A DNA stretch of 64,000 nt from Halobacteria archaeon AArc-dxtr1 (GTDB taxonomy: Archaea; Halobacteriota; Halobacteria; Halobacteriales; Natrialbaceae), in assembly GCA_025517425.1 (NCBI GenBank), contig JAOPJY010000001.1, positions 310,001 to 374,000 on the forward strand. The letters are read 5' to 3'. The notes beneath the pieces were generated by a model. That model did not search any database, was not told the DNA's origin, and saw only the letters and a list, made by a program, of their open reading frames with translations. Every line of letters starts with the position of its first letter. Position 1 is the stretch's first letter. A program made the position numbers and the translations under genes. Positions 1-64,000 of the stretch are shown one piece after another.

Positions 1-657
1 GACGACGAGATTCCCGATCGAACCGCAGTCGTCGTGACGGACGCCGACAACGCAGACCGATTCGGGGCCGTTCCGGCGATCGTGGCCGACCCCGACGCGC
101 CACGGCGCGCGGTCGACCAGGCCCTGTCGACCGTCCGAGGCGGCGACGGGAGAACCGTCATCGGCGTCGATCCGGGTCGGAAGCCAGGGATTGCCGTGCT
201 CGCAGGCGACACTGTCGTCGCCGCTTTTCAGGTCCCCCTCACCGACGCCGTCGACCGCATCGAGCGCGAGGTGGCGGAAGCGCCCGCCCCGATCGTCCGC
301 ATCGGCGATGGGTCCCGTCTCGAGGGAGCGACGCTCGTCAACGACCTGCAGGATGTCCGGGTCGAACTCGTCGACGAGACCGGCACTACGCCCTACCTCG
401 GAACCGGGGCACGCGGGATGGGCGACGTCCTCGCGGCGATCAACATCGCCCGTCTCGAGGGTGAGGAAGTCGACAGCCGCCAGATCGAACCCACGGAGGG
501 CGAGTTGCGCGTCATCAAAGATCGCTCGAGAGAGCACAGCGACCAAAACCGTGAGATCGACGAGGTGCTGGCCAGGCGCGTCGCTGCGGGTGAGTTGACG
601 ATCGAGGAGGCGCTGGCCGAACACCGCGACCCGGGCGAGGGGAGCCCCGACAGCTGA
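1..657 (+). CDS. RNase H-fold (RuvC/YqgF-like) conserved protein, 5' partial
   Basis: The frame is open to the window edge, so the true start lies upstream; the first internal start is a GTG at 34, but the reading frame and acidic composition continue before it. About 60 residues in, the motif VIGVDPGRKPGIAVL has the GxDPGxxxG form of the first strand of RuvC/YqgF-like RNase H folds, with an acidic residue in the catalytic position. The segment GDGSRLEGATLVNDL and the later Gly-rich GTGARGMGDVLAA fit later elements of such a fold. The C-terminal 60 residues are charged and helical. Family members are conserved in haloarchaea without a settled function; a nuclease or resolvase-like role is inference from the fold. 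It ends 55 bases before the convergent lipoprotein gene. Confidence 0.75.
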   Translation, partial: DDEIPDRTAVVVTDADNADRFGAVPAIVADPDAPRRAVDQALSTVRGGDGRTVIGVDPGRKPGIAVLAGDTVVAAFQVPLTDAVDRIEREVAEAPAPIVRIGDGSRLEGATLVNDLQDVRVELVDETGTTPYLGTGARGMGDVLAAINIARLEGEEVDSRQIEPTEGELRVIKDRSREHSDQNREIDEVLARRVAAGELTIEEALAEHRDPGEGSPDS

Positions 658-711
658 CGATTGGACCCGTGGTGTGGGTGGGTCGCCGTCGAGGTAGCCG
701 GGCGGTCGAGA

Positions 712-2448
712 TTAGTCGTCCGTGCAGCTACAGAGCGTCCCGGCGTCGGCCTCGGCGATCTTGACCCCGTCGTAGAACAGGGACACCGGCTTGAGCGTCT
801 TCTTGAAGTCGACGGTGAAGCCTCGCTTCGTCTCGGCAGGGACGGTGACCTTCCCACCCTCTTTGTTGTTTTTCACACTCCAGGAGAGCTTGAGTTTGTG
901 CTCGGTCTCGTTGTACACCGCGTAGGTTACCGTCTTCCCACCATCAGTGTTCGTTTCAATTGAGACGGATTTCATCTGCACGCCGTCTTTGACGTCAGAT
1001 TTCTTCTTGTCGTCTTTGTCGTCTTTGTCGTCCTTGTCGTCTTTCTTCTCGTCTTTCGTGAACTGCTTGATCTCGCCGAAGAACGTTCCGTCGTTCGCTG
1101 TGACGACTGCACGGAACTCGTAGGTGCTACCTCGGTCGAGACCCGACACGGTCTCACTGAACGCACTCATCTCCGTGCGCTGTTGGGGCTCTGTTGCCTC
1201 CCACTCATCAGTGCCTTCCAGACGGTATTGGAAGAAGACGAACACCTCCTCGAAGTCGCCGAGCGTGGTGAGAGAGCCGTTGAGCGTCGCCGTGGACTTG
1301 TTGACGTCGGTCGGCTTTTTCGTTTTGACCTTCGGCTCTCGGGGGTCGTCGACCTCCTTAGTAAACGTCTGGATGGCACCCTCGAAGCGCTCGTCGTTTG
1401 CCTCAAGAATCGCGCGGAACTCGTACTCCGTGTCGTCGTCGAGGTCGTCGATCTCGGCGCTGAACGGCCCCGAGGCCGTGAGCGTCTGGGGCTCGGTCGG
1501 CAGCCACTCTTCGGCGCCGATTGCGCGGTACTCGAAGAAGACCGTCACCTCCTCGAAGTCCCCAAGTGAGGTGAGAAAGCCGTTGAGCGTCGCGCTCGAT
1601 TCGTTTACCTCCGTGGCAGGCCGGGTCTCGAAGTCAGGGTCTTCAGGTTCGGTTTTGATGAATCCGAACACGTCACCCGAGACGACGATCTCTTGGTCGT
1701 TACTCCCGCGTGCAACCGCGAAGAACTCGTACTCGGTGTCGAGATCCAGGTCGGTGAGGGTTTCGCTGAATGGGCCGGGTGCCCCCAGTGTCTGTGGCTC
1801 CGTTTCCTGGAACTCGTCGGTTCCGACCGCTCGCCAGCGGAAGAAGACCTCGACGGAGCCGAAGCCGCCGAGGTCGAGCAGGTTGCCCTGCAGCGTTGCG
1901 CTCCCCTCGTTGACTGCGGTCGCGTCGAGGGTGATGACGTCGAGAGCCGGCCGTTCGCCGTCGTCGTCGACGCAGGCTCCTTCACTGATGGTGAGAATTG
2001 GGTTCCCGCCGCCACCGCTGAACGTGACGCTGGCGTCAGTGACCGTTCCACCGCCCTCCTTGTAGACGAAGAACTGGACCGCACCGGAGCCACCAGGCCG
2101 TAGCTCCCCCTCGACATCCTCGATCACTGTTCCGTCCTCGAACTCGACCGTGAGCGTCGGGACGGGATCGGGTGCGATCGAGGGCTGTCCGCCCGGTGTG
2201 AGGATCCACTTCCAGAAGCCGAACTCGTCTTCGGCACAGTCTTGCGTGGCGAACTCGCTTCCCTGTCCGCCCCACTCCAGCGTTCGCTGGTTTGGGTTTG
2301 ACGACGGGTTTCCGTTGTCGTCGTTACCAGTATCGTCGCCACCGTTGTCGTCGCCACCGTTTTCCGCACTACTCAGGCAGCCAGCTAAGCCGGCACCGAC
2401 TAACCCGCTCGTCGCGATGACGCTTCGTCTGGATGGATTTCGATCCAT
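712..2448 (-). CDS. secreted lipoprotein with three fibronectin-III-like repeats
   Basis: A 578-residue exported protein. The N-terminus has twin arginines at residues 7-8, a hydrophobic stretch and a lipobox ending at Cys24 (GLAGC), so Tat export and lipid anchoring are likely. A short Asp/Asn/Gly stalk follows. Residues about 50-165 form a first domain with paired cysteines. Three homologous units of about 95 residues follow (roughly 170-455); each opens with a motif like VNESSATLNG, continues with FFxYRxxGxxEW, and ends with LDxxTEYEFRA, the pattern of fibronectin type III. A Lys/Asp linker (repeated KDD) then leads to a C-terminal beta-rich domain with CSC near the end. The same linker type occurs in the surface protein at 4491-6311. 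Probably a surface adhesion or scaffold protein; ligand unknown. Confidence 0.85.
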   Translation of the reverse strand: MDRNPSRRSVIATSGLVGAGLAGCLSSAENGGDDNGGDDTGNDDNGNPSSNPNQRTLEWGGQGSEFATQDCAEDEFGFWKWILTPGGQPSIAPDPVPTLTVEFEDGTVIEDVEGELRPGGSGAVQFFVYKEGGGTVTDASVTFSGGGGNPILTISEGACVDDDGERPALDVITLDATAVNEGSATLQGNLLDLGGFGSVEVFFRWRAVGTDEFQETEPQTLGAPGPFSETLTDLDLDTEYEFFAVARGSNDQEIVVSGDVFGFIKTEPEDPDFETRPATEVNESSATLNGFLTSLGDFEEVTVFFEYRAIGAEEWLPTEPQTLTASGPFSAEIDDLDDDTEYEFRAILEANDERFEGAIQTFTKEVDDPREPKVKTKKPTDVNKSTATLNGSLTTLGDFEEVFVFFQYRLEGTDEWEATEPQQRTEMSAFSETVSGLDRGSTYEFRAVVTANDGTFFGEIKQFTKDEKKDDKDDKDDKDDKKKSDVKDGVQMKSVSIETNTDGGKTVTYAVYNETEHKLKLSWSVKNNKEGGKVTVPAETKRGFTVDFKKTLKPVSLFYDGVKIAEADAGTLCSCTDD

Positions 2449-2816
2449 GGACGAGTGTCTACCAATATGGTATATTGTTTATCACTGTGTACCCAGTAGC
2501 GATGGTTCGTCATTTTGTTCACCTCTTCTGAACGAAAATGTAGCACAACCGTTCTGAGAATGGCGATCAGTTACCAGGTGCCTTCACCGCCATCGATCAT
2601 CTCGGGTCGCTGTGCGATTTTCCTCGGTGTGGAGGGTTGGAATCGGGAGATACGCTCTGAGGTCACCGGTGAAGCACTCTCGGGATTGGTACGACGTCGA
2701 TACTCACCAGTAGTGACAACATACTCAAACTAGTGATCGTCATCGTCTGCCACAGGTTACTCCTCGAAACGAAACCGGGAGGTGTCGGCCGTGGGGTGCC
2801 ATCAAATCCAAGATCC
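2449..2816. other. divergent intergenic region of two surface-protein genes
   Basis: A 368-base spacer between the divergent starts of the lipoprotein gene and the anchored protein gene. It is more A+T-rich than its surroundings. An AT-rich stretch at about 2465-2486 lies 20-38 bases before the minus-strand start and can hold its TATA element. A near-palindrome with a one-base bulge lies at about 2511-2540 (arms cattttgttc and gaacgaaaatg). No convincing gene was found. Confidence 0.5.
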
Positions 2817-3863
2817 ATGATGACTCGACGATTCGAACCTGAACGTCCCGTGGTGTCGATACTCGGTCTCAGTATGTTGCTCTGTGCCCTTGCCGTCGCC
2901 GTCGTCGCCAGCTCGGCAGCGATTCCGGTGATGGGGGCAGTGGCCGAATCCGACGAGATCTCCGAAGAACCGTTCCTCGAACCGGTCCCCGACGCCGACG
3001 ACGACTATTTCGAGGCCGAAGCGAGTGACGGAAGCTGGATCAGCTACGTCAATCCGCGAGACGAGTACCGAAGTCCGTATCTGGGAGAGGGATCGGGGAA
3101 GATCTGCGTCACTCTGGTGAACGAAGCCGGCGAGCCCGTAGTCGGTGAGAGCGTCTCCGAGACGACAGTCACGATCCCGACGGGTGACTCGCTGGTCTGG
3201 CACACCGGTGCCGATCCACTGACCGTCCAGTATCCACTGACCGACCACTACGACCGGCCGCTTGATGCCGACCAGTTCGGCACGACCGACGAGTTACCCC
3301 AGGGCGACGGCTACCTGGACAGTCACTGCATCGAGTTCCACGGGCTCCCCGAGGATGGTGAGATCGAGTACGGTGAAGTGATGGTCGACGGTGCCCACGC
3401 CGACCGGATCGAACTCGCGGGCTACATCCAGCAAGACGACCAGGCTTGGGAGACGGACGTTGACCCGATAGCAGATGCCGTCTCCTACGAGGAAGCCGGC
3501 GGCGGCTGGACGTATTCGGAGCCGGAATCACACGGCCAAGTCGTTGCCGTCTTACAGCTCACAGCCGACGATTCCGACGGCGACTCAGCTGATGGCGCGG
3601 ACGATACTGGTGACGATGCAGACGACGCCGCTAGCGACGATGCCACTGCTGGCCCGAGTGACGACGCCGGCGACGCTGCTGACGGTGCCGAAAGCGACGA
3701 CCCCGAGAATCACGGTGATGACGATCGCACCGACTCGGTCGAGCAGGCTGCGGGAGGTGACGATCCAAACGACGACGACACGCTGGCTGGCTTTGCGACG
3801 GTTCTCGTCCTCCTCGCGACTGCTGTGGGCGCCGGGGTGTGGTATACGACGAGCCGAGAGTAA
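2817..3863 (+). CDS. secreted, C-terminally anchored acidic surface protein
   Basis: The frame opens at 2733, but the ATG pair at 2817/2820 is chosen because it places a short basic segment (MMTRRFEPERP) directly before a hydrophobic signal or anchor helix; this gives 348 residues. The ectodomain (about residues 45-245) is acidic, has an ordered look and one cysteine pair (ICVTL and SHCIEF), and contains no motif I can name. An Asp/Ala/Gly/Ser-rich stalk of about 75 residues leads to a C-terminal membrane helix (LAGFATVLVLLATAVGAGVW) followed by a short tail with one Arg. This is the layout of haloarchaeal C-terminally anchored surface glycoproteins, but the PGF tripeptide of archaeosortase substrates is absent. 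Function unknown. Confidence 0.75.
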   Translation: MMTRRFEPERPVVSILGLSMLLCALAVAVVASSAAIPVMGAVAESDEISEEPFLEPVPDADDDYFEAEASDGSWISYVNPRDEYRSPYLGEGSGKICVTLVNEAGEPVVGESVSETTVTIPTGDSLVWHTGADPLTVQYPLTDHYDRPLDADQFGTTDELPQGDGYLDSHCIEFHGLPEDGEIEYGEVMVDGAHADRIELAGYIQQDDQAWETDVDPIADAVSYEEAGGGWTYSEPESHGQVVAVLQLTADDSDGDSADGADDTGDDADDAASDDATAGPSDDAGDAADGAESDDPENHGDDDRTDSVEQAAGGDDPNDDDTLAGFATVLVLLATAVGAGVWYTTSRE

Positions 3864-4490
3864 CTGCTTCGAATCCGCCTCCGACTTACCGTCTCGGAAT
3901 CGAACGTCGCGCTCGTTTTCACCCTCACTGTCGCGGTGACATCGTTTCGGCGGGACGAACACACCACACCAGCGCCCGCTGTGTCTCGTCGAGACCGTTC
4001 GCAACTCGATGTTCGTGCCGATGGCGCGTGATTCCGACGCAAATTCCACACCTACCACCGACCACCGCCGGGGGCCTCTCGGTAGCGATACTGGTGTCCG
4101 CTGTCTACAGTGGGACGTGGAGTTCACAGCTGCGACATCCGGTTTCCGGGTTGGTTTTGCTTCGAGTCTCTCCGTTGGCTACGCCTGAGTTCGGTCCGTC
4201 GTGATGATCCGGTCGGCCACATGGGGCGTCGTCTGTTGGGTCCAGCGACGTAGTCGCCTCGTCGTGTAGATCTCGCCTGAGCGTGCGCCGGAGAGACAGT
4301 ATGAGATCCGCCGATCAATCTCCCACATCCGGATTGCCCCGCTTGGATTCCGTCGTGAACCGCCTGTTTGTACGACGCTAACTGCGTCGACTCAGCCAAT
4401 CCTCCGTGGATGACATACGGGTCGGCGGCGACGTCGAGTCAAAAAGTAGCCAACAATACGTCGAAAGGCAGACTCGTGGGAGCGAGTTCC
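3864..4490. other. gene-poor spacer between surface-protein genes
   Basis: A 627-base region between the convergent ends of two surface-protein genes. Short open frames exist on both strands (for example minus strand 4124-4399), but their composition is Arg/Ser/Pro-rich with no recognisable domain, as expected of out-of-frame reading in GC-rich DNA. I see no RNA gene or mobile element. Confidence 0.5.
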
Positions 4491-6311
4491 TTAGAGCTGC
4501 TCGCGAGCCGCTAACAGTGCGGCACCGAGCATCGCAGTGATCGCGACGGCGATGCCGAATCCGGGCGCCTCGTCGTCGTCGTCATCGCCATCGTCATCGT
4601 CGTCGGCGTCGATGTCGGCGTCGTCATCATCCTTCTTGTCGCCCTTCTTGTCGTCCTTGTCTTTCTTATCGTCCTTCTTGTCGTCCTTCTTGTCGTCCTT
4701 GTCTTTCTTATCGTCCTTCTTGTCGTCCTTCTTGTCGTCTTTATCGCCAATGATACTGGTCGACTCGCTGGAGTCGATCTGAACGTGTTCATTTTCCTGC
4801 ATCGTCAGCTGCACCGCGGAGGCATCACCATCATCGTCGGAGATAGCGAGGGCCGTATCGGACGCCGCGTTCAGCTGAGTGACGTTCTGAACCTGTTCGA
4901 GCTCCGCCGTCGTGTACTGGTCGACGACGTTGAGTTCGTCGTTACTTCCGTCGTAGTCGAAGGCGACGCGATCGACGCCCTCGACATCGTCACCGCCGAC
5001 GACGACGCCGGTGGTCTCGGTCAGGACGTATCCTTTGTACTCCTCACCGGCGTCGTATTTACTGTCACCGTCGGTATCTTTCGTGGCCTCCTCTAAGAAG
5101 ACGTTGAGGGCGTCTGCGGAGCCAACCTGCGCGTTGATGTTTTGCTGGAAGGTCATCTGGACCGCTTCGGCCGAGCTACCGTTCGTCCCGACTGCAACCG
5201 CCGAGCTGTTGGTGTTGATGTTTACTTGCTCGACGCTCTGGTACTGTGTGACGCTCGCCTGGGCGACCTGATCGGTGCTATCGTCCTTCTTGTCGTTCTT
5301 GTCGTTCTTGTCGTTCTTGTCGTCGTCCTCAATTTCGACGCCGTCGGTATCGACAATATCGCTACTGGCATCCACACCGGCGGTGGCGACGTTCATGCCT
5401 GCTGACTGCATCATGACGTTGATCGCCTCGGCCGTTCCGAGCTGCTCGTTCAGGTTGGTCTGGTCAGAGATCTGGAGCGCAGTGGCACTCGAGTTCTCGC
5501 CGACTGCGACAGCGATGGCGCTGTTCTGTTCAGCGACGTTCTCCTGACCGACGGTTTGTACCTGCTCGACATCGCCATCGGTCTGTGCGGACAGGGTGGT
5601 CGCCTTCTTGTCGTTCTTGTCTTTCGAATCGTCCCCGTCTTCGACGTAGGCGTTCGAGGTGGTCGCCGACGCCTCCTGGAGGTTCAGGTTAGACTGTTCG
5701 GTGAGCTGAATCGCGGTCGCGTCGCTCTCGTTCTCCGCGAGTGCGAACGCAGTCGTCTCTTCGTTGACGTTAGCCTGTTCGACCTCCTGAGTCTGAGAGA
5801 CCGACGCTTCGGCGGTCTGCGTGACCGTCGCGTCGCCGTCGTCAACGGCTGACCAGCCGTCGTACGTCTGGCCGTCACCCATGATCATGTAGACGTCACC
5901 GACGTCCTCGATGTTCGTCTCGTGATCGATCTGTTGGTTCGTGGCTGTAGCCTCACCAATCTGCTCGTTGGTGTTGTACTGGGTTACTTCCTGAATCGCA
6001 GTTGCCTCACCGCCACCGATGGCGATCGAGATGGCCTGGCCATGTTCGTGGATGTTCACCTGCCCAACGTCTTCGTACTGGATCACCTCGCTGTCGGTCT
6101 CACCGTTCGCGTGCGCCTCGACGTGTTCCTCTAGGGATTGATCGTCGAGATCCGCACCGAAGGATATGTACAGGTCTTCGTCGTTTTCGAGCGTTTCCAC
6201 CGTCTGCGTGGCCCCATCGTCGGCAATAGCTGCTGGCCCGGCAATCGCCACCATCGAAAGCGCGACCATACAGGCTAGCAACACTGCCGCAGTGCGTGAT
6301 TGTACTGACAT
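4491..6311 (-). CDS. PGF-CTERM surface protein with Q/N-ladder repeats
   Basis: A 606-residue exported protein. Residues 1-30 form a signal peptide (hydrophobic core 8-29, AIADD at the end). The C-terminus has an Asp-rich run, the tripeptide PGF, a membrane helix and a terminal Arg-containing tail: the PGF-CTERM signal processed by archaeosortase A. Between them are five units at about 78-127, 171-218, 249-298, 355-404 and 472-519. Each has a QxxVxQxN motif and, 26-29 residues later, a motif A-[ILV]-Q-x3-Q-x-N. Units are joined by linkers, three of them rich in Lys/Asp/Asn (226-237, 328-344 and after 522). Potential N-glycosylation sequons such as NSS and NGS occur. The regular Gln/Asn spacing suggests a stacked beta structure; a curli-like or beta-solenoid role is inference. 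Confidence 0.85.
   Translation of the reverse strand: MSVQSRTAAVLLACMVALSMVAIAGPAAIADDGATQTVETLENDEDLYISFGADLDDQSLEEHVEAHANGETDSEVIQYEDVGQVNIHEHGQAISIAIGGGEATAIQEVTQYNTNEQIGEATATNQQIDHETNIEDVGDVYMIMGDGQTYDGWSAVDDGDATVTQTAEASVSQTQEVEQANVNEETTAFALAENESDATAIQLTEQSNLNLQEASATTSNAYVEDGDDSKDKNDKKATTLSAQTDGDVEQVQTVGQENVAEQNSAIAVAVGENSSATALQISDQTNLNEQLGTAEAINVMMQSAGMNVATAGVDASSDIVDTDGVEIEDDDKNDKNDKNDKKDDSTDQVAQASVTQYQSVEQVNINTNSSAVAVGTNGSSAEAVQMTFQQNINAQVGSADALNVFLEEATKDTDGDSKYDAGEEYKGYVLTETTGVVVGGDDVEGVDRVAFDYDGSNDELNVVDQYTTAELEQVQNVTQLNAASDTALAISDDDGDASAVQLTMQENEHVQIDSSESTSIIGDKDDKKDDKKDDKKDKDDKKDDKKDDKKDKDDKKGDKKDDDDADIDADDDDDGDDDDDEAPGFGIAVAITAMLGAALLAAREQL
4650..4733 (-). repeat. exact 42-bp tandem duplication coding a Lys/Asp linker
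   Basis: Two contiguous identical 42-base copies (4650-4691 and 4692-4733), each built of shorter gtcgtcctt-like units. They lie in frame inside the PGF-CTERM gene and encode the Lys/Asp stalk before the C-terminal anchor. A related array of shorter units encodes the Lys/Asp linker of the lipoprotein at about 1009-1056. Slippage or unequal crossing-over is the likely origin. Confidence 0.8.
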
Positions 6312-6846
6312 TGGAATAGTTCTGGATTGGGTTCTGAAGTCCGTGAGAGTCGCTTCTCGTTGTGTCTCTCGGACTCGGACCAGTCTCTCTCGAAGACATG
6401 CTTTGTTATCTGGCCAATTACCGCGAGAAGAAGATAGCTACCGTCATTGGTGGGCTGAGACGTGTTTTTCGAACGGACAGCGTTGCGGAAGATAGGACAG
6501 TCGTGCAACCCAGTGATACGCCGCTTCGAACCCATCACGAGAGACGGCAATCTGGAACCGAATTATGAGTGGTATACCAACACCTATGCGATCAGTACTG
6601 TTTCGCGTATCTAACACGGCAATAGCTGTGACCGAGCCAATCGTCTCGTTCTCTTTCCAGGCTGGTACCGGTTTCTTTCGATTGAATTTCTTTGATTCGT
6701 GGCCGACGATGTCACTGTTTCAGCGTTCATCGCTTCACGCGTCTATCCGATCCTCGCACCGCGATTTCGACAACGCGTTAGAACTCTATTGCCGGCGAAG
6801 CGGTTTGGCCGGTTGATCATGTACTCCCGTGTCTGTCGACCAGCCG
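6312..6846. other. upstream region of the Q/N-ladder surface protein
   Basis: A 535-base region, less GC-rich than the coding DNA around it, between the start of the PGF-CTERM gene and the 3' end of larC. It should hold the promoter of the surface-protein gene, but I could not pick a single convincing TATA element. Short frames such as 6565-6816 have no recognisable features and are not called. Confidence 0.4.
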
Positions 6847-8205
6847 CTACTCGCCTGTCGACCCGTGTCTGTCTGCGACCGAGCACTCGGCGAGGCGAGC
6901 GATTTCGCGAATCGGTCGGCCGGTCTCTCGGGCAACTGCGGCCGCGTCGTCGTACTCCGTGCTCGCGTCGTAGACTGTCCCCGCTTCGTCACTGGCCACC
7001 TTCACCGAAACCTGGTACTGCCCCTCACCGACCTCGATTTTGACCGTCTCGAACGTTCGCTCTGCGACCCACCGGTGTGTCACGCCCGCATCCCGGACGC
7101 CGAGCGTACCGGTCTCCTCGGCCAGTCGCCGAGCCACGCGCTCTCGGTCTGCGGGTCGACAGATCACCTTCACCAGGTGGCCGGGACGGGACTTCTTCAT
7201 CGTCGCCGGGAGTACCGAAACGTCTCGCGCGCCCGCGTTGGCGAGTGTCTCTTGGAGTCCGCCGAGTATCTCCGGGGGGACGTCGTCGACGTTCGTCTCG
7301 AGCACTGCGATCTCCTCTCTGGCGAGGCCGCCCTCAGCCTCCCCCACGACCGCCCGGAGGACGTTCGGATGCGGGTCGAGGTCGTAGCCGCCCGCGCCGT
7401 AGCCGACCGCATCGACCGAGAGCGCCGGGAGAGAGTCGACGCCCTCGGCGACGTGACCCAGGATCGCCGCCCCGGTCGGCGTCAGCAGCTCCCGATCGAC
7501 GGGGCCACCTCGAAGCGACCAGTCTGCCCGCGTCGCGATCTCGACGACGGCGGGCCCGGGAACGGGATACTCACCATGACTCATCGAGACGGAGCCACCG
7601 CCACCCGCGATCGGCGTCGTGATGACGCGATCAGGGTCGAGGTCAGCCAATAGCAACGCCGCGCCGACCACGTCCGCGATCGCGTCGTCTGCGCCGACCT
7701 CGTGGAAGTGGATCGACTCGATATCCTCGCCGTGGACGCTCGCCTCGGCCGCTCCGAGTAACTCGAATATTGAGAGCGCGTCGCGCTCGGCATCGGCTGG
7801 GAGCTCCATCCCGCGAACAACCTCGCGGACTTCGCGGTAGCTGCGGTGGGGACCGTGTCCCTCCGCAGGGACGTGGTCCTCGTCTCTCCCAGCATCGTGG
7901 TGGGTGTCGCTGTGCTCGTGGTGGGTGTCGCTGTGCTCGTGGTGGGTGTCGCTGTGCTCGTGGTGGGTGTCGCTGTGCTCGTGGTGGTCGTTACCCTCCT
8001 CGGTGGAGTCGTGCTCACCCGTCAGAACTACGTCGACCGTCGTCGCCGCGATTCCGCACGTGGTCGTGTTCTCAACTCGATACTCGAGACCGAGGGCCTC
8101 CTCCACTGGGACGAGCGTGCTACGGTCGGCACCAGCCGCCAGCAGGGTGGCGAGAATCATGTCGCCGCTGGCGCCCGTACGGCCATCGAAGGCGAGAACT
8201 GTCAT
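6847..8205 (-). CDS. larC: LarC-type nickel chelatase
   Basis: LarC inserts nickel into the pyridinium-bisthiocarboxylate nucleotide to make the nickel-pincer cofactor of lactate racemase and related enzymes. The start at 8205 is chosen because the family's typical N-terminus follows at once (MTVLAFDGRTGASGDMILATLL); the open frame upstream is untypical. The middle carries a His-rich segment made of exact HSDTHHE repeats, a likely nickel-binding loop, followed by the conserved SIHFHEVGADDAIADVVGA region. The C-terminal half has LETNVDDVPPEILG and the Lys-Lys-Ser-Arg-Pro-Gly segment typical of LarC. The product is 452 residues. No larB or larE gene lies nearby, so its client enzyme is unknown. 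It is divergent from cdc48. Confidence 0.9.
   Translation of the reverse strand: MTVLAFDGRTGASGDMILATLLAAGADRSTLVPVEEALGLEYRVENTTTCGIAATTVDVVLTGEHDSTEEGNDHHEHSDTHHEHSDTHHEHSDTHHEHSDTHHDAGRDEDHVPAEGHGPHRSYREVREVVRGMELPADAERDALSIFELLGAAEASVHGEDIESIHFHEVGADDAIADVVGAALLLADLDPDRVITTPIAGGGGSVSMSHGEYPVPGPAVVEIATRADWSLRGGPVDRELLTPTGAAILGHVAEGVDSLPALSVDAVGYGAGGYDLDPHPNVLRAVVGEAEGGLAREEIAVLETNVDDVPPEILGGLQETLANAGARDVSVLPATMKKSRPGHLVKVICRPADRERVARRLAEETGTLGVRDAGVTHRWVAERTFETVKIEVGEGQYQVSVKVASDEAGTVYDASTEYDDAAAVARETGRPIREIARLAECSVADRHGSTGE
7900..7983 (-). repeat. four exact 21-bp repeats coding His-rich heptapeptides
   Basis: Four contiguous identical copies of a 21-base unit (7900-7920, 7921-7941, 7942-7962, 7963-7983). 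In the larC frame each encodes a His/Glu/Ser/Asp/Thr heptapeptide, giving the His-rich loop of LarC. There are no spacers, so this is a coding microsatellite and not a CRISPR array. Confidence 0.9.
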
Positions 8206-8477
8206 ATGTACGATGGCGCCCGGTGTGACCAAAAACCCACCTCTTGTGGTCAGATCGACAGCCGAATAGCGGTGGAAATCACCTGCTGAGTTGGGGATGT
8301 GAAGCTTGCCCCACGACGACCACACTGCAGGGAGTCGACACAGCTATGTACGCCGGCCGTTGAGACTATGGTACATAGTGCCACGGTGTGGCCGACAGAG
8401 ACGACGAAAATGCACGTGAGCAAAAAGCCTTTCCGGCACGGAATCGGAGTCACAGGTATCGCCGTCCCCCTCGAATC

Positions 8478-10709
8478 ATGAACGAAGTCCAACTGGAAGT
8501 CGCGAAAGCGTACCCGAACGACTCGGGTCGTGGTATTGCCCGGCTCGACCCGGATACGCTGTTGCATCTGAAGCTGAGTCCGGGTGACATCATCGAGATC
8601 GAAGGCGCCGACACCACCGCTGCGAAGGTGTGGCGTGCAGACCGACAGGACTGGAACACAGACACTGTCCGCATCGACGGGTTCACCCGTCAGAACGCCG
8701 ACGTGGGAATCGGCGAGCGGGTGACGATCCGCAAAGCCGAGGCGACGAAAGCAGACAGCTTAGTCCTCGCGCCGCCGGAAGAGGCGTCGGTGCAGTTCGG
8801 CTCGGACGCCGCCGGGATGGTCAAACGCCAGATCTTGAAGCGCCCGGTCGTCGGACGGGACATCGTCCCGGTCATGTCCTCGACGAACCACCCATTCATG
8901 CGCTCGCCCGGCCAAGCGATCCCGCTGATCGCCGTCGAGACCGAGCCCGAGGGCGTCGTTCTCATCACCGAGGACACCGACGTCGAACTCCGCGAAGAGC
9001 CAATCTCGGGCTTCGAGAAGACCGGTGGTGGGATCACCTACGAGGATATCGGCGGTCTCCAGGGTGAGATCCAGCGCGTCCGCGAGATGGTCGAACTGCC
9101 GATGAAACACCCCCAGATCTTCAAGAAACTGGGGATCGAGCCGCCACAGGGCGTCCTGTTGCACGGGCCGCCCGGCACGGGGAAGACGCTGCTCGCGAAG
9201 GCGGTCGCCAACGAGACCTCCGCGAGTTTCTTCTCCATCGCGGGCCCGGAGATCATCTCGAAGTACTACGGCGAGTCCGAACAACAGCTCAGGGAGATCT
9301 TCGAGGACGCCAGTGAGGAGTCCCCGGCTATCATCTTTATCGACGAGTTAGACTCGATCGCACCCAAACGCGAGGACGTCACCGGCGAGGTCGAACGCCG
9401 GGTCGTCGCACAGTTGCTGACGATGATGGACGGACTCGAAGCCCGCGGCCAGGTCATCGTCATCGCGGCGACCAACCGGGTCGACAGCGTCGACCCCGCC
9501 CTTCGCCGGCCCGGCCGATTCGACCGGGAAATCGAGATCGGCGTCCCCGACGAGGTCGGCCGCGAGGAGATCCTCCAGATCCACACCCGCGGGATGCCTC
9601 TCTCTGACGACGTCGACCTCTCGCATCTCGCAGACGAGACTCACGGCTTCGTCGGTGCCGACATCGAGAGCCTAACCAAAGAGGCCGCGATGAAGGCCCT
9701 GCGCCGATACCTCCCCGAGATCGATTTAGACGAGGAAGACATCCCGCCGTCCCTGATCGATCGGATGATCGTCAAGCGCGAGGACTTCGGCGGCGCGTTG
9801 AACGAGGTCGAACCCTCGGCGATGCGGGAGGTGTTGGTCGAACTCCCCAAGATCTCCTGGAACGACGTCGGCGGCCTTCACGACGCCAAAGAGCAGGTCC
9901 AGGAGGCAGTCGAGTGGCCGCTCAACACTCCCGAGCGCTTCGACAGGCTCGGCATCGACCCGCCTGCGGGCGTCTTGCTGTACGGCCCGCCCGGCACGGG
10001 GAAGACGCTGATGGCGAAAGCGGTCGCCAACGAGACGAACGCCAACTTCATCTCGGTGCGCGGTCCGCAACTGCTCTCGAAATGGGTCGGCGAATCGGAG
10101 AAGGCGATCCGTCAGACGTTCCGGAAGGCCCGGCAGGTCTCCCCGACGGTGATCTTCTTCGACGAACTGGACGCGCTCGCCCCCGGTCGTGGTGGCGAGG
10201 TTGGCAGCAACGTCTCCGAACGAGTCGTCAACCAGCTGCTGACCGAACTCGACGGGTTAGAGGAGATGGGCAACGTGATGGTCATCGGTGCGACCAACCG
10301 CCCGGACATGATCGACCCCGCGCTGCTGCGCTCGGGTCGGTTCGACCGCCTCGTCATGATTGGTGAGCCCGACATCGACGGCCGCGAGCGCATCCTCGAC
10401 ATCCACACCCAGGATACGCCGCTGGCCCCCGACGTCAGCCTCCGTGAGATTGCCGAGATCACTGACGGCTACGTCGGCTCCGACCTCGAGTCGATCGGTC
10501 GCGAGGCCGCCATCGAAGCGCTTCGTGAAGATCCCGAGGCAGACGTCGTCGAAATGCGTCACTTCCGGGCCGCAATGGAGAACGTCCGGCCGACGATCAC
10601 CGACGACATCTTAGAGTACTACGAACGCATCGAGGAGGAGTTTACCGGTGGGTCGGCGATGACCGAGCCCGGAACCGGCCGCCGGGGCAGCCGCATCGGA
10701 TTCCAGTAG
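8478..10709 (+). CDS. cdc48: Cdc48/VAT AAA+ ATPase
   Basis: A 743-residue type II AAA+ ATPase, the archaeal p97/VAT unfoldase that prepares proteins for the proteasome. The ATG at 8478 starts the family-typical [20 protein letters not shown]; the in-frame ATG at 8388 would add a basic, untypical stretch. The N-domain (about 1-185) has the double-psi barrel pattern (GDIIEIEG). D1 has Walker A GPPGTGKT near 229-236 and Walker [12 protein letters not shown]2 has a second GPPGTGKT near 503-510 and [10 protein letters not shown]. Arginine-finger regions ([17 protein letters not shown] and the D2 equivalent) are present, so both rings should be active. It is monocistronic and divergent from larC. 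Family assignment is firm. Confidence 0.97.
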
Positions 10710-10802
10710 GCGGCCCCTACGAGGGGGGAGCACTGCTCCCGTACGAAACGGTTTTACCTGACACGCTCGTCCACCTGATACCGGTCCTGACCGGAACGTT
10801 GG

Positions 10803-11072
10803 ATGTCGAACCAGTCACCGACGAAGAACGACTCCGCAGCCGAGGAACCGTCTCCGAGCGATCGCACCGACCAGCGGACGCTAGAGCGAGTGCTCCCGTC
10901 GCTGGCAGCGCCGATTCGGTTCGCGAGCTTCTGGCTCGCTATCTTCCTCCCGTTTTTGTATATTCCACTGCTGTTGAACGGACTGTCGACCGGCTTTGAG
11001 GTGGTGTCGGCGCTCGGGTTAATTGCCGCGAACGTCGTCGTCCTCTACGTGGGTCACGCACACCGCCAGTGA
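10803..11072 (+). CDS. small two-helix membrane protein
   Basis: An 89-residue protein with an acidic, Ser-rich N-terminus (about 35 residues) followed by two membrane helices (about 41-59 and 64-84) and a short His/Arg tail. It follows cdc48 by 93 bases in the same direction. The pattern is of a conserved haloarchaeal hypothetical membrane protein; no function can be given. Confidence 0.65.
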   Translation: MSNQSPTKNDSAAEEPSPSDRTDQRTLERVLPSLAAPIRFASFWLAIFLPFLYIPLLLNGLSTGFEVVSALGLIAANVVVLYVGHAHRQ

Positions 11073-11157
11073 CTCCGGTTCGATGCGTCTGCTCTCCACT
11101 GATGAGCCACCTCTCTACTGATAAGCCCCCTTTCCACTGCTGCGTCTGGGCCACAGG

Positions 11158-11164
11158 TTTAAGG
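11158..11164 (+). promoter_or_regulatory. TATA-like element of the RNase HI-like gene
   Basis: The sequence tttaagg is centred 27 bases before the ATG at 11188, the haloarchaeal TATA position relative to the transcription start. This predicts a leaderless mRNA and supports the chosen start. Confidence 0.55.
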
Positions 11165-11187
11165 TTGCGACACCCCCAACGTGTGGT

Positions 11188-11823
11188 ATGGCCGCCCACG
11201 GCCGCCCCGCGCTGCGGGACCTGTTCGACGAGTCGCCGACACCCCACATTGCCCACCCCCCGCGCACCCACCACCGTGATTTCTACGTCGCGACCGACGG
11301 CTCCTTTCGTGAGTCGGGTGGCGGACTCGGTGCGGTGATCGAGACCCGAGACGGGACGCGCGTCGCCCGCCTCGCGACCGTAGACGCCCCGCCGGACAAT
11401 AACGTAGCCGAGTATCGGGCGTTGCACCTCGGCCTCGACGTCCTCGCTGCACGCGCGCCCAAAAACGCCCGCGTCGGCATCCTCGTCGATCATGACTCGC
11501 TCGCGAGCGACGTCAACACCGCCGTCCTCGCCGCCAACGAACCCGACCGAACCCCGCCACGACCGTTCTCTGCGCCGACGGAAACGCGTCATCACTGGCG
11601 GGGGATTCGTGCGCGTATCAGTGGCTTCGGCGAGGTCCGTGCCGCCCGTATCGCCAGCGACCAGAATCCGGCACACCCGCTTGCGAACGCTCCTGACCAG
11701 TACCGCCACGTCAATCGGGAGGCCGACCGCTGCGTGTTGCCTGAGCCACCCCAGTCGACGGGCCCCGAGATCCCACCGCCCTCGCGGGCCAACCGCAACG
11801 GCGGCGGTCGAGCCTCTGACTGA
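11188..11823 (+). CDS. RNase HI-like protein
   Basis: A 211-residue RNase H-fold protein that would cut the RNA strand of RNA-DNA hybrids. The acidic active site can be traced: Asp37 in YVATDGSF, Glu75 in NNVAEYRAL, Asp101 or Asp103 in ILVDHDSLA, and Asp180 in VNREADRC, which matches the NxxAD ending of archaeal/Bacillus-type RNase HI. About 30 residues precede the fold, and a Pro/Asn/Gly-rich tail follows it. A TATA-like element 27 bases upstream supports the start. Haloarchaea commonly carry several RNase H-like paralogues, so the exact family member is not decided. Confidence 0.8.
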   Translation: MAAHGRPALRDLFDESPTPHIAHPPRTHHRDFYVATDGSFRESGGGLGAVIETRDGTRVARLATVDAPPDNNVAEYRALHLGLDVLAARAPKNARVGILVDHDSLASDVNTAVLAANEPDRTPPRPFSAPTETRHHWRGIRARISGFGEVRAARIASDQNPAHPLANAPDQYRHVNREADRCVLPEPPQSTGPEIPPPSRANRNGGGRASD

Positions 11824-11910
11824 CAGTTGCCACCGACTTGGCTGCCGACCACCTCCGACTCCGGCTGACGACCGCCACCGTTATCTCGTCGGTCGAGCAA
11901 CGTCGGTTCG

Positions 11911-12378
11911 ATGAGTCTTCGCGTCGCCGTCGCCGCACCGTTCGTCCAGCACGGCAGCCGCCGCCTCCGGGAAAACGAGTTCGTCGTCGCCCTCTCGCTC
12001 GACCGCGACTGGTTCTCGCCCGACCAGACGAAGCGACTGATCGACGTCGCCGCCGCCGAGAACCTCCTCGAGCGCGTCGACGGCGAACTCGCCTGCGCGT
12101 TCGATCCCGCCGATGTGACGATTCCCGAGGGGTTCGTTCCTGACGACGACCTGCTCCGCGGGCGCTCGGCCTTCGAGCGCGTGCTTGAGGCGGTGGTCGA
12201 GGCGGGTGTCCCAAAGCGTGATGCGGTCGGCGAGATCAACCAGCTACAGAGCGACCTGGCCCTCACCATCGAGGCGGCCGCGGTCGTCTATGCGCGCCGC
12301 GAGGGAGTCGACGTCGCCGACCTGGCCCCCGCGGCTCGCGAGGGGGTTCTCGGAACCGACGACGTCGGAGGTGTCTGA
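11911..12378 (+). CDS. DUF2240-like archaeal protein
   Basis: A 155-residue soluble acidic protein starting MSLRVAVAAPFVQHG, with the segment LSLDRDWFSPDQTKRLIDVAAAENLL followed by an Asp-rich region and a helical C-terminal half. I recognise the pattern as the archaeal DUF2240 family, from memory of the family and not from a search. A TATA-like ttatc at about 11880, near -29, supports the start. The next gene begins 3 bases after its stop, so the two form an operon. The combination of a compact N-terminal module and helical tail could be nucleic-acid binding, but this is speculation. Confidence 0.7.
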   Translation: MSLRVAVAAPFVQHGSRRLRENEFVVALSLDRDWFSPDQTKRLIDVAAAENLLERVDGELACAFDPADVTIPEGFVPDDDLLRGRSAFERVLEAVVEAGVPKRDAVGEINQLQSDLALTIEAAAVVYARREGVDVADLAPAAREGVLGTDDVGGV

Positions 12379-12380
12379 CT

Positions 12381-12848
12381 GTGGTCGAGCGCCGAATCAC
12401 CGACGGCCGGCGGATCGCCGAGTTGCTCGCGAGCGAACTCGACGGTCGCACTGATGGTGCGTTGGCCCACCTGGCGGTCACCGACGCGAACCGGGACGTC
12501 GAGCCGACTTCGGAGGGGTCGCGGGCCTACGACGTCCGGCGTACCGTCGGAGAGACAGACACTGCGGACGACCGCGTCGAAACGGCACGTGACGATGCCC
12601 CCGTAGAACCCGCACGCGATCGCCTGCTCGCGCAGGTGTTCGTCCACGACGAGGGCGCGACCGTCGTCGTCGAGACGGCTCGAGAGACGGCCCGAGAGGC
12701 TGCGACCGCCCGTGATCTCCCGGTCGATGCCGACCCCTCGCGGTTCGACGGCATCGCCGTGACCGTCCCGACCGGCGCGGCAACCAAGCGCGCAGCCGAC
12801 GTACTCGCAGCCGTCGCTCGGGTGGCAACCGAGTACGACCGTGACTGA
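12381..12848 (+). CDS. conserved haloarchaeal protein, function unknown
   Basis: A 155-residue protein read from a GTG start immediately after the DUF2240-like gene. The ordered segments are an N-terminal helix (ITDGRRIAELLASELDG), a beta-rich middle (LAHLAVTDANRDVEPT) and a C-terminal half with FDGIAVTVPTGAATKRAADVLAAV. There is no signal, membrane helix or cysteine motif. The tight spacing implies co-expression with its neighbour. No family is recognised with confidence. Confidence 0.7.
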   Translation: MVERRITDGRRIAELLASELDGRTDGALAHLAVTDANRDVEPTSEGSRAYDVRRTVGETDTADDRVETARDDAPVEPARDRLLAQVFVHDEGATVVVETARETAREAATARDLPVDADPSRFDGIAVTVPTGAATKRAADVLAAVARVATEYDRD

Positions 12849-12857
12849 GCGGCGACG

Positions 12858-13511
12858 CTAGGCCAACTCCGCGAGCAACGTCGGGAGTCGAGTTGCGAGT
12901 TCGGCCTGCCGAACGTGGGCGACGGCACGCTCGTCTTCTGGCGGGCCGTCTGGCGTTACCACCTGGATGGCGTCGAGCCCGACCGCGGTCGCGCCACCGA
13001 CGTCGGCGTCGATATCGTCGCCGACGTAGACCGCGTCCGTAGCCCCGACGCCGAGTTCGTCGAGGATCGCCTCGAACGCCCGTGGATCCGGCTTGCCAGC
13101 CTCGAGTTCGCCCGTCACGAGCGACACGTCGAACGTCCCCTCCCAGCCGAGCGTCGCAAGCTTGTCCCGTTGGGCCCGGATCGGTCCGTTCGTCAGCAGG
13201 CCAATCCGGTACTCGGCTTTGAGGTCTGCGAGCATCGACTCGACGCCCGGAAGCGGAGCCAGCGAGTCGGCGATCGTCTCGCGGTAGGCCGTCGCGAGCG
13301 CGCTCGGATCCGCCTCGCAGTCTGCGAGCAGTTCCTCGAAAATCGGTTCACGAGTCTCCTGTGTCAGGTGCCGGCTGTGGGCGTCGAGGTACGCCGCTCT
13401 GGAGATCGGCGGTGCACCCGCGGCCGCAGCGGCGTCTTCGAGGATCGTCGCCCGGTCACGATCCGGAACCGCAAGCGTCTCGTCTAAATCGAAGACGACC
13501 GCTGTGAGCAT
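12858..13511 (-). CDS. HAD-superfamily hydrolase
   Basis: A 217-residue haloacid-dehalogenase-type phosphatase. The start at 13511 gives MLTAVVFDLDETL, placing catalytic motif I (DLDET) at the N-terminus as usual; the longer frame adds an untypical leader. Motif II is LLTNGP, the Lys of motif III is in GELEAGKPDPRAF, and motif IV is VYVGDDIDADVGGA. A helical cap follows motif I, as in subfamily IA members such as phosphoglycolate phosphatase-like and pyrophosphatase-like enzymes. The substrate cannot be told. It is divergent from the antiporter operon starting at 13685. Confidence 0.88.
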   Translation of the reverse strand: MLTAVVFDLDETLAVPDRDRATILEDAAAAAGAPPISRAAYLDAHSRHLTQETREPIFEELLADCEADPSALATAYRETIADSLAPLPGVESMLADLKAEYRIGLLTNGPIRAQRDKLATLGWEGTFDVSLVTGELEAGKPDPRAFEAILDELGVGATDAVYVGDDIDADVGGATAVGLDAIQVVTPDGPPEDERAVAHVRQAELATRLPTLLAELA

Positions 13512-13684
13512 ACCTGCTCGAAGGACAGCGACGGGTTTGAGGTTGTCGGAGACGGTCGAGCAGCGTCGGGCTAGTCCGGCGCTCGACGCGTCCACCACCG
13601 TCTTCGAGTCGGCTGAGTCTGCCGTCCACGACGTCGTCTTCCGACAGCGTTAATTCTCGGCCCGCAAAAGCCCGATCAAATGCA

Positions 13685-15439
13685 ATGCTTTCCGAGGTAG
13701 CTCTCAGCGTTGATCTTGCCATTATCCTCTTGAGCGCGACGATTGCCGGCTTCCTCGCGAAACGGACGGGACAGCCGACGATCATTGCCTACATCGTCGC
13801 GGGGGTCGTGTTGGGACCGGCTGCGCTCGGTCTCGTCGAAGTCACGACTCTTACCGAGACGCTCTCCGAGCTGGGGCTCGCGTTCTTGTTGTTTTTGCTC
13901 GGTATCAAGATGCGACTCGAAGAGATCAAGCACGTCCTCGCACCGATCGTCAAGATCTCGATTCCGCAGATGGTCGTGGTCTTCCTCGCGGGTGCCGGCA
14001 CCGCGGTCGCACTCGGCTTCGGCCCGGTTGAAGCCCTGATCATCGGGCTGGCGGTGATGTACAGCTCAACTGCGGTCGTGATCAAGATGTTAAATGACAG
14101 GGACGAGGCGACGTCGCTACACGGGAAGATCGACGTCGGTGTCTTGCTCGTTCAAGACGTTGTTGTCGTCATCATTCTGGCCGTGCTCGCGGCCGGCCGA
14201 CCGGACGACGTCGCCGAGGTTGCGACGACGCTCGGCGTCGTGCTCGTCCTCGTCGCGCTCATCACCGTCGCCGCGATCGTGGCCTCCCAGACGCTACTGC
14301 CGAAACTGTTCCGGCGGATCGCCGACAACAAGGAGGTCTTCTTCCTGATCGCGATCTCCTGGGCGTTCCTCTTCGTGTTCGTCTCCGACAACATCAACGT
14401 CTTTCTCGCGCCGCTCGGCATCACGGCGTACCTCTCGATCGAGATGGGCGCGTTCATGGCTGGGCTGGCCATCGCACAGCTGCCCTACAGTAAGGAGCTA
14501 CAGGATCGGGTCAACCCGCTGACCGACCTCTTCGTGATGATCTTCTTCGCCTCCGTTGCGCTGGATCTGCAGACCAACGAGTTGCTTGCGTTCTGGCAGG
14601 AGGCGGTCATCGCCGCCCTGATCCTGATGCCGATAAAGTTCCTCGTGTTCTTCTACCTGATCGACTGGCAAGGGTTTGGTACAGAGACGACGTTTCTCGG
14701 GAGCATCAACATGATCCAGGTCAGTGAGTTCGGGATCATCGTCGCTGCCGTCGCGTTCGAGGGCGGCTTCATCGACGCGGAGGTGCTTGGCTTCATGACG
14801 CTGCTCGCGATCTTCACGATGGCCGTCTCGGTGTACTTCATCGAGTTCAGTCATCCGCTGTTCGAGCGGTTCGAACCGACGTTCTCAAAGTGGACTGGCG
14901 ACGGCGACTTCGAGGGTGGAAAACGGGAGTACCGCGATCACGCGATCGTCATCGGCTACGACGACGTGACGCGCAACGCCCTCCCGATTCTCGCGGAGAC
15001 CTACGACGACGTCGTCGTCGTCGACCGAACCGTCGATCACATCGAGGAACTCGAAAAAGAGGGATACGACGGAATTTACGGCGACTTCCGAAACGCCACG
15101 ATCCGGAAGGATGCGGCCGTCTCGAAGGCAGCGTTCGCCCTCTCGTCGTCGGTCCAGCCGGAAGTGAACAAGGCGTTGCTCAGACAGGTCGGCGAGGACA
15201 CGACCGTCTTCGTCGAAGCGGACCGGATCGAACACGCACACGAGCTGTACGACAGAGGTGCTCACTGCGTCATCATGCCGTCGTACTTCGCTGCCGATCG
15301 GCTCGCCGACTACCTCCGGTCGTATCTCGAGGAGGACCAACCGCTCGAAGACATGATGGAACACGACGTCGAACTACTGGACAGTTCGGACCCGTTCCCA
15401 ACAACGGCCGACCGGATCGGGGGTGGTAGCGATGACTGA
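13685..15439 (+). CDS. CPA2-family cation/proton antiporter, A-type subunit
   Basis: A 584-residue protein with about 12-13 membrane helices of the Na+/H+ exchanger fold (GQPTIIAYIVAGVVLGP near the N-terminus), the helix-5-like VLLVQDVVVV with the conserved Asp, and MIQVSEFGIIVAA in the late core. Residues about 415-545 form a TrkA-N-like (RCK) cytosolic domain, but its nucleotide loop reads AIVIGYDDVTRN and lacks the second and third glycines of GxGxxG. Its stop overlaps the next gene by 8 bases, so a co-translated partner is likely. It is homologous to the first gene of the convergent operon (19182-20912). Ion specificity (K+ or Na+) cannot be told. Confidence 0.9.
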   Translation: MLSEVALSVDLAIILLSATIAGFLAKRTGQPTIIAYIVAGVVLGPAALGLVEVTTLTETLSELGLAFLLFLLGIKMRLEEIKHVLAPIVKISIPQMVVVFLAGAGTAVALGFGPVEALIIGLAVMYSSTAVVIKMLNDRDEATSLHGKIDVGVLLVQDVVVVIILAVLAAGRPDDVAEVATTLGVVLVLVALITVAAIVASQTLLPKLFRRIADNKEVFFLIAISWAFLFVFVSDNINVFLAPLGITAYLSIEMGAFMAGLAIAQLPYSKELQDRVNPLTDLFVMIFFASVALDLQTNELLAFWQEAVIAALILMPIKFLVFFYLIDWQGFGTETTFLGSINMIQVSEFGIIVAAVAFEGGFIDAEVLGFMTLLAIFTMAVSVYFIEFSHPLFERFEPTFSKWTGDGDFEGGKREYRDHAIVIGYDDVTRNALPILAETYDDVVVVDRTVDHIEELEKEGYDGIYGDFRNATIRKDAAVSKAAFALSSSVQPEVNKALLRQVGEDTTVFVEADRIEHAHELYDRGAHCVIMPSYFAADRLADYLRSYLEEDQPLEDMMEHDVELLDSSDPFPTTADRIGGGSDD

Positions 15440-17123
15440 CCTGCTCACCGCGGTCTCGATAATCTTCATCGTCGCGGGGCCGTTCTTGCTGGTAGCCAAC
15501 CGGTTCAACCTTCCAACCGTCCCGTTTTTGGTCCTCGCGGGGGTCGTCGTCGGCTTCTTCGTCGAGCCGGAGCTCACGCTCGAACTCGCGCAGTACGGGA
15601 TCGCGCTGCTCGTGTTCTCCTTCGGCGTCGAAATCAACCTCTCTGCGGTCCGAACGGTGCTGGTCGACAGCGAACTCGCCGCACTCGGACAGATTCTCGT
15701 CGTCGGTTCGCTCGGGTTCGGGTTCGGGCTCGTACTCGGCGTTCCACCCGGCGAATCGATCTTCCTCGGCGCCGCTGCAGCGCTCTCGTCGACGATTGTC
15801 GGAACCGCACTGTTACAGCGAGAGTTCAACGCGAACCTCGTTCGCGGACGGCTGGCAAACTCGATTCACTTCGTCCAGGATCTGCTCGCCATCCTGTTCG
15901 TGCTCGTCTTGGGCGCCGCGACGCTCGCCCCCGGCCCCGTCGCGACGATGCTCGGGTACGGACTCGCACTGCTCGTCGCTGCCGTCCTCGTTAACCAGTA
16001 CCTGTTCGACCTCGTCGGCAGGCTCGCTGGGGACTCTGACGAACTCATGATTCTGGCGGTCGTCTCGCTGCTCGTGCTGTTCGTCGGCGCAGCCCAGTTT
16101 GCTGGCGTCTCGATCGTCGTCGGCGCCTTCGCGGCCGGACTCGCCGTCCGTCACGACCCGGTCGAATACCTGGGACTGTTCAACGGTCTCCAGTCGATCC
16201 GGGATTTCTTCGTCGCCATCTTCTTCGTGACGATCGGGGCGCTCGTCGTCTTGCCGTTCGTCGAGATCGGTTGGACGGAGTCCGTCGAGAAGCTGCTCTT
16301 GGCGGGCGGGCTCGTGCTTCTGACGGCAGTGGTAAAGCCAGCGGTCACCACGGTGATCTTACTCTCTCAGGGTTACGAAGCGCGTACAGCGACGCTGACG
16401 AGCTTCAACACCGACCAGGTCAGCGAATTCGCGCTCATCATCGCGATCGAAGCGCTGTTGCTCGGACTCTTGACCCAGTCAGTGTTCGACGCGATCATTT
16501 TCGCTGCGGCGGTGACGATGGTGACGTCGAGTCTCAGTCAGCGCTACGACGAGGAGATCTACCGGTGGCTTTCGGCCCGTGGACTCCTCGGAAGCAGACA
16601 CGAGAAGATCGACGAGTGGAGCGAGGTCCCCGCAGATCTCTCCGATCACGTCGTCATCGTTGGCTACGGCCGGCAGGGCCAGAGACTGGTCGAAACCTGT
16701 GAGGACCTCGGCCAGCCCTACGTCGTCATCGAGAACGATCCGGCCCGCAGAGACACGATCACCACCAATTGTGACGCATTCGTCTTCGGTGACGCGATGG
16801 AGCAATACACCTGGACGAAAGCAAACGTCGACGATGCACGACTCGTGGTTTCAACGATCAAATCGGCCGTCGTCTCCAGACGGCTCCTCTCGTTCGAGTT
16901 CGAATCCGACCTGACCCTGCGTGCAGGCAATCGAGAGAGCGCGCTGGAACTGCTCGATTCGGGAGCGCTGTACGTCAGCCACTCGGAGCTGCTCGCCGGC
17001 CAGCAACTCGCCACGCAGCTTCGAGCGCTGGTCGACGGAGAGCAAACGCCAGACGAGCTTCGCGACGAGCAGCGAGCCGAACTGGAGGGCCGCGCCGATC
17101 CCATCTTCAACCCGCTGCGCTGA
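15432..17123 (+). CDS. CPA2-family cation/proton antiporter, B-type subunit
   Basis: A 563-residue partner of the preceding gene. The ATG at 15432, inside the end of the upstream gene, gives MTDLLTAVSIIFIVAGP; an in-frame GTG at 15423 is possible but adds only three residues. About 12 membrane helices include RFNLPTVPFLVLAGVVVG and SIHFVQDLLAILF with the conserved helix-5 Gln-Asp. The cytosolic TrkA-N domain begins near residue 405 with HVVIVGYGRQGQRLV, an intact GxGxxG loop, and ends with an acidic helical tail. The overlap and the homologous pair on the other strand suggest a heteromeric antiporter in which this subunit binds the nucleotide. Confidence 0.9.
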   Translation: MTDLLTAVSIIFIVAGPFLLVANRFNLPTVPFLVLAGVVVGFFVEPELTLELAQYGIALLVFSFGVEINLSAVRTVLVDSELAALGQILVVGSLGFGFGLVLGVPPGESIFLGAAAALSSTIVGTALLQREFNANLVRGRLANSIHFVQDLLAILFVLVLGAATLAPGPVATMLGYGLALLVAAVLVNQYLFDLVGRLAGDSDELMILAVVSLLVLFVGAAQFAGVSIVVGAFAAGLAVRHDPVEYLGLFNGLQSIRDFFVAIFFVTIGALVVLPFVEIGWTESVEKLLLAGGLVLLTAVVKPAVTTVILLSQGYEARTATLTSFNTDQVSEFALIIAIEALLLGLLTQSVFDAIIFAAAVTMVTSSLSQRYDEEIYRWLSARGLLGSRHEKIDEWSEVPADLSDHVVIVGYGRQGQRLVETCEDLGQPYVVIENDPARRDTITTNCDAFVFGDAMEQYTWTKANVDDARLVVSTIKSAVVSRRLLSFEFESDLTLRAGNRESALELLDSGALYVSHSELLAGQQLATQLRALVDGEQTPDELRDEQRAELEGRADPIFNPLR

Positions 17124-17221
17124 CGCGACAGATCATCGGCCGGCAACCCACGTACGCTATCCCGCGTTCGGCCAGCACGACCGCGCTCGTCGTGCCGACT
17201 CGGAAACGATACCGCCAAGCG

Positions 17222-17228
17222 TTTTACA
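17222..17228 (+). promoter_or_regulatory. TATA-like element of the small membrane protein gene
   Basis: The sequence ttttaca is centred 28 bases before the ATG at 17253, giving that tiny gene its own predicted leaderless promoter inside the antiporter locus. Confidence 0.5.
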
Positions 17229-17252
17229 CCTGCTCGAGACGTAGCGATACTG

Positions 17253-17447
17253 ATGTTCGAGTCACTCGACCCGGTTCGTCTGCTCCGAAACCTCGGCGTC
17301 TACACCGTGGCGGTTCTCGTCGCAATCGTCGGCGCAATCGGGCTGATCGACGTGATCGACATTCCCACCGTCCTCGCGGGGTCGTTACTCGTTCTCGGCC
17401 TCGGCATCGTCCTCGCCGTTCACGAGTATCTTGGCGGCCCGTTCTGA
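17253..17447 (+). CDS. small two-helix membrane protein between antiporter operons
   Basis: A 64-residue protein (MFESLDPVRLLRNLG...) with two membrane helices (about 14-34 and 38-58) joined by an IDVIDIPT turn. It sits between the ends of two convergent CPA2 operons, 129 bases after one and 44 bases before the other. The TATA-like element at -28 and the clean hydrophobic pattern argue for a real gene. An accessory or regulatory subunit for the antiporters is possible from position alone. Confidence 0.6.
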   Translation: MFESLDPVRLLRNLGVYTVAVLVAIVGAIGLIDVIDIPTVLAGSLLVLGLGIVLAVHEYLGGPF

Positions 17448-17491
17448 GAGAGAACCCTCCGACCGCGCCGACTGAAACGCGAAGACCGGAC

Positions 17492-19189
17492 TCAGTACTG
17501 TTCGCGCTGCGTGGTGAAGCCGTACCGTTCGAGTTCGGCCAAGCGATCGCGGTGGTCGGCGGCGAGCGTCTCGATATCCGTCTCGCCTTTCAGCAGCGCG
17601 TCGATGACCTCTCTGAGCTGCTCGCCGGCCAGAATGTCTGGGACGGTGACGTACGTCGCCCCCGAGTCGACGAACGCAGCGGCCTCCTCGGCGTCGGCAG
17701 ATCGGAGGATGATATCGGCGTCGGGCTCCAGTTCGAGCAGATGCTCGGACACTGGTCGGTGGTCGACCGTCGAGACCACGAGCGTGGCGTCTTCGAGGTG
17801 GGCCTTCTCCCAGGGGTACGTCGACATCGCATCACCGAAGACGTAGTGTCGACACTCGGCCTCGAGTCGGTCGTACAGTGCGGGGTCGTTCTCGATGACG
17901 ACGTAGGGCTGGCCGAGGTCCTCGCAGGTCTCGACGAGCCGACGGCCTTGTCGACCGTAGCCAAGCACGATGACGTGATCGGAGAGAGTGTCCTCGACAC
18001 GGCTGTGTTGATCGACTTTCCGGGTTCGTTGCTCGGTAAAGAACCGCGGGACGACCGTCGCGTACAGATCTTCTTCGGTCCGTCGGATAGCGGCAGCGAG
18101 CACCATCGTCACCGCTGCTGCGAGGATGATCGCGTCGAACATATCCTCGGTGATCGTTCCCATGAGCAGCGCCTGGATGGCGATCACGAGCGAGAACTCG
18201 CTGACCTGATTGAGCCCGGTCGTGGCGAAAAACGCCGTTCGCACGTCGTACCCCTCGTAGACGAACGCGAGGAGTAACACGACTGGATTGACGACCGCCA
18301 CGAGCGCCACGAGTACGAGCGCGACCGTCGCGGCCTCGAGCGACGGGATCGACACCAGCGCCCCGACGGTGACGAAGAAGATGGTGACGAAAAAGTCCCT
18401 GATCGAGGCGATTCCGTTTCCGACGGCAAGTGACTGTGTGCCGTCGTTTCTGATCGCAATCCCGGCGGCGAAGGCGCCGACGACGATCGAGATCCCGACG
18501 TACTCGGCGGCCGCGAGGAACGCAACCAGAATTGAGACACAGCCCATCAATACAAGTTCGTCGGAGCCGTCGGCGGCTCGGACGAGCAACGGGAACCCGT
18601 GGCGGTAGATCACGAGTCCGACGGCGAGCAACACGACGGCGTACCCGATCTTCGACGCGACGGCGTCGGCAGTCACGACCTCCGTACTGAGAATCAACAG
18701 CAGTACGATCGCGACCAGATCGTCGAAGAAGTGAATCGAGGAGGCGAGCCGTCCGTGAACGAGGTTGTCGCGGATCTCCGTCTCGAGCATCCCGGCGCCG
18801 ACGAGCGTCGAGCTCAGCGTGACGGCGGCGCTGAAGTATACCGCGTTTCTGAACGGCTCGGCGAAGCCAAAGAGCTCACCGAGGACGTAGCCGGCACCGA
18901 ACGCGACCGGCGCGACGACCAGGAGCTGGGTGATCGCGGCCACCTCGCCGTCTCTGAGAACCGACTGGACGTCGCCGAGATCGAGTCGAATGCCGAAGAC
19001 GAACACGAGAAACGCGATCCCCCACTGGGCAAGCACCAGCAACTCGTCGAGTCCAATGGTCCACCCGATAGCCAGTCCGGCGAGGAGGTAAAACGGCACC
19101 GTCGGCAGCCGGAACTGGTTGGCGACGAACAACAACGCGCCGGCGGCGACGAAGATGATCCCGAGGTCGACGATGAGCGCTTCAACCAT
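17492..19189 (-). CDS. CPA2-family cation/proton antiporter, second B-type subunit
   Basis: A 565-residue homologue of the protein at 15432-17123, with FRLPTVPFYLLAGLAIG, a membrane core of about 12 helices and a TrkA-N domain opening with HVIVLGYGRQGRRLVETCED near residue 403 (intact GxGxxG). The helix-5 motif reads SIHFFDDLVAI, so the catalytic Asp is kept while the preceding Gln is replaced by Asp. The ATG at 19189 overlaps the end of the upstream A-type gene by 8 bases, exactly as in the plus-strand pair. A start at 19198 would add three residues. Confidence 0.88.
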   Translation of the reverse strand: MVEALIVDLGIIFVAAGALLFVANQFRLPTVPFYLLAGLAIGWTIGLDELLVLAQWGIAFLVFVFGIRLDLGDVQSVLRDGEVAAITQLLVVAPVAFGAGYVLGELFGFAEPFRNAVYFSAAVTLSSTLVGAGMLETEIRDNLVHGRLASSIHFFDDLVAIVLLLILSTEVVTADAVASKIGYAVVLLAVGLVIYRHGFPLLVRAADGSDELVLMGCVSILVAFLAAAEYVGISIVVGAFAAGIAIRNDGTQSLAVGNGIASIRDFFVTIFFVTVGALVSIPSLEAATVALVLVALVAVVNPVVLLLAFVYEGYDVRTAFFATTGLNQVSEFSLVIAIQALLMGTITEDMFDAIILAAAVTMVLAAAIRRTEEDLYATVVPRFFTEQRTRKVDQHSRVEDTLSDHVIVLGYGRQGRRLVETCEDLGQPYVVIENDPALYDRLEAECRHYVFGDAMSTYPWEKAHLEDATLVVSTVDHRPVSEHLLELEPDADIILRSADAEEAAAFVDSGATYVTVPDILAGEQLREVIDALLKGETDIETLAADHRDRLAELERYGFTTQREQY

Positions 19190-20912
19190 CGATACCACCT
19201 TCCTCGCCGACCATGTCAGACGCCGGCTCGTGTTCGCTTCGCCTGAGGCGATCGAGATCGTCGTTGACCGTCTGATCGAACGACGAGCGATCCTCGAGGT
19301 ACCGTTCGAGATACTCGCTGATCATCTCTGCAGTCAGGTGTGTGCTCATGACGACGTACGTAGCCCCACGGTCGTAGAGCGCGTTCGCGTCATCGACTCG
19401 CTCTGCCTCGACGAAGACGATGGTGTCCTCGTCAACCTCCTCGAGGAGCGCTTCGTTGACCTCGCGCTCGACGCTCGAGCTGAGGACGAAGCGTGCCTCC
19501 GCGAGGTTCGCCTCCTTTCTGACCTCCGAGTGACGGAAGTCGCCGAAGAGCTGATCGTAGGGCTCGCCCCCACTGTCCTCTACGTGTCCCGCTTTGCGGT
19601 CGATGAGGACCACCTCGTCGTAGTGATCGACCAGGAGCGGGAGGATCCGTTCGGAGATGTCGTCTCGGCCGATCACGATGGCGTGGTCGCTGTAGGTCGC
19701 GATCTCCGCATCGCGGTCGCCGGCTGACTCGAACCGACGGAACCACGGCTCGACACGCTCGTAGATCGCGTGATTGTTGGCGACGATATACGTCGAGATG
19801 GTCATCGTCATCAGTGCCATCAGCGTCAGGTAGCCGAGGATGTCGGGCCCGATGTACTCCTGTTGGATGGCCAGCGCACCGACGATCAACGAGAACTCGC
19901 TGACCTGGACCATGTTGATCGACGCCAGAAACGTCGGCTCGACGCCAAAGCCCTCGCGATCGATGAGGTAGAACATGATCCAGAAGTTCCCGATCATCAG
20001 TACAACCGAGGCGATGATCGCCTCCTGCCAGTAGGCGAAGAGACTCGCAGCGCCACCTTCGATCTGGAGGCCGATGCTCGCGAAGAACACGAGGATGAAG
20101 AAGTCGGTGATCGGCGTGATTCGATCCTCGAGTTCCTTGCTGTAGGGCAACTGTGCGAGGCTCAGTCCGGCCAGGAACGCACCGATCTCGATGCCGCCGT
20201 CGAACTGGCTCTCTGCAGCGGCGATGAACAGAAACGCCCAGGCGATTGCGATGATCAGGAAGATGTCCTTGTTGTCTGCGACGCGACGGAACAGCCGCGG
20301 GAGAAGGTACTTCGAGGAGGCGATGGAGACGATCCCGATAACGGCGATCATCGCGAACACGACTGCCAGTGTCTGGAGGATCTCGCCAGTACTATCGAGT
20401 GAATCCGCGCTGAACATCGCGAGGACGACCACGAGATAGATGTCCTGGACGATGAGGACGCCGACGTCTATCTTCCCGGGGAGCGTCGTGATCTCGTCTT
20501 TGTCGGTCAGCACCTTGACGATGATCGGCGTCGCACCGAACACCGTCGCCAGCGAGATGACGATGATCTCTGTCGTCCCGAACCCGAGCGCCAACGCGAC
20601 TGCAAATGCGAGTGCCGTCTGCAACACCGTCTGTCCGACGGCGACGTTCGTCACCGGACGCAGGATCTCTCGAATGTCCGAAAACCGCATCTTCATCCCG
20701 AGTAAGAACAGCAGAAAACCCAGACCGAGCTCGGCCATCAGGTAGACCAGCCCCTCGTCGGTGACGATATCGAACATGACCGGGCCGAGGATCACTCCGG
20801 TGGCGATGTACGCGATGATCGTCGGCTGCCCCAGCTGTCTGACGAGAATACCGATGATCGTCGCAACGACGATGATGATCGCGAAATCAGCAGCTAGGGC
20901 GATGTCGCTCAT
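19182..20912 (-). CDS. CPA2-family cation/proton antiporter, second A-type subunit
   Basis: A 576-residue homologue of the protein at 13685-15439. The N-terminal GQPTIIAYIATGVILGP, the helix-5 motif VLIVQDIYLV and the late-core MVQVSEFSLIVGA are shared. The TrkA-N-like domain near residue 408 reads HAIVIGRDDISERIL, again lacking the glycines of a dinucleotide loop. It is the first gene of a two-gene operon that converges with the plus-strand pair. The degenerate loop in both A-type proteins is unlikely to be a sequencing error. Confidence 0.9.
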   Translation of the reverse strand: MSDIALAADFAIIIVVATIIGILVRQLGQPTIIAYIATGVILGPVMFDIVTDEGLVYLMAELGLGFLLFLLGMKMRFSDIREILRPVTNVAVGQTVLQTALAFAVALALGFGTTEIIVISLATVFGATPIIVKVLTDKDEITTLPGKIDVGVLIVQDIYLVVVLAMFSADSLDSTGEILQTLAVVFAMIAVIGIVSIASSKYLLPRLFRRVADNKDIFLIIAIAWAFLFIAAAESQFDGGIEIGAFLAGLSLAQLPYSKELEDRITPITDFFILVFFASIGLQIEGGAASLFAYWQEAIIASVVLMIGNFWIMFYLIDREGFGVEPTFLASINMVQVSEFSLIVGALAIQQEYIGPDILGYLTLMALMTMTISTYIVANNHAIYERVEPWFRRFESAGDRDAEIATYSDHAIVIGRDDISERILPLLVDHYDEVVLIDRKAGHVEDSGGEPYDQLFGDFRHSEVRKEANLAEARFVLSSSVEREVNEALLEEVDEDTIVFVEAERVDDANALYDRGATYVVMSTHLTAEMISEYLERYLEDRSSFDQTVNDDLDRLRRSEHEPASDMVGEEGGIDG

Positions 20913-21023
20913 CTACGCTCGCATTTGGGAATCGTGCGGTTATACGTTCGGCTTTTCACTCAATAGCTACCTCACAACCGTCCTGCCGTGCGCTCTTTTG
21001 CCACCGTGAGACGCGTCTTGTCG

Positions 21024-21401
21024 TTACCCATCTCGGTTCGAGACGCCCTCGATCAGGTACTCCGCACCCGCGAGGTTAGTCGCGAGCGCGGTATCGTGGA
21101 CGTCACAAATACGCAACAGCGCGGAGATGTCCGGCTCGTGGGGCTGTGCCCGAAGCGGATCGCGCAGGAAGACGATTCCGTCGAGGCGGTCGTTGGCGAC
21201 CTGGGCGCCGATCTCGAGATCGCCCCCCAGTGGTCCCGACTGTTTGCGATCGACGTCGAGGTCGGTCTCCTCCATCAGCCGCTTGCCCGTCGTGCCGGTC
21301 GCGATCAGTTCGTACTCCCGGAGCGTCTCCTCGTGGGTCTGTGCAAACTCGATCAGGTCTGCTTTTTTCTCGTCGTGGGCGATCAGCGCGAGTCGCGTCA
21401 T
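21024..21401 (-). CDS. mgsA: methylglyoxal synthase
   Basis: A 125-residue enzyme that converts dihydroxyacetone phosphate to methylglyoxal and phosphate. The family signatures are clear: MTRLALIAHDEKKADLIEF at the N-terminus, the phosphate-binding ATGTTGKRL, and SGPLGGDLEIGAQVA with the catalytic Asp. IVFLRDPLRAQPHEPDISALLR follows, also typical. A TATA-like element at -26 supports the start. It is divergent from a VOC/glyoxalase-family gene, a sensible pairing for making and clearing methylglyoxal. Confidence 0.95.
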   Translation of the reverse strand: MTRLALIAHDEKKADLIEFAQTHEETLREYELIATGTTGKRLMEETDLDVDRKQSGPLGGDLEIGAQVANDRLDGIVFLRDPLRAQPHEPDISALLRICDVHDTALATNLAGAEYLIEGVSNRDG

Positions 21402-21423
21402 ACCGGTCGGTTGGGCGCTCGGC

Positions 21424-21430
21424 TATTAAT
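21424..21430 (-). promoter_or_regulatory. TATA-like element of mgsA
   Basis: On the minus strand the sequence attaata is centred 26 bases before the mgsA ATG (21401), predicting a leaderless mRNA. Confidence 0.55.
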
Positions 21431-21528
21431 GATGGGTCTTCCGGCGACTTCCGACCCACCAGGGACTTCTGACCCACTTTCGCCCGGCGGTCGAAGCGTT
21501 TTTGTCCCGCTCACCCGCCCTCGCAGGT

Positions 21529-21948
21529 ATGCCCGAACTCGACGCCCACCACGTGGGTCTGACCGTCTCGGATCTCGACGAGTCGATCGCCTTCTATCGC
21601 GACGTCTTCGGCCTCCCCGTCCGCCAGCGTTTCGAGGTCGGCGGCGAGGCGTTCGCCGACGCCGTCGACGTCGACGGCGCGAGTGCCGACTTCGCCCACC
21701 TTGACGCCGGCGGCGTCAGGATCGAACTGGTTTCCTACGAACCCGAGGACGACGAGCGCGGGACACCCGAACTCAACCAGCCAGGTGCGGGTCACGTGGG
21801 ACTCTCGGTCGACGACCTGGAGGCGTTCTACGACGGACTTCCCGACGACGTTCCCACGCTGAGTGAGCCACGGACGACCGAGAGCGGCACGTCGATTCTG
21901 TTCGTTCGGGATCCCGACGGAACCCTCGTCGAAGTGCTTGAAACCTGA
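21529..21948 (+). CDS. VOC-superfamily (glyoxalase-like) protein
   Basis: A 139-residue protein starting at the ATG at 21529 (MPELDAHHVGLTVSDLDES). It has the two beta-alpha-beta-beta-beta modules of the vicinal-oxygen-chelate fold: the first with HVGLTVSDLDESIAFYRDVFGL and the second with GAGHVGLSVDDLEAFYDGL, ending in FVRDPDGTLVEVLE. His8, the acidic residue in RIELVSYE, the second-module His and the last Glu can serve as the metal ligands. Next to mgsA, a lactoylglutathione-lyase-like or other methylglyoxal-detoxifying role is plausible, although haloarchaea lack glutathione and the thiol would differ. Confidence 0.85.
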   Translation: MPELDAHHVGLTVSDLDESIAFYRDVFGLPVRQRFEVGGEAFADAVDVDGASADFAHLDAGGVRIELVSYEPEDDERGTPELNQPGAGHVGLSVDDLEAFYDGLPDDVPTLSEPRTTESGTSILFVRDPDGTLVEVLET

Positions 21949-22036
21949 GGCGCGGTGTCCACTGTGCGAGGGAGCGCGTGCGTTTCCGACCGGGCGGATA
22001 GCAACACTTTCGACCCTCGACCGGCGACTCGCGAGC

Positions 22037-22870
22037 ATGAACTTCTTCGATCGGCTCCACGACCGCATCGTCTCGGTCGACAGCGTCGTCAGCGTCGGCT
22101 TGGACCCCGACCCGAAGCGGATTCCCGACCACCTACAGGAGTACGACCTCCCCCGGTGGGCGTTCAACCGCCGAATCATCGACGCGACCCACGAGCACGC
22201 CGCGGTCTACAAGCCAAACGCCGCTTTCTACGAGGACCCCGACGGCTGGGCCGCTCTCGCTGAGACCGTCGCCTACGCCCACGGGAAGGGCGTTCCCGTC
22301 TTGCTCGACGCCAAGCGCGCCGACATCGGCAACACCACGCGACAGTACGCCGAAGCCCTCGGCACCGGCGGGCTCGACGTCGACGCGATCACGGTCAATC
22401 CCTATCTCGGTCAGGATTCCCTCCAGCCGTTTCTCGACCGCGAGGAGGCCGGGGTCTTCATCCTCTGTCGCACATCGAATCCTGGCGGCGCGGACCTGCA
22501 GGACCTCGAGCTCGCGGGCGGCGAGCGCGTCTACGAGCACGTCGCCGACCTCGCTAGCGAGTGGGACGAGAACGACAACGTTGGACTCGTCGTCGGCGCG
22601 ACCAACCCTGACGAACTCGCCGAGGTCCGCGAGCGGGTCCCCGATCTTCCCTTCCTCGTCCCCGGCGTCGGCGCCCAGGGCGGTGATGCCGAGGCCGCCG
22701 TCGAGCACGGACTCGCGAACGGCGTCGGACTCGTCAACTCCTCGCGAGGGATCATCTTCGCCGGTGAGCGTGTCGGCCCCGACGGGAGCGGGTCGGACGA
22801 AAACGGCTTCTACAAGGCGGCTGGTTCAGCCGCAAAACAGCTCAAACGGCGACTCAATCAGTACCGATAG
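22037..22870 (+). CDS. pyrF: orotidine 5'-phosphate decarboxylase
   Basis: A 277-residue enzyme that makes UMP from OMP in pyrimidine synthesis. The ATG at 22037 gives MNFFDRLHDRIVSVDS, followed by VVSVGLDPDPKRIP, typical of the longer PyrF subfamily (about 270 residues). The catalytic Lys/Asp array is in PVLLDAKRADIGNTTRQYAE. VTVNPYLGQDSLQPFL and FILCRTSNPGGADLQDL also match that subfamily, and GLVNSSRGIIFA forms the phosphate site near the end. The upstream open frame to 21863 overlaps the VOC gene and is rejected. Confidence 0.95.
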   Translation: MNFFDRLHDRIVSVDSVVSVGLDPDPKRIPDHLQEYDLPRWAFNRRIIDATHEHAAVYKPNAAFYEDPDGWAALAETVAYAHGKGVPVLLDAKRADIGNTTRQYAEALGTGGLDVDAITVNPYLGQDSLQPFLDREEAGVFILCRTSNPGGADLQDLELAGGERVYEHVADLASEWDENDNVGLVVGATNPDELAEVRERVPDLPFLVPGVGAQGGDAEAAVEHGLANGVGLVNSSRGIIFAGERVGPDGSGSDENGFYKAAGSAAKQLKRRLNQYR

Positions 22871-22906
22871 GCGTCAGTCTGCCCGTTTCGAACGTCCTCT
22901 CCCGTC

Positions 22907-23086
22907 TCAGAGCCGGTGGATGTCCGTCTCGTCGATCTCCCGACCGGGATCTGCCTGCGAGGCACAGTCCGCACACAGCCCCATCCCCTGATCGTAGTGC
23001 GCTTGACAGGCGAACGTCCCGCAGTTCTGACAGCGCTCCTGGGCTGGGCGCGACTCGCAGATCTGACACAGGCCGCTAACGCTCAT
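22907..23086 (-). CDS. small zinc-finger protein (59 residues)
   Basis: A short frame below usual length cut-offs: ATG at 23084-23086, TGA at 22907-22909. The protein begins MSVSGLCQICESRPAQERCQ and carries the pairs CQIC, CQNC, a Cys/His pair in ACQAH and CADC, spaced as in a small treble-clef or double zinc-finger (B-box or FYVE-like order C-C, C-C, C-H, C-C), and ends with an acidic tail. Eight metal ligands in 59 residues and a clean start make chance unlikely. Small zinc-finger proteins of this size are widespread in haloarchaea and several affect growth or biofilm behaviour. It points away from the GTPase gene at 23214. Confidence 0.8.
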   Translation of the reverse strand: MSVSGLCQICESRPAQERCQNCGTFACQAHYDQGMGLCADCASQADPGREIDETDIHRL

Positions 23087-23213
23087 AGTCGCGGTAGGTG
23101 ATCCAGGGGCTTGAAACCGCGCCCGGAATCGCGAGCGTCACGGCCTGCGTCGCCGTGTGATTCTGTTACACGCTACGCGAAGTCTTTTTGCGTGCTCCCC
23201 TCTATCACCCCTC

Positions 23214-24866
23214 ATGAGCCGTAACCGGGCTCTACTGGAGCGAGCCCTGGAACGTGGCGAACGGGACGGTGGCAGCGTCGAGTTCAAAGAGCGCCTCCTT
23301 CGGGACGTCCACCTGGAGGGAGGCCGCCGAGAGAGTCTGGCCGCGCAGCTTCGACACCGGGTCCTCTCCGGCGACGGCGAGGCGACCTACGTCATCGGCG
23401 TCACGGACGACGGCGGTCTCGCCGGCATCGATCCCGACACCTTCTCCGAGTCGATGGACGTCCTCTCACTGCTGGCGGCAGAGGCCGACTGCCACATCGA
23501 CGAGGTCCAGACCTGGGGTGTCGACAGTGAGACCGGCGTCACCCCTTCCGAGCGCGGAACCGACGTGCCCCGAGACCGGGGTCTCGTCGGCGTCGCAACC
23601 GTTCGCGAGGGCGCCGTCTTAGATACCGACGACGAGCACGTCGTCGTGGGCACCGCGGGCCACGTCGACCACGGCAAGTCCACGTTAGTCGGCTCGCTGA
23701 TCACCGGACGGGCCGACGACGGAGACGGCGCGACCCGGGCGTTTCTGGACGTCCAGCCCCACGAAGTCGAGCGCGGCCTCTCGGCTGATCTCTCCTACGC
23801 CGTCTACGGCTTCGACGAGGAGGGTCCGGTCCACGTCCGAAATCCCAACCGGAAGGCAGACCGCGCCCAGGTCGTCGAGGAGGCAGACCGACTGGTCTCG
23901 TTCGTCGACACGGTCGGCCACGAGCCGTGGCTGCGGACGACGATCCGCGGGCTCGTCGGCCAGAAGCTCGACTACGGCCTGCTGGCGGTCGCAGCCGACG
24001 ACGGACCCACGCGAGTCACCCGCGAGCATCTCGGCGTCTTGCTGGCGACCGATCTGCCAACGATCGTCACGATCACCAAAGTTGACGCGGTCGACGACGA
24101 GCGCGTCGAGGAGGTTGAACGCGAGGTCGAGCGCCTTCTGCGCGACGTCGAGAAGTCCCCGCTGTCGGTCGCACGCCACGGCGTCGACGCCGCCGTCGAC
24201 GAGATCGGCGAGACGGTCGTCCCAATCGTTAGAACCAGCGCGATCACGATGGAAGGCTTAGACGTCTTAGACGAACTGTTCGATCGTCTCCCCAAAACGT
24301 CGGGCGACGACGGCGAGTTCCGGATGTACGTCGACCGGAGTTACGCCGTGACGGGCGTGGGGGCGGTCGCCTCGGGCACCGTCATGGCCGGCGAGGTCGA
24401 GGCGGGCGACGAACTCCTGCTCGGACCGATGCCAGACGGCAGCTTTCGGGAGGTCGAGGTCCGCTCGATCGAGATGCACTACCACCGCGTCGACACCGCC
24501 CAGGCGGGCCGAATCGTCGGCATCGCGCTCAAAGGCGTCGCCGAAGCCGACATCGAGCGCGGGATGGTCTTACTTCCGGCCGACGCTAATCCGGAGCCAG
24601 TCCGCGAGTTCGAAGCCGAGGTGATGGTGCTGAACCACCCGACGCGGATCGGTGACGGCTACGAGCCCGTCGTCCACTTAGAGACGATCGGCGAGGCTGC
24701 CGCCTTCTACCCCGAGAACGGGCGGCTCCTGCCAGGTGACACCGGCCGCACGCGCGTTCGTTTCAAGTTCCGGCCGTACCTCGTCGAGGAGGGCCAGAAG
24801 TTCGTCTTCCGCGAGGGCCGCAGCAAGGGCGTCGGGACGGTCGTGGACACGGACCCGGACGCGTAG
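23214..24866 (+). CDS. GTPBP1-like translational GTPase family protein
   Basis: A 550-residue protein of the EF-Tu/eEF1A superfamily. The ATG at 23214 (MSRNRALLERALERGERDGG) is preceded at about -28 by a T-rich element. An N-terminal domain of about 135 residues precedes the G domain: G1 GTAGHVDHGKST near residues 146-157, G3 DTVGHEPW, and G4 TKVD. Two beta-barrel domains follow. This domain order is that of archaeal/eukaryotic GTPBP1/2-like GTPases, which act in mRNA surveillance or ribosome rescue in eukaryotes; the archaeal role is not settled. No cysteine or zinc motif is seen. Confidence 0.88.
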   Translation: MSRNRALLERALERGERDGGSVEFKERLLRDVHLEGGRRESLAAQLRHRVLSGDGEATYVIGVTDDGGLAGIDPDTFSESMDVLSLLAAEADCHIDEVQTWGVDSETGVTPSERGTDVPRDRGLVGVATVREGAVLDTDDEHVVVGTAGHVDHGKSTLVGSLITGRADDGDGATRAFLDVQPHEVERGLSADLSYAVYGFDEEGPVHVRNPNRKADRAQVVEEADRLVSFVDTVGHEPWLRTTIRGLVGQKLDYGLLAVAADDGPTRVTREHLGVLLATDLPTIVTITKVDAVDDERVEEVEREVERLLRDVEKSPLSVARHGVDAAVDEIGETVVPIVRTSAITMEGLDVLDELFDRLPKTSGDDGEFRMYVDRSYAVTGVGAVASGTVMAGEVEAGDELLLGPMPDGSFREVEVRSIEMHYHRVDTAQAGRIVGIALKGVAEADIERGMVLLPADANPEPVREFEAEVMVLNHPTRIGDGYEPVVHLETIGEAAAFYPENGRLLPGDTGRTRVRFKFRPYLVEEGQKFVFREGRSKGVGTVVDTDPDA

Positions 24867-24977
24867 TCCGTCGACCAGCAGGACACTGGCAGTGGCTGCG
24901 AGAAGCGGCCGCCGGAGTCCATCGCCCGACCGAAACCAAAGTTGGTATGTCGCGCTCGGTTCCTCAGTATACCCAAG

Positions 24978-25751
24978 ATGGTAGAGACGAGCGTAATCGG
25001 TTGTGGAAACATGGGTAGCGCCCTGATACGCGGTCTCGACCGCGCCGGCGGGCACGAGGTCACGGCCTGCGATCTCGACCCCGGCGCGCGCGAGGCCGTC
25101 GCGCCCTACTGCGCACAGACGACGGACGACGTCGCCGAGGCTGCCGAGGCCGACGTCGTGGTCGTCGCGGTGAAACCGGATCTCGTCGGCGTGGTGCTCG
25201 ACGACCTCGAACTCGCGCCCGAACAGACCCTGGTCTCGATCGCTGCCGGCGTCTCGACGGCGTTCGTCGCGGCTCGCACCGACGCAAACGTCGCGCGGGT
25301 CATGCCGAACCTCGCGGCCGAGACCGGCGACATGGCCGCAGCCGTCACCGGCGAGGTGACCGACGACGTGCGCGCGCTGCTCGACGACGTCGGCGAGTTC
25401 GTCGAGATCGAAGAATCCCAGATGGACATCGCGACGGCGGTCAACGGCAGCGGTCCGGCGTTCGTCTTCTACCTGCTGGGCGCGATGGCCGACGCTGGCG
25501 TCGCAGGCGGGTTAGATCCCGACGACGCCGAGACGCTCGCCGCCCAGACGTTCAAGGGCGCCGCCGAGACCGTCCTCCGGTCCGAGCGATCGGTCGACGA
25601 ACTGATCGACGCCGTCTGCTCGCCCAACGGGACGACAATCGAGGGAATGGAGGTCCTGTGGGACAGTGACGCCGATGTGGCCGTCTCCGAGGCGGTCGGC
25701 GCGGCCGAGCGACGCTCCGGGGAACTGGCCGCCGAATTCGACGATGGTTGA
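24978..25751 (+). CDS. proC: pyrroline-5-carboxylate reductase
   Basis: A 257-residue enzyme for the last step of proline synthesis. The ATG at 24978 gives [20 protein letters not shown] with the Rossmann GxGxMG loop. Other family marks are [28 protein letters not shown] and the C-terminal dimer/active-site helix [19 protein letters not shown] followed by [10 protein letters not shown] and [10 protein letters not shown]. It overlaps proB by 8 bases and is first in proC-proB-proA, a complete glutamate-to-proline set. Confidence 0.95.
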
Positions 25752-26583
25752 GCCGGTTCCCGAGGCCGAGGTGGCCGCGGCGCGGAAGCTTGCCGCCGAC
25801 GCCCAGCGTGTCGTCGTCAAGGCCGGGACCAACTCCCTGACCGACGACGAGTCGAACTTGGATGAGGAAAAACTCGGCAAACTCGTCGACGACATCGAGG
25901 ACCTGCTCTCGCGGGGCAAAGAGGTCGTTCTCGTCTCCTCGGGGGCGATCGGTGCCGGGACGGGACGGATCGCAGAGTCGACCGAGACCGTCGAGGAGTC
26001 TCAGGCGCTGTCGACGGTGGGACAGAGCCACCTCATGCACCGCTACACCGAGAGCTTCGAACGCTACGACCGGAAGGTCGCCCAGTTGCTCCTGACCCAG
26101 CACGATCTCGAAAATCCCGAGCGCTTTACGAACTTTCGCAACACCGTCGAGACGCTGCTCGAGTGGGGCGTCGTCCCGATCATCAACGAGAACGACGCGG
26201 TCGCGACCGCCGAAATTCGCATCGGGGACAACGACATGCTCTCGTCCTCCGCGGCGATCGGCGTCGACGCCGACCTGTTGGTGACGCTGACCGACGTCGG
26301 CGGCGTCTACACCGGCAACCCAAAGCGCGACGAGGACGCCGAACTGATCGAAGCGGTCGGACACAACTACGACACGGTCGAAGAAATCGTCGCCGGGGGA
26401 AGCGCCGAAGGCGTCGGCTTCGGCGGCATCGAGACGAAAGTCGCCGGCGCCCGCGACGTCAGCGAGTACGGCGTTCCGGCAATCATCGCGAAGTCCACCG
26501 AGCCCGGCGTGCTCGAACGAATCGCCACCGCCAAATCCGTGGGAACCATATTCGTTCCTATCAACGGCGTAACCGACGACTGA
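25744..26583 (+). CDS. proB: glutamate 5-kinase (short archaeal form)
   Basis: A 279-residue amino-acid kinase that phosphorylates glutamate. The ATG at 25744 lies inside the end of proC and gives [20 protein letters not shown]. The fold marks are [60 protein letters not shown] and [10 protein letters not shown]. The protein stops after the kinase domain and lacks the C-terminal PUA domain of many bacterial ProB proteins. It is 33 bases ahead of proA. Feedback control by proline cannot be judged from the sequence. Confidence 0.95.
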
Positions 26584-26616
26584 ACCCGCGTCTTACGGTA
26601 AATACCATCCAAAGCC

Positions 26617-27948
26617 ATGACGAACATCGAAACCGAACGGAAGGTCGAAGCAGCACAGACCGCAGCCTTACAGCTCGCACAGCTGTCCGACGAGGAGCGA
26701 CAGGCGGCGCTTTACGACGTCGCCGATGCACTCGAGGCGCGAACCGACGAGATCCTCGCGGCGAACGAGGACGACGTCGAAGCCGCCGAGGAACTGCTCG
26801 CAGAGGGCGAGTACACCCAGGCGTTCGTCGACCGACTCACCCTTTCGGAGTCAAAGATCGAGAGCATCGCGGAGATGGTCCGCAGCGTCGCCGAGCAGGA
26901 CGACCCACTCGGGAAAACCCTCGAGTCACGCCGACTCGACGAGGGACTCGAACTCTACAAAGTCGCCGTCCCGATCGGCGTCGTCGGCGCCGTTTTCGAG
27001 TCCCGCCCCGACGCGCTGGTCCAGATCGCCGCACTCGGACTCAAGTCCGGCAATTCGGTCATCCTGAAAGGTGGCAGCGAGGCGCTGCACTCGAATCGGA
27101 CGCTGTTCGAGATCATTCGGGAAGCGACCGCGGACGTCCCCGACGGCTGGGCCCAGCAGATCGAGGCCCGTGAGGATGTCGACACCCTCCTCGAGATGGA
27201 CGGGGCGGTCGACCTGCTCATGCCCCGTGGCAGCTCTGCGTTCGTTGAGTACATCCAGGACAACACGAGCATTCCCGTTCTCGGCCACACGGAGGGGATC
27301 TGTCACGTCTACGTCGACGAAGCCGCAGATCTCTCGATGGCCGAAGAGATCGCCTACGATGCGAAGGTGCAGTACCCCGCGGTCTGTAACGCCGTCGAGA
27401 CGCTGCTGGTCAACGAGGCCGTCGCCGAGGAGTTCCTGCCGGCGATCGTCGACCGGTACGAGGGCGCCGACGTCGAGGTCCGGGGCGACGAGGCCACCCG
27501 CGAGATCGTCGACGTCGAGGCCGCGACGGAGGCCGACTGGGACACCGAGTACGGCGATCTGATCGTCTCGGTTCGCGTCATCGACTCGATGGACGCTGCG
27601 ATCGAGCACATCACGACTCACGGCTCGAAGCACACCGAATCGATCGTCACTGAAGATGCAGATCGCGCGGGCACGTTCATGCGGAGTCTCGACTCCGCGA
27701 GCGTCTTCCACAACGCCTCGACTCGCTTTGCCGACGGCTACCGGTACGGCCTCGGCGCCGAGGTCGGTATCAGTACGGGCAAGATCCACGCCCGCGGTCC
27801 CGTCGGCCTTCAGGGACTGACGACCTACAAGTACCACCTCGAAGGAGACGGCCACCTCGTCGCGACCTACGCCGGCGAGGACGCGAAGCCGTATCTCCAC
27901 GAGGAGTTCGACGGCGAGTGGGCACCGGGTCGGCTGTCCCAGGAGTAA
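26617..27948 (+). CDS. proA: gamma-glutamyl phosphate reductase
   Basis: A 443-residue aldehyde-dehydrogenase-fold enzyme that reduces gamma-glutamyl phosphate to glutamate semialdehyde with NADPH. The start MTNIETERKVEAAQTAALQL is family-like. The cofactor region reads PIGVVGAVFESRPDALVQI and SVILKGGSEALHSN, and the catalytic Cys is in VQYPAVCNAVETLL. The end has ALGAEVGIS-like GLGAEVGISTGKIHARGPVG. It completes the proCBA operon. Confidence 0.96.
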   Translation: MTNIETERKVEAAQTAALQLAQLSDEERQAALYDVADALEARTDEILAANEDDVEAAEELLAEGEYTQAFVDRLTLSESKIESIAEMVRSVAEQDDPLGKTLESRRLDEGLELYKVAVPIGVVGAVFESRPDALVQIAALGLKSGNSVILKGGSEALHSNRTLFEIIREATADVPDGWAQQIEAREDVDTLLEMDGAVDLLMPRGSSAFVEYIQDNTSIPVLGHTEGICHVYVDEAADLSMAEEIAYDAKVQYPAVCNAVETLLVNEAVAEEFLPAIVDRYEGADVEVRGDEATREIVDVEAATEADWDTEYGDLIVSVRVIDSMDAAIEHITTHGSKHTESIVTEDADRAGTFMRSLDSASVFHNASTRFADGYRYGLGAEVGISTGKIHARGPVGLQGLTTYKYHLEGDGHLVATYAGEDAKPYLHEEFDGEWAPGRLSQE

Positions 27949-28087
27949 CGCCGTCTACTGCGTCTAATGGGCAGCTCTCGCCCGCTCACAGCCTGTCTCC
28001 GCGGGAGGAGACGGTACCCGTCTGACCGCGAGACACAGTACTCGAAGCTCAGTACCCGCGCGAGGAGCAGACTCTGAAAGTGGGCAC

Positions 28088-28513
28088 TTACCGATCCTCG
28101 AGTTCAACGTCTGGCGCGTTCTCGGTCTGGCTCCCGTTCGACGCTGTGGATCGATTTGTATCGCGATTCAGGCTCGCGGACCGGTCGGAGTCGAGTATCT
28201 GCTGAAGCTTGTACTCGAACGCTTCCTCGGTGAGTTCTCCCTCAGCGTATCGCCGTTTGAGTGTCTCTACCGGATCGTCGTCTGACGCTTGCCCGTACTG
28301 TTCGGCCGTTTCTTCACCCCACCACTCCTCGATATCCTTTCGGTCACCAAACAGCAATGCGACGGTCGGGGTCAGAACGAACAGGCCGACGACGCCAATC
28401 AGTAACACCCAAGGCCCCGTAAAGAGGCCGACGACGAGTATCGCCATGAACACGAGTCCGACGACGGTTGGCAGGTTCTCGCGGAGTCGGGTGAACGCCG
28501 TCTCTCGGCTCAT
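28088..28513 (-). CDS. SHOCT-domain membrane protein
   Basis: A 141-residue protein with two membrane helices (about 14-33 and 36-55), a cytosolic linker and the short C-terminal SHOCT helix pair DDPVETLKRRYAEGELTEEAFEYKL, then a Ser/Asn/Asp-rich tail. SHOCT modules are common at the ends of small prokaryotic membrane proteins and are thought to aid oligomerisation. A minus-strand T-rich element near -25 supports the start. Function unknown. Confidence 0.85.
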   Translation of the reverse strand: MSRETAFTRLRENLPTVVGLVFMAILVVGLFTGPWVLLIGVVGLFVLTPTVALLFGDRKDIEEWWGEETAEQYGQASDDDPVETLKRRYAEGELTEEAFEYKLQQILDSDRSASLNRDTNRSTASNGSQTENAPDVELEDR

Positions 28514-28590
28514 ACGCGAGTGTACCGTCTACGACGTGAAAAAGTGTAGGTCACCAAACACTGTGATGATCCCATCTCTCTTCCCGTCGA

Positions 28591-29526
28591 CTATCTGAGT
28601 CCGAACGACTCGACGAGCAGGTCCTCGTCCGTCTCGCCGTGGACGTACGTCGGCCCGCCAAGGACGTCGATCGTCACCGTCGCGGGCGCGAAGAGATCCG
28701 CCGGAACGTCCGAAAAGTCCCAGTCTACCGATTCGAAGATCTCGGCGAAGGGGCGGCCGTGCTCGTCGGCCGCCGTCGAGGGAACCGCGTCGAAGAACTC
28801 CGCGTCCTCGCGGACGACGAGGTGGGCGGTTCCACCGTAGGCGAGTGCGTCGTTCGTCCGTGCGATCGCGTCCTGCTCGCTCTCGGCGACCGGCGCGACC
28901 GGGGCTCGACCCGACGCTGAGACGATATCCCGCGGATCGTAGCCCAGCTCCGAGAGCCGGAAGGTCGCGAGCTCTGCCGCTCGCGCGGCGTTCGTGACGC
29001 TGCCAGCGACGCTCGCGGTCGGGTAGGCGAGCAAGAAGACGCCGCTGGTCTCGACCTCTGCGAGTTCGGCAACCTGCTCTGCGGCCGCTTCGGTTGGCGG
29101 CTCGTCGGTCTCGACGGCCAGTGCGGTCAGATCGAAGGCGTCGGTGTAGCCGATCCGGCGGAACTCGTCCTCTTCAGCGACTAACGCTCGGGCGGGGCCG
29201 CTCCCGAGTCCCTCGAAGTCCTCGGTCGTCAACTCCCAGCCTGCCTTCTGAGAACACAGCAGCGACAGTGCGGGCTGGTCGGTCGCGAGTTCGACGTAGG
29301 GGATCGGTGCGCCGCCGATCTCGCCTAGCTCTCGCCCCGGGGTTGCGAGGCCGGCGGTCTGAATCTCTGTGAGCAACAGTCCGGCCTCGATTCCGCCGTC
29401 GAACTCGACGCCGAAGTCGAGTACTGTCGCCTCGTTCTCTAGGTCGTAGCCGCCGACGTTCAGCTCCTCGGCGTATTCGAGTGCTTCGTCCACGAGCTCG
29501 ATTGCCAACCGGTTGAGACTGTCCAT
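28591..29526 (-). CDS. mch: methenyltetrahydromethanopterin cyclohydrolase
   Basis: A 311-residue protein matching Mch, which interconverts N5,N10-methenyl- and formyl-tetrahydropterins. The N-terminal MDSLNRLAIELVDEALEYAEEL, then GGIEAGLLLTEIQTAGLA, and LSLLCSQKAGWEL are typical, as is the central GSGPARALVAEEDEF. Haloarchaea lack methanopterin and are thought to use Mch on tetrahydrofolate for one-carbon metabolism; that is knowledge of the lineage and is not visible here. It starts from its own promoter region (a gataaact element about 35 bases upstream). Confidence 0.94.
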   Translation of the reverse strand: MDSLNRLAIELVDEALEYAEELNVGGYDLENEATVLDFGVEFDGGIEAGLLLTEIQTAGLATPGRELGEIGGAPIPYVELATDQPALSLLCSQKAGWELTTEDFEGLGSGPARALVAEEDEFRRIGYTDAFDLTALAVETDEPPTEAAAEQVAELAEVETSGVFLLAYPTASVAGSVTNAARAAELATFRLSELGYDPRDIVSASGRAPVAPVAESEQDAIARTNDALAYGGTAHLVVREDAEFFDAVPSTAADEHGRPFAEIFESVDWDFSDVPADLFAPATVTIDVLGGPTYVHGETDEDLLVESFGLR

Positions 29527-29610
29527 ACGCGGGGTTCGCTGCCCTCCCTGAAACAGTTTATCAGTCCGAGCGCCGGAAGCGGCGCTCGAGAACGCTGCGG
29601 TGTCCGCTGG

Positions 29611-29919
29611 CTACTTGTTCGTCGGCGGCCGGCCGAGTTCGGATTCAACCGACTCGACCTTGTCCGCGGCGCTTCGATCGACGGTACGTTTGTCGTCTAC
29701 TTTCAACACCGTGCTGACGCGGTCGGCTTCGATCGCATCGTGGGCGGCCTGAGCGGCGGCGAATAGCTCGTCCGTGCTCTCGGCTTCGATCGTCGTCCCC
29801 ATCGGTCCGGTCTCGTAGCTCACGTCGTACTCTTCTAAGGTGTCGATTGCCGCGGCAATTTCGGAAGCCATGCTGTCTTCGACGACGGGTGCCGTACTCA
29901 GGAAGCCGATCACGCTCAT
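29611..29919 (-). CDS. MTH1187/YkoF-family thiamine-binding-like protein
   Basis: A 102-residue protein of the UPF0045/MTH1187 family, a ferredoxin-like fold in which some members bind hydroxymethylpyrimidine or thiamine. The start at 29919 (MSVIGFLSTAPVVEDSMASEI) is preceded by a TATA-like element at -26. The family-typical segments are YETGPMGTTIEAESTDELF and RVSTVLKVDDKR. Binding of a thiamine precursor is a family inference. Confidence 0.88.
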   Translation of the reverse strand: MSVIGFLSTAPVVEDSMASEIAAAIDTLEEYDVSYETGPMGTTIEAESTDELFAAAQAAHDAIEADRVSTVLKVDDKRTVDRSAADKVESVESELGRPPTNK

Positions 29920-29941
29920 ACGCTCGTTGAAACCGGCCACG

Positions 29942-29949
29942 ACTAAAGT
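29942..29949 (-). promoter_or_regulatory. TATA-like element of the MTH1187-family gene
   Basis: On the minus strand actttagt is centred 26 bases before the ATG at 29919, the haloarchaeal TATA position for a leaderless mRNA; it supports that start over the one at 29940. Confidence 0.5.
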
Positions 29950-29976
29950 CGTATCCTTGCGTTGCGGTGGATCGAC

Positions 29977-30342
29977 TCAGCGCGACGGATCGTGAGCGTC
30001 GTGGGGCGAGGGTGCGTGCTCGGCAGGATAGATCACGATGTCGCCGTCTGCGTGGACGTACACCTCGTGGTCGAGTGCGCTGAACGCGACGTGGCCGCGC
30101 TCGCGACCGGAGCCGTCGGCTTTCGTGGCGAACAGCCGTTCTAAGGCGTCGGGGTCGATACTGTCGTAGAGGGAGAACTCCCCTTGGGAGACGTCGGTAT
30201 CCGCAATCGTCGCGATGGCGTGAACGATGGTCGTCGTCAGTGTCGCGGTTCCGTCGGGATCGTACTGACAGACGTACCGGTCGTGTTCGTCGTCGTATTC
30301 GAGGTCGGTGGTGTCGTGTGTGGAGGATGCGTGTGCTTGCAT
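29977..30342 (-). CDS. HalOD1 output-domain protein
   Basis: A 121-residue acidic protein with a single HalOD1 domain, a haloarchaea-specific module often attached to signal-transduction proteins. Visible pattern: YDPDGTATLTTTIVHAIATIADTDVSQGEFSLYDSIDPDALERLF, shown here in outline only, followed by a beta strand pair (HVAFSALDHEVYVHADGDIVIYP reduced form). It has no receiver or sensor domain of its own. An AT-rich minus-strand element (ctatttatc, about 33 bases upstream) may be its promoter. Function unknown. Confidence 0.85.
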   Translation of the reverse strand: MQAHASSTHDTTDLEYDDEHDRYVCQYDPDGTATLTTTIVHAIATIADTDVSQGEFSLYDSIDPDALERLFATKADGSGRERGHVAFSALDHEVYVHADGDIVIYPAEHAPSPHDAHDPSR

Positions 30343-30660
30343 TTCGATACTAGACTGTGCGATCGTCTACCGATAAATAGAGAACCATTGTATAAAAGTC
30401 AACCGGACGGGAAAACGACACGAGTTCGTGAGGCTTTTCTCGGAATACTATTCACGTCTACTGTATTTTCTTACTGACTGAGGTATGAATCTGGGAACAC
30501 GCAGCGCTCGCGAGGGTGTGTTCGGAGAAATGCGCTGGCTGGGATTTGAACAACGCGAAGGCAGTCCTGCTCGCTCACTTCGTTCGCTGTGCGGGCTGTG
30601 ACTTCTCTTGTTCAAATCCACAGAACGATGTTTCTGCTCGCGAAATTGCTCGCAGAAACA
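30343..30660. other. spacer with a duplicated tRNA-Gly 3' end
   Basis: A 318-base region between the HalOD1 gene and tRNA-Gly. It has an AT-rich part (30361-30480) and then a segment with a copy of the tRNA 3' end at 30530-30551. The tail of that copy (30542-30551) has an exact inverted match at 30610-30619. No protein-coding gene was found. Confidence 0.6.
30530..30551 (-). repeat. 22-base copy of the tRNA-Gly 3' end
   Basis: The 22 bases at 30530-30551 match 30660-30681 exactly, where they form the T-arm and acceptor 3' strand of tRNA-Gly(GCC). The spacing is 130 bases. Direct repeats of a tRNA 3' end are the classic trace of site-specific integration, but no integrase gene is present, so this may be a relic left by an excised or decayed element. 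Confidence 0.65.
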
Positions 30661-30731
30661 TGCGCTGGCTGGGATTTGAACCCAGGTTGTGACCATGGCA
30701 AGGTCACGTGATACCACTACACTACCAGCGC
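30661..30731 (-). tRNA. tRNA-Gly (anticodon GCC)
   Basis: The minus strand folds as a 71-base tRNA: acceptor arms gcgctgg/ccagcgc plus discriminator A, D-arm around tagtggta, anticodon stem tgacc/ggtca with loop ttgccat (anticodon GCC), and a T-arm with gttcaaat. No intron and no encoded CCA. Its 3' end is partly duplicated 130 bases away. Confidence 0.97.
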
Positions 30732-30947
30732 CCTGTTGCATCTATACCTACTACCGGATGGATGTATAAGGGTTGCGAATCCTCGCAGCTTCGTGAGCGT
30801 ATCGCATGACGGCGTCGCCGTCGGGAGACTGGCGGCAACTCGTTCCGGAATACAAAATTCTCACGCTTTCAGTCGCACGTCCATGCACCCGAATCTCACG
30901 ATTTCTGGGGTGTGGGGCGTTCACACCCGGGATCGATTCCGCTATCC

Positions 30948-30954
30948 TTTTAAG
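30948..30954 (+). promoter_or_regulatory. TATA-like element of the ribosomal super-operon
   Basis: The sequence ttttaag lies 57-63 bases before the ATG at 31011. With transcription starting about 25 bases downstream, a leader of roughly 30-35 bases would result, unlike the leaderless pattern of many genes in this window. Confidence 0.5.
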
Positions 30955-30984
30955 ACGGTATCCGCAACACATCGCTACAGTCTA

Positions 30985-31007
30985 GTGACGCGGCGCCGAA
31001 GCGTCAC
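30985..31007 (+). promoter_or_regulatory. hairpin in the leader of the ribosomal super-operon
   Basis: A perfect 7-base-pair stem (gtgacgc at 30985-30991 and gcgtcac at 31001-31007) with a 9-base loop ends three bases before the ATG of the first gene. It could mask the start region or bind a regulatory protein. Autoregulation is known for some archaeal ribosomal operons, but no such role is shown for this site. Confidence 0.5.
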
Positions 31008-31010
31008 GGC

Positions 31011-31901
31011 ATGACAGTCAGCGTACTCGTCCCGTCGTCGCTCGCCAGAGAGGCCGAGGACAAACGCGAGGCAACTCGCAAGCTCGGATACGTCGCCCGC
31101 GCGGCGACGATCTTTCGGGCAGATCGCCTGGTCGTCTATCCGGACTTGGATGGCGAACCGGGAGAACTCGACGGCGGGTTCGTCAGTACCGTGCTGCGGT
31201 ACGCCGCAACGCCGCCATACCTCCGAAAGGAGGCGTGGGGCAAGCGGGACGAACTGGAGTACGTGGGCGTCTTGCCGCCGCTCCGCGCGGCGTCACAGAC
31301 CGGCTCCGAATCCAACGGTTCGGGGTCGTTAAGACACGGAATCGTGACCGAGGTCGGACCTGATCAACGCGTGCGGGTCAATTGCGGCTTGCAACACCCG
31401 ATCTCCCTCAACACGCCTCCCGGAATGGAGGTCTCCGAGGGGGAGCGCGTGACCGTCAGGATCTCTTCGCGACGACCGGTCCGGGCGAAGCTCGAAGACG
31501 TCTCCCTTCCGGGATTCGCAGTCGAGCGGACGGACCTTTCGGCAGCACTCGGCCGTGAGGACGCCGGCGTTCGAATCGCCGCCTCCCGATTCGGTGAGGA
31601 ACTCACCGTCGGGCGGCTCGAGACGCTGGCCGGGCGCGTCGAAGGCGACGGGATGACCGTCGCCTTCGGTGCCCCCGAGAGAGGGCTGCCGGACATCCTC
31701 GGCGTCGACCCCGACGCAGTCGGGGCAGGCAACGCGGACGGAACTGCCGACGCCGAGACAGGAAGCGACGACGCAAACGTCGAACCCATCGATCCGGGGT
31801 TCGACCTCTGGCTCAATACGGTTCCACACCAGGGGAGCGAGGTGGTGCGAACGGAAGAGGCTCTGTTCGCCACCCTCGCACCCCTCTCACTGCGAGTGTG
31901 A
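31011..31901 (+). CDS. SPOUT-class RNA methyltransferase family protein
   Basis: A 296-residue protein of the archaeal SPOUT methyltransferase family (putative RNA methylase, PF02598 type) that regularly precedes uL3. The N-terminus MTVSVLVPSSLAREAEDKRE and the early FRADRLVVYPDLDGE and LRYAATPPYLRKEAW are typical. An OB-like insertion (HGIVTEVGPDQRVRVNCGL) interrupts the methylase fold, which resumes with VRIAASRFGEEL and VAFGAPERGLPDIL, then FDLWLNTVPHQGSEVVRTEEAL forming the SAM-binding knot. Modification of rRNA (N3-methyl-uridine type) is inferred from relatives. It is 4 bases before rpl3. Confidence 0.88.
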   Translation: MTVSVLVPSSLAREAEDKREATRKLGYVARAATIFRADRLVVYPDLDGEPGELDGGFVSTVLRYAATPPYLRKEAWGKRDELEYVGVLPPLRAASQTGSESNGSGSLRHGIVTEVGPDQRVRVNCGLQHPISLNTPPGMEVSEGERVTVRISSRRPVRAKLEDVSLPGFAVERTDLSAALGREDAGVRIAASRFGEELTVGRLETLAGRVEGDGMTVAFGAPERGLPDILGVDPDAVGAGNADGTADAETGSDDANVEPIDPGFDLWLNTVPHQGSEVVRTEEALFATLAPLSLRV

Positions 31902-31905
31902 TAGC

Positions 31906-32928
31906 ATGCCACAAGCAAATAGACCACGCAAAGGCTCACTCGGGTTCGGTCCACGACAGCGTGCAACCAGCGAGGTTCCACGCTTTAACTCGTGGCCGGA
32001 CGACGATGGACAGCCGACGCTCCAGGGATTCGCGGGCTACAAGGCCGGCATGACCCACGTGGTACTGGTCGACGACGCGGCGAACTCGCCGACCGAGGGA
32101 ATGGAACAGACCGTTCCCGTTACCATCGTGGAGACGCCGCCAATGCGCGCCGTCGCCCTGCGTGCGTACGAAGACACACCATACGGCAAGAAGCCGGTTA
32201 CCGACGTCTGGACCGACGAGCTCGATTCCGAGCTCGACCGCGTTCTGGACCTGCCTGGTGACGACTACGACGCCGACGCCGCCGAAGACGAGCTTCGGGG
32301 CCTCTTAGAGGAGGGTCGCGTCGACGACGTTCGCGTCATCACGCACACGGTTCCCGGCGACGTGCCATCGGTGCCCAAGAAGAAACCCGACGTCATGGAA
32401 ACGCGCGTCGGCGGCGGCTCCGTCGAGGAGCGCGTCGACTACGCGCTCGACTTACTCGGCGAAGATGGCGGCGAACACGTCATGAACGACGTGTTCCGCG
32501 CCGGCGAGTACGTCGACGCCAGCGGCGTCACGAAAGGGAAAGGAACCCAGGGTCCCGTCAAGCGATGGGGCGTCCAGAAACGAAAGGGCAAGCACGCCCG
32601 GCAGGGATGGCGCCGTCGCATCGGTAACCTCGGCCCCTGGAACCCCTCCCGTGTCCGCTCGACGGTCCCCCAGCAGGGGCAGACCGGCTACCACCAGCGG
32701 ACGGAACTGAACAAGCGCCTCGTCGACATCGGCGACGGTGCGGACGCGACGGTCGACGGTGGCTTCGTCAACTACGGCGAGGTCGACGGCCCTCACGTCC
32801 TGATCAAGGGCTCGCTCCCCGGGCCGAACAAGCGCCTCGTGCGCTTCCGCCCGGCGATCCGACCCGGAGACCAGCCGCGCCTCGATCCCGAGGTCCGGTA
32901 CGTCTCCACCGCATCCAACCAGGGATAA
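31906..32928 (+). CDS. rpl3: 50S ribosomal protein uL3
   Basis: A 340-residue protein (Haloarcula uL3 is about 338) that folds early on 23S rRNA and reaches toward the peptidyl-transferase centre. The ATG at 31906 gives MPQANRPRKGSLGFGPRQRA; the longer open frame overlaps the methyltransferase. GYKAGMTHVVLVDD, the central VTKGKGTQGPVKRWGVQKRK loop and PQQGQTGYHQRTELNKR are strong family marks. First ribosomal protein of the S10/spc super-operon here. Confidence 0.98.
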   Translation: MPQANRPRKGSLGFGPRQRATSEVPRFNSWPDDDGQPTLQGFAGYKAGMTHVVLVDDAANSPTEGMEQTVPVTIVETPPMRAVALRAYEDTPYGKKPVTDVWTDELDSELDRVLDLPGDDYDADAAEDELRGLLEEGRVDDVRVITHTVPGDVPSVPKKKPDVMETRVGGGSVEERVDYALDLLGEDGGEHVMNDVFRAGEYVDASGVTKGKGTQGPVKRWGVQKRKGKHARQGWRRRIGNLGPWNPSRVRSTVPQQGQTGYHQRTELNKRLVDIGDGADATVDGGFVNYGEVDGPHVLIKGSLPGPNKRLVRFRPAIRPGDQPRLDPEVRYVSTASNQG

Positions 32929-32931
32929 TAC

Positions 32932-33684
32932 ATGGAAGCTACAGTACGAGACCTGGATGGCGACGACGCGGGCTCACTCGAGCTCCCGGCGGTCTTCGAG
33001 ACCACCTACCGCCCGGACCTGATCGCCCGCGCCGTACGCGTCTCCCAGGCAAACAACAAACAGGACTACGGCGCCGACGAGTTCGCGGGCATGCGCACGC
33101 CCGCGGAGTCGTTCGGTAGCGGTCGGGGCATGGCCCACGTCCCCCGACAGAACGGACGCGCACGACGTGTCCCGCAGGCTGTCAAGGGACGGAAGGCCCA
33201 CCCGCCGAAAGCCGAGAAAGACCAGGGCGAATCGATCAACAAGAAAGAACGGCAGCTGGCCACCCGCAGCGCCATCGCGGCGACCGCGGACGCAGAGCTC
33301 GTCGCCGAGCGCGGCCACGCGTTCGACGAGGACGCCGAGGTGCCGGTCGTCGTCTCCGACGAGTTCGAAGAGCTCGTCAAGACGAAGGAGGTCGTCTCCT
33401 TCCTCGAGGCCGCCGGTCTCGAGGCCGACATCGAGCGCGCCGAGGACGGCAAGAGCGTCCGGGCCGGCCGCGGGACGACCCGTGGACGGAAGTACCAGAC
33501 GCCCGCGTCGATCCTCTTCGTGACCTCGAGCGACGCCGGTCCATCGAAGGCCGCCCGCAACCTCGCGGGCGCCGACGTGGCGACGGCCGACGAGGTCAAC
33601 GCCGAACAGCTCGCACCCGGCGCCCAGTCCGGTCGGCTGACCGTCTGGACCGAGAGCGCCGTCGAGGAGGTGGCAGACCGATGA
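32932..33684 (+). CDS. rpl4: 50S ribosomal protein uL4
   Basis: A 250-residue protein with the archaeal start MEATVRDLDGDDAGSLELP. Its long tunnel-lining loop is visible as AGMRTPAESFGSGRGMAHVP followed by basic residues. The C-terminal half has the Rossmann-like globular part (EVVSFLEAAGLEADIERA). uL4 contacts the exit tunnel and in other organisms can repress its own operon. Its last 4 bases overlap the start of rpl23. Confidence 0.98.
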   Translation: MEATVRDLDGDDAGSLELPAVFETTYRPDLIARAVRVSQANNKQDYGADEFAGMRTPAESFGSGRGMAHVPRQNGRARRVPQAVKGRKAHPPKAEKDQGESINKKERQLATRSAIAATADAELVAERGHAFDEDAEVPVVVSDEFEELVKTKEVVSFLEAAGLEADIERAEDGKSVRAGRGTTRGRKYQTPASILFVTSSDAGPSKAARNLAGADVATADEVNAEQLAPGAQSGRLTVWTESAVEEVADR

Positions 33685-33935
33685 GTTCGATTATCGACTA
33701 CCCGCTGGTGACCGAGAAGGCGATGAACGACATGGACTTCGAGAACAAGCTCCAGTTCGTCGTCAACCCCGACGCGACCAAGCCCGAGATTCGGGAGGTC
33801 GTCGAGGAGCGCTTCGAGATCGACGTCACCAACATCAACACGCAGGTCACGATGAACGGAAAGAAAAAGGCGATCATCACGCTGGGCGAGGACGACGACG
33901 CCCAGGAAGTCGCCTCGCGAATCGGGGTGTTCTGA
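33681..33935 (+). CDS. rpl23: 50S ribosomal protein uL23
   Basis: An 84-residue protein identical in length to Haloarcula uL23. It starts MSSIIDYPLVTEKAMNDMDF and has the NKLQFVVNPDATKPEIREVV core and NGKKKAIITL strand. At the tunnel exit it forms the docking site for SRP and other nascent-chain factors. It overlaps rpl4 by 4 bases and is followed 2 bases later by rpl2. Confidence 0.98.
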   Translation: MSSIIDYPLVTEKAMNDMDFENKLQFVVNPDATKPEIREVVEERFEIDVTNINTQVTMNGKKKAIITLGEDDDAQEVASRIGVF

Positions 33936-33937
33936 GA

Positions 33938-34660
33938 ATGGGACGACGCATTCAAGGACAACGACGCGGCCGTGGTGGATCCACGTTCCGTGCTCCATCC
34001 CACCGATACAAGGCAAAACTCGACCACAAGAAGTCAGAAGACGGCGACGTCATTCGCGGAACGGTCGTCGACGTCGAGCACGACCCCGCCCGTTCGGCGC
34101 CGGTCGTTGCAGTCGAGTTCGAAGACGGCGACCAGCGGCTAATCCTCGCCCCCGAGGGCGTTAGCGTCGGCGAGGAGATTCAGGTCGGTGTCTCCGCCGA
34201 GATCAAGCCCGGGAACACGCTCCCGCTGGCAGAGATTCCGGAGGGAGTCCCAGTCTGTAACGTCGAGGCCAAGCCCGGAGACGGCGGCAAGTTCGCCCGC
34301 TCCTCGGGTGTCAACGCCGACCTGATCACCCACGACCGCAACGCGGCGGTCGTCCAACTGCCAAGTGGTGAGGTCAAGCGTCTCGATCCACAGTGTCGCG
34401 CCACGGTCGGCGTCGTCGCTGGTGGTGGACGGACGGAGAAGCCGTTCGTCAAAGCTGGAAAGAAGTATCATAAGATGCGCGCCCGCGGGACCAAGTGGCC
34501 CCGCGTGCGGGGTGTGGCCATGAACGCCGTCGACCACCCATTCGGTGGTGGCGGCCGCCAGCACCCCGGCAAGCCGAAGTCCGTCTCGCGGGACGCACCG
34601 CCGGGACGGAAGGTCGGTGACATTTCCTCGCGCCGCACCGGCCGAGGTGGTAACAAATGA
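33938..34660 (+). CDS. rpl2: 50S ribosomal protein uL2
   Basis: A 240-residue protein, matching Haloarcula uL2 in length. It starts [20 protein letters not shown]. It has the OB-fold and SH3-like halves, with [20 protein letters not shown] carrying the histidine region near the peptidyl-transferase centre, and forms intersubunit bridge B7b. The stop overlaps the rps19 start in an ATGA arrangement, suggesting translational coupling. Confidence 0.98.
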
Positions 34661-35082
34661 GTTCGGAATACCGTACCGGCCGTGAGGGTGAGGAGTTCAC
34701 CTACCGCGGTCACACGCTAGAAGAGCTACAGGAGCTCGACCTCGAAGAGGTCACAGAGCTGCTGCCCGCTCGCAAACGTCGAAGTATCGAACGCGGCCTC
34801 TCCGTCGAGAAGCAGAAGCTCCTCGAGGAGGCCCGCGAGAAAGACGAAGAGGAGACGGCAAACTCGCCGATCCGAACCCACCTTCGGGACATGCCGATCC
34901 TGCCCGAGTTCGTCGGACTGACGTTCGCCGTCTACACCGGACAGAGCTTCGAACGCGTACGCGTCGAGCCAGAGATGATCGGTCACTATCTCGGTGAGTT
35001 CCAGCTGACCCGGACCTCGGTCGAGCACGGCCAGGCCGGTATCGGTGCGACCCGCTCCTCGAAGTTCGTCCCACTGAAGTGA
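34657..35082 (+). CDS. rps19: 30S ribosomal protein uS19
   Basis: A 141-residue protein of the small-subunit head. The archaeal-type N-terminal extension ([20 protein letters not shown]) precedes the conserved core with [40 protein letters not shown] and the [12 protein letters not shown] end. It binds with uS13 near the A-site finger. It is coupled to rpl2 by a 4-base overlap and followed by rpl22 after 7 bases. Confidence 0.98.
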
Positions 35083-35089
35083 TCATCGT

Positions 35090-35578
35090 ATGGGAATCAA
35101 CTACTCGGTCGACGCGGACCCGGACACCACCGCGAAAGCAATTGCCCGGGAGCGTCACATGAGCCACAAGCACAGCAAGGAGGTCGCTCGCGCGATCAAA
35201 GGCAAAACGGTTGCCGACGCCCGAGCATACCTGCAGGACGTCATCGACGAGAAACAGTCGGTTCCGTTCAAGTCCCACAACACCGGTGCGGGACACCGTT
35301 CGGACATCGACGGCTGGGACGCCGGCAAGTACCCCGAGAAGGTTTCGGGCGAGTTCCTCGACCTGCTCGAGAACGTCCAGGCCAACGCCGACAGTCAGGG
35401 CTTCGACGGCGAGTCGATGGAGATCGTCCACGTCGCCGCCCACAAGGTCGGCGAATCGGTCGGCCGCAAGCCCCGCGCGATGGGGCGAGCGACCGCCTGG
35501 AACACGCCGCAAGTCGACGTCGAGATCGTCGTCAGCGAGGAGCCACGCTCCTCGGAAGACACGGAGGAGGATAACTGA
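35090..35578 (+). CDS. rpl22: 50S ribosomal protein uL22
   Basis: A 162-residue protein starting MGINYSVDADPDTTAKAIAR. The conserved SHKHSKEVARAIKGKTVADA and the tunnel-lining beta hairpin (GRKPRAMGRATAWNTPQ region) are present, with an acidic tail. It lines the nascent-peptide tunnel together with uL4. Its stop shares a base with the start of rps3 (TGATG). Confidence 0.98.
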   Translation: MGINYSVDADPDTTAKAIARERHMSHKHSKEVARAIKGKTVADARAYLQDVIDEKQSVPFKSHNTGAGHRSDIDGWDAGKYPEKVSGEFLDLLENVQANADSQGFDGESMEIVHVAAHKVGESVGRKPRAMGRATAWNTPQVDVEIVVSEEPRSSEDTEEDN

Positions 35579-36543
35579 TGGCAGACGAACACCAGTTCAT
35601 CGAAAACGGCCTGCAGCGGTCCCAGATCGACGAGTTCTTCCAGGAAGAGCTCGGCCGTGCGGGCTACGGCGGTATGGACGTCGCAAAGACGCCGATGGGC
35701 ACGCAGATCGTCCTCAAGGCCGAAAAGCCCGGGATGGTCATCGGCAAAGGCGGCGAGAACATCCGGAAGGTCACGACGGCTCTCGAGGAGAAGTTCAACC
35801 TCGAGGATCCACAGATCGACGTCCAGGAGGTCGAAGAACCAGACCTCAACGCACGGATCGTCGCCGACCGTCTGGCCAACGCCCTCGAACGAGGGTGGTA
35901 CTTCCGGAAGGCCGGCCACACCACGATCGACCGGATCATGGACGCCGGCGCACTCGGTGCGGAGATCGTCCTGGCCGGAAAGGTCACGGGCGCTCGCTCG
36001 CGCGTCGAGAAGTTCAACCGCGGCTACATCAAGCACAACGGCGAGCCCGCCGAGACCATCGTCGACGAGGGTCAGGGCGTCGCCGTCATGAAACTCGGGA
36101 CGATCGGTGTCACGGTCAAGATCATCCCGCCAGGAGCCGAGCTCCCCGACGACTTCCAGATCCACGACGATATGGATCCTGAGGAAGTCGTCCCCGACGC
36201 CGTCGAGGCGAACGAGGGTGTCGAGGAACTGCTCGAGGGCGAGCCTGAGGAGGCCGAGGCCACGGAGGAAGGCGCCGAGGCGTCCGCCGACGAGGCTGTC
36301 GAGCCCGAACCCGAAGACGAGACCGTCGACGAGGATGTCGTCGAAGAGGTTCTCGAGGAAGAAGTCCCCGGTGAAGATGAGGATGTCGACATTCCCGACG
36401 AGTCCCCGATCGAGGAAGATCTCGACGAACTCGAAGAGGATGTCGAAGCCGAAGCCGAGGAGCTCGTCGCCGAGATGGACGACGAGGAGGCGGACGCTGC
36501 GGACGCAGAATCCGACGAGGAAGACGAGGGAGGTGACGCCTGA
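35578..36543 (+). CDS. rps3: 30S ribosomal protein uS3
   Basis: A 321-residue protein at the mRNA entry site. It has an N-terminal KH domain with the GxxG loop in [14 protein letters not shown] and the C-terminal uS3 domain ([20 protein letters not shown], then [18 protein letters not shown]). The last 110 residues or so are an extremely acidic Glu/Asp/Val tail typical of halophile uS3, slightly longer than that of Haloarcula. The stop overlaps the rpl29 start by one base. Confidence 0.98.
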
Positions 36544-36755
36544 TGGCGATCCTTCACGTCGCCGAGATCCGCGACATGACCCCCGCCGAGCGGGAGGCGG
36601 AGCTCGAAGAGCTCGAGACCGAACTCCTCAACCAGAAGTCCGTCCTCGCGGCCGGTGGTGCCCCGGAGAATCCGGGCCGCATCGGCGAGCTGGGTCGTAC
36701 GATCGCCCGGATCAAAACGATTCAGCAAGAGGAAGGCGACTTCGAAGACGAGTAA
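36543..36755 (+). CDS. rpl29: 50S ribosomal protein uL29
   Basis: A 70-residue helical protein: [20 protein letters not shown], then a helical hairpin with [20 protein letters not shown] and the closing [13 protein letters not shown]. It sits at the tunnel exit next to uL23. The length matches Haloarcula uL29. The Rpp29 gene follows after 17 bases. Confidence 0.98.
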
Positions 36756-36772
36756 CTGAACACAGAACCACC

Positions 36773-37231
36773 ATGGCACTGACACCCGAGACCTTGTCGC
36801 GACACGAACTCAACGGACTTCCCGTCCGCGTCGTCGAGAGCGACGACGCCGGCCGGGAAGGGATCGAGGGTCGCGTCGTCATCGAGACGACGAATACGCT
36901 CTCGATAGAGATTCGAGAGGACGGCAGCTCTCGGGTCGTCATGGTGCCGAAATCGGGCTCGGTGTTCGAATTCGCGATCACAGATGACGCCGCCGCGGAC
37001 GCAAAGTCTGCGGGGACCGCGTCCAAACTGGCCAACACTCAACCCGACTCCTCCGAGTCGGACCGAGCCGGCGGCGACGCCGCCGGCTGTGTCCGTGCCA
37101 GCGGGCACCCAAACCGTGCCGGCTGGCACGCTGCTGGCGAGGACGTGGCTTACGTTACGGTCGATGGATCGCGATTGCTCTCACAACCCGCCCGACGCAC
37201 GGAAACAAGTGGTGACTCACCATGGCAATAG
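36773..37231 (+). CDS. rnp1: RNase P protein component 1 (Rpp29/Pop4)
   Basis: A 152-residue protein in the conserved archaeal slot between uL29 and uS17. Rpp29 helps RNase P recognise and cut pre-tRNA. The Sm-like core is visible: MALTPETLSRHELNGLPVRV, GIEGRVVIETTNTLSIEI, MVPKSGSVFEFAI and, near the end, EDVAYVTVDGSRLLSQPARR. A Ser/Ala/Gly/Asp-rich insertion of about 50 residues (near 68-118) separates the strand FEFAI from the final strand. It overlaps rps17 by 10 bases. Confidence 0.93.
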   Translation: MALTPETLSRHELNGLPVRVVESDDAGREGIEGRVVIETTNTLSIEIREDGSSRVVMVPKSGSVFEFAITDDAAADAKSAGTASKLANTQPDSSESDRAGGDAAGCVRASGHPNRAGWHAAGEDVAYVTVDGSRLLSQPARRTETSGDSPWQ

Positions 37232-37665
37232 GACTAGATGTAGACACCCCTCCGGAACCCGAAAACCCGGAGGAATACGACTACGAGACGTGTCCGTTCT
37301 ACGGCGAGCTCCCCGTTCGAGGACAGATCCTCGAGGGGCAGGTCGTCTCGACGGACATGGAGAAGACCGTAGTCGTCGAACGAGAGTACGACGTGACGGT
37401 TCCAAAGTACGACCGTCAGATGAAGCGTCGCTCGCGCATCCCGGCGCACGTGCCGGGCGTGCTCGAGCCGCTCTCGGTTGGCGACTCGGTCAAGATCGCA
37501 GAGACCCGACCACTGTCGAAGACGAAATCGCACGTGGTCGTCGAAGTAACCGACGAGGCAACCGCCGAAGATCTCGCCGAGCTGACCCGTCAGGCCGAGC
37601 CTGACCGACAGCTCTCGGCCGAGGACGTCGCGGCGGACGCCGACGAAGACGAGGGTGATCAGTGA
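37222..37665 (+). CDS. rps17: 30S ribosomal protein uS17
   Basis: A 147-residue protein with an OB fold that binds 16S rRNA early in assembly. The family marks are [33 protein letters not shown] and [20 protein letters not shown]. An N-terminal extension and an acidic C-terminal tail of about 30 residues ([10 protein letters not shown] end) make it longer than usual for archaea. The stop overlaps the rpl14 start by one base. Confidence 0.97.
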
Positions 37666-38063
37666 TGGAGGCAATGAAAGCCGACGTCACGCAGGGACTC
37701 AAGAAGGGGTCGCTGGTCACGTGTGCCGACAACACTGGCGCACGCGAGCTGAAGGTCATCAGCGTTTCGGGCTACCACGGCACCAAGAGCCGCCAGCCGA
37801 AGGCGGGTCTCGGTGACAAGGTGACCGTCTCGGTCACCAAGGGGACCCCCGAGATGCGCCGCCAGGTGCTCGAAGCGGTCGTCATTCGCCAGCGGAAATC
37901 GGTCCGCCGGCCCGACGGCACCCGCCTCAAGTTCGAGGACAACGCGGCCGTCATCGTAGACGAGAACGAAGAGCCCCGTGGAACGGAGATCAAAGGCCCG
38001 ATCGCCCGCGAGGTCGCGGAGCGATTCGGCGCGATCGCCAGCACGGCGACGATGATCGTATAG
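37665..38063 (+). CDS. rpl14: 50S ribosomal protein uL14
   Basis: A 132-residue protein, the same length as in Haloarcula. The ATG at 37665 gives [20 protein letters not shown]; a GTG one codon upstream is less likely. [19 protein letters not shown], the [20 protein letters not shown] strand and [17 protein letters not shown] are strong signatures. It forms intersubunit bridges B5 and B8 together with eL19/uL19 neighbours. Followed after 4 bases by rpl24. Confidence 0.98.
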
Positions 38064-38067
38064 AACC

Positions 38068-38424
38068 ATGAGCAAGCAACCACGCAAACAGCGAAATCAG
38101 ACGGCGCGTGCCCCGCTGCACGAGCGACAGAAGCAGGTTCACGCCCCGCTCTCGGACGAGCTGCGCGAGGAGTACGACCAGCGTCGCACCCGCGTCAACG
38201 CGGGCGACACGGTCGAAGTCATGCGCGGCGACCACGCCGGGACCGAAGGCGAAGTGCTTCGCGTCGATCTCACGGAGATGGTCGTCCACGTCGAGGACGT
38301 CACCGTCGAGACGGCCGACGGCGAGGAAGTTCCTCGTCCACTCGACCCCTCGAACGTTCGGATCGTCGACCTCGACTTAGACGACGACCGCCGCGAGGCG
38401 CGCCTGGAAGGTGAGACAGAATGA
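38068..38424 (+). CDS. rpl24: 50S ribosomal protein uL24
   Basis: A 118-residue protein with the archaeal start [20 protein letters not shown] and a KOW motif ([20 protein letters not shown]). uL24 is an assembly initiator that binds the 5' domain of 23S rRNA. Its stop overlaps the eS4 start in an ATGA arrangement. Confidence 0.98.
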
Positions 38425-39125
38425 GCAACCACCAGAAACGACTCTCGGTACCGAAGTCCTGGCCGGTCGAGCGAAAGACGGGGACGTTCACCGTCAAAGC
38501 CGACGCAGGCCCACACGGCGAGTCCGGCGTTCCCCTGGTCGTCCTGCTGCGGGACGTCCTCGGGTACGTCGACTCGAAGAAGGAAGCGCGCTACGCCCTG
38601 AGCGAGGACGCGATCCTCGTCAACGGCGAACCGATCAACGACGAACAGCGTCCCATCGGGATCTTCGACATCGTCGCGTTCCCGGGCCGCGAAGAGTACT
38701 ACCGTGTCTTCCCCGACGAGGGTGGACGCCTTGCACTCACGGAGATCGACGCCGAGGCCGCAGGCAGCCGTCTCGGCAAGATCGAAGGCAAGCGCCAGGT
38801 CTCCAGCGGCGACACGCAGCTGACGCTGCACGACGGAACGAACGTTCTCGTCGACGATGGCAGCGAGTACGCTGCGAACGACTCGATCGTCGTCGACAAC
38901 GAGGACAAATCGATCGTCGCACACTTCCCCTACGAGGTGGGTGCGCTCGTCACCGCTGTCGAGGGCAACCACGGCGGCAAGATCGGTGAGATCGACGCGA
39001 TCGACGTCACCCCCAGCAGCGGTTCGAACACCGTCGGCGTCTCCACGGACGACGGCGGCTTCGAAACCGTCGAGGAGTACGTCGTCGTCATCGACGAGAA
39101 CTTCACAGGTGATGACGATGAGTAG
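38421..39125 (+). CDS. rps4e: 30S ribosomal protein eS4
   Basis: A 234-residue protein with the three-domain eS4 layout: an S4-like RNA-binding part ([20 protein letters not shown], then [19 protein letters not shown]), a central beta domain ([15 protein letters not shown]) and a C-terminal KOW segment ([18 protein letters not shown]). It matches Haloarcula eS4 in length. Found only in archaea and eukaryotes. It overlaps rpl5 by 8 bases. Confidence 0.98.
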
Positions 39126-39663
39126 TGACGCAGAGTCCGAGGGCGAGTTCCACGAGATGCGCGAACCGCGCGTCGAGAAGGTCGTCGTCCACATGGGCGT
39201 CGGTCAGGGTGGCCGCGAACTCGGTAGAGCAGAAGACATCATCGAGGAGGTCACCGAACAGCAGAGCGTCCGGACGCAGGCAAAGCGAACTGAGCCCGAC
39301 TTCGGCATCCGTCAGGGTGACCCGATCGGGACGAAGGTCACGCTGCGCCACGACGACGCCTACGACTTCCTGGAGACGGCGCTGCCACTCGCAGACCTCT
39401 CTGCGAAGCAGTTCGACGACACCGGCAACTTCAGCTTCGGCGTCGCCGAACACACTGACTTCCCGAGCCAGGAGTACGACCCGAACGTCGGGATCTTCGG
39501 ACTCGACGTCACGGTCAACCTGGTCCGACCCGGGTACCGCGTCGCCAAGCGCGACAAGGCGAGTCGCTCGATTCCGTCGAGCCACCGACTCACCCCCGAG
39601 GACGCGATTCGCTTCCTCGAGGCGAACTTCGACGTGACCGTGGAGGCCACTGACGATGAGTGA
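39118..39663 (+). CDS. rpl5: 50S ribosomal protein uL5
   Basis: A 181-residue protein that binds 5S rRNA with uL18 and contacts P-site tRNA. The ATG at 39118 gives [20 protein letters not shown]; upstream in-frame sequence is antisense-like within eS4. [37 protein letters not shown] and [19 protein letters not shown] are typical. It overlaps the start of rps14 by 8 bases. Confidence 0.97.
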
Positions 39664-39832
39664 AAGCGAAAACGAACAGACGGGCGAGCACGCCGCAAAG
39701 CGCACCGGGCAGGAAGTTGCCTGTCAGCGCTGTGGTCGCAAACAGGGACTGGTCGGCAAGTACGACATCAACCTCTGTCGCCAGTGCTTCCGCGAGATCG
39801 CCCGCGACATGGGATTCAAGAAGTACCGATAA
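39656..39832 (+). CDS. rps14: 30S ribosomal protein uS14 (zinc-binding)
   Basis: A 58-residue protein, short enough to be missed by length filters. ATG at 39656-39658, TAA at 39830-39832. The zinc ligands are in [11 protein letters not shown] and [12 protein letters not shown] (CxxC, CxxC), and the end reads DMGFKKYR, the archaeal/eukaryotic uS14 signature. It starts inside the last codons of rpl5 and ends one base before rps8. It belongs to the 30S head. Confidence 0.98.
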
Positions 39833-39833
39833 C

Positions 39834-40226
39834 ATGACCGGAAACGATCCACTCAGCAACGCGCTCTCGGGACTCGACAACGCCGAGAGCGTCGGTAAAC
39901 TGAGCCACGAAGTAACGCCAGCATCGAACGAGATCGGCAGCGTCCTCGAGGTCTTCTACGACCGCGGGTACATCGACGGCTTCGAGTTCGTCGACGACGG
40001 TAAAGCCGGTCAGTTCGAGATTGAACTGAAGGGAGCGATCAACGAGTGTGGCCCCGTCAAGCCCCGCTACGCCGTCGGTGCCGATGACTTCGAGAAGTGG
40101 GAGAAGCGATTCCTCCCCGCTCGAGACTTCGGTGCGCTCGTCGTCACGACGAGCAGTGGCATCATGAGCCACTACGAGGCGCGTGAGCAGGGAATCGGCG
40201 GCCAGGTGATCGCATACGTCTACTAA
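39834..40226 (+). CDS. rps8: 30S ribosomal protein uS8
   Basis: A 130-residue protein, the usual archaeal length. The ATG at 39834 gives [20 protein letters not shown]. The C-terminal motif [20 protein letters not shown] is diagnostic, as is the final [11 protein letters not shown]. uS8 organises the central domain of 16S rRNA. The longer open frame upstream overlaps uS14 and is rejected. Confidence 0.98.
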
Positions 40227-40228
40227 CC

Positions 40229-40762
40229 ATGCGAATCGAACTGGAAATTCCCGAATCCGTATCCGTCGAGGTCGACCATCTCGACGTCACCGTCGAGGGC
40301 CCCGAAGGCAGCGTTAGCCGCCGCCTCTGGTACCCGAACGTGACCGTCGAGGTCGAAGACGACACCGTGGTCATCGAAAGCGACGCCGAGGACGCGAAGA
40401 CGAACGCGACCGTCGGCACCTTCGAGAGCCACGTGCGAAACGCCTTCCACGGCGTCACCGAGGGCTGGGAGTACGAGATGGAAGTCTTCTACTCTCACTT
40501 CCCGATGCAGGTGACCGTCGAGGGCGACGACGTCGTCATCGAGAACTTCCTCGGCGAGAAGGCACCGCGACGAACGACTATCCACGGCGACACCGAGGTC
40601 GCCGTCGACGGCGAGGCGCTGACGCTCTCTGGTCCGAACAAAGAGCACGTTGGCCAGACCGCCGCCGACATCGAACAGCTGACGAAGGTCAAGGGTAAGG
40701 ACACCCGCGTCTTCCAAGACGGGGTCTACATCACCCGAAAACCCGCAACCGGAGGTGCCTGA
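40229..40762 (+). CDS. rpl6: 50S ribosomal protein uL6
   Basis: A 177-residue protein starting MRIELEIPESVSVEVDHLDV with the two-fold repeated uL6 domain. HVRNAFHGVTEGWEYEMEVF and SHFPMQVTVEGDDVVIENFL are typical, and the closing TRVFQDGVYITRK is conserved. It lies near the sarcin-ricin loop. It begins 2 bases after rps8. Confidence 0.98.
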   Translation: MRIELEIPESVSVEVDHLDVTVEGPEGSVSRRLWYPNVTVEVEDDTVVIESDAEDAKTNATVGTFESHVRNAFHGVTEGWEYEMEVFYSHFPMQVTVEGDDVVIENFLGEKAPRRTTIHGDTEVAVDGEALTLSGPNKEHVGQTAADIEQLTKVKGKDTRVFQDGVYITRKPATGGA

Positions 40763-40765
40763 TAG

Positions 40766-41509
40766 ATGGCAGACGACGAACACGAATCTGAAGACGCTCC
40801 GGCCGAGGACGGTCCCGAGGAACTCGAGGATATCAGTGGCGTCGGCGCCAGCAAGGCGGAGGCGCTTCGAGAGGCCGGCTTCGAGTCCATCACGGACGTC
40901 AAGGAGGCCGACCAGGACGAACTGGCCGAGGCAGACGGTATCGGTAACGCCCTCGCTGCGCGTATCAAAGCCGACGTCGGCGATCTCGAAGTCTCCGAGG
41001 AGACCGAAGCCGAGATCGAAGACGAAGACGCCGACGAAGAAGAGCCGGCCGAGGACGTCGAGACGGAGCTGCAGGCCCGCGGGCTGACCGAGAAGACGCC
41101 CGAGCTCTCCGAGGACGAGCAGCGACTGCTCGCCCGCCGCAAGGCCGAGGGCAAACCGCAGTTCAAGCGACAGGACTACCACAAGAAAAAGCGGACGCCG
41201 GAATCCTGGCGACGACCCCGTGGCGGGCTCTCGAAGCAGCGCCGCGGCGTGAAGGGCAAGGGCCCGAAGGTCGCAGCCGGCTACCGAACTCCCACAGCCG
41301 TCCGCGGGAAACATCCCAGCGGCTTCGAGGAAGTCTACGTGGAGACCGTCGACGACATAGAAGGCGTCGACGGCGACCGCGAAGCAGTCCGCATCGCCTC
41401 CGCGGTCGGCGCGCGAAAGCGCGAGCGCATCGAGGAGGCAGCCGAGGAGCAGGGCGTTCGCGTCCTGAACCCGACCTACGAGGAAGTCGAGGTGGAATCA
41501 GATGACTGA
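40766..41509 (+). CDS. rpl32e: 50S ribosomal protein eL32 with HhH-like N-terminal extension
   Basis: A 247-residue protein in two parts. The C-terminal 130 residues are the eL32 core ([20 protein letters not shown], then [19 protein letters not shown]). The first 110 residues are acidic and contain two helix-hairpin-helix-like motifs ([20 protein letters not shown] and [18 protein letters not shown]). A long N-terminal extension is known in Haloarcula eL32. The last 8 bases overlap rpl19e. Confidence 0.97.
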
Positions 41510-41951
41510 TCTCACAGCACAGAAGCGACTCGCAGCCGACGTCTTAGACGTCGGTCAGAACCGCATCTGGCTCGATCCCGACGCCCAGGGCGACATTGCC
41601 CAGGCGATCACCCGAGAGGAGATCCGCGACCTCGTCGACGACGGCCTCATTCAGGCCGAAGACGCCCGCGGTAACTCTCGCGGTCGCGCCCGCGAACGCA
41701 ACAAGAAGCGTGCGTACGGCCACCAGAAGGGGCCGGGCAAGCGCCGCGGTAAGAAGGGCGCCCGCCAGAACGAGAAAGAACAGTGGCAGAACACGATCCG
41801 CGCACAGCGCCGGAAGCTGCGCGAACTCCGCGACCAGGGCGAGCTGACGCCCACGCAGTACCGCGAGCTCTACAAGAAGGCTGGCGGTGGGGAGTTCCGA
41901 AGCGTCCGGTACCTGCTGAACTACGTCGACGACAACTACGGTGACCAGTGA
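41502..41951 (+). CDS. rpl19e: 50S ribosomal protein eL19
   Basis: A 149-residue protein, the same length as in Haloarcula. The N-terminal domain reads [20 protein letters not shown] and [17 protein letters not shown], followed by the basic arm [20 protein letters not shown] and a long C-terminal helix. It forms a bridge to the small subunit. Its stop shares a base with the rpl18 start. Confidence 0.98.
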
Positions 41952-42496
41952 TGGCGACAGGACCACGATACAAAGTTCCGATGCGTCGTCGCCGCGAGGT
42001 CCGGACGGACTACCACCAGAGGTTGCGCCTGCTGAAGTCGGGTAAGCCCCGTCTCGTCGCTCGAAAGAGCAACAAGCACACCACGGCGCAGCTGATCTCT
42101 CCCGGACCCCAGGGCGACGAGACGCTCGCGAGCGCACATTCGAGCGATCTCGAGGAGTACGGCTGGGACGCACCCACGAGCAACATTTCCGCGGCGTACC
42201 TGACCGGCCTGCTGGCCGGCCAGCGCGCCGTCGAGGCCGGTCTCGAAGAGGCCGTCCTGGACATCGGCCTGAACACCGCCACACCTGGCAACAAAGTGTT
42301 CGCCGTCCAGGAGGGAGCCATCGACGCCGGACTCGAGATTCCGCACAACGACAGCGTGCTTGCAGACTGGTCGCGTACCCGCGGCGAGCACATCGCCGAG
42401 TACGCCGACCAGTTAGACGAGCCGCTGTACAGCGAGTTCGACGCGACCGAACTCCCAGAACACTTCGATGAGGTACGAGAGGCGATTCTAGAATGA
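41951..42496 (+). CDS. rpl18: 50S ribosomal protein uL18
   Basis: A 181-residue 5S-rRNA-binding protein. The ATG at 41951 gives [20 protein letters not shown]; the GTG just before is less likely. [20 protein letters not shown] and [20 protein letters not shown] are typical of the archaeal/eukaryotic (L5-like) form. Its last 4 bases overlap the rps5 start. Confidence 0.97.
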
Positions 42497-43140
42497 GTGG
42501 TAACGACTACAACGACGGCTGGCAGCCGGTCACTCGTCTCGGCCGGATGGTCCAGGAGGGCGAAATCGACACGATGCAGGCTGCCCTTGACTCCGGACTT
42601 CCGCTCAAGGAACCCGAAATCGTCGACCAGCTCCTCCCCGGACTGGACGACGAAGTGCTGGACATCAACATGGTCCAGCGCATGACCGACTCCGGACGCC
42701 GCGTGAAGTTCCGCTGCGTCTGTGCCGTCGGCAACCGCGACGGCTTCGTCGGCTACGCCGAGGGTCGAGACGACCAGGTCGGCTCCGCCATCCAGAAGGC
42801 GATTGGTATCGCGAAGCTGAACATCATCCAGGTTCCCCGCGGCTCGGGTTCCTGGGAGGACCGCTCGGACCGACCGCACTCGCTGACCCGACAGACGACA
42901 GGGAAGGCGGGCTCGGTCGAAGTCGAGCTTATCCCGGCTCCTGAAGGGCTCGGACTCGCAGCCAGCGACACCGTCCGTGCGGTGCTCGAACTCGCCGGAC
43001 TCGAGAACGTCTGGACGAAGAGCCACGGGAACACCCGAACGACGGTGAACCTGGCGAAGGCGACGTTCAACGCCTTAGAGAACGCCTCGCAGTCCCGCCA
43101 GCCCCAGTTCCAGGGCGGTGAGGAGGTGCCAGAACAATGA
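42493..43140 (+). CDS. rps5: 30S ribosomal protein uS5
   Basis: A 215-residue protein at the decoding-centre side of the mRNA channel. The double-stranded-RNA-binding-like N-domain shows [20 protein letters not shown], and the C-domain shows [39 protein letters not shown]. Both are strong archaeal uS5 marks. It overlaps rpl30 by 4 bases. Confidence 0.98.
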
Positions 43141-43604
43141 AGGCGATCGTCCAGATCCGCGGCGAGGTCAACCGACAGGAGGGCGTCGACGATACGCTGT
43201 CGATGCTCAACATCCACAACGTCAACCACGCAGCGCTGGTCCCTGAGACCGACGCCTACCGCGGCATGATCACGAAGGTCAACGACTTCGTCGCGTTCGG
43301 CGAGCCGAGTCAGGAGGTCCTCGAGACGCTGCTGGAAAAACGAGCAGAGCCCCTCGAAGGACGTCAGGCAGACGTCGACGAGGAGTGGCTCGCCGAGAAC
43401 ACCGACTACGACGACTTCGGTGCGCTCGCGACAGCGCTCCTCGACGAGGAGACGACCCTGCGCGAGCAGGGACTCTCCCCGACGCTTCGACTGCACCCGC
43501 CACGCGGCGGTCACGAGGGTATCAAACACGCCGCCATCGAAGGCGGCCAACTCGGAAAACATACAACGGAGGAAATTAACGCCCTCCTAGAATCGATGCG
43601 CTAA
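43137..43604 (+). CDS. rpl30: 50S ribosomal protein uL30
   Basis: A 155-residue protein, close to Haloarcula uL30 (154). It starts [20 protein letters not shown] and has the ferredoxin-like fold typical of uL30, then the archaeal/eukaryotic C-terminal extension with [20 protein letters not shown]. It binds domain II of 23S rRNA. It is followed 2 bases later by rpl15. Confidence 0.98.
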
Positions 43605-43606
43605 CC

Positions 43607-44101
43607 ATGACGAGCAAAAAACGACGTCAGCGCGGCTCGCGGACCCACAGCGGCGGCACCCACAAGAATCGACGCGGTGCCGGCCACCGTGGCGGACGCG
43701 GCAAGGCGGGACGCGACAAACACGAGTTCCACAACTACGAATCGCGCGAGAAACACGGCTTCAAGCGCCCCCAGGACATCCGCGAGACGGTCGCGGAGAT
43801 CGACGTCCAGAAGCTAGACGAGGACGCGATCCTGTATGCCGCCGAGGGGCTCGCCGAGGAGTCGGGAGACGGCTACGAGATCGACGCTCGAGACGTCGTT
43901 GAAGACGGCCACGAGGTCGACACAGTCAAAGTCCTCGGCAACGGCCAGGTCCGCAACGAGCTGTCGGTGACCGCCGATGCGTTCACTGACGCTGCTCGCG
44001 AAAAGCTCGAGGCTGCAGGCGGCGAGGCCGCCCTCTCCGAGCGAGCCGAAGACGACGAAGACGACGAACCGAGCGACGACGACGAGACAGTAGACGAATA
44101 A
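43607..44101 (+). CDS. rpl15: 50S ribosomal protein uL15
   Basis: A 164-residue protein with the glycine/arginine-rich rRNA-binding N-terminus (RQRGSRTHSGGTHKNRRGAG, then HRGGRGKAGRDKHEFHNYES) and a globular C-domain, ending in an acidic halophile tail. Last ribosomal protein of the cluster; secY follows after 4 bases, as in most prokaryotes. Confidence 0.98.
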   Translation: MTSKKRRQRGSRTHSGGTHKNRRGAGHRGGRGKAGRDKHEFHNYESREKHGFKRPQDIRETVAEIDVQKLDEDAILYAAEGLAEESGDGYEIDARDVVEDGHEVDTVKVLGNGQVRNELSVTADAFTDAAREKLEAAGGEAALSERAEDDEDDEPSDDDETVDE

Positions 44102-44105
44102 ATAT

Positions 44106-45560
44106 ATGGGATGGAAGGAAGCCGCCGAACCGGTCCTGACGCGGATGCCCGCAGTCAAGCGTCCAGAGGGACACGTTCCCTTCAAGCGCAAGCTGGCGTG
44201 GACAGCGGGCATTCTCGTGTTGTACTTCTTCCTGACGAACATCGACCTGCTCGGCGCGGCAGGTGGGGAGGACCTCTTCGGAAACTTCCGATCGGTCCTC
44301 GCAGGCGAGCATGGCTCGCTGATGCAGGTCGGTATCGGACCGATCGTCACCGCGAGCATCGTCATGCAGTTGCTCGGCGGCGCGAACCTGCTCGGACTCG
44401 ACACCGACGACCCGCGTGACCAGGTCCTCTACCAGGGACTCCAGAAGCTGCTCGTCATCATCATGACAGCGCTGACGGCGCTCCCGATGGTGTTCGCCGG
44501 CGGCTTCCTGCCAGCGCAGCAGTCGCTCGCACTCGGCGGAATGAGTTTCGGACAGTCCGAGATACAGCTGCTGATGTTCTTCCAGATCTTCCTGGGAGGC
44601 ATCTTGATCCTCTACATGGACGAGGTCGTCAGTAAGTGGGGGATCGGTAGCGGGATCGGGCTGTTCATCATCGCTGGTGTGAGCCAGCGGCTCGTCACCG
44701 GGTTCATCCAGCCCGAGGCTGGCGGGTTCTTCTACGACTGGTTCCAGATCATCACCGGTAGCGTGGCCGTGGGCTCGATCGTCGGCGGTGACGGGCTCTA
44801 CACCCTGCTGTTAGAGGAGGGCCACATCATCGCCCTGCTGACGACGATCCTGATCTTCGCGATCGTCGTCTACGCGGAGTCCGTCCGCGTCGAGATCCCG
44901 CTCAGCCACGCCCGCGTCAAGGGCGCCCGGGGGCGATTCCCCGTCAAGCTCATCTACGCGAGCGTCCTGCCAATGATCCTCGTTCGTGCAGTGCAGGCGA
45001 ACGTGCAGTTCATGGGTCAGATCTTGAACGAGCAGTGGGCCGGGATGCCGGCCTGGCTTGGGAACTATGCCGAGGGAGAACCCGTAAGTGGGTTCTTCTA
45101 CTACACCGCACCCATCTACGCGCCGGAAGACTGGATGTGGTGGACTGCCGGCGTCACCCAGGACTGGTGGATGGTAATGATCCGCGTCAGCGTTGACCTC
45201 ACGTTCATGGTCGTCGGTGGTGCGATCTTCGCCATCTTCTGGGTCGAGACCACCAACATGGGTCCCGACGCAACGGCACGGCAGATCCAGAACTCGGGAA
45301 TGCAGATCCCCGGCTTCCGACAGAACGTCGGCGTCATCGAGAAGGTCATGGAGCGGTACATCCCGCAGGTGACCGTCATCGGTGGCGCCTTAGTCGGCTT
45401 GCTCGCCGTCTGGGCGAACATGCTAGGCACCATCGGTGCGGTCGACGGGACCGGACTGCTGCTCGCCGTCTCCATCACGTACAAACTGTACGAGGAGATC
45501 GCCGAGGAGCAGATGATGGAAATGCATCCGATGATGCGCCAGATGTTCGGTCGGGAGTAG
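44106..45560 (+). CDS. secY: preprotein translocase subunit SecY
   Basis: A 484-residue protein with ten predicted membrane helices forming the Sec channel. The start MGWKEAAEPVLTRMPAVKRP is typical of archaeal SecY. The plug and pore region (GPIVTASIVMQLLGGANLLG) and the ribosome-binding loops (VRVEIPLSHARVKGARGRFP; EGYIPQ-like MERYIPQVTVIGGALVGLL) can be seen. It is the last gene of the tightly packed run. A T-rich stretch about 25-45 bases after the stop may act as terminator. Confidence 0.98.
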   Translation: MGWKEAAEPVLTRMPAVKRPEGHVPFKRKLAWTAGILVLYFFLTNIDLLGAAGGEDLFGNFRSVLAGEHGSLMQVGIGPIVTASIVMQLLGGANLLGLDTDDPRDQVLYQGLQKLLVIIMTALTALPMVFAGGFLPAQQSLALGGMSFGQSEIQLLMFFQIFLGGILILYMDEVVSKWGIGSGIGLFIIAGVSQRLVTGFIQPEAGGFFYDWFQIITGSVAVGSIVGGDGLYTLLLEEGHIIALLTTILIFAIVVYAESVRVEIPLSHARVKGARGRFPVKLIYASVLPMILVRAVQANVQFMGQILNEQWAGMPAWLGNYAEGEPVSGFFYYTAPIYAPEDWMWWTAGVTQDWWMVMIRVSVDLTFMVVGGAIFAIFWVETTNMGPDATARQIQNSGMQIPGFRQNVGVIEKVMERYIPQVTVIGGALVGLLAVWANMLGTIGAVDGTGLLLAVSITYKLYEEIAEEQMMEMHPMMRQMFGRE

Positions 45561-46370
45561 GTCAGTTACGCAACCCGACCCGTTCCGATTTCTTCTGTTC
45601 TTCAACGCCCGTAGCGAGTGCCACACGTACCTCTACTGGCAAAGAGATGATCCCCACCGTTCTCTCAATAAGACGTGTTCTCCTGCTCTGCCGTGTTCCA
45701 TACCGTCTTCTAATGGACACTCGTCGGTATCGCGCGTAGATACAGCTTCGTCGAGACGGTTACCTACCCTTTCGTATCACTCTTACCGGTGTCTGACGTC
45801 CGGAGATACCGTCTGTGATCGCTCAGGGGAATTGACTGCAAGCGCTTGGGAGCTCGTCGATGTGTCCGACAGACCGAGTCGCTGCGACGATGACCAGACT
45901 TGTTTGTCGGCGAGAAATGGCATTAGGTGAGTAGTGAGCTGTTTGCGAGTGGTCCCGGGTGTTCCCCTGTCGAACTCTGTTAACTGTGGCCCAACACAGC
46001 CGGATCGAGCTCCAATTAGATGCAGAGTCGGCTCTGATGCGATGACCTCGACGCCGTCAGGATGACCACTGCTGGTGTCTACATACGCGCGAGTTGAACA
46101 CGAGCATTCGCGCGAACGAGCGGTCCGAAGGACCCCGGTAGTGAGCGCGATTCACCGGCCGAGCGGAGCGAGACCGGCTTTTTGGCATCATCAGAACCGC
46201 AAGCGGTTCTGATTAGCAGTCAGAACGCACGGCGTTCTGACGACATGAACGGGTTTTCGCCGAGTGGTGCGCGAAGCGCTCTCGAGGCGAAAAGAGGTTC
46301 CTCTGTACCGAACGCGAGTTCCACGACCCACTCGGAATAAAGAAGCCGTGCTACTACCAACAACTGGTTC
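45561..46370. other. 810-base spacer after secY with short palindromes
   Basis: No convincing protein or RNA gene was found between the end of secY and the small minus-strand frame at 46371. The region is less GC-rich than its flanks. Its right part (46122-46241) carries three perfect short palindromes, described separately. A T-rich stretch at about 45586-45602 may terminate the super-operon transcript. Confidence 0.5.
46122..46241. repeat. cluster of three short palindromes
   Basis: Three perfect inverted repeats lie within 120 bases: arms of 5 bases at 46122-46126/46130-46134, arms of 10 at 46191-46200/46203-46212, and arms of 10 at 46219-46228/46232-46241. The last two share the core tcagaac. 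Short loops of 2-3 bases would form tight hairpins. Such palindromes are frequent in haloarchaeal intergenic DNA; their role here is unknown. Confidence 0.7.
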
Positions 46371-46562
46371 CTATCCCGAAACGGCAAAGCGAATCTCTGA
46401 TGGCCTAACTGACTCCTCTGTGAGTGCCTCCAAAATTTCGTCGTCGACGTTGCGGACGATTCCCTCAACGGCGAAGGCAATCGTACCGTCCGAAACGCCA
46501 ACATCGACCGTGTGTAACTCCAGTGCAGCCGTCTCGTCCAGTGAGACGACGATTTCGTTCAT
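46371..46562 (-). CDS. small conserved-looking protein, function unknown
   Basis: A 63-residue frame (MNEIVVSLDETAALELHTVD...) with regular beta-type alternation and a helix (DEILEALTEESVRPSEI), Glu/Asp-rich as expected of a haloarchaeal protein. It lies 97 bases downstream of coxD on the same strand and might be co-transcribed with it. Composition and lack of low-complexity sequence favour a real gene, but there is no recognised family. Confidence 0.5.
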   Translation of the reverse strand: MNEIVVSLDETAALELHTVDVGVSDGTIAFAVEGIVRNVDDEILEALTEESVRPSEIRFAVSG

Positions 46563-46659
46563 ACGTAGTGTTAGCCGCCAGGCTCAATAGGCATGTTGCA
46601 TGCTACCACCCATCGTTCATGTGTGGAGATGAAAGACGAAGACGCGACGAACAACCGAG

Positions 46660-46926
46660 TTACTGGATCGAGAAGCCTGCGGCGACGGTGAGCAAGAACA
46701 CCATGAAGACCGCGGTCGCCATCATGTACGTGATCGACCGCGGCTCTTCGATGAGGTGCTGGTAGAAGCCCGCGATGAGTAGGGATTTGGCCACTGCAAG
46801 CAGTAGTGTCGCCCCGATTGCGATCTCGTAGGCGAGATTCAGTTCGTCCATAAAGAACACGAACTTCGCAGTACCCAGTACGAGCAACACGACGTATATG
46901 ATTGTGTAGGTCCGTACACTCGACAT
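46660..46926 (-). CDS. coxD: cytochrome c oxidase subunit IV-like protein
   Basis: An 88-residue protein with three membrane helices. The start at 46926 gives MSSVRTYTIIYVVLLVLGTA, the usual N-terminus of the small prokaryotic subunit IV; the longer frame adds a stretch with no support. The middle has AIGATLLLAVAKSLLIAGFY, HLIEEPRS and a final helix. It lies 159 bases after the fused coxAC gene and probably joins the same oxidase as an assembly or stabilising subunit. Confidence 0.85.
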   Translation of the reverse strand: MSSVRTYTIIYVVLLVLGTAKFVFFMDELNLAYEIAIGATLLLAVAKSLLIAGFYQHLIEEPRSITYMMATAVFMVFLLTVAAGFSIQ

Positions 46927-47085
46927 TGATAGTAGCTTGTGTCTGAGAGGCACTTATACCTTCCTCATGCCGTCCGACGGAGTCTTCTAGCGGTTGTACT
47001 GTCGGTGTAGTGGATACGCAGTCATTACAGACTGCTGGTCGGTGAGTGATTCGAATCGCAGAAGAAAATCGGCCGGAAAAGCCGC

Positions 47086-49623
47086 CTACATCAGGTAGAA
47101 CAGTGGGAAGAGGAAGACCCACACGATGTCGACGAAGTGCCAGTAGAGTCCGAAGAACTCCACTGGTCGGTGGTCCTCGAGATAGGCGTCGATCGAGACG
47201 ATGCGATAGAGCATGAACCCGGCGACGATGAGCCCGAGAATCACGTGTAAGGCGTGTAGGCCGGTCGTGACGAAGTAGACGGAGTACTCGATTCCGCTGA
47301 ACCAGTACTCGCCGTCGCTGAACTTCACGGCGTACTCGTAGGCCTTGACGCCCATGAACACGAGCCCCAGCAGCATCGTCGCGCCGAGGGTCGCGAGCAG
47401 CCCCTTCTTGTTACCGCGCTGGGCCATCACGAGCGCGAGGATAACCGTGAAGCTCGAGGTGAGCAACACGTAGGTGTTGAGCAGTCCCGGCCAGGACGCG
47501 AACGGAATCGTCTCCCACTCCGACCAGCCCATGTGCAGTCGGAGGAAGACGAAGCCGCCGATGATTGCACCGAAGACAACGACGTCAGATGCCAGGAACA
47601 CCCAGACACCCATCTTGGTGTTTCCGACACCCTCGAACGGCCAACGCTCGGCGACCGCCATCGTGGGCGCCTCGAACTGCTCGACGCCGAACTTGAACAG
47701 CGTGTACGCCATAATGCCGAGACCGATCACCGTGAGTGTCGGATAGACGTGAATCAGGTCGAACCAGACGGTCGGATCGCCGGCATCCGGTAGCGTATCG
47801 CCGTAGAACAGCGCCCCGTCCTCCTCGACGGCCGACTGGACGAAGTCTGCGACGTACGGCGTGAGTCCACTCAGGCCGAGGAAGAACACGAACGTCCCGA
47901 TACCGATGCCAAGCGGCCAGATGCTCGCGTGGTCGGCGTGTTCTTCGTCATCCTGGTGGTGAGTTCCAGCTGCAGTCTCGTCAGCCGTGACGCCGCCGTC
48001 GGTGGCGGTCTCGTAGCCGCCATCGGTGGTAGCCTTCGAATCGTCGACGAACTCGAGCGAACCGCTCGCGTAGGTGGGTCGACCGTCCCAGTTGTCAAGC
48101 GGTGGCGGGGACGGGATCGCCCACTCTGCTGTACGCGAGAACTCCCACGGGTTGTCGGGCGCGCGTGGCCCGTACAGGTAACTGTGGGCGAACGTCGCGA
48201 ACATGATCGCAAACGACAGCGCCAGCACGAACGCGCCGACGGTCGCGATCTGGTGGTAGATCTGCATGCCTCCTTCGTAGTGGAAGACGCGCCGCGGCGT
48301 CTCCCAGGCGAGGAACATCGGGAAGTAAAGCAGGTTGAACCCGATGAAGTAGACCGCGAAGTTGAGCTTTCCGAGTCGCTCGGAGTACATCTTTCCGGTA
48401 ATCTTTGGCCACCAGTAGTAGAGGCCGGCAACCAGCGCGGTTACACCGGAGACCATCACGTAGTGGAAGTGTGCGACGACCCAGTAGGTGCCACGGAACT
48501 CGTAGTCCAGTACGACGGCGCCGAGGAAGACCCCGGTAATGCCGCCCAAGATGAACAGCACGAGCGCGCCGAGGCTGAACAGGAACGGCGTCGTAAACCG
48601 GACGCGCCCCTTGACCAGCGTGTAGATTAGCGCGAAGACCATCAGGTCGAACGGTAGTGAGATCCCGATGGTCGTCGCCATCATCAGCGTCTTGATCTCT
48701 AAGTTGATCGTCGTCAGGAACATGTGGTGCATCCAGACGAGGAACGACTGAACGGCTACGAGGACCATCGAGATGATAACCCACTTGCGGCCGACCAGTC
48801 GTCGTCCAGTAAACGTCTGGAACGTCTCGAACATGATCCCCAGCGCGGGGAAGAAGACGATGTACACCTCTGGGTGGCCGAAGAACCAGAACAGGTGGGC
48901 CCACAGCAGTCCCGACCCCTGATCGGTCGCGAAGTACTGGGTCAGCATGACCCGGTCGACCGCGAGCAGCAGGCCAGCTGCCAGCAGCGCGGCGAACGCG
49001 AACAGCATCATCCAGACGGTGAGCAGCCACGACCAGGTGAACAGTGGTACGTTCCAGAGGCCGAGCCCTTCAGCACGCGACCGGTGGATGGTGACGAGGA
49101 AGTTGATCGTCCCCATAGTAATGGAGATGACGAACATCGCTAACGCCAACACCACCGCGGTACCACCGGTTGTCGCCTCCATTGCCGGTGTGTACGTCGG
49201 CACGTTCAGCGGTGCGTACATCGTCCATCCGCCGGCGAACGAGCCGCCCATGAAGAACGAGAGCATGAACAGCAGCCCTGAGAACAGGTAGAACCAGTAA
49301 CTCATGGCGTTCAGTCGCGGGAACGCAAGGTCTTTGGCTCCGATCTGCAGTGGAACGAAGTAGTTCGCGAAGCCGGACGCGACCGGCGAGAGGAACCAGA
49401 AGACCATCAAGAGGCCGTGTGTCGAGACGGCCTGGTTGAACAGATTGTCGCTGAGCAGTCCGGTTCCGCCGCTCTCCCAGAGATGGGCGCGGAAGACGAG
49501 TGCCAGAACCCCACCGAGGACGAGGAAGAACAATGCTGTCGCTAAATACAGAATTCCGACGTCCTTGTGGTTCGTGGTAACGAGCCAGCGCTTGATCGAC
49601 CGCTTCGGGGGCAGATCACCCAT
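47086..49623 (-). CDS. coxAC: cytochrome c oxidase subunits I and III, fused
   Basis: An 845-residue heme-copper oxidase core. The first 520 residues are subunit [21 protein letters not shown], heme ligand His in [14 protein letters not shown], the CuB/Tyr motif [17 protein letters not shown] with the A1-type Glu, then HMFLT and [11 protein letters not shown]. The D-channel entry Asp is in [13 protein letters not shown]. An acidic linker (about 525-575) joins it to subunit [43 protein letters not shown] and [18 protein letters not shown]. Such I+III fusions occur in haloarchaea and other prokaryotes. It overlaps coxB by one base (TAATG). Confidence 0.96.
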
Positions 49624-50669
49624 TAGTTCTCACCCTCCTCGTCATTTTCATCATCATCTTCTTCTTCGAGTTCGAGTGTAATCGTCTCCTCGACACCGCC
49701 GTCAGAGCCAGTGTGGCTGATCGAGGTTTCCTGAGTCTCGTACGCGTCGTCATCCGGCGTGATGACCACGTCGTACGTGCCACCCTGCTCGATGTCTTCG
49801 ACGGTAACGCTCTCATCCTCGACGTCCTCCTCGGTGAAGGTGTTGCTGTAGACGTCGGCGTCGTCTGCGTACTCGAGTTCGAGCGTGAAGCCACCGTCAT
49901 ACGGCACTTCCTCAATCTCCGTCTCGTCTTCGTCGTCTTCAGCTTCAACCTCCTCTTCGGCCATGACCGAGATGTTGAGCGTGAGTTGCTCGGCGACCCA
50001 GGCATCGTAGGCATCCATGTCCTCGAGGACGTGGAGGTCGTCTTGCATTGACGAGTGTCCAGCGCCACAGAGTTCGAAGCACTCGACTGCGTCTTCGTAC
50101 TCACCTGGATCTTCGGCGGCGAACCACGTTTCGTCGACCTCGCCGGGGATTGCGTCGGCTTTCACCCGTTCTTGGGTGATGCCGAACGTGTGCCAGACGT
50201 CTGACGAGGTTACCGAGACTGCGACCGGTTCACCGGCCGGAACGACCAGTGGGTCACTCGGCCCTTGCTCGATACCGTTGTCGTATTCGTACGCGAAGAA
50301 GAACGCCGCTGCCTCCACGTCGATCTCGATCGCATCTTCGTCTAGCTCGTCCGGGCCGTCCTCGACGTACAGTAACATGCCGTACGTCCAGACGATGAGC
50401 GAGATCACCACGATCGCGCTCAGGAAGAACGAGACGAACAGTTTCTTGCCGCTACCACCGCCTGTCGGAAGTTCTCCGAGTGTCGGTAGATCGTCGGCGT
50501 CGCGCGTACCATCATCACGGTACTTGTACGCGTTGTACATCGTGTATGCCACGACGATGACGCCTACGAGCGTACCGAGTCCGAGGAACACGAGGAAGAT
50601 CTCCTCGAACACGTCGACTCGTGTGTCTACCTGCATCGGGACTGGGAATGGGATGTAGATCGTATTCAC
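49623..50669 (-). CDS. coxB: cytochrome c oxidase subunit II with C-terminal extension
   Basis: A 348-residue subunit II. A GTG at 50669 is chosen because it gives [20 protein letters not shown], like haloarchaeal CoxB N-termini; an ATG at 50636 is the alternative. Two membrane helices (about 20-45 and 70-95) precede a cupredoxin domain whose CuA site is complete: [14 protein letters not shown] His and then [12 protein letters not shown] with both Cys, Glu, His and Met. After the domain comes an acidic stretch and about 100 residues of beta-rich sequence ([30 protein letters not shown]) ending in Asp/Glu, unusual for subunit II. It accepts electrons from a mobile carrier, probably a halocyanin. 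Confidence 0.92.
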
Positions 50670-51033
50670 CTCTGTTGGGTATATGTCGGACGGTGCTTGC
50701 TGGGTGCACTTATGTATTTGGAAACGGCCCAACCCCGTCCGACCTCTGTGCCGGGCCTCCGGCAGGTCGGGCACATCGTGTCCCAGCGTCTTCCGTCACT
50801 TCTTCGTTCGACTGGTGGGTCTTTTTTCTATCGTTCTTGCCGGCCGTGGAACGGCGCTAACAGACTGGTAACTCTGTTGGTAACCCAGCCGTGACTCCGT
50901 TCGTGTTGGTAGTACTGTATTACTCTCGGTAGTAGCGTATATACGGGGCGTCTCGGTGACGTCGTATTCGTCGTCAATCGAAACGGTACCGTTCACCGAC
51001 ACGCTCTATATGCTCGCTCTCCAATGTGGCTGT

Positions 51034-51321
51034 ATGCCCGAAGAGATCCTCTTTAAATTCGAGCGCGGAATGGACCGACAGGAGATCGCTGCGTACCTTC
51101 GAACGGTCGCTGACACGCTCGAAGAGTCGAATGAGCTGACTCTCGAGGCGGGTTCGGATTCGGTGACGCTCACCCCGCCTGCGCGACCCACGTTCGAAAT
51201 CAAAGCCGAACGCGAAACCTCGAGTTCCGGCGGACCCGACGAGCTGAGTGTCGAGTTCGAACTCGAGTGGGACGACGGCGAGGAGGGGAGTGAGGAGCAA
51301 GGCGACCTGCGAATCGAGTAG
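51034..51321 (+). CDS. amphi-Trp domain protein
   Basis: A 95-residue acidic protein with the amphi-Trp domain: [20 protein letters not shown] at the start, then [39 protein letters not shown] and the closing [14 protein letters not shown]. The ATG at 51034 is chosen because the domain begins there; the open frame from 50956 adds an unrelated stretch. The domain is common in haloarchaea and its role is unknown. It lies between coxB and adk. Confidence 0.85.
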
Positions 51322-51383
51322 CCTCCCCTTCGAGTCGATCCGCTCGGATCGATTCGCATCGCGGGGCGATCCGTTTCTTTAAG

Positions 51384-51390
51384 CCTTTAT
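51384..51390 (+). promoter_or_regulatory. TATA-like element of adk
   Basis: The sequence cctttat is centred about 27 bases before the adk ATG at 51414, predicting a leaderless mRNA and showing that adk has its own promoter separate from the ribosomal super-operon. Confidence 0.55.
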
Positions 51391-51413
51391 GCGCTGCCAG
51401 CAAACGCCGTCGT

Positions 51414-52052
51414 ATGACAGACCCACGAATCCTGATCCTTGGAGCGCCCGGTGCAGGAAAGGGCACACAAAGCGCGAATATCGAATCCGAGTACGACGTC
51501 GAACATATCACCACAGGTGACGCGTTACGCGCGAACAAAGACATGGACATCTCGGACCTCGGTCTCGAGTACGATACGCCTCGCGAGTACATGGACCGCG
51601 GCGAGCTGGTTCCCGACGAGGTCGTCAACGCGATCGTCGACGAAGCGCTCTCCCAGGCCGACGGCTTCGTCCTCGATGGTTATCCGCGAAACGACGAACA
51701 GGCTGAAGAACTCACAGAGATGACCGACCTCGACGTCGCACTCATGCTCGACGTCAGCGAGGAGGAACTTGTTGGTCGGATTACCGGCCGCCGTCTCGAT
51801 CCAGAGACCGGCGACATCTATCACCTCGAGTACAATCCGCCAGAAGACCCCGAGGTCGAGGAGCGACTCGTCCAGCGCGACGACGACACCGAGGAGACGG
51901 TCAGAGAGCGACTGCGGGTCTACCGTGAGAACACCCAGCCAGTCGTCGAACTCTACGAAGATCGCGGCGTTCTCGAACGAGTCGACGGCGAACAGTCACC
52001 CGACGCAGTGTGGGAGGACGTTCGCGAGACGATCGAGGCTGCAGTCGAGTAA
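51414..52052 (+). CDS. adk: adenylate kinase
   Basis: A 212-residue bacterial-type adenylate kinase. The P-loop is in [19 protein letters not shown]; the AMP-binding region reads [11 protein letters not shown] and [18 protein letters not shown]. The LID part ([22 protein letters not shown], shown only in outline) lacks the four zinc cysteines. The Arg pair in [18 protein letters not shown] is present. In archaea adk usually follows secY directly; here the oxidase locus lies between them. Confidence 0.96.
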
Positions 52053-52131
52053 TCCTCGCGAGTGCGTGGCCGCCGGCGCCACGTACCCGAAGAAAAACAC
52101 TTGTATACCACACGCGACTATCTGCGGCTAG

Positions 52132-53085
52132 ATGACGCGCACAGCTGAGAAGATCGACGCGCTCGTCCGCGAGGACGGCTCGATGGTAGATTCCCTCGAG
52201 TCGATCCGCGAGGCGGCCGACCAAAACGGCGGTGAAGTCGAGTGGTCGGACGTCCGCGACGACCTCACCAGCGGCCAGTGGGGTCGGCTGATCGAGAAGG
52301 GCGTACTTGTCGACGGCGAAGACGGATTCGAAATCGCCGACCGCGAGGCCTACGACGATGCCCTCGACGGCGACGGTGAGACCGGTTCGTCGATCACGGT
52401 CCCGGAACTCGACATCGACGAGGAGGCGTCGAAGTGGTCTCAGTGGGACAAGATGGCGGCAGTCGGTTCCGTACTGCTGATGGTCGGCTACTGGCTGGAT
52501 TCGGTTCGAGAAACGGTTGGCTCGACAATTGACCTGATCTTTGCACCGCTTGACGCGGCGCTGCCGTTTTACGCCGTAATTATCGTCGTCGCGTTGCTAA
52601 CCGGTCTCTACTCGACGCTCCTCCAGGCCAATCTGACGAACCGCGAACGCATGGCCAAATACCAAGATCGGATGAAGGCTATGCAAGAAAAGCAAAAGGA
52701 CGTTCGAGAGCGCAAGAAAGCAGCCGAAGAGCGCGACGCCAGCGAGGCCGAACTCGAGCGCCTCGAACAGGAAGAGAAGGAGGTCCGCGAGGAGCAGATG
52801 GAGGCGATGGCCGACAATCTGGGCATGTTCAAAGAGCAGTTCCGGCCGATGGTCTGGATCATGCTCTTTACCATCCCGCTGTTCCTCTGGATGTACTGGA
52901 AGGTTCCGAACCTCACCGGCGCCGAGCAGTACGTCGTCATGCCCATCGCTGGTGAAGTCGCCTGGGAGAGCTCGCTCGTCGGACCGATCTTCGCCTGGAT
53001 TATCTGGTACTTCCTCTGCTCGATGGGGTTCGGTCAACTGCTACGAAAGGCGCTCAACATCGATATGACGCCATCGGGCAGCTAA
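52132..53085 (+). CDS. DUF106/EMC3-like membrane protein (archaeal YidC-like)
   Basis: A 317-residue membrane protein of the Oxa1/EMC3/DUF106 superfamily. The first 85 residues form an extra acidic domain ([40 protein letters not shown]) resembling a winged helix. Membrane helices lie near 104-122, 143-161, 240-260 and 285-305. A long charged coiled coil (about 165-225, [20 protein letters not shown]) separates the early and late helices, as in EMC3-type insertases. It lies between adk and cmk, the conserved archaeal position. Insertion of membrane proteins near SecY is the likely job. Confidence 0.9.
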
Positions 53086-53128
53086 CCCGATTCAAAACCC
53101 ATTTTACGCGCCGGCGAGGAGGTGGGAT

Positions 53129-53704
53129 ATGTTACTGACCGTCTCCGGCCCGCCGGGAAGCGGGAAGAGTACAACCGCGGGGCTATTGGCAGATGCGTTC
53201 GATTTAGATCACGTCAGCGGCGGCGACATCTTTCGCGAGCTCGCAGACGAGCGTGGCTACACGCCACTCGAGTTCAACAAACTCGCGGAGGAAAACGACC
53301 AGATCGACCACGATCTCGATCGTCGACTCCGCGAAATTGCCGTCGAGCGCGACGGACTGGTCCTCGAGTCGCGACTCGCAGGCTGGCTCGCTGGCGACCA
53401 GGCCGACTTCCGGTTCTGGCTCGACGCGCCGGCGCACGTCCGCGGACAGCGAATCGCCGAGCGCGAGGAGAAAGATCCCCAGCGGGCAACCGAGGAGACG
53501 CAGGCTCGTGAAGCCAGCGAGGCACAACGCTATCAGGAGTACTACGGGATCGATATCCGTGATCTGACGATCTATGACCTCTCGGTGAACACCTCGCGGT
53601 GGGATCCCGACGCAGTCCTCGATATGCTCCTTACGGCCGTCGACGAGTACGAATCCGATGGCGACGAGGGAAAGACGCCCCTCGAAGTCGACTACGAGTT
53701 CTAG
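53129..53704 (+). CDS. cmk: cytidylate kinase
   Basis: A 191-residue archaeal-type CMP/dCMP kinase. The P-loop is in [40 protein letters not shown] is the NMP-binding region; [13 protein letters not shown] and [19 protein letters not shown] follow the archaeal pattern. [17 protein letters not shown] near the end is typical. It is followed 4 bases later by cbf5, an arrangement conserved in archaea. Confidence 0.96.
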
Positions 53705-53708
53705 TTCG

Positions 53709-54614
53709 ATGACTCTGCGCGCTCCACCCGAGGAACGGTCTCCCGCCGCGTTGCTCTCGTTTGGCGTCGCCAACATCGACAAGCCACCGGGACCGTCCTC
53801 ACACCAACTGAGCGGCTGGCTCCGCGATGCTGTTGCCGACGCGCTCGCCGATCACAATGCCGACACGACGATCGATCGAGCCGCCCACGCCGGCACCCTC
53901 GATCCGAAAGTGACCGGCTGTCTTCCGGTAATGCTCGGCGACGCGACGCGGCTGGCACAGGCGTTTCTAGAGGGACAGAAGGAGTACGTCGCGGTACTCG
54001 AGTGTCACGGCCCGGTTCCCGCAGACGCCGAATCGATCGTCGCCGAGTTCGAGGGGCCGATCTACCAGAAACCCCCCCGAAAGAGCGCCGTCTCCAGGCG
54101 CCTCCGCGTGCGGACGATACACGAACTGACCGTTCTCGAAGCCGAGGAGCGCCGCCTCCTCCTCCGGATTCGCTGCGAGAGCGGAACCTACGTCCGCAAA
54201 CTGTGTCACGATCTCGGGCTGGCGCTGGGAACCGGCGGCCACATGGGCCACCTTCGCCGGACGGCAACCGATCCGTTCGACGACGCCTCGTTGTGCACCC
54301 CCTACGAACTGCTGGACGCGCTTGCGTTCTGGGTCGAAGACGACGATCCCGACCCGCTCCGGCAGATCGTCAAACCTGCAGAGCGCATCCTCGACCATCT
54401 TCCATCGGTCGTAATCGCTCCCAGTGCAGCCAGCGAAGTCGCAAATGGAGCTCCGGTGTACGCACCGGGCGTTCTGGAGGCCGACGACGTCGAGTCCGGA
54501 ACACTCGTCGCCTGTTATACGCCAAATGGCGCCGCGGTCTGTCTGGGCGAACACGTCGGGGAACCCGAGGGTGACAGCGGCGTCGTCGTCGATCTAGAGC
54601 GTGTGTTGGTCTAA
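53709..54614 (+). CDS. cbf5: tRNA/rRNA pseudouridine synthase Cbf5 (TruB family)
   Basis: A 301-residue pseudouridine synthase, the catalytic subunit of H/ACA ribonucleoproteins in archaea. The ATG at 53709 gives MTLRAPPEERSPAALLSFGV. ANIDKPPGPSSHQLSGWLRD and the catalytic Asp in AAHAGTLDPKVTGCLPV are diagnostic; YQKPPRKSAVSRRLRVR and SGTYVRKLCHDLGLALGTGG follow. The last 80 residues are a PUA domain (VVIAPSAASEVANGAPVYAP). It may act with guide RNAs or alone on tRNA position 55. Confidence 0.96.
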   Translation: MTLRAPPEERSPAALLSFGVANIDKPPGPSSHQLSGWLRDAVADALADHNADTTIDRAAHAGTLDPKVTGCLPVMLGDATRLAQAFLEGQKEYVAVLECHGPVPADAESIVAEFEGPIYQKPPRKSAVSRRLRVRTIHELTVLEAEERRLLLRIRCESGTYVRKLCHDLGLALGTGGHMGHLRRTATDPFDDASLCTPYELLDALAFWVEDDDPDPLRQIVKPAERILDHLPSVVIAPSAASEVANGAPVYAPGVLEADDVESGTLVACYTPNGAAVCLGEHVGEPEGDSGVVVDLERVLV

Positions 54615-54639
54615 CTCGCGCCAACGCTGAAACGACACG

Positions 54640-54646
54640 CTTAAAC
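54640..54646 (+). promoter_or_regulatory. TATA-like element of tRNA-Pro
   Basis: The sequence cttaaac is centred 29 bases before the first base of tRNA-Pro, the position expected for an archaeal tRNA promoter. Confidence 0.5.
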
Positions 54647-54671
54647 ACGACACGCCCATCGATTCGGGTAC

Positions 54672-54742
54672 GGGACCGTGGGGTAGTGGTATCCTCTGCG
54701 GATGGGGTCCGTAGGACCCGAGTTCAATTCTCGGCGGTCCCA
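54672..54742 (+). tRNA. tRNA-Pro (anticodon GGG)
   Basis: A 71-base tRNA: acceptor gggaccg/cggtccc plus discriminator A, D-arm around gtagtggt, anticodon stem tgcgg/ccgta with loop atggggt (anticodon GGG), and T-arm ccgag/ctcgg with loop ttcaatt. No intron and no encoded CCA. It lies just after cbf5. Confidence 0.97.
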
Positions 54743-54834
54743 TATTTGCGTGTTCTCTCGGTAGTCAGCCACTTCTTCGGGCAGTCGCTGACACACGATA
54801 TATAATACGTTACCAGTGACAGGCAAACGGACTC

Positions 54835-55140
54835 GTGTCTCGCTTCGAGGAACGGGATATGTACAGTGCCTCTCGGGCGGACCACCCACTGCCGACACGG
54901 ACGACGTACGATGCTGATACGAACTACCAGACCATTTATCTCGACGTATTGCCGGCCACCGTCGACGACCTCACAATCCAGGTCGGGTCGACACAACTCA
55001 CGGTGATCCAGACTCGCCGAAAGCAGCGTACTGCCCGCGTGTTCTCCCCGCCAACGTCGACGCATCGCTTTGTCTCGGGTGGGACTGCCACCTATCATCA
55101 TGGCGTTCTCGAAATCGTGGTGCCAGTTGTGGACAGGTGA
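54835..55140 (+). CDS. Hsp20-like protein
   Basis: A 101-residue protein read from a GTG at 54835 (an ATG at 54859 is the alternative). About 35 N-terminal residues precede a single alpha-crystallin-like beta sandwich: IYLDVLPATVDDLTIQVGST, then QLTVIQTRRKQRTARVF and the closing GGTATYHHGVLEIVVPVV, where GVLEIVVP corresponds to the family's GxLxIxxP end. The sandwich is compact and the C-terminal IxI motif is missing, so oligomerisation may differ from classic small heat-shock proteins. Confidence 0.6.
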   Translation: MSRFEERDMYSASRADHPLPTRTTYDADTNYQTIYLDVLPATVDDLTIQVGSTQLTVIQTRRKQRTARVFSPPTSTHRFVSGGTATYHHGVLEIVVPVVDR

Positions 55141-55325
55141 AGTGGGGCCGTCTGAGCCCACCGGTCGCCAGTTACTAGATGGTTTGCAGAGGGTAACAGT
55201 TTAAACGGGAAGAGGGGGCCAAACCGGCCACACCGAATAGATCGGAGCGTGCTGACGGCAGTCGGCTTCGAGCCGCCACGACCGTCGTCGCTGCCTGCTC
55301 CGACGACTGGTGGGAGTCTACCAAG

Positions 55326-55805
55326 ATGCAAGCCGAACCTGAGAGCAGCGAGTCAAGCCGTACGCCGAGCGACGAACAGCCTTCGACGGACCACCGGGCA
55401 GTAAGTCCGGTCCTCGGGGTCGTCCTGATGGTCGCGATCACTGTCGTGCTGGCTGCCGTTATCGGGGCGTTCGTTCTCGATATCGAGCCCGCCGACAGCA
55501 CCGTGCCAAACGCGAATTTCGACTGGATCGAAGACGAGAACGGATCGGTGACGATCATCCACGACGGGGGGCAGGCGTTCGATGCCTCTCGCATGAGCCT
55601 CTCTGGCGAGCCGGTCGGCGATGATCTCGAACTTGAAGGGGTGGATTCTGGTAGTTGGGGTCCCGAGACGACGGCTGGCGATCGGATCACGGTTTCCGAC
55701 GACAGCCTTCCCGAATCTGGTGAGTTGGTGTTGCGTTACGATACTGGCGGCGGGATTTCGATTATAGACGACTTCACGTACGCTAACCGCTCCGCAGAAA
55801 CGTAG
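55326..55805 (+). CDS. archaeal type IV pilin-like protein
   Basis: A 159-residue protein with the archaeal pilin N-terminal signature HRAVSPVLGVVLMVAITVVL, followed by the rest of the hydrophobic helix (AAVIGAFVLDI). Prepilin peptidase would cut just before this helix, after a longer than usual leader of about 30 residues. The remainder is a beta-rich acidic domain (FDWIEDENGSVTIIHDGGQA, and GELVLRYDTGGGISIIDDF). Possibly a minor pilin or a secreted pilin-like subunit. A long upstream region (a ttaaac element near 55201) may be its promoter. Confidence 0.88.
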   Translation: MQAEPESSESSRTPSDEQPSTDHRAVSPVLGVVLMVAITVVLAAVIGAFVLDIEPADSTVPNANFDWIEDENGSVTIIHDGGQAFDASRMSLSGEPVGDDLELEGVDSGSWGPETTAGDRITVSDDSLPESGELVLRYDTGGGISIIDDFTYANRSAET

Positions 55806-55865
55806 CGAAAAACCACGCCAAAACCGTATCCAGCCGAAATCAGCTCCGGGAGTTGCTTTCCGGAG

Positions 55866-56147
55866 TCAGTAGAACAGAATGCCGACCAGTTCCATCTGCA
55901 GGAACATCGCGACCCACAGACCGATAATGAGCCCAAAGAAGATGCCACAGCCAAGCAGCGCGGTCTTTAGGTCTCGTGGCTTTCCGAGGAACCATGCGGC
56001 GAGCATGACGTACACCGGGACCAGAATGACTCCGAAGATCAGGAAGGTTCCGATGTTGGGGAAGCCAGTGACGTTGGTTCCCTCTGCACCGTGGGTCATG
56101 AGTATCTCAGAGAGTGCCAGTGCCGCCTGTGTCGACGTAATACTCAT
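55866..56147 (-). CDS. small membrane protein of the Fe-S/NrfD operon
   Basis: A 93-residue protein with two membrane helices (about 33-53 and 63-90). It starts MSITSTQAALALSEILMTHG and overlaps the NrfD-like gene upstream by 4 bases. The tight coupling makes it a likely third subunit or assembly factor of that complex. No family is recognised. Confidence 0.75.
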   Translation of the reverse strand: MSITSTQAALALSEILMTHGAEGTNVTGFPNIGTFLIFGVILVPVYVMLAAWFLGKPRDLKTALLGCGIFFGLIIGLWVAMFLQMELVGILFY

Positions 56148-57490
56148 GCTTCCACCTCCGTCTCGGCGTCACCGTGTGCGTGGTCCTCGTTTAAGTGTTC
56201 GATCGCGTGGAGTTCGACGACAGGGACGATCTTTGCGACAACGAGGAAGATCAATGTTACCATGCCGATCGTTCCCAGAACCGATGCCATCTCAATCAGA
56301 CTTGGCCAGTACTCGCCGGGAGTGGCTTGGTAGATCCCCATCGTTGGGTACATCAGGCCGGCGACGACGAAGTAGACCTTTTCGACGAGCGTCGCGGTGA
56401 GAACCACGACACTCGCCACGATAGCGCGCGTCTTCGTGAACAGCGACGGTCGGACCGCCTGCGCGAAGATGTACCCCAGCGTGATCAGGACCATCCCGAT
56501 CGGGATCAGGTACGCCGGGTGGGACATCTTCGAATCGAAGGTCTGGCCCTGGTCAATCGGCGCGAGGAATCCGCCGCTCATCAGCTGCTGGAGTTGGAGC
56601 CAGAGGAACAGCAGCGAAAAGAACCCAAGCCAGAGAGTCAGTCCGCGGAAGACGTCGTCGGTGATAATGTGATCCCAGTCGTAGGCCGCGCGGAAGGCGT
56701 AGGAGAGCACGATGACGCCGCTGATAGCCGAGGTGAGCGCGATCGTGAGGAACTGCGGCCCCTGTACGGCACTAAACCAACCGGGCATCGTCGGGATCAG
56801 GGCGAACAGCCACGGGATCACGCCGCCGTGAAGCAAGAGCGGCGCGAGGATGATGATCGCCAGTGCGAGCCACCAGACCATCCGTTCAACGACCTTGTCC
56901 TCTTTCTCGGTGTAGCCGATGGTGAGGACTTTGTAGATCGGTGAGAAGTGGTCTGGAAGCTGGTCGCGAAGGCGTGTAACGTCGTACCGAAGCGTCAGTG
57001 CGAGATATGTCGCGGTCAGCACGAGGTAGAGCGTGATGACCGTCACGTCCCACACCAGCGGCGAGTTGTGGACGGTGATGTGGTAGTGGCCGATGATGCT
57101 GGTGACCATCCGGTCCGGTCGGCCCATGTGGACGATGATGTAAAAGCCAGCCGCAGAGAGGCCGGCGATCGTCAGCAGTTCAGCGAGGCGGGCGACCGGC
57201 ATGTACCGGTCCATCCCAAGGAGTCGGACCGCAGCAGAGAGGATAATCCCGCCGTGGGCAATTCCGACCCACCAGATGAACGCGCCGATGTACAGTCCCC
57301 AGGTGACGCCGCCACCGCTACCCCAGTCAGAGAGGCCGGTGACAGACATCCCCTGCTGGAGCTGGTACGTCCAGCCGATGAGGAAGATGCCAAAGGCAAT
57401 TGCTGCCGCGCCGAAGAGGTAGTAGTACCGCTTTGACGTGTTCTTGATCGGCCGGAGGATGTCCTCCTCACTCGGCGTTTTAGTGCTCAT
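56144..57490 (-). CDS. NrfD/PsrC-family membrane quinone-binding subunit
   Basis: A 448-residue protein with about ten membrane helices of the NrfD/PsrC family, which exchanges electrons between quinones and an iron-sulfur partner. Features include LYIGAFIWWVGIAHGGIILS near the N-terminus, VHMGRPDRMVTSIIGHYHIT, and VWDVTVITLYLVLTATYLAL. The C-terminus is short, acidic and His-containing. It overlaps the Fe-S gene by 4 bases and the small membrane protein by 4 bases, forming a three-gene operon. Confidence 0.88.
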   Translation of the reverse strand: MSTKTPSEEDILRPIKNTSKRYYYLFGAAAIAFGIFLIGWTYQLQQGMSVTGLSDWGSGGGVTWGLYIGAFIWWVGIAHGGIILSAAVRLLGMDRYMPVARLAELLTIAGLSAAGFYIIVHMGRPDRMVTSIIGHYHITVHNSPLVWDVTVITLYLVLTATYLALTLRYDVTRLRDQLPDHFSPIYKVLTIGYTEKEDKVVERMVWWLALAIIILAPLLLHGGVIPWLFALIPTMPGWFSAVQGPQFLTIALTSAISGVIVLSYAFRAAYDWDHIITDDVFRGLTLWLGFFSLLFLWLQLQQLMSGGFLAPIDQGQTFDSKMSHPAYLIPIGMVLITLGYIFAQAVRPSLFTKTRAIVASVVVLTATLVEKVYFVVAGLMYPTMGIYQATPGEYWPSLIEMASVLGTIGMVTLIFLVVAKIVPVVELHAIEHLNEDHAHGDAETEVEA

Positions 57491-59130
57491 AACGGCAGGC
57501 CTCCGGTGATGTAATCGAAGTCGACGGTGTCTTCGTCAGTGACGTCCTTGCGCGCGTCAGCCAACTGCCCTTCTTCGCCGTCGGCGCGGTCGAAGGTCAC
57601 GTTCTCGTAGACAACCGAACCCTGGACCTCTTCTGGCGGAACCTGCTCGGCTCGTGGGCCTGGTTCGTCACCCATGTAGAGGACGTTCGGGTTGGTTCCG
57701 TACTCCTCTAAGAGCTTGAAGGTCGACGTGGGCGACGGTGCGTTGTGTCCGGTGCTGTCCTGAACGAAGGTGTCGAGGATGTGTCTCGCTTCCGTCTCGA
57801 CGTCGTCATCTTCGTCGATGTCGAGGTTGTCGAGTACGTCGTCGCGGTCGAGGTCGCTGTTTTCGAGCATTGCGACGATCTCGGTTTGCCGGACCTCGAA
57901 GCGGCGGCTCGTGCGATACTCGTCGAGAGCATCCGTGTCGTCGGGATCGAACGGTGGGTCGTCCCAGTCGAACTCGAGGAGCAACGCGACGGCCTGAATG
58001 ACTTCGACTCGCTCATCGTCGTCGATGTCGTCGAGTTCGGCCTCGGTATCGAGGTCTCCCGCAACGAACCGCAGCGCGCGCCCCATCGACGGGTTGTCGG
58101 CGTACTGCTGTGGGTCGCTGGTCTCGTCGTTCATGTTCCCGAACTGGATCGCTTCGGGCGGACAGGCGTCCTGACACGCGGTCGTACCGACCATGCCGTC
58201 ACCCATGTCGCCGTCCTGTCGGGTCGGACACATCGTACACTTACTCATGACGCCGCGGGGGGCCCGACTGTCGACGGGGCGCCCGCGCTTGTCGTAGATG
58301 TGGTCGCCCATGCCCTGCTCTTCGTAGTGCTCGACGATGTCGTCCTGGGAGACGTCCGGTTCGTCCCACTGGAAGTAGTTGACGCCGTACGGGCAGGCGA
58401 CCTGACAGTATCGGCAACCGATACAGACGTCGTAGTCGGTAAGCACGAGTCCGTCACTCTGTCGCGTGTGTCGGGCCGTCGTCGGGCACACCTTTTCACA
58501 CGGCGCGTCGGTACAGTGCTGACACGGGCGGATGAGTCGCCCGCGACTGGCGTTCATGTCCTCGTCGGGATCCTCGTAGTCGAGGATGTACATCCAGTTG
58601 ACGCCGCTGTCTAAGTTGTTCTCTTCGGAACAGGCGGAGACACAGGAGAGACAGCCGTCACACTGCTCTAGGTCGAGCACCATCCCCCACTGGGTGTCGC
58701 GCTCGTCGGCGGCGGTCTGGTTGTCGTCGACGTTCAGTTCCCGGTCGCCGTCGTCAGCGGTTGCCCAGGCACCGAGCCCGACGAACGCGGCTCCGGCGCC
58801 CATCTTCTTCATCACTTCACGGCGATCCATGTCGCCGTCCTCGAAGGCCTCGAGAGCGCTGGCGATCGAACCGCCCTCACCATCTTCGGCTTCGAGTTCC
58901 TCGAGTGCCTCGGCCGTCGGCCGGTCATCCTGGCCGAACTCTTCCATCACGGCGTCGTGATACCGATCGTGGAATTCGGCCTCGGAGAGATCGCCCTTCG
59001 TGACGGCCATTGCATCCTCGGCCATCTCGAATCCGAGCTGGGTGTCGTACTCGGTCTCGTCGAGCATCGACTCGAGCTCGTTCTCCCAGTTTTCCCCCAT
59101 CGGGTGGAACGACTCGTCGTCCGCACTCAT
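57487..59130 (-). CDS. four-cluster 4Fe-4S subunit (DmsB/NrfC-like) with acidic extensions
   Basis: A 547-residue iron-sulfur protein. Four cluster motifs are visible: CDGCLSCVSAC (157-167), CQHCTDAPCEKVCP (203-216), CIGCRYCQVACP (236-247), and CTMC...CQDACP (298-324), as in DmsB/NrfC/PsrB. About 100 acidic residues precede an internal twin-Arg segment (DRREVMKKMGAGAAFVGLG, 102-120); starting at Met101 (58830) would give a standard Tat signal. An acidic insertion of about 100 residues lies between the last cluster and the C-terminal domain. With the NrfD-like protein downstream it forms an electron-transfer module, but no molybdopterin catalytic subunit is present here. Confidence 0.88.
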   Translation of the reverse strand: MSADDESFHPMGENWENELESMLDETEYDTQLGFEMAEDAMAVTKGDLSEAEFHDRYHDAVMEEFGQDDRPTAEALEELEAEDGEGGSIASALEAFEDGDMDRREVMKKMGAGAAFVGLGAWATADDGDRELNVDDNQTAADERDTQWGMVLDLEQCDGCLSCVSACSEENNLDSGVNWMYILDYEDPDEDMNASRGRLIRPCQHCTDAPCEKVCPTTARHTRQSDGLVLTDYDVCIGCRYCQVACPYGVNYFQWDEPDVSQDDIVEHYEEQGMGDHIYDKRGRPVDSRAPRGVMSKCTMCPTRQDGDMGDGMVGTTACQDACPPEAIQFGNMNDETSDPQQYADNPSMGRALRFVAGDLDTEAELDDIDDDERVEVIQAVALLLEFDWDDPPFDPDDTDALDEYRTSRRFEVRQTEIVAMLENSDLDRDDVLDNLDIDEDDDVETEARHILDTFVQDSTGHNAPSPTSTFKLLEEYGTNPNVLYMGDEPGPRAEQVPPEEVQGSVVYENVTFDRADGEEGQLADARKDVTDEDTVDFDYITGGLPL

Positions 59131-59207
59131 CGGGAGAAAACACCTCCAAGACGCGACCGTCCGAACTGGCTGTGACGTGTTCGCACGCGGCTACATACGG
59201 TCATTTG

Positions 59208-59228
59208 TGAGTCCTCTAGGGGGACTCA
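59208..59228. promoter_or_regulatory. inverted repeat upstream of the Fe-S/NrfD operon
   Basis: A perfect 7-base inverted repeat (tgagtcc at 59208-59214, ggactca at 59222-59228) with a 7-base centre lies 78 bases before the start of the Fe-S gene. Position and symmetry suit a regulator-binding site; the bat-type regulator encoded just upstream is a candidate. Confidence 0.45.
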
Positions 59229-59281
59229 CCACTGTGTAGTTTTGTACCATCACGTCGATTTCCAGCCGACGAGAATAGGGA

Positions 59282-59293
59282 CGAACATGTTCG
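59282..59293. promoter_or_regulatory. perfect 12-base palindrome near the regulator gene
   Basis: The sequence cgaacatgttcg is self-complementary and lies between the end of the bat-type regulator gene and the Fe-S operon start. It may be an operator or part of a terminator for the regulator gene. Confidence 0.4.
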
Positions 59294-59324
59294 AGCATAC
59301 ATATTGGCTTGCGTTGATGGGTCG

Positions 59325-59963
59325 TTACGTCGACGATCGCCCCTCGACGAACTGCTTGACCACTGCCTCCTCTGCCCGATGGAGTGTCTCGCTGCAGGTC
59401 GACTTTGCAATGTCGAGATGATCGGCGAGTTCGGTCAGCGTACATTGGCGCGGCGTGTCGTAATAGCCCTGCTCAACCGCGGTTATGACGATATCGAGCT
59501 GTCTGTCCGAGAGTCGATGTCGGTCGTAGATTGGCTCTCGTGCGTGTTCGATCCGATACTGGATACCGACGCGCTCGAGTCGGTCGGCGAGAGCGGCGAG
59601 TTGGTCTCGTGAGCCGACAACGTCGAGTTCCGCCTCGCCGTCTTCGACGCGGGCTGGCAGCCGAATCGGGAGTTCCGAGGCGTCCGGCGAAAAGAGCACC
59701 AGCGGCGCGTTCGTCTCGAAGTGAACCGTCGCTTCGTCGCTGTGGTGTTCGGTAACCACGTGTAGCTCGCGCAACTGGTCATGTGCGTCCATGGCCTCGA
59801 CGACCGTCGGCACGTCCGGCCCGGTGATCCGGCTGACGACGAACCCGAACTCCGGGCCGGGGACTGCCGCGAGGATTCGAAACGTCGTCTCCGAGTGCGC
59901 CCTCGAAAGTTGCGTGATCCACATCGATTCGGGCAGCGTAATCCTGAGCGTTGCTTCCACCAT
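59325..59963 (-). CDS. bacterio-opsin-activator-type (HTH_10) transcription regulator
   Basis: A 212-residue regulator. The N-terminal 150 residues match the bacterioopsin transcriptional activator family layout (MVEATLRITLPESMWITQLS and a beta-rich sensor-like part). The C-terminal HTH_10 domain is clear: LSDRQLDIVITAVEQGYYDT, then CTLTELADHLDIAKSTCSET and LHRAEEAVVKQF. DmsR of Halobacterium, which controls a DMSO-reductase operon, belongs to this group. Its place directly upstream of and in line with the Fe-S/NrfD operon makes that operon the likely target. Confidence 0.9.
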   Translation of the reverse strand: MVEATLRITLPESMWITQLSRAHSETTFRILAAVPGPEFGFVVSRITGPDVPTVVEAMDAHDQLRELHVVTEHHSDEATVHFETNAPLVLFSPDASELPIRLPARVEDGEAELDVVGSRDQLAALADRLERVGIQYRIEHAREPIYDRHRLSDRQLDIVITAVEQGYYDTPRQCTLTELADHLDIAKSTCSETLHRAEEAVVKQFVEGRSST

Positions 59964-60076
59964 TTACCGGAGAGACGGTTTCGAACGTACGAATATGTTC
60001 GGTCCTGTGCTGCCGCATTCGGTTCCCCGGAGTCGGTCGAATGGAACGCGTCCTGATCGGCCGTTTCCCGATACGG

Positions 60077-60082
60077 TTTATA
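60077..60082 (+). promoter_or_regulatory. TATA-like element of the adenosyltransferase gene
   Basis: The sequence tttata ends 25 bases before the ATG at 60107, a clear haloarchaeal TATA position for a leaderless mRNA, and decides that start over the longer open frame from 59951. Confidence 0.6.
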
Positions 60083-60106
60083 CTCATCGGCCGACACAGA
60101 CTCCGT

Positions 60107-60640
60107 ATGGACATCTACACGGGTCGCGGCGACGAGGGCCAGACCGATCTCCAGACGATGGATCGCATCTCGAAGGCCAGCCCCCGGATCGAAGCGTACG
60201 GAACGGTCGACGAACTCAACGCCTTCCTCGGATCGACGCGTCCGGCGCCGTACGACGATCTGGAAGATCGCCTCCGAGAGATCCAGAACCACCTCCACAT
60301 CGTACAAGCCGACTTCGCGAACCCCGATCTCGACGCTGAGTGCCCCCGAATCGATCCAGACCACATCTCGCAACTCGAGGACTGGATCGACGAGTACGAT
60401 TCCGATCTGGAGCCGTTGACCTCCTTTATCCTCCCGAGTGGCGGTGACCTGGGGAGTCGTCTTCATCACGGGCGGACCATCTGCCGGCGCGCAGAGCGTC
60501 GTGCCGTCGCACTTTCCAATGAGGCCGATATCAACGACCACGCCGTCACCTACCTGAATCGCCTCTCGGACGCCCTGTTCGTCTTCGCTCGCCTTGCGAA
60601 TGCGCGTGACGACGTGTCAGAGGAAGAGCCGACGTACTGA
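60107..60640 (+). CDS. cob(I)alamin adenosyltransferase, PduO type
   Basis: A 177-residue enzyme that transfers adenosyl from ATP to cob(I)alamin. MDIYTGRGDEGQTDLQTMDR is the ATP-binding N-terminus; EAYGTVDELNAFLGSTRP and FILPSGGDLGSRLHHGRTIC with RRAERRAVAL are the PduO signatures; YLNRLSDALFVFARLAN closes the helical bundle. It is not part of a visible cobalamin cluster. A strong TATA-like element supports the start. Confidence 0.94.
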   Translation: MDIYTGRGDEGQTDLQTMDRISKASPRIEAYGTVDELNAFLGSTRPAPYDDLEDRLREIQNHLHIVQADFANPDLDAECPRIDPDHISQLEDWIDEYDSDLEPLTSFILPSGGDLGSRLHHGRTICRRAERRAVALSNEADINDHAVTYLNRLSDALFVFARLANARDDVSEEEPTY

Positions 60641-60762
60641 TCCGCCAGAGGAGGAGTTGACGGACTCATCCCGCCGGGATCCGGAACTGTCGGAGCGGTT
60701 TCGAACTCGTCGACGCCGCTCGTATCGAAACGCTTACTCCCGACAGGGCGGTTCGACTTCGT

Positions 60763-61041
60763 ATGAGCGACGACGCCGTGAGCCCCGAGGAGGTCCGCCA
60801 CGTCGCCGAGTTGGCCCGAATCGATCTGGAGGACGATCAGGTCGATCAGTTCAGCCGGCAGTTCGCAGACATCCTCGAGTACTTCGAGACCCTAGACGAG
60901 GTGCCGTCGGTCGATCGCGAGGCCGACCTGACGAACGTGATGCGACCCGACGAGGTCCGCGATTCCTTAGCAAGCGATGACGCGCTTGCGAACGCGACCG
61001 AAACCGAGGACGGCTACTTCAAGGGGCCGAACGTCTCCTGA
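60763..61041 (+). CDS. gatC: Asp-tRNA(Asn)/Glu-tRNA(Gln) amidotransferase subunit C
   Basis: A 92-residue protein that stabilises GatA-GatB. It has the family pattern VSPEEVRHVAELARIDLEDD, QFSRQFADILEYFETLDEVP and the Arg-Pro-Asp segment MRPDEVRDSL. It starts the gatC-gatA pair with a 2-base gap. gatB is not in the window. Confidence 0.95.
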   Translation: MSDDAVSPEEVRHVAELARIDLEDDQVDQFSRQFADILEYFETLDEVPSVDREADLTNVMRPDEVRDSLASDDALANATETEDGYFKGPNVS

Positions 61042-61043
61042 CC

Positions 61044-62360
61044 ATGTCTGGCAACATTTTCATCACCGACGAGCGGATCGACGGCGACGGCGACGGCCCC
61101 CTCGCGGGGCGGACGGTCGCCGTCAAGGACAACATCTCGACAGCGGGGCTGCGGACGACCTGTGGCTCACAGATGCTCGCCGACTACGTCCCGCCTTACG
61201 ACGCCACCGTCGTCTCCCGACTCAAGGAGGCAGGAGCGACGATCGCCGGCAAGACGAATATGGACGAGTTCGGGATGGGGACGACCACCGAGACCTCCCA
61301 CTTCGGCCCGACCGACAACCCCGCTGCGCCGGGCCATGTCCCCGGGGGCTCTTCGGGCGGCTCCGCTGCCGCCGTCGCAGCCGGCGAGGCCGACCTCGCA
61401 CTCGGCTCCGACACCGGCGGCTCGATCCGCTGTCCGGCTGCCTTCTGTGGCGTCGTCGGCATCAAGCCCACCTACGGGTTGGTCTCGCGATACGGGCTCG
61501 TCGCCTACGGCAACAGCTTGGAGCAGATCGGCCCGTTCGCGAACTCCGTCGAGGACGCGGCGGCACTGCTCGACGTCATCGCCGGGCCGGACGAGCGCGA
61601 CGCGACGACGCGCGAGGCACCCAGTGCCTCGGATAGTCGAGCGGACGACGCCCGGGCCCGCAGCGAGGGCGAAGGCTCCGCGTACGCCGCCGCGGCCGAC
61701 GGCGACGTCGACGGGCTCACGATCGGCATCCCGACGGAGCTCGTCGAAGGCGCCGACGAGGGCGTCCTCGAGGCGTTCTGGGACGCGATCGACGAACTCG
61801 AAGACCGGGGCGCGAAGTACCGCGACGTCTCGCTTCCCTCCGTCGAGCACGCCGTCGAAGCCTACTACGTGATCGCGATGTCGGAAGCCTCCTCGAACCT
61901 CGCCCGGTTCGACGGCGTCCGCTACGGCCACGACGCCGAGGCCGACGGCAACTGGAACGAGCGATTCTCACAGACCCGCAAGGAGGGCTTTGGCGACGAG
62001 GTCAAGCGCCGCATCCTCCTCGGAACCTACGCCCTCTCGGCGGGTTACCACGACAAGTACTACAAGAAGGCACAGGACGCCCGCGCCTGGGTCAAACAGG
62101 ACTTCGACGAGGCGCTCTCCGAGGTCGACGTACTCGCCTCGCCGACGATGCCCGTTCCGCCGTTCGAACTCGGCGAGAGTCTTGACGATCCGCTCCAGAT
62201 GTATCTCGCGGACGCGAACACGGTTCCCGTCAACCTCGCGGATCTCCCCGCTATCTCGGTTCCGATCGGCGAGACCGACGGTCTCCCCGTCGGCCTCCAG
62301 TTCGTCGGCCCCGCATTTGGTGAGGAGAGGATTATTCGGGCTGGCAGCGCGCTGGAGTAA
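61044..62360 (+). CDS. gatA: Asp-tRNA(Asn)/Glu-tRNA(Gln) amidotransferase subunit A
   Basis: A 438-residue amidase that releases ammonia from glutamine for tRNA-dependent amidation. The Ser-cisSer-Lys triad is visible: Lys in GRTVAVKDNISTAG, cis-Ser in PGGSSGGSAAAVAAG and nucleophile Ser in GSDTGGSIRCPAAFCG. GIKPTYGLVSRYGLVAYGNS and YHDKYYKKAQDAR are typical of GatA. An Ala/Asp/Ser-rich insert of about 35 residues lies near 195-225. Archaea use it with GatB/GatC for Asn-tRNA formation where GatDE covers Gln-tRNA. Confidence 0.96.
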   Translation: MSGNIFITDERIDGDGDGPLAGRTVAVKDNISTAGLRTTCGSQMLADYVPPYDATVVSRLKEAGATIAGKTNMDEFGMGTTTETSHFGPTDNPAAPGHVPGGSSGGSAAAVAAGEADLALGSDTGGSIRCPAAFCGVVGIKPTYGLVSRYGLVAYGNSLEQIGPFANSVEDAAALLDVIAGPDERDATTREAPSASDSRADDARARSEGEGSAYAAAADGDVDGLTIGIPTELVEGADEGVLEAFWDAIDELEDRGAKYRDVSLPSVEHAVEAYYVIAMSEASSNLARFDGVRYGHDAEADGNWNERFSQTRKEGFGDEVKRRILLGTYALSAGYHDKYYKKAQDARAWVKQDFDEALSEVDVLASPTMPVPPFELGESLDDPLQMYLADANTVPVNLADLPAISVPIGETDGLPVGLQFVGPAFGEERIIRAGSALE

Positions 62361-62675
62361 CTGCCCTCACCTATTCTATCGTTGGTTGCGCGTCGTTTTC
62401 AAACCGCGTTCTGAACGGATAGTCCCCATTCGATCACTACGCGTGCGAATGTATCGCCAGATAACCTTCCAGTTGCGACAGATTTTCGTAGGGTCGTGCA
62501 AGAAGCACAGTGCAAATCTAGCATAACAGCAATCCCTGAGTGTGGGAATTAGATTCGTTTAACATGGAGGGTGTTTCCCACCGAATTAGCCTCTCTCCAG
62601 ATCACTGAGACGGATGGTTCTGTCACCGTTCATGGAAACCGCCACAGTTCTAGTACTGGAACGTGACCATTCCTT
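62361..62675. other. AT-richer spacer after gatA
   Basis: A 315-base spacer between the convergent ends of gatA and the AI-2E-type transporter gene. A+T rises here and stays high to the window end. No gene, tRNA or repeat was recognised. Confidence 0.45.
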
Positions 62676-63749
62676 TCAATCGGGGAGAATTTTCGGTAGT
62701 TGGATCCGCAGAAATTGAATGGTGACAACCATGATGAACGGGCCGAGGAATATCCCATACCACCCGAAAATTGCTGGTCCCAGGAGATACGCGAACATGA
62801 CCATCCCCGTGTGAAAGAGACGTCCGGAAAGGAAGGGCCGGACATACGTCCGGATGATGTTGTCGAAGAGGACTCCCATCACTACGTAGAATATGATCGG
62901 GAACCAAATATATGACAAATTTGTTTGGAAGGCTACGACAGTGAGATAAAGAACGATCGACCCATACAGCAGATTCCGACCGAGGAGTGGAATCACTGAA
63001 ATCAGTCCAGTGACTAAACCGAGAAGTATCGCATGAGGGATTGCGAGACCTGGCGGAGCAACGAGATTCAACACGTTATAGATAAGTGCGGCCACAAGAC
63101 CGATCACAATAATAGTAAGCGTATATCCAAAATAGACCGAAGCGAGCCCTCGATCAACCGCTTTCAAATATTCGTACACGTTTGACTCCCGCTTTACAAT
63201 GGTGGATCGAAACCAGGAAGTGATTCTTCGCTCGTCTCGAATCAGGAAAAACGCGAAGATGAATGTGATCAATGCGTTGAATACTTGTCCAGTAAACGTC
63301 CCGACGAACCCGATCACCAACGGAGCAAACGTGGCGATGGTTGGATCGCTCCGTAGGGTTTCAATGAACGCGTAGAGTTCATCCTCACTTGTGGGGAGTG
63401 TCTCTATATCAAGCCCGGGAAATAGCGTTTCCAGTACCCCTTCGACGTCCGTCGCCTCTATCGCTGCAAGCTCTGCAAGTAGTAAAACGATTAACACCCC
63501 CAGAACTGCGACGAATGGCAATATAACCAGACCAAGTGAAAGGAGAGCAGAGAGTCCCGGTGAAACGCCTTGCTGTTGAAGACGTCTGGCAACTGGCCGC
63601 ATGACGTAGTAAAGGAAGAGTCCAAACACAATCCATCCAAGGTAGGTGTGCAAGGCCACAACGAGGACAAGTGCAAGAGCGAGCGCGAAAACCCACCAGC
63701 CGATCGTCTCAGAGGGTCCTCCGCCGTTCGAAGAATCGCTCCATCTCAT
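62676..63749 (-). CDS. AI-2E/PerM-family membrane transporter
   Basis: A 357-residue membrane protein of the AI-2E exporter (UPF0118/PerM) family, with about eight helices. It starts MRWSDSSNGGGPSETIGWWV; LGWIVFGLFLYYVMRPVARR and the long extracellular segment between helices 2-3 and 4 are typical, as is LGLVTGLISVIPLLGRNLLY near the end followed by VMGVLFDNIIRTYVRPFLSG. Relatives export signalling compounds or act as Na+(Li+)/H+ antiporters; the substrate here is unknown. Codon choice is less GC-biased than in the rest of the window. Confidence 0.88.
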   Translation of the reverse strand: MRWSDSSNGGGPSETIGWWVFALALALVLVVALHTYLGWIVFGLFLYYVMRPVARRLQQQGVSPGLSALLSLGLVILPFVAVLGVLIVLLLAELAAIEATDVEGVLETLFPGLDIETLPTSEDELYAFIETLRSDPTIATFAPLVIGFVGTFTGQVFNALITFIFAFFLIRDERRITSWFRSTIVKRESNVYEYLKAVDRGLASVYFGYTLTIIVIGLVAALIYNVLNLVAPPGLAIPHAILLGLVTGLISVIPLLGRNLLYGSIVLYLTVVAFQTNLSYIWFPIIFYVVMGVLFDNIIRTYVRPFLSGRLFHTGMVMFAYLLGPAIFGWYGIFLGPFIMVVTIQFLRIQLPKILPD

Positions 63750-64000
63750 AAGATACGAAAATCATGGTTTGGATCCACATAAGTAGCGTCAATCTACCAA
63801 CGGCTAATCGGTCAGCTACGGCTCAAAAGCGGACAGCGTGGCTCAAATGAGTTTGTTCATGCGTATTCGAAACAGAATGGTATTCAATTGATCATGTTTG
63901 GAGTGTAATTTCCATCCGGCTCCATAACCAGTTGGATTTATAAAATAATCTTAATATAAGCGTGTGAGAATAAAATACTCTCGTGCTGGATATATCCTCT
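63750..64000. other. AT-rich region at the window end
   Basis: The last 251 bases are strongly A+T-rich compared with the rest of the window, especially after 63880. They contain the promoter region of the transporter gene (start at 63749). Nothing else is recognised, and the region continues beyond the window. Confidence 0.45.

Follow-up and report, generated by a model that had tools for sequence, protein, structure and literature searches.

The window analysed here is a stretch of 64,000 nucleotides from the genome of Halobacteria archaeon AArc-dxtr1 (Natrialbaceae; contig JAOPJY010000001.1, positions 310,001 to 374,000), and coordinates given below are those of the window unless a locus is named. 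Its minus strand encodes a surface protein of 606 residues in which five related units, called ladder units here, lie between a signal peptide and a C-terminal sorting signal. The gene and its upstream element comprise the following features:

4491-6311, minus strand: open reading frame of the 606-residue surface protein, including the stop codon (4491-4493); homologues share 45-60% identity with it along most of the sequence
6401-6410, minus strand: strongly conserved element GATAACAAAG, located 99 bases upstream of the start codon here and at -85 to -99 in most homologous genes
6222-6311, minus strand: Sec-type signal peptide, about residues 1-30 (MSVQSRTAAVLLACMVALSMVAIAGPAAIA), read from the sequence by eye and kept in most homologues
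6102-6179, minus strand: N-terminal segment before unit 1, residues 45-70 (DLYLxFGADLxDxSLEE; LENDEDLYISFGADLDDQSLEE), recognised by its conservation
5931-6107, minus strand: ladder unit 1 (unit profile E 5.7e-19)
5841-5909, minus strand: insert between units 1 and 2, residues 135-157, with G145, G152 and W153 invariant and a low pLDDT
5640-5828, minus strand: ladder unit 2 (unit profile E 4.5e-22; predicted strands with pLDDT 73-90)
5406-5594, minus strand: ladder unit 3 (unit profile E 1.2e-20; predicted strands with pLDDT mostly 84-92)
5091-5279, minus strand: ladder unit 4 (unit profile E 7.3e-23; predicted strands with pLDDT 70-91)
4746-4925, minus strand: ladder unit 5 (unit profile E 5.3e-19; predicted strands with pLDDT mostly 77-90)
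4578-4748, minus strand: Asp/Lys-rich spacer, residues 522-578, with 32 Asp and 19 Lys among 57 residues
4494-4565, minus strand: PGF-CTERM sorting signal, residues 583-606, matched by Pfam and NCBIfam

The sorting signal exceeds the curated cut-off of both collections (Pfam E 6e-6, NCBIfam E 2.4e-9), and this anchor is the only domain of the 606-residue protein that Pfam or NCBIfam matches. The host genome (2.8 Mb), in which the ladder gene is single-copy, also encodes an archaeosortase A (profile search, E 1e-94). Judging from these sequence features, the assignment as a secreted, archaeosortase-anchored haloarchaeal surface protein is supported. In the initial annotation, the five paired units were framed by a signal peptide and by a PGF-CTERM anchor attached by archaeosortase, and all of these elements were recovered. 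In the N-terminal segment, Y48, F51 and G52 are invariant in the homologue alignment and the helix placed there by AF2 is of low confidence; this segment could possibly cap the ladder stack. The insert between units 4 and 5 also holds invariant residues (T431, G440 and D452). Since this insert and the one between units 1 and 2 are conserved despite their predicted disorder, they may bind something.

The ladder unit has the consensus QxAxAxVxQxQxVxQxNxNxQxxAxAIAxxxSxATAxQxxxQxNxNxQxGxAxAxN, in which the conserved residues occupy every second position on both sides of a turn. A unit profile built on 40 sequences, including four of the five units of the window protein, gives exactly five matches in this protein, each with E < 1e-18, and zero matches in the rest of the host genome. 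The first motif of each pair had initially been written as QxxVxQxN and its partner placed 26-29 residues further on. The ladder itself is real, but its spacing should read QxVxQxN, on alternate residues, and the measured distance between paired motifs is 26-28 residues. Indeed, the ladder Q-x-Q-x-V-x-Q-x-N-x-N strictly follows an every-second-residue spacing in the 606-residue protein; in unit 1, Glu80 replaces the first Q of the Qx3QxN frame.

This alternation of Gln and Asn is real and far above chance. The protein has nine Qx3QxN motifs, whereas 20,000 shuffles of its sequence gave 0.26 on average and never more than 4. It also has four motif pairs spaced by 26-28 residues, at least one such pair being found in only 9 of the 20,000 shuffles. 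Furthermore, Gln and Asn show positive autocorrelation at even lags (z up to +4.7) and negative autocorrelation at odd lags (z about -2). Near the motifs, even positions are occupied by Q (31), A (19), N (19) and V (10), and odd positions by E (22), T (14), S (10), V (10), I (9), D (8) and L (8). Read as a sequence signature, this composition is that of a beta pattern, with one uncharged face of polar or small residues and one acidic, beta-branched face. The same holds beyond the window: the invariant columns in alignments of 25 and of 49 sequences are mostly the Q and N positions of the ladder, and the spacing within a unit is nearly always 27 or 28 residues in homologues. Linker length, by contrast, varies from 4 to 74 residues, as measured in the 42 sequences whose five units could all be bounded by their motifs.

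A search of genome contigs with the single protein retrieved no relative, whereas an alignment used as query retrieved 50 named loci. Clear homologues are present in 99 of 125 Natrialbaceae genomes (about four fifths), the remaining 26 giving only weak matches that mostly reflect low-complexity C-terminal similarity; this split was judged by eye from the match table. The named homologues belong to Natrinema, Natrialba, Natronorubrum, Haloterrigena, Natronococcus, Halovivax and others, as well as to Halomicrococcus, labelled Haladaptataceae on the tree. At the level of the class, the unit profile matches 84 of 391 genomes, spread over four families of one order. Most of these 84 genomes show exactly five unit matches per copy, and 10-12 matches per genome were obtained where two copies or further ladder proteins are present. 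No description of the five-unit ladder proteins was found in the open-licence literature. They form an unannotated and uncharacterised family, mainly from Natrialbaceae.

Three architectures occur in this family. The 606-residue protein combines a Sec signal with a PGF-CTERM anchor, the majority of the named homologues have a Sec signal without anchor, and a third form has a Tat-type signal (RRGYL leader) with, in most members, a Lys-rich tail. On the tree, the Tat-type form is a single clade and the anchor has changed several times. The number of these changes is approximate because L056 and L069 are labelled free while their tails are PGLG variants of the sorting signal, and because L065 seems unanchored, possibly owing to an incomplete sequence. 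Homologues that keep the anchor and lose the Gln/Asn spacing would have spoken against the initial annotation; the reverse was found, the ladder being kept and the anchor lost.

The surroundings of the gene are partly conserved as well. The window encodes a larC-type nickel insertion protein (6850-8205, minus strand) and a CDC48 AAA ATPase (8478-10706, plus strand), and since 27-28 of the 50 named loci also have larC and cdc48 close to the ladder genes, this position is old. Both free and anchored large proteins adjoin these two genes. A split by paralogy into anchored nucleators and free subunits, like that of CsgB and CsgA, was considered and dropped, because anchored and free forms occupy one syntenic position and changes of the anchor recur on the tree. 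On the other side, the ladder gene is adjoined by a gene for a secreted-looking protein (2733-3863, plus strand) that has an acidic stretch, a C-terminal hydrophobic segment and no Pfam match. Further away, 715-2448 (minus strand) encodes a predicted Tat-type lipoprotein whose repeated domains weakly resemble fibronectin type III, the fn3 match (E 1.3e-4) staying under the cut-off. In Natronorubrum bangense (L045/L046) and Natronolimnohabitans (L043), a homologue of this lipoprotein adjoins the ladder cluster.

In about 35 of the 50 named loci, small secreted ladder proteins are encoded upstream of the large gene and transcribed divergently from it. There are one to four of these small partners per locus, mostly of 105-190 residues and with about one unit each; they had escaped the initial annotation. 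The unit profile, although derived from large proteins only, recognises many of them (best E 3e-14) and several only weakly; at the sequence level, the homology of their unit to those of the large protein is clear. For example, the small proteins of L042 and L045/L046 hold one complete unit with the 27-residue spacing seen in the large protein. In Natronorubrum bangense, the large protein WP_006067700.1 is accompanied by WP_006067701.1 and WP_006067702.1, and the whole cluster is annotated as hypothetical proteins. Some small proteins (L077:6980-7339, minus strand, and its relatives) have the two halves of the unit in reversed order, with about 30 linker residues between them, an arrangement that looks like a circular permutation; such partners might bridge two layers.

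Among the matches listed, small partners lying outside the frames of large proteins were found in at least 84 of the 99 genomes that encode the large protein and in 0 of the 26 that lack it. By hand count on these matches, the co-occurrence gives a Fisher p of about 1e-16, a value that ignores shared ancestry. A six-frame search of the host genome with a small-protein profile matched the 606-residue protein (E 5.8e-7). With this profile and the unit profile, it was the only match in that genome and no small partner was detected there. A two-component mechanism can thus not be general, and the anchored five-unit protein stands alone in this host. A promoter element common to the large and small genes was also considered and rejected, GATAACAAAG being located upstream of the large gene only. 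This element, which often lies inside the longer motif CAACYxxxxGATAACAAAGTCTGTCATCxGGATA, is probably a promoter, a regulator site or a leader.

The fold was predicted for residues 35-530 of the 606-residue protein with AF2 and an alignment of 49 sequences (model 1; mean pLDDT 64, pTM 0.54). In this model, units 2-5 each consist of two strands of 25-31 residues joined by a short turn, with block-mean pLDDT mostly 70-92, and most linkers have a pLDDT < 50. A distant homologue with short linkers (L083, model 2; pTM 0.58) again gives five units, built of about five strand pieces each as against the two continuous strands of model 1. In both models the units are of the beta-strand-turn-strand type, and their strands mostly have a pLDDT of 75-93.

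Searches of solved structures with the family and unit profiles gave chance-level matches only. When model 1 was compared with the PDB by Foldseek, CsgA (8c50) came first (E 2.3), followed by PfbA, UpaB, SufB/D and FapC, none of them significant. For model 2, FapC (9nqd) came first (E 0.49, not significant), with putative adhesins and SufB/D, and FapC 9u4u ranked sixth. Taken together, the matches to FapC have Foldseek E 0.49-3.8 (not significant) and a VIA Z of 3.0. VIA-align superposed model 1 on SufD (Z 7.5, 152 residues, 3.1 A) and on CsgA (Z 7.0, 122 residues), both alignments spanning all five units (residues 40-483 of the model); the values for model 2 are low (Z 4 or less). The nearest folds of both models are thus mostly parallel beta-solenoids and functional amyloids, none being significant, and the models make parallel stacking of the ladder units fairly likely. 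As a VIA Z under 8 can arise by chance, this stacking is likely rather than proven. Of the stacked solenoid proposed in the initial annotation, the five beta units and the solenoid or amyloid-like nearest folds are borne out by prediction, but a high-confidence single continuous solenoid is not (pTM 0.54-0.58, matches not significant).

The best reading of the five units, the near-invariant ladder, the anchor, the unit homology of the small neighbours and the co-occurrence, all documented above, and of the beta units and stacking predicted by the models, is that the protein would be a beta-solenoid scaffold or nucleator of an extracellular system of FapC/curli type in haloarchaea, its polymerisation being unproven. 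Each unit of about 60 residues would form one layer, made of two long strands and a tight turn that face each other through Gln, Asn and Ala. The five units would be the successive rungs of a flat parallel beta-solenoid from which the disordered linkers loop out, and equal residues stacked on each other would form side-chain hydrogen-bonded ladders of Gln and Asn, as in FapC and CsgA. The exposed end layer could then accept further layers. In relatives, these layers may be supplied by the secreted one-unit neighbours, for which the five-unit protein would act as scaffold or nucleator, and a fibre could form by layer addition. A repeat that is predicted to stack, together with one-repeat partners encoded next door, suggests such an archaeal extracellular fibre of functional-amyloid type. 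In the anchored form, the Asp/Lys-rich spacer and the PGF-CTERM signal would hold the protein at the cell surface. In a host that has no small partner, the protein could display a short anchored stack or associate with itself. In its specific form, a stacked solenoid like FapC or CsgA with a layer-accepting end that acts as scaffold or nucleator for the small partners, this reading is tentative and its likelihood is put somewhat below an even chance.

The strongest rival is a beta-solenoid stalk or adhesin that does not polymerise. The protein would then be a capped, monomeric, rigid spacer or ligand-binder and the small proteins its soluble relatives or ligands. The fixed number of five units per copy is also compatible with a self-contained monomer, the N-terminal segment possibly provides the cap, and the conserved inserts between units 1 and 2 and between units 4 and 5 could bind something. 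Moreover, the fold matches include solenoids that are not amyloids (SufD, UpaB, PfbA), and no small partner was detected in the host genome. However, near-invariant ladders of Gln and Asn with little hydrophobic core are a trait of functional amyloids rather than of monomeric adhesins (FapC: PMC12392863), co-occurring one-unit relatives in the neighbourhood are hard to explain if the stalk is self-sufficient, and free and anchored forms alternate. This rival is rated as rather unlikely.

The units could also be five independent long beta-hairpins, like beads on a string, that pair with other copies or with the small proteins into a gel-like matrix without ordered fibre. The two long strands and short turn of the units in model 1 agree with this, as do linkers of up to 74 residues whose pLDDT is mostly very low. 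Yet isolated strands are not expected to reach a pLDDT near 90, parallel solenoids that align over all units dominate the results of Foldseek and VIA, and the unit number is conserved at five. Such hairpins are improbable. Finally, an acidic sequence rich in Gln and Asn and followed by a long Asp/Lys-rich spacer might be a low-complexity surface coat of a halophile, its Gln/Asn enrichment being compositional and no fold being selected. This explanation is hardly credible: it is already contradicted by the conservation pattern, that is, by strict alternation, by columns that stay invariant in homologues down to 36% identity, by a pair spacing fixed at 27 or 28 and by the fixed unit number.

Returning to the solenoid scaffold or nucleator, its boldest formulation is that of an independently evolved haloarchaeal functional amyloid, in which a five-layer nucleator, optionally anchored by archaeosortase, and secreted one-layer subunits would polymerise extracellularly at near-saturating salt. 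They would do so by means of a Gln/Asn ladder whose sequence has no relationship to those of curli, Fap or the archaeal sheath proteins. This proposal is possible, though doubtful. Biofilms of Haloferax volcanii bind Congo red and thioflavin T (PMC4180959), and no established haloarchaeal amyloid protein was found in the open-licence literature. In the sampled genomes the ladder family was unseen beyond four families of one order, so that the staining of H. volcanii is not directly explained. Nevertheless, the family combines a functional-amyloid architecture, a neighbouring partner gene and an annotation as hypothetical protein (RefSeq record checked), and it makes the question of haloarchaeal amyloid testable in one family with named proteins (e.g., WP_006067700.1 from N. 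bangense). If it polymerises, this would be a further origin of a Gln/Asn-ladder functional amyloid, at salt levels that screen electrostatics, and a possible source of salt-stable fibres.

Among known systems, the anchored proteins of the PGF-CTERM type (TIGR04126/PF18204) share with the window protein the signal peptide, the acidic spacer and the sorting signal, along with the archaeosortase A in the genome. In the ladder family, however, the anchor is one of several architectures and most named homologues do without it. The sheath proteins MspA/SH of Methanospirillum and Methanothrix are likewise archaeal, secreted and described as amyloid-like, with imperfect repeats and conserved G, A, N and Q. 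The SH core is described as two sheets of six antiparallel strands that build cell-enclosing hoops, known from methanogens and ANME (PMC6242892, PMC11576556). Their repeats are of about 80 residues and little conserved, and it is by these published descriptions only that the ladder family is set apart from them.

Curli (CsgA/CsgB, PF07012, PDB 8c50; PMC3521004) resemble the ladder system by evenly spaced Gln and Asn in beta-arch repeats and by a second protein with a shared repeat encoded nearby. Their repeats of about 20 residues follow end to end, whereas the ladder unit has about 60 residues and is separated by linkers. The initial annotation had stated that the spacing differs from that of curlin, and this was upheld: the curlin motif Q-x-G-x-x-N has 0 occurrences in the 606-residue protein (family mean 0.78), and Curlin_rpt has no match in 25 aligned family members (E up to 10) or in the host genome, the window protein included. 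Membership of the curlin family was rejected on these grounds. True curlin-repeat proteins do occur in Natrialbaceae, 2 of 61 genomes encoding one above the Curlin_rpt cut-off (L115:1303-2106, minus strand, G027; L116:925-1614, plus strand, G024); the domain matches them in as many as 8 stretches, each about 20 residues long, and their signal peptides are of haloarchaeal type. A single archaeal protein with curli-like repeats has been mentioned previously (PMC3521004).

Two motif forms of the FapBC repeat consensus (GNxGxN and gNqQN) have 0 occurrences in all 51 sequences, and membership of FapC by motif was rejected while the architectural likeness was kept. As the motifs of both curlin and FapC are absent, the ladder protein is filed under neither family. 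Archaea have no outer membrane. The Fap system of Pseudomonas (FapC with FapB; PDB 9u4u, 9nqd) differs by three repeats in FapC as against five units, by its consensus (GNxGxNxaaGxgNqQN vs AxAxVxQxQxVxQxNxNxQ ... SxATAxQxxxQxNxNxQxGxAxA), by a partner with three repeats as against about one in the small ladder partners, and by the membrane anchor that some ladder proteins carry. In FapC, each imperfect repeat is one cross-beta layer with conserved inward Asn and Gln, and repeat number and length are fixed while linkers vary (PMC12392863). Both systems are secreted and have a second protein with the shared repeat encoded nearby. They also share conserved Asn and Gln, which point inward in FapC and presumably in the ladder protein, as well as imperfect repeats fixed in number and length and joined by variable disordered linkers, a likeness of architecture that implies no homology. 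The FapC layers (residues 45-96, 110-161 and 173-234), which stack as Greek-key cross-beta layers, are similar in size to the ladder units. By analogy, it is FapC, with its imperfect repeats and variable linkers, that the ladder protein resembles more closely than curlin.
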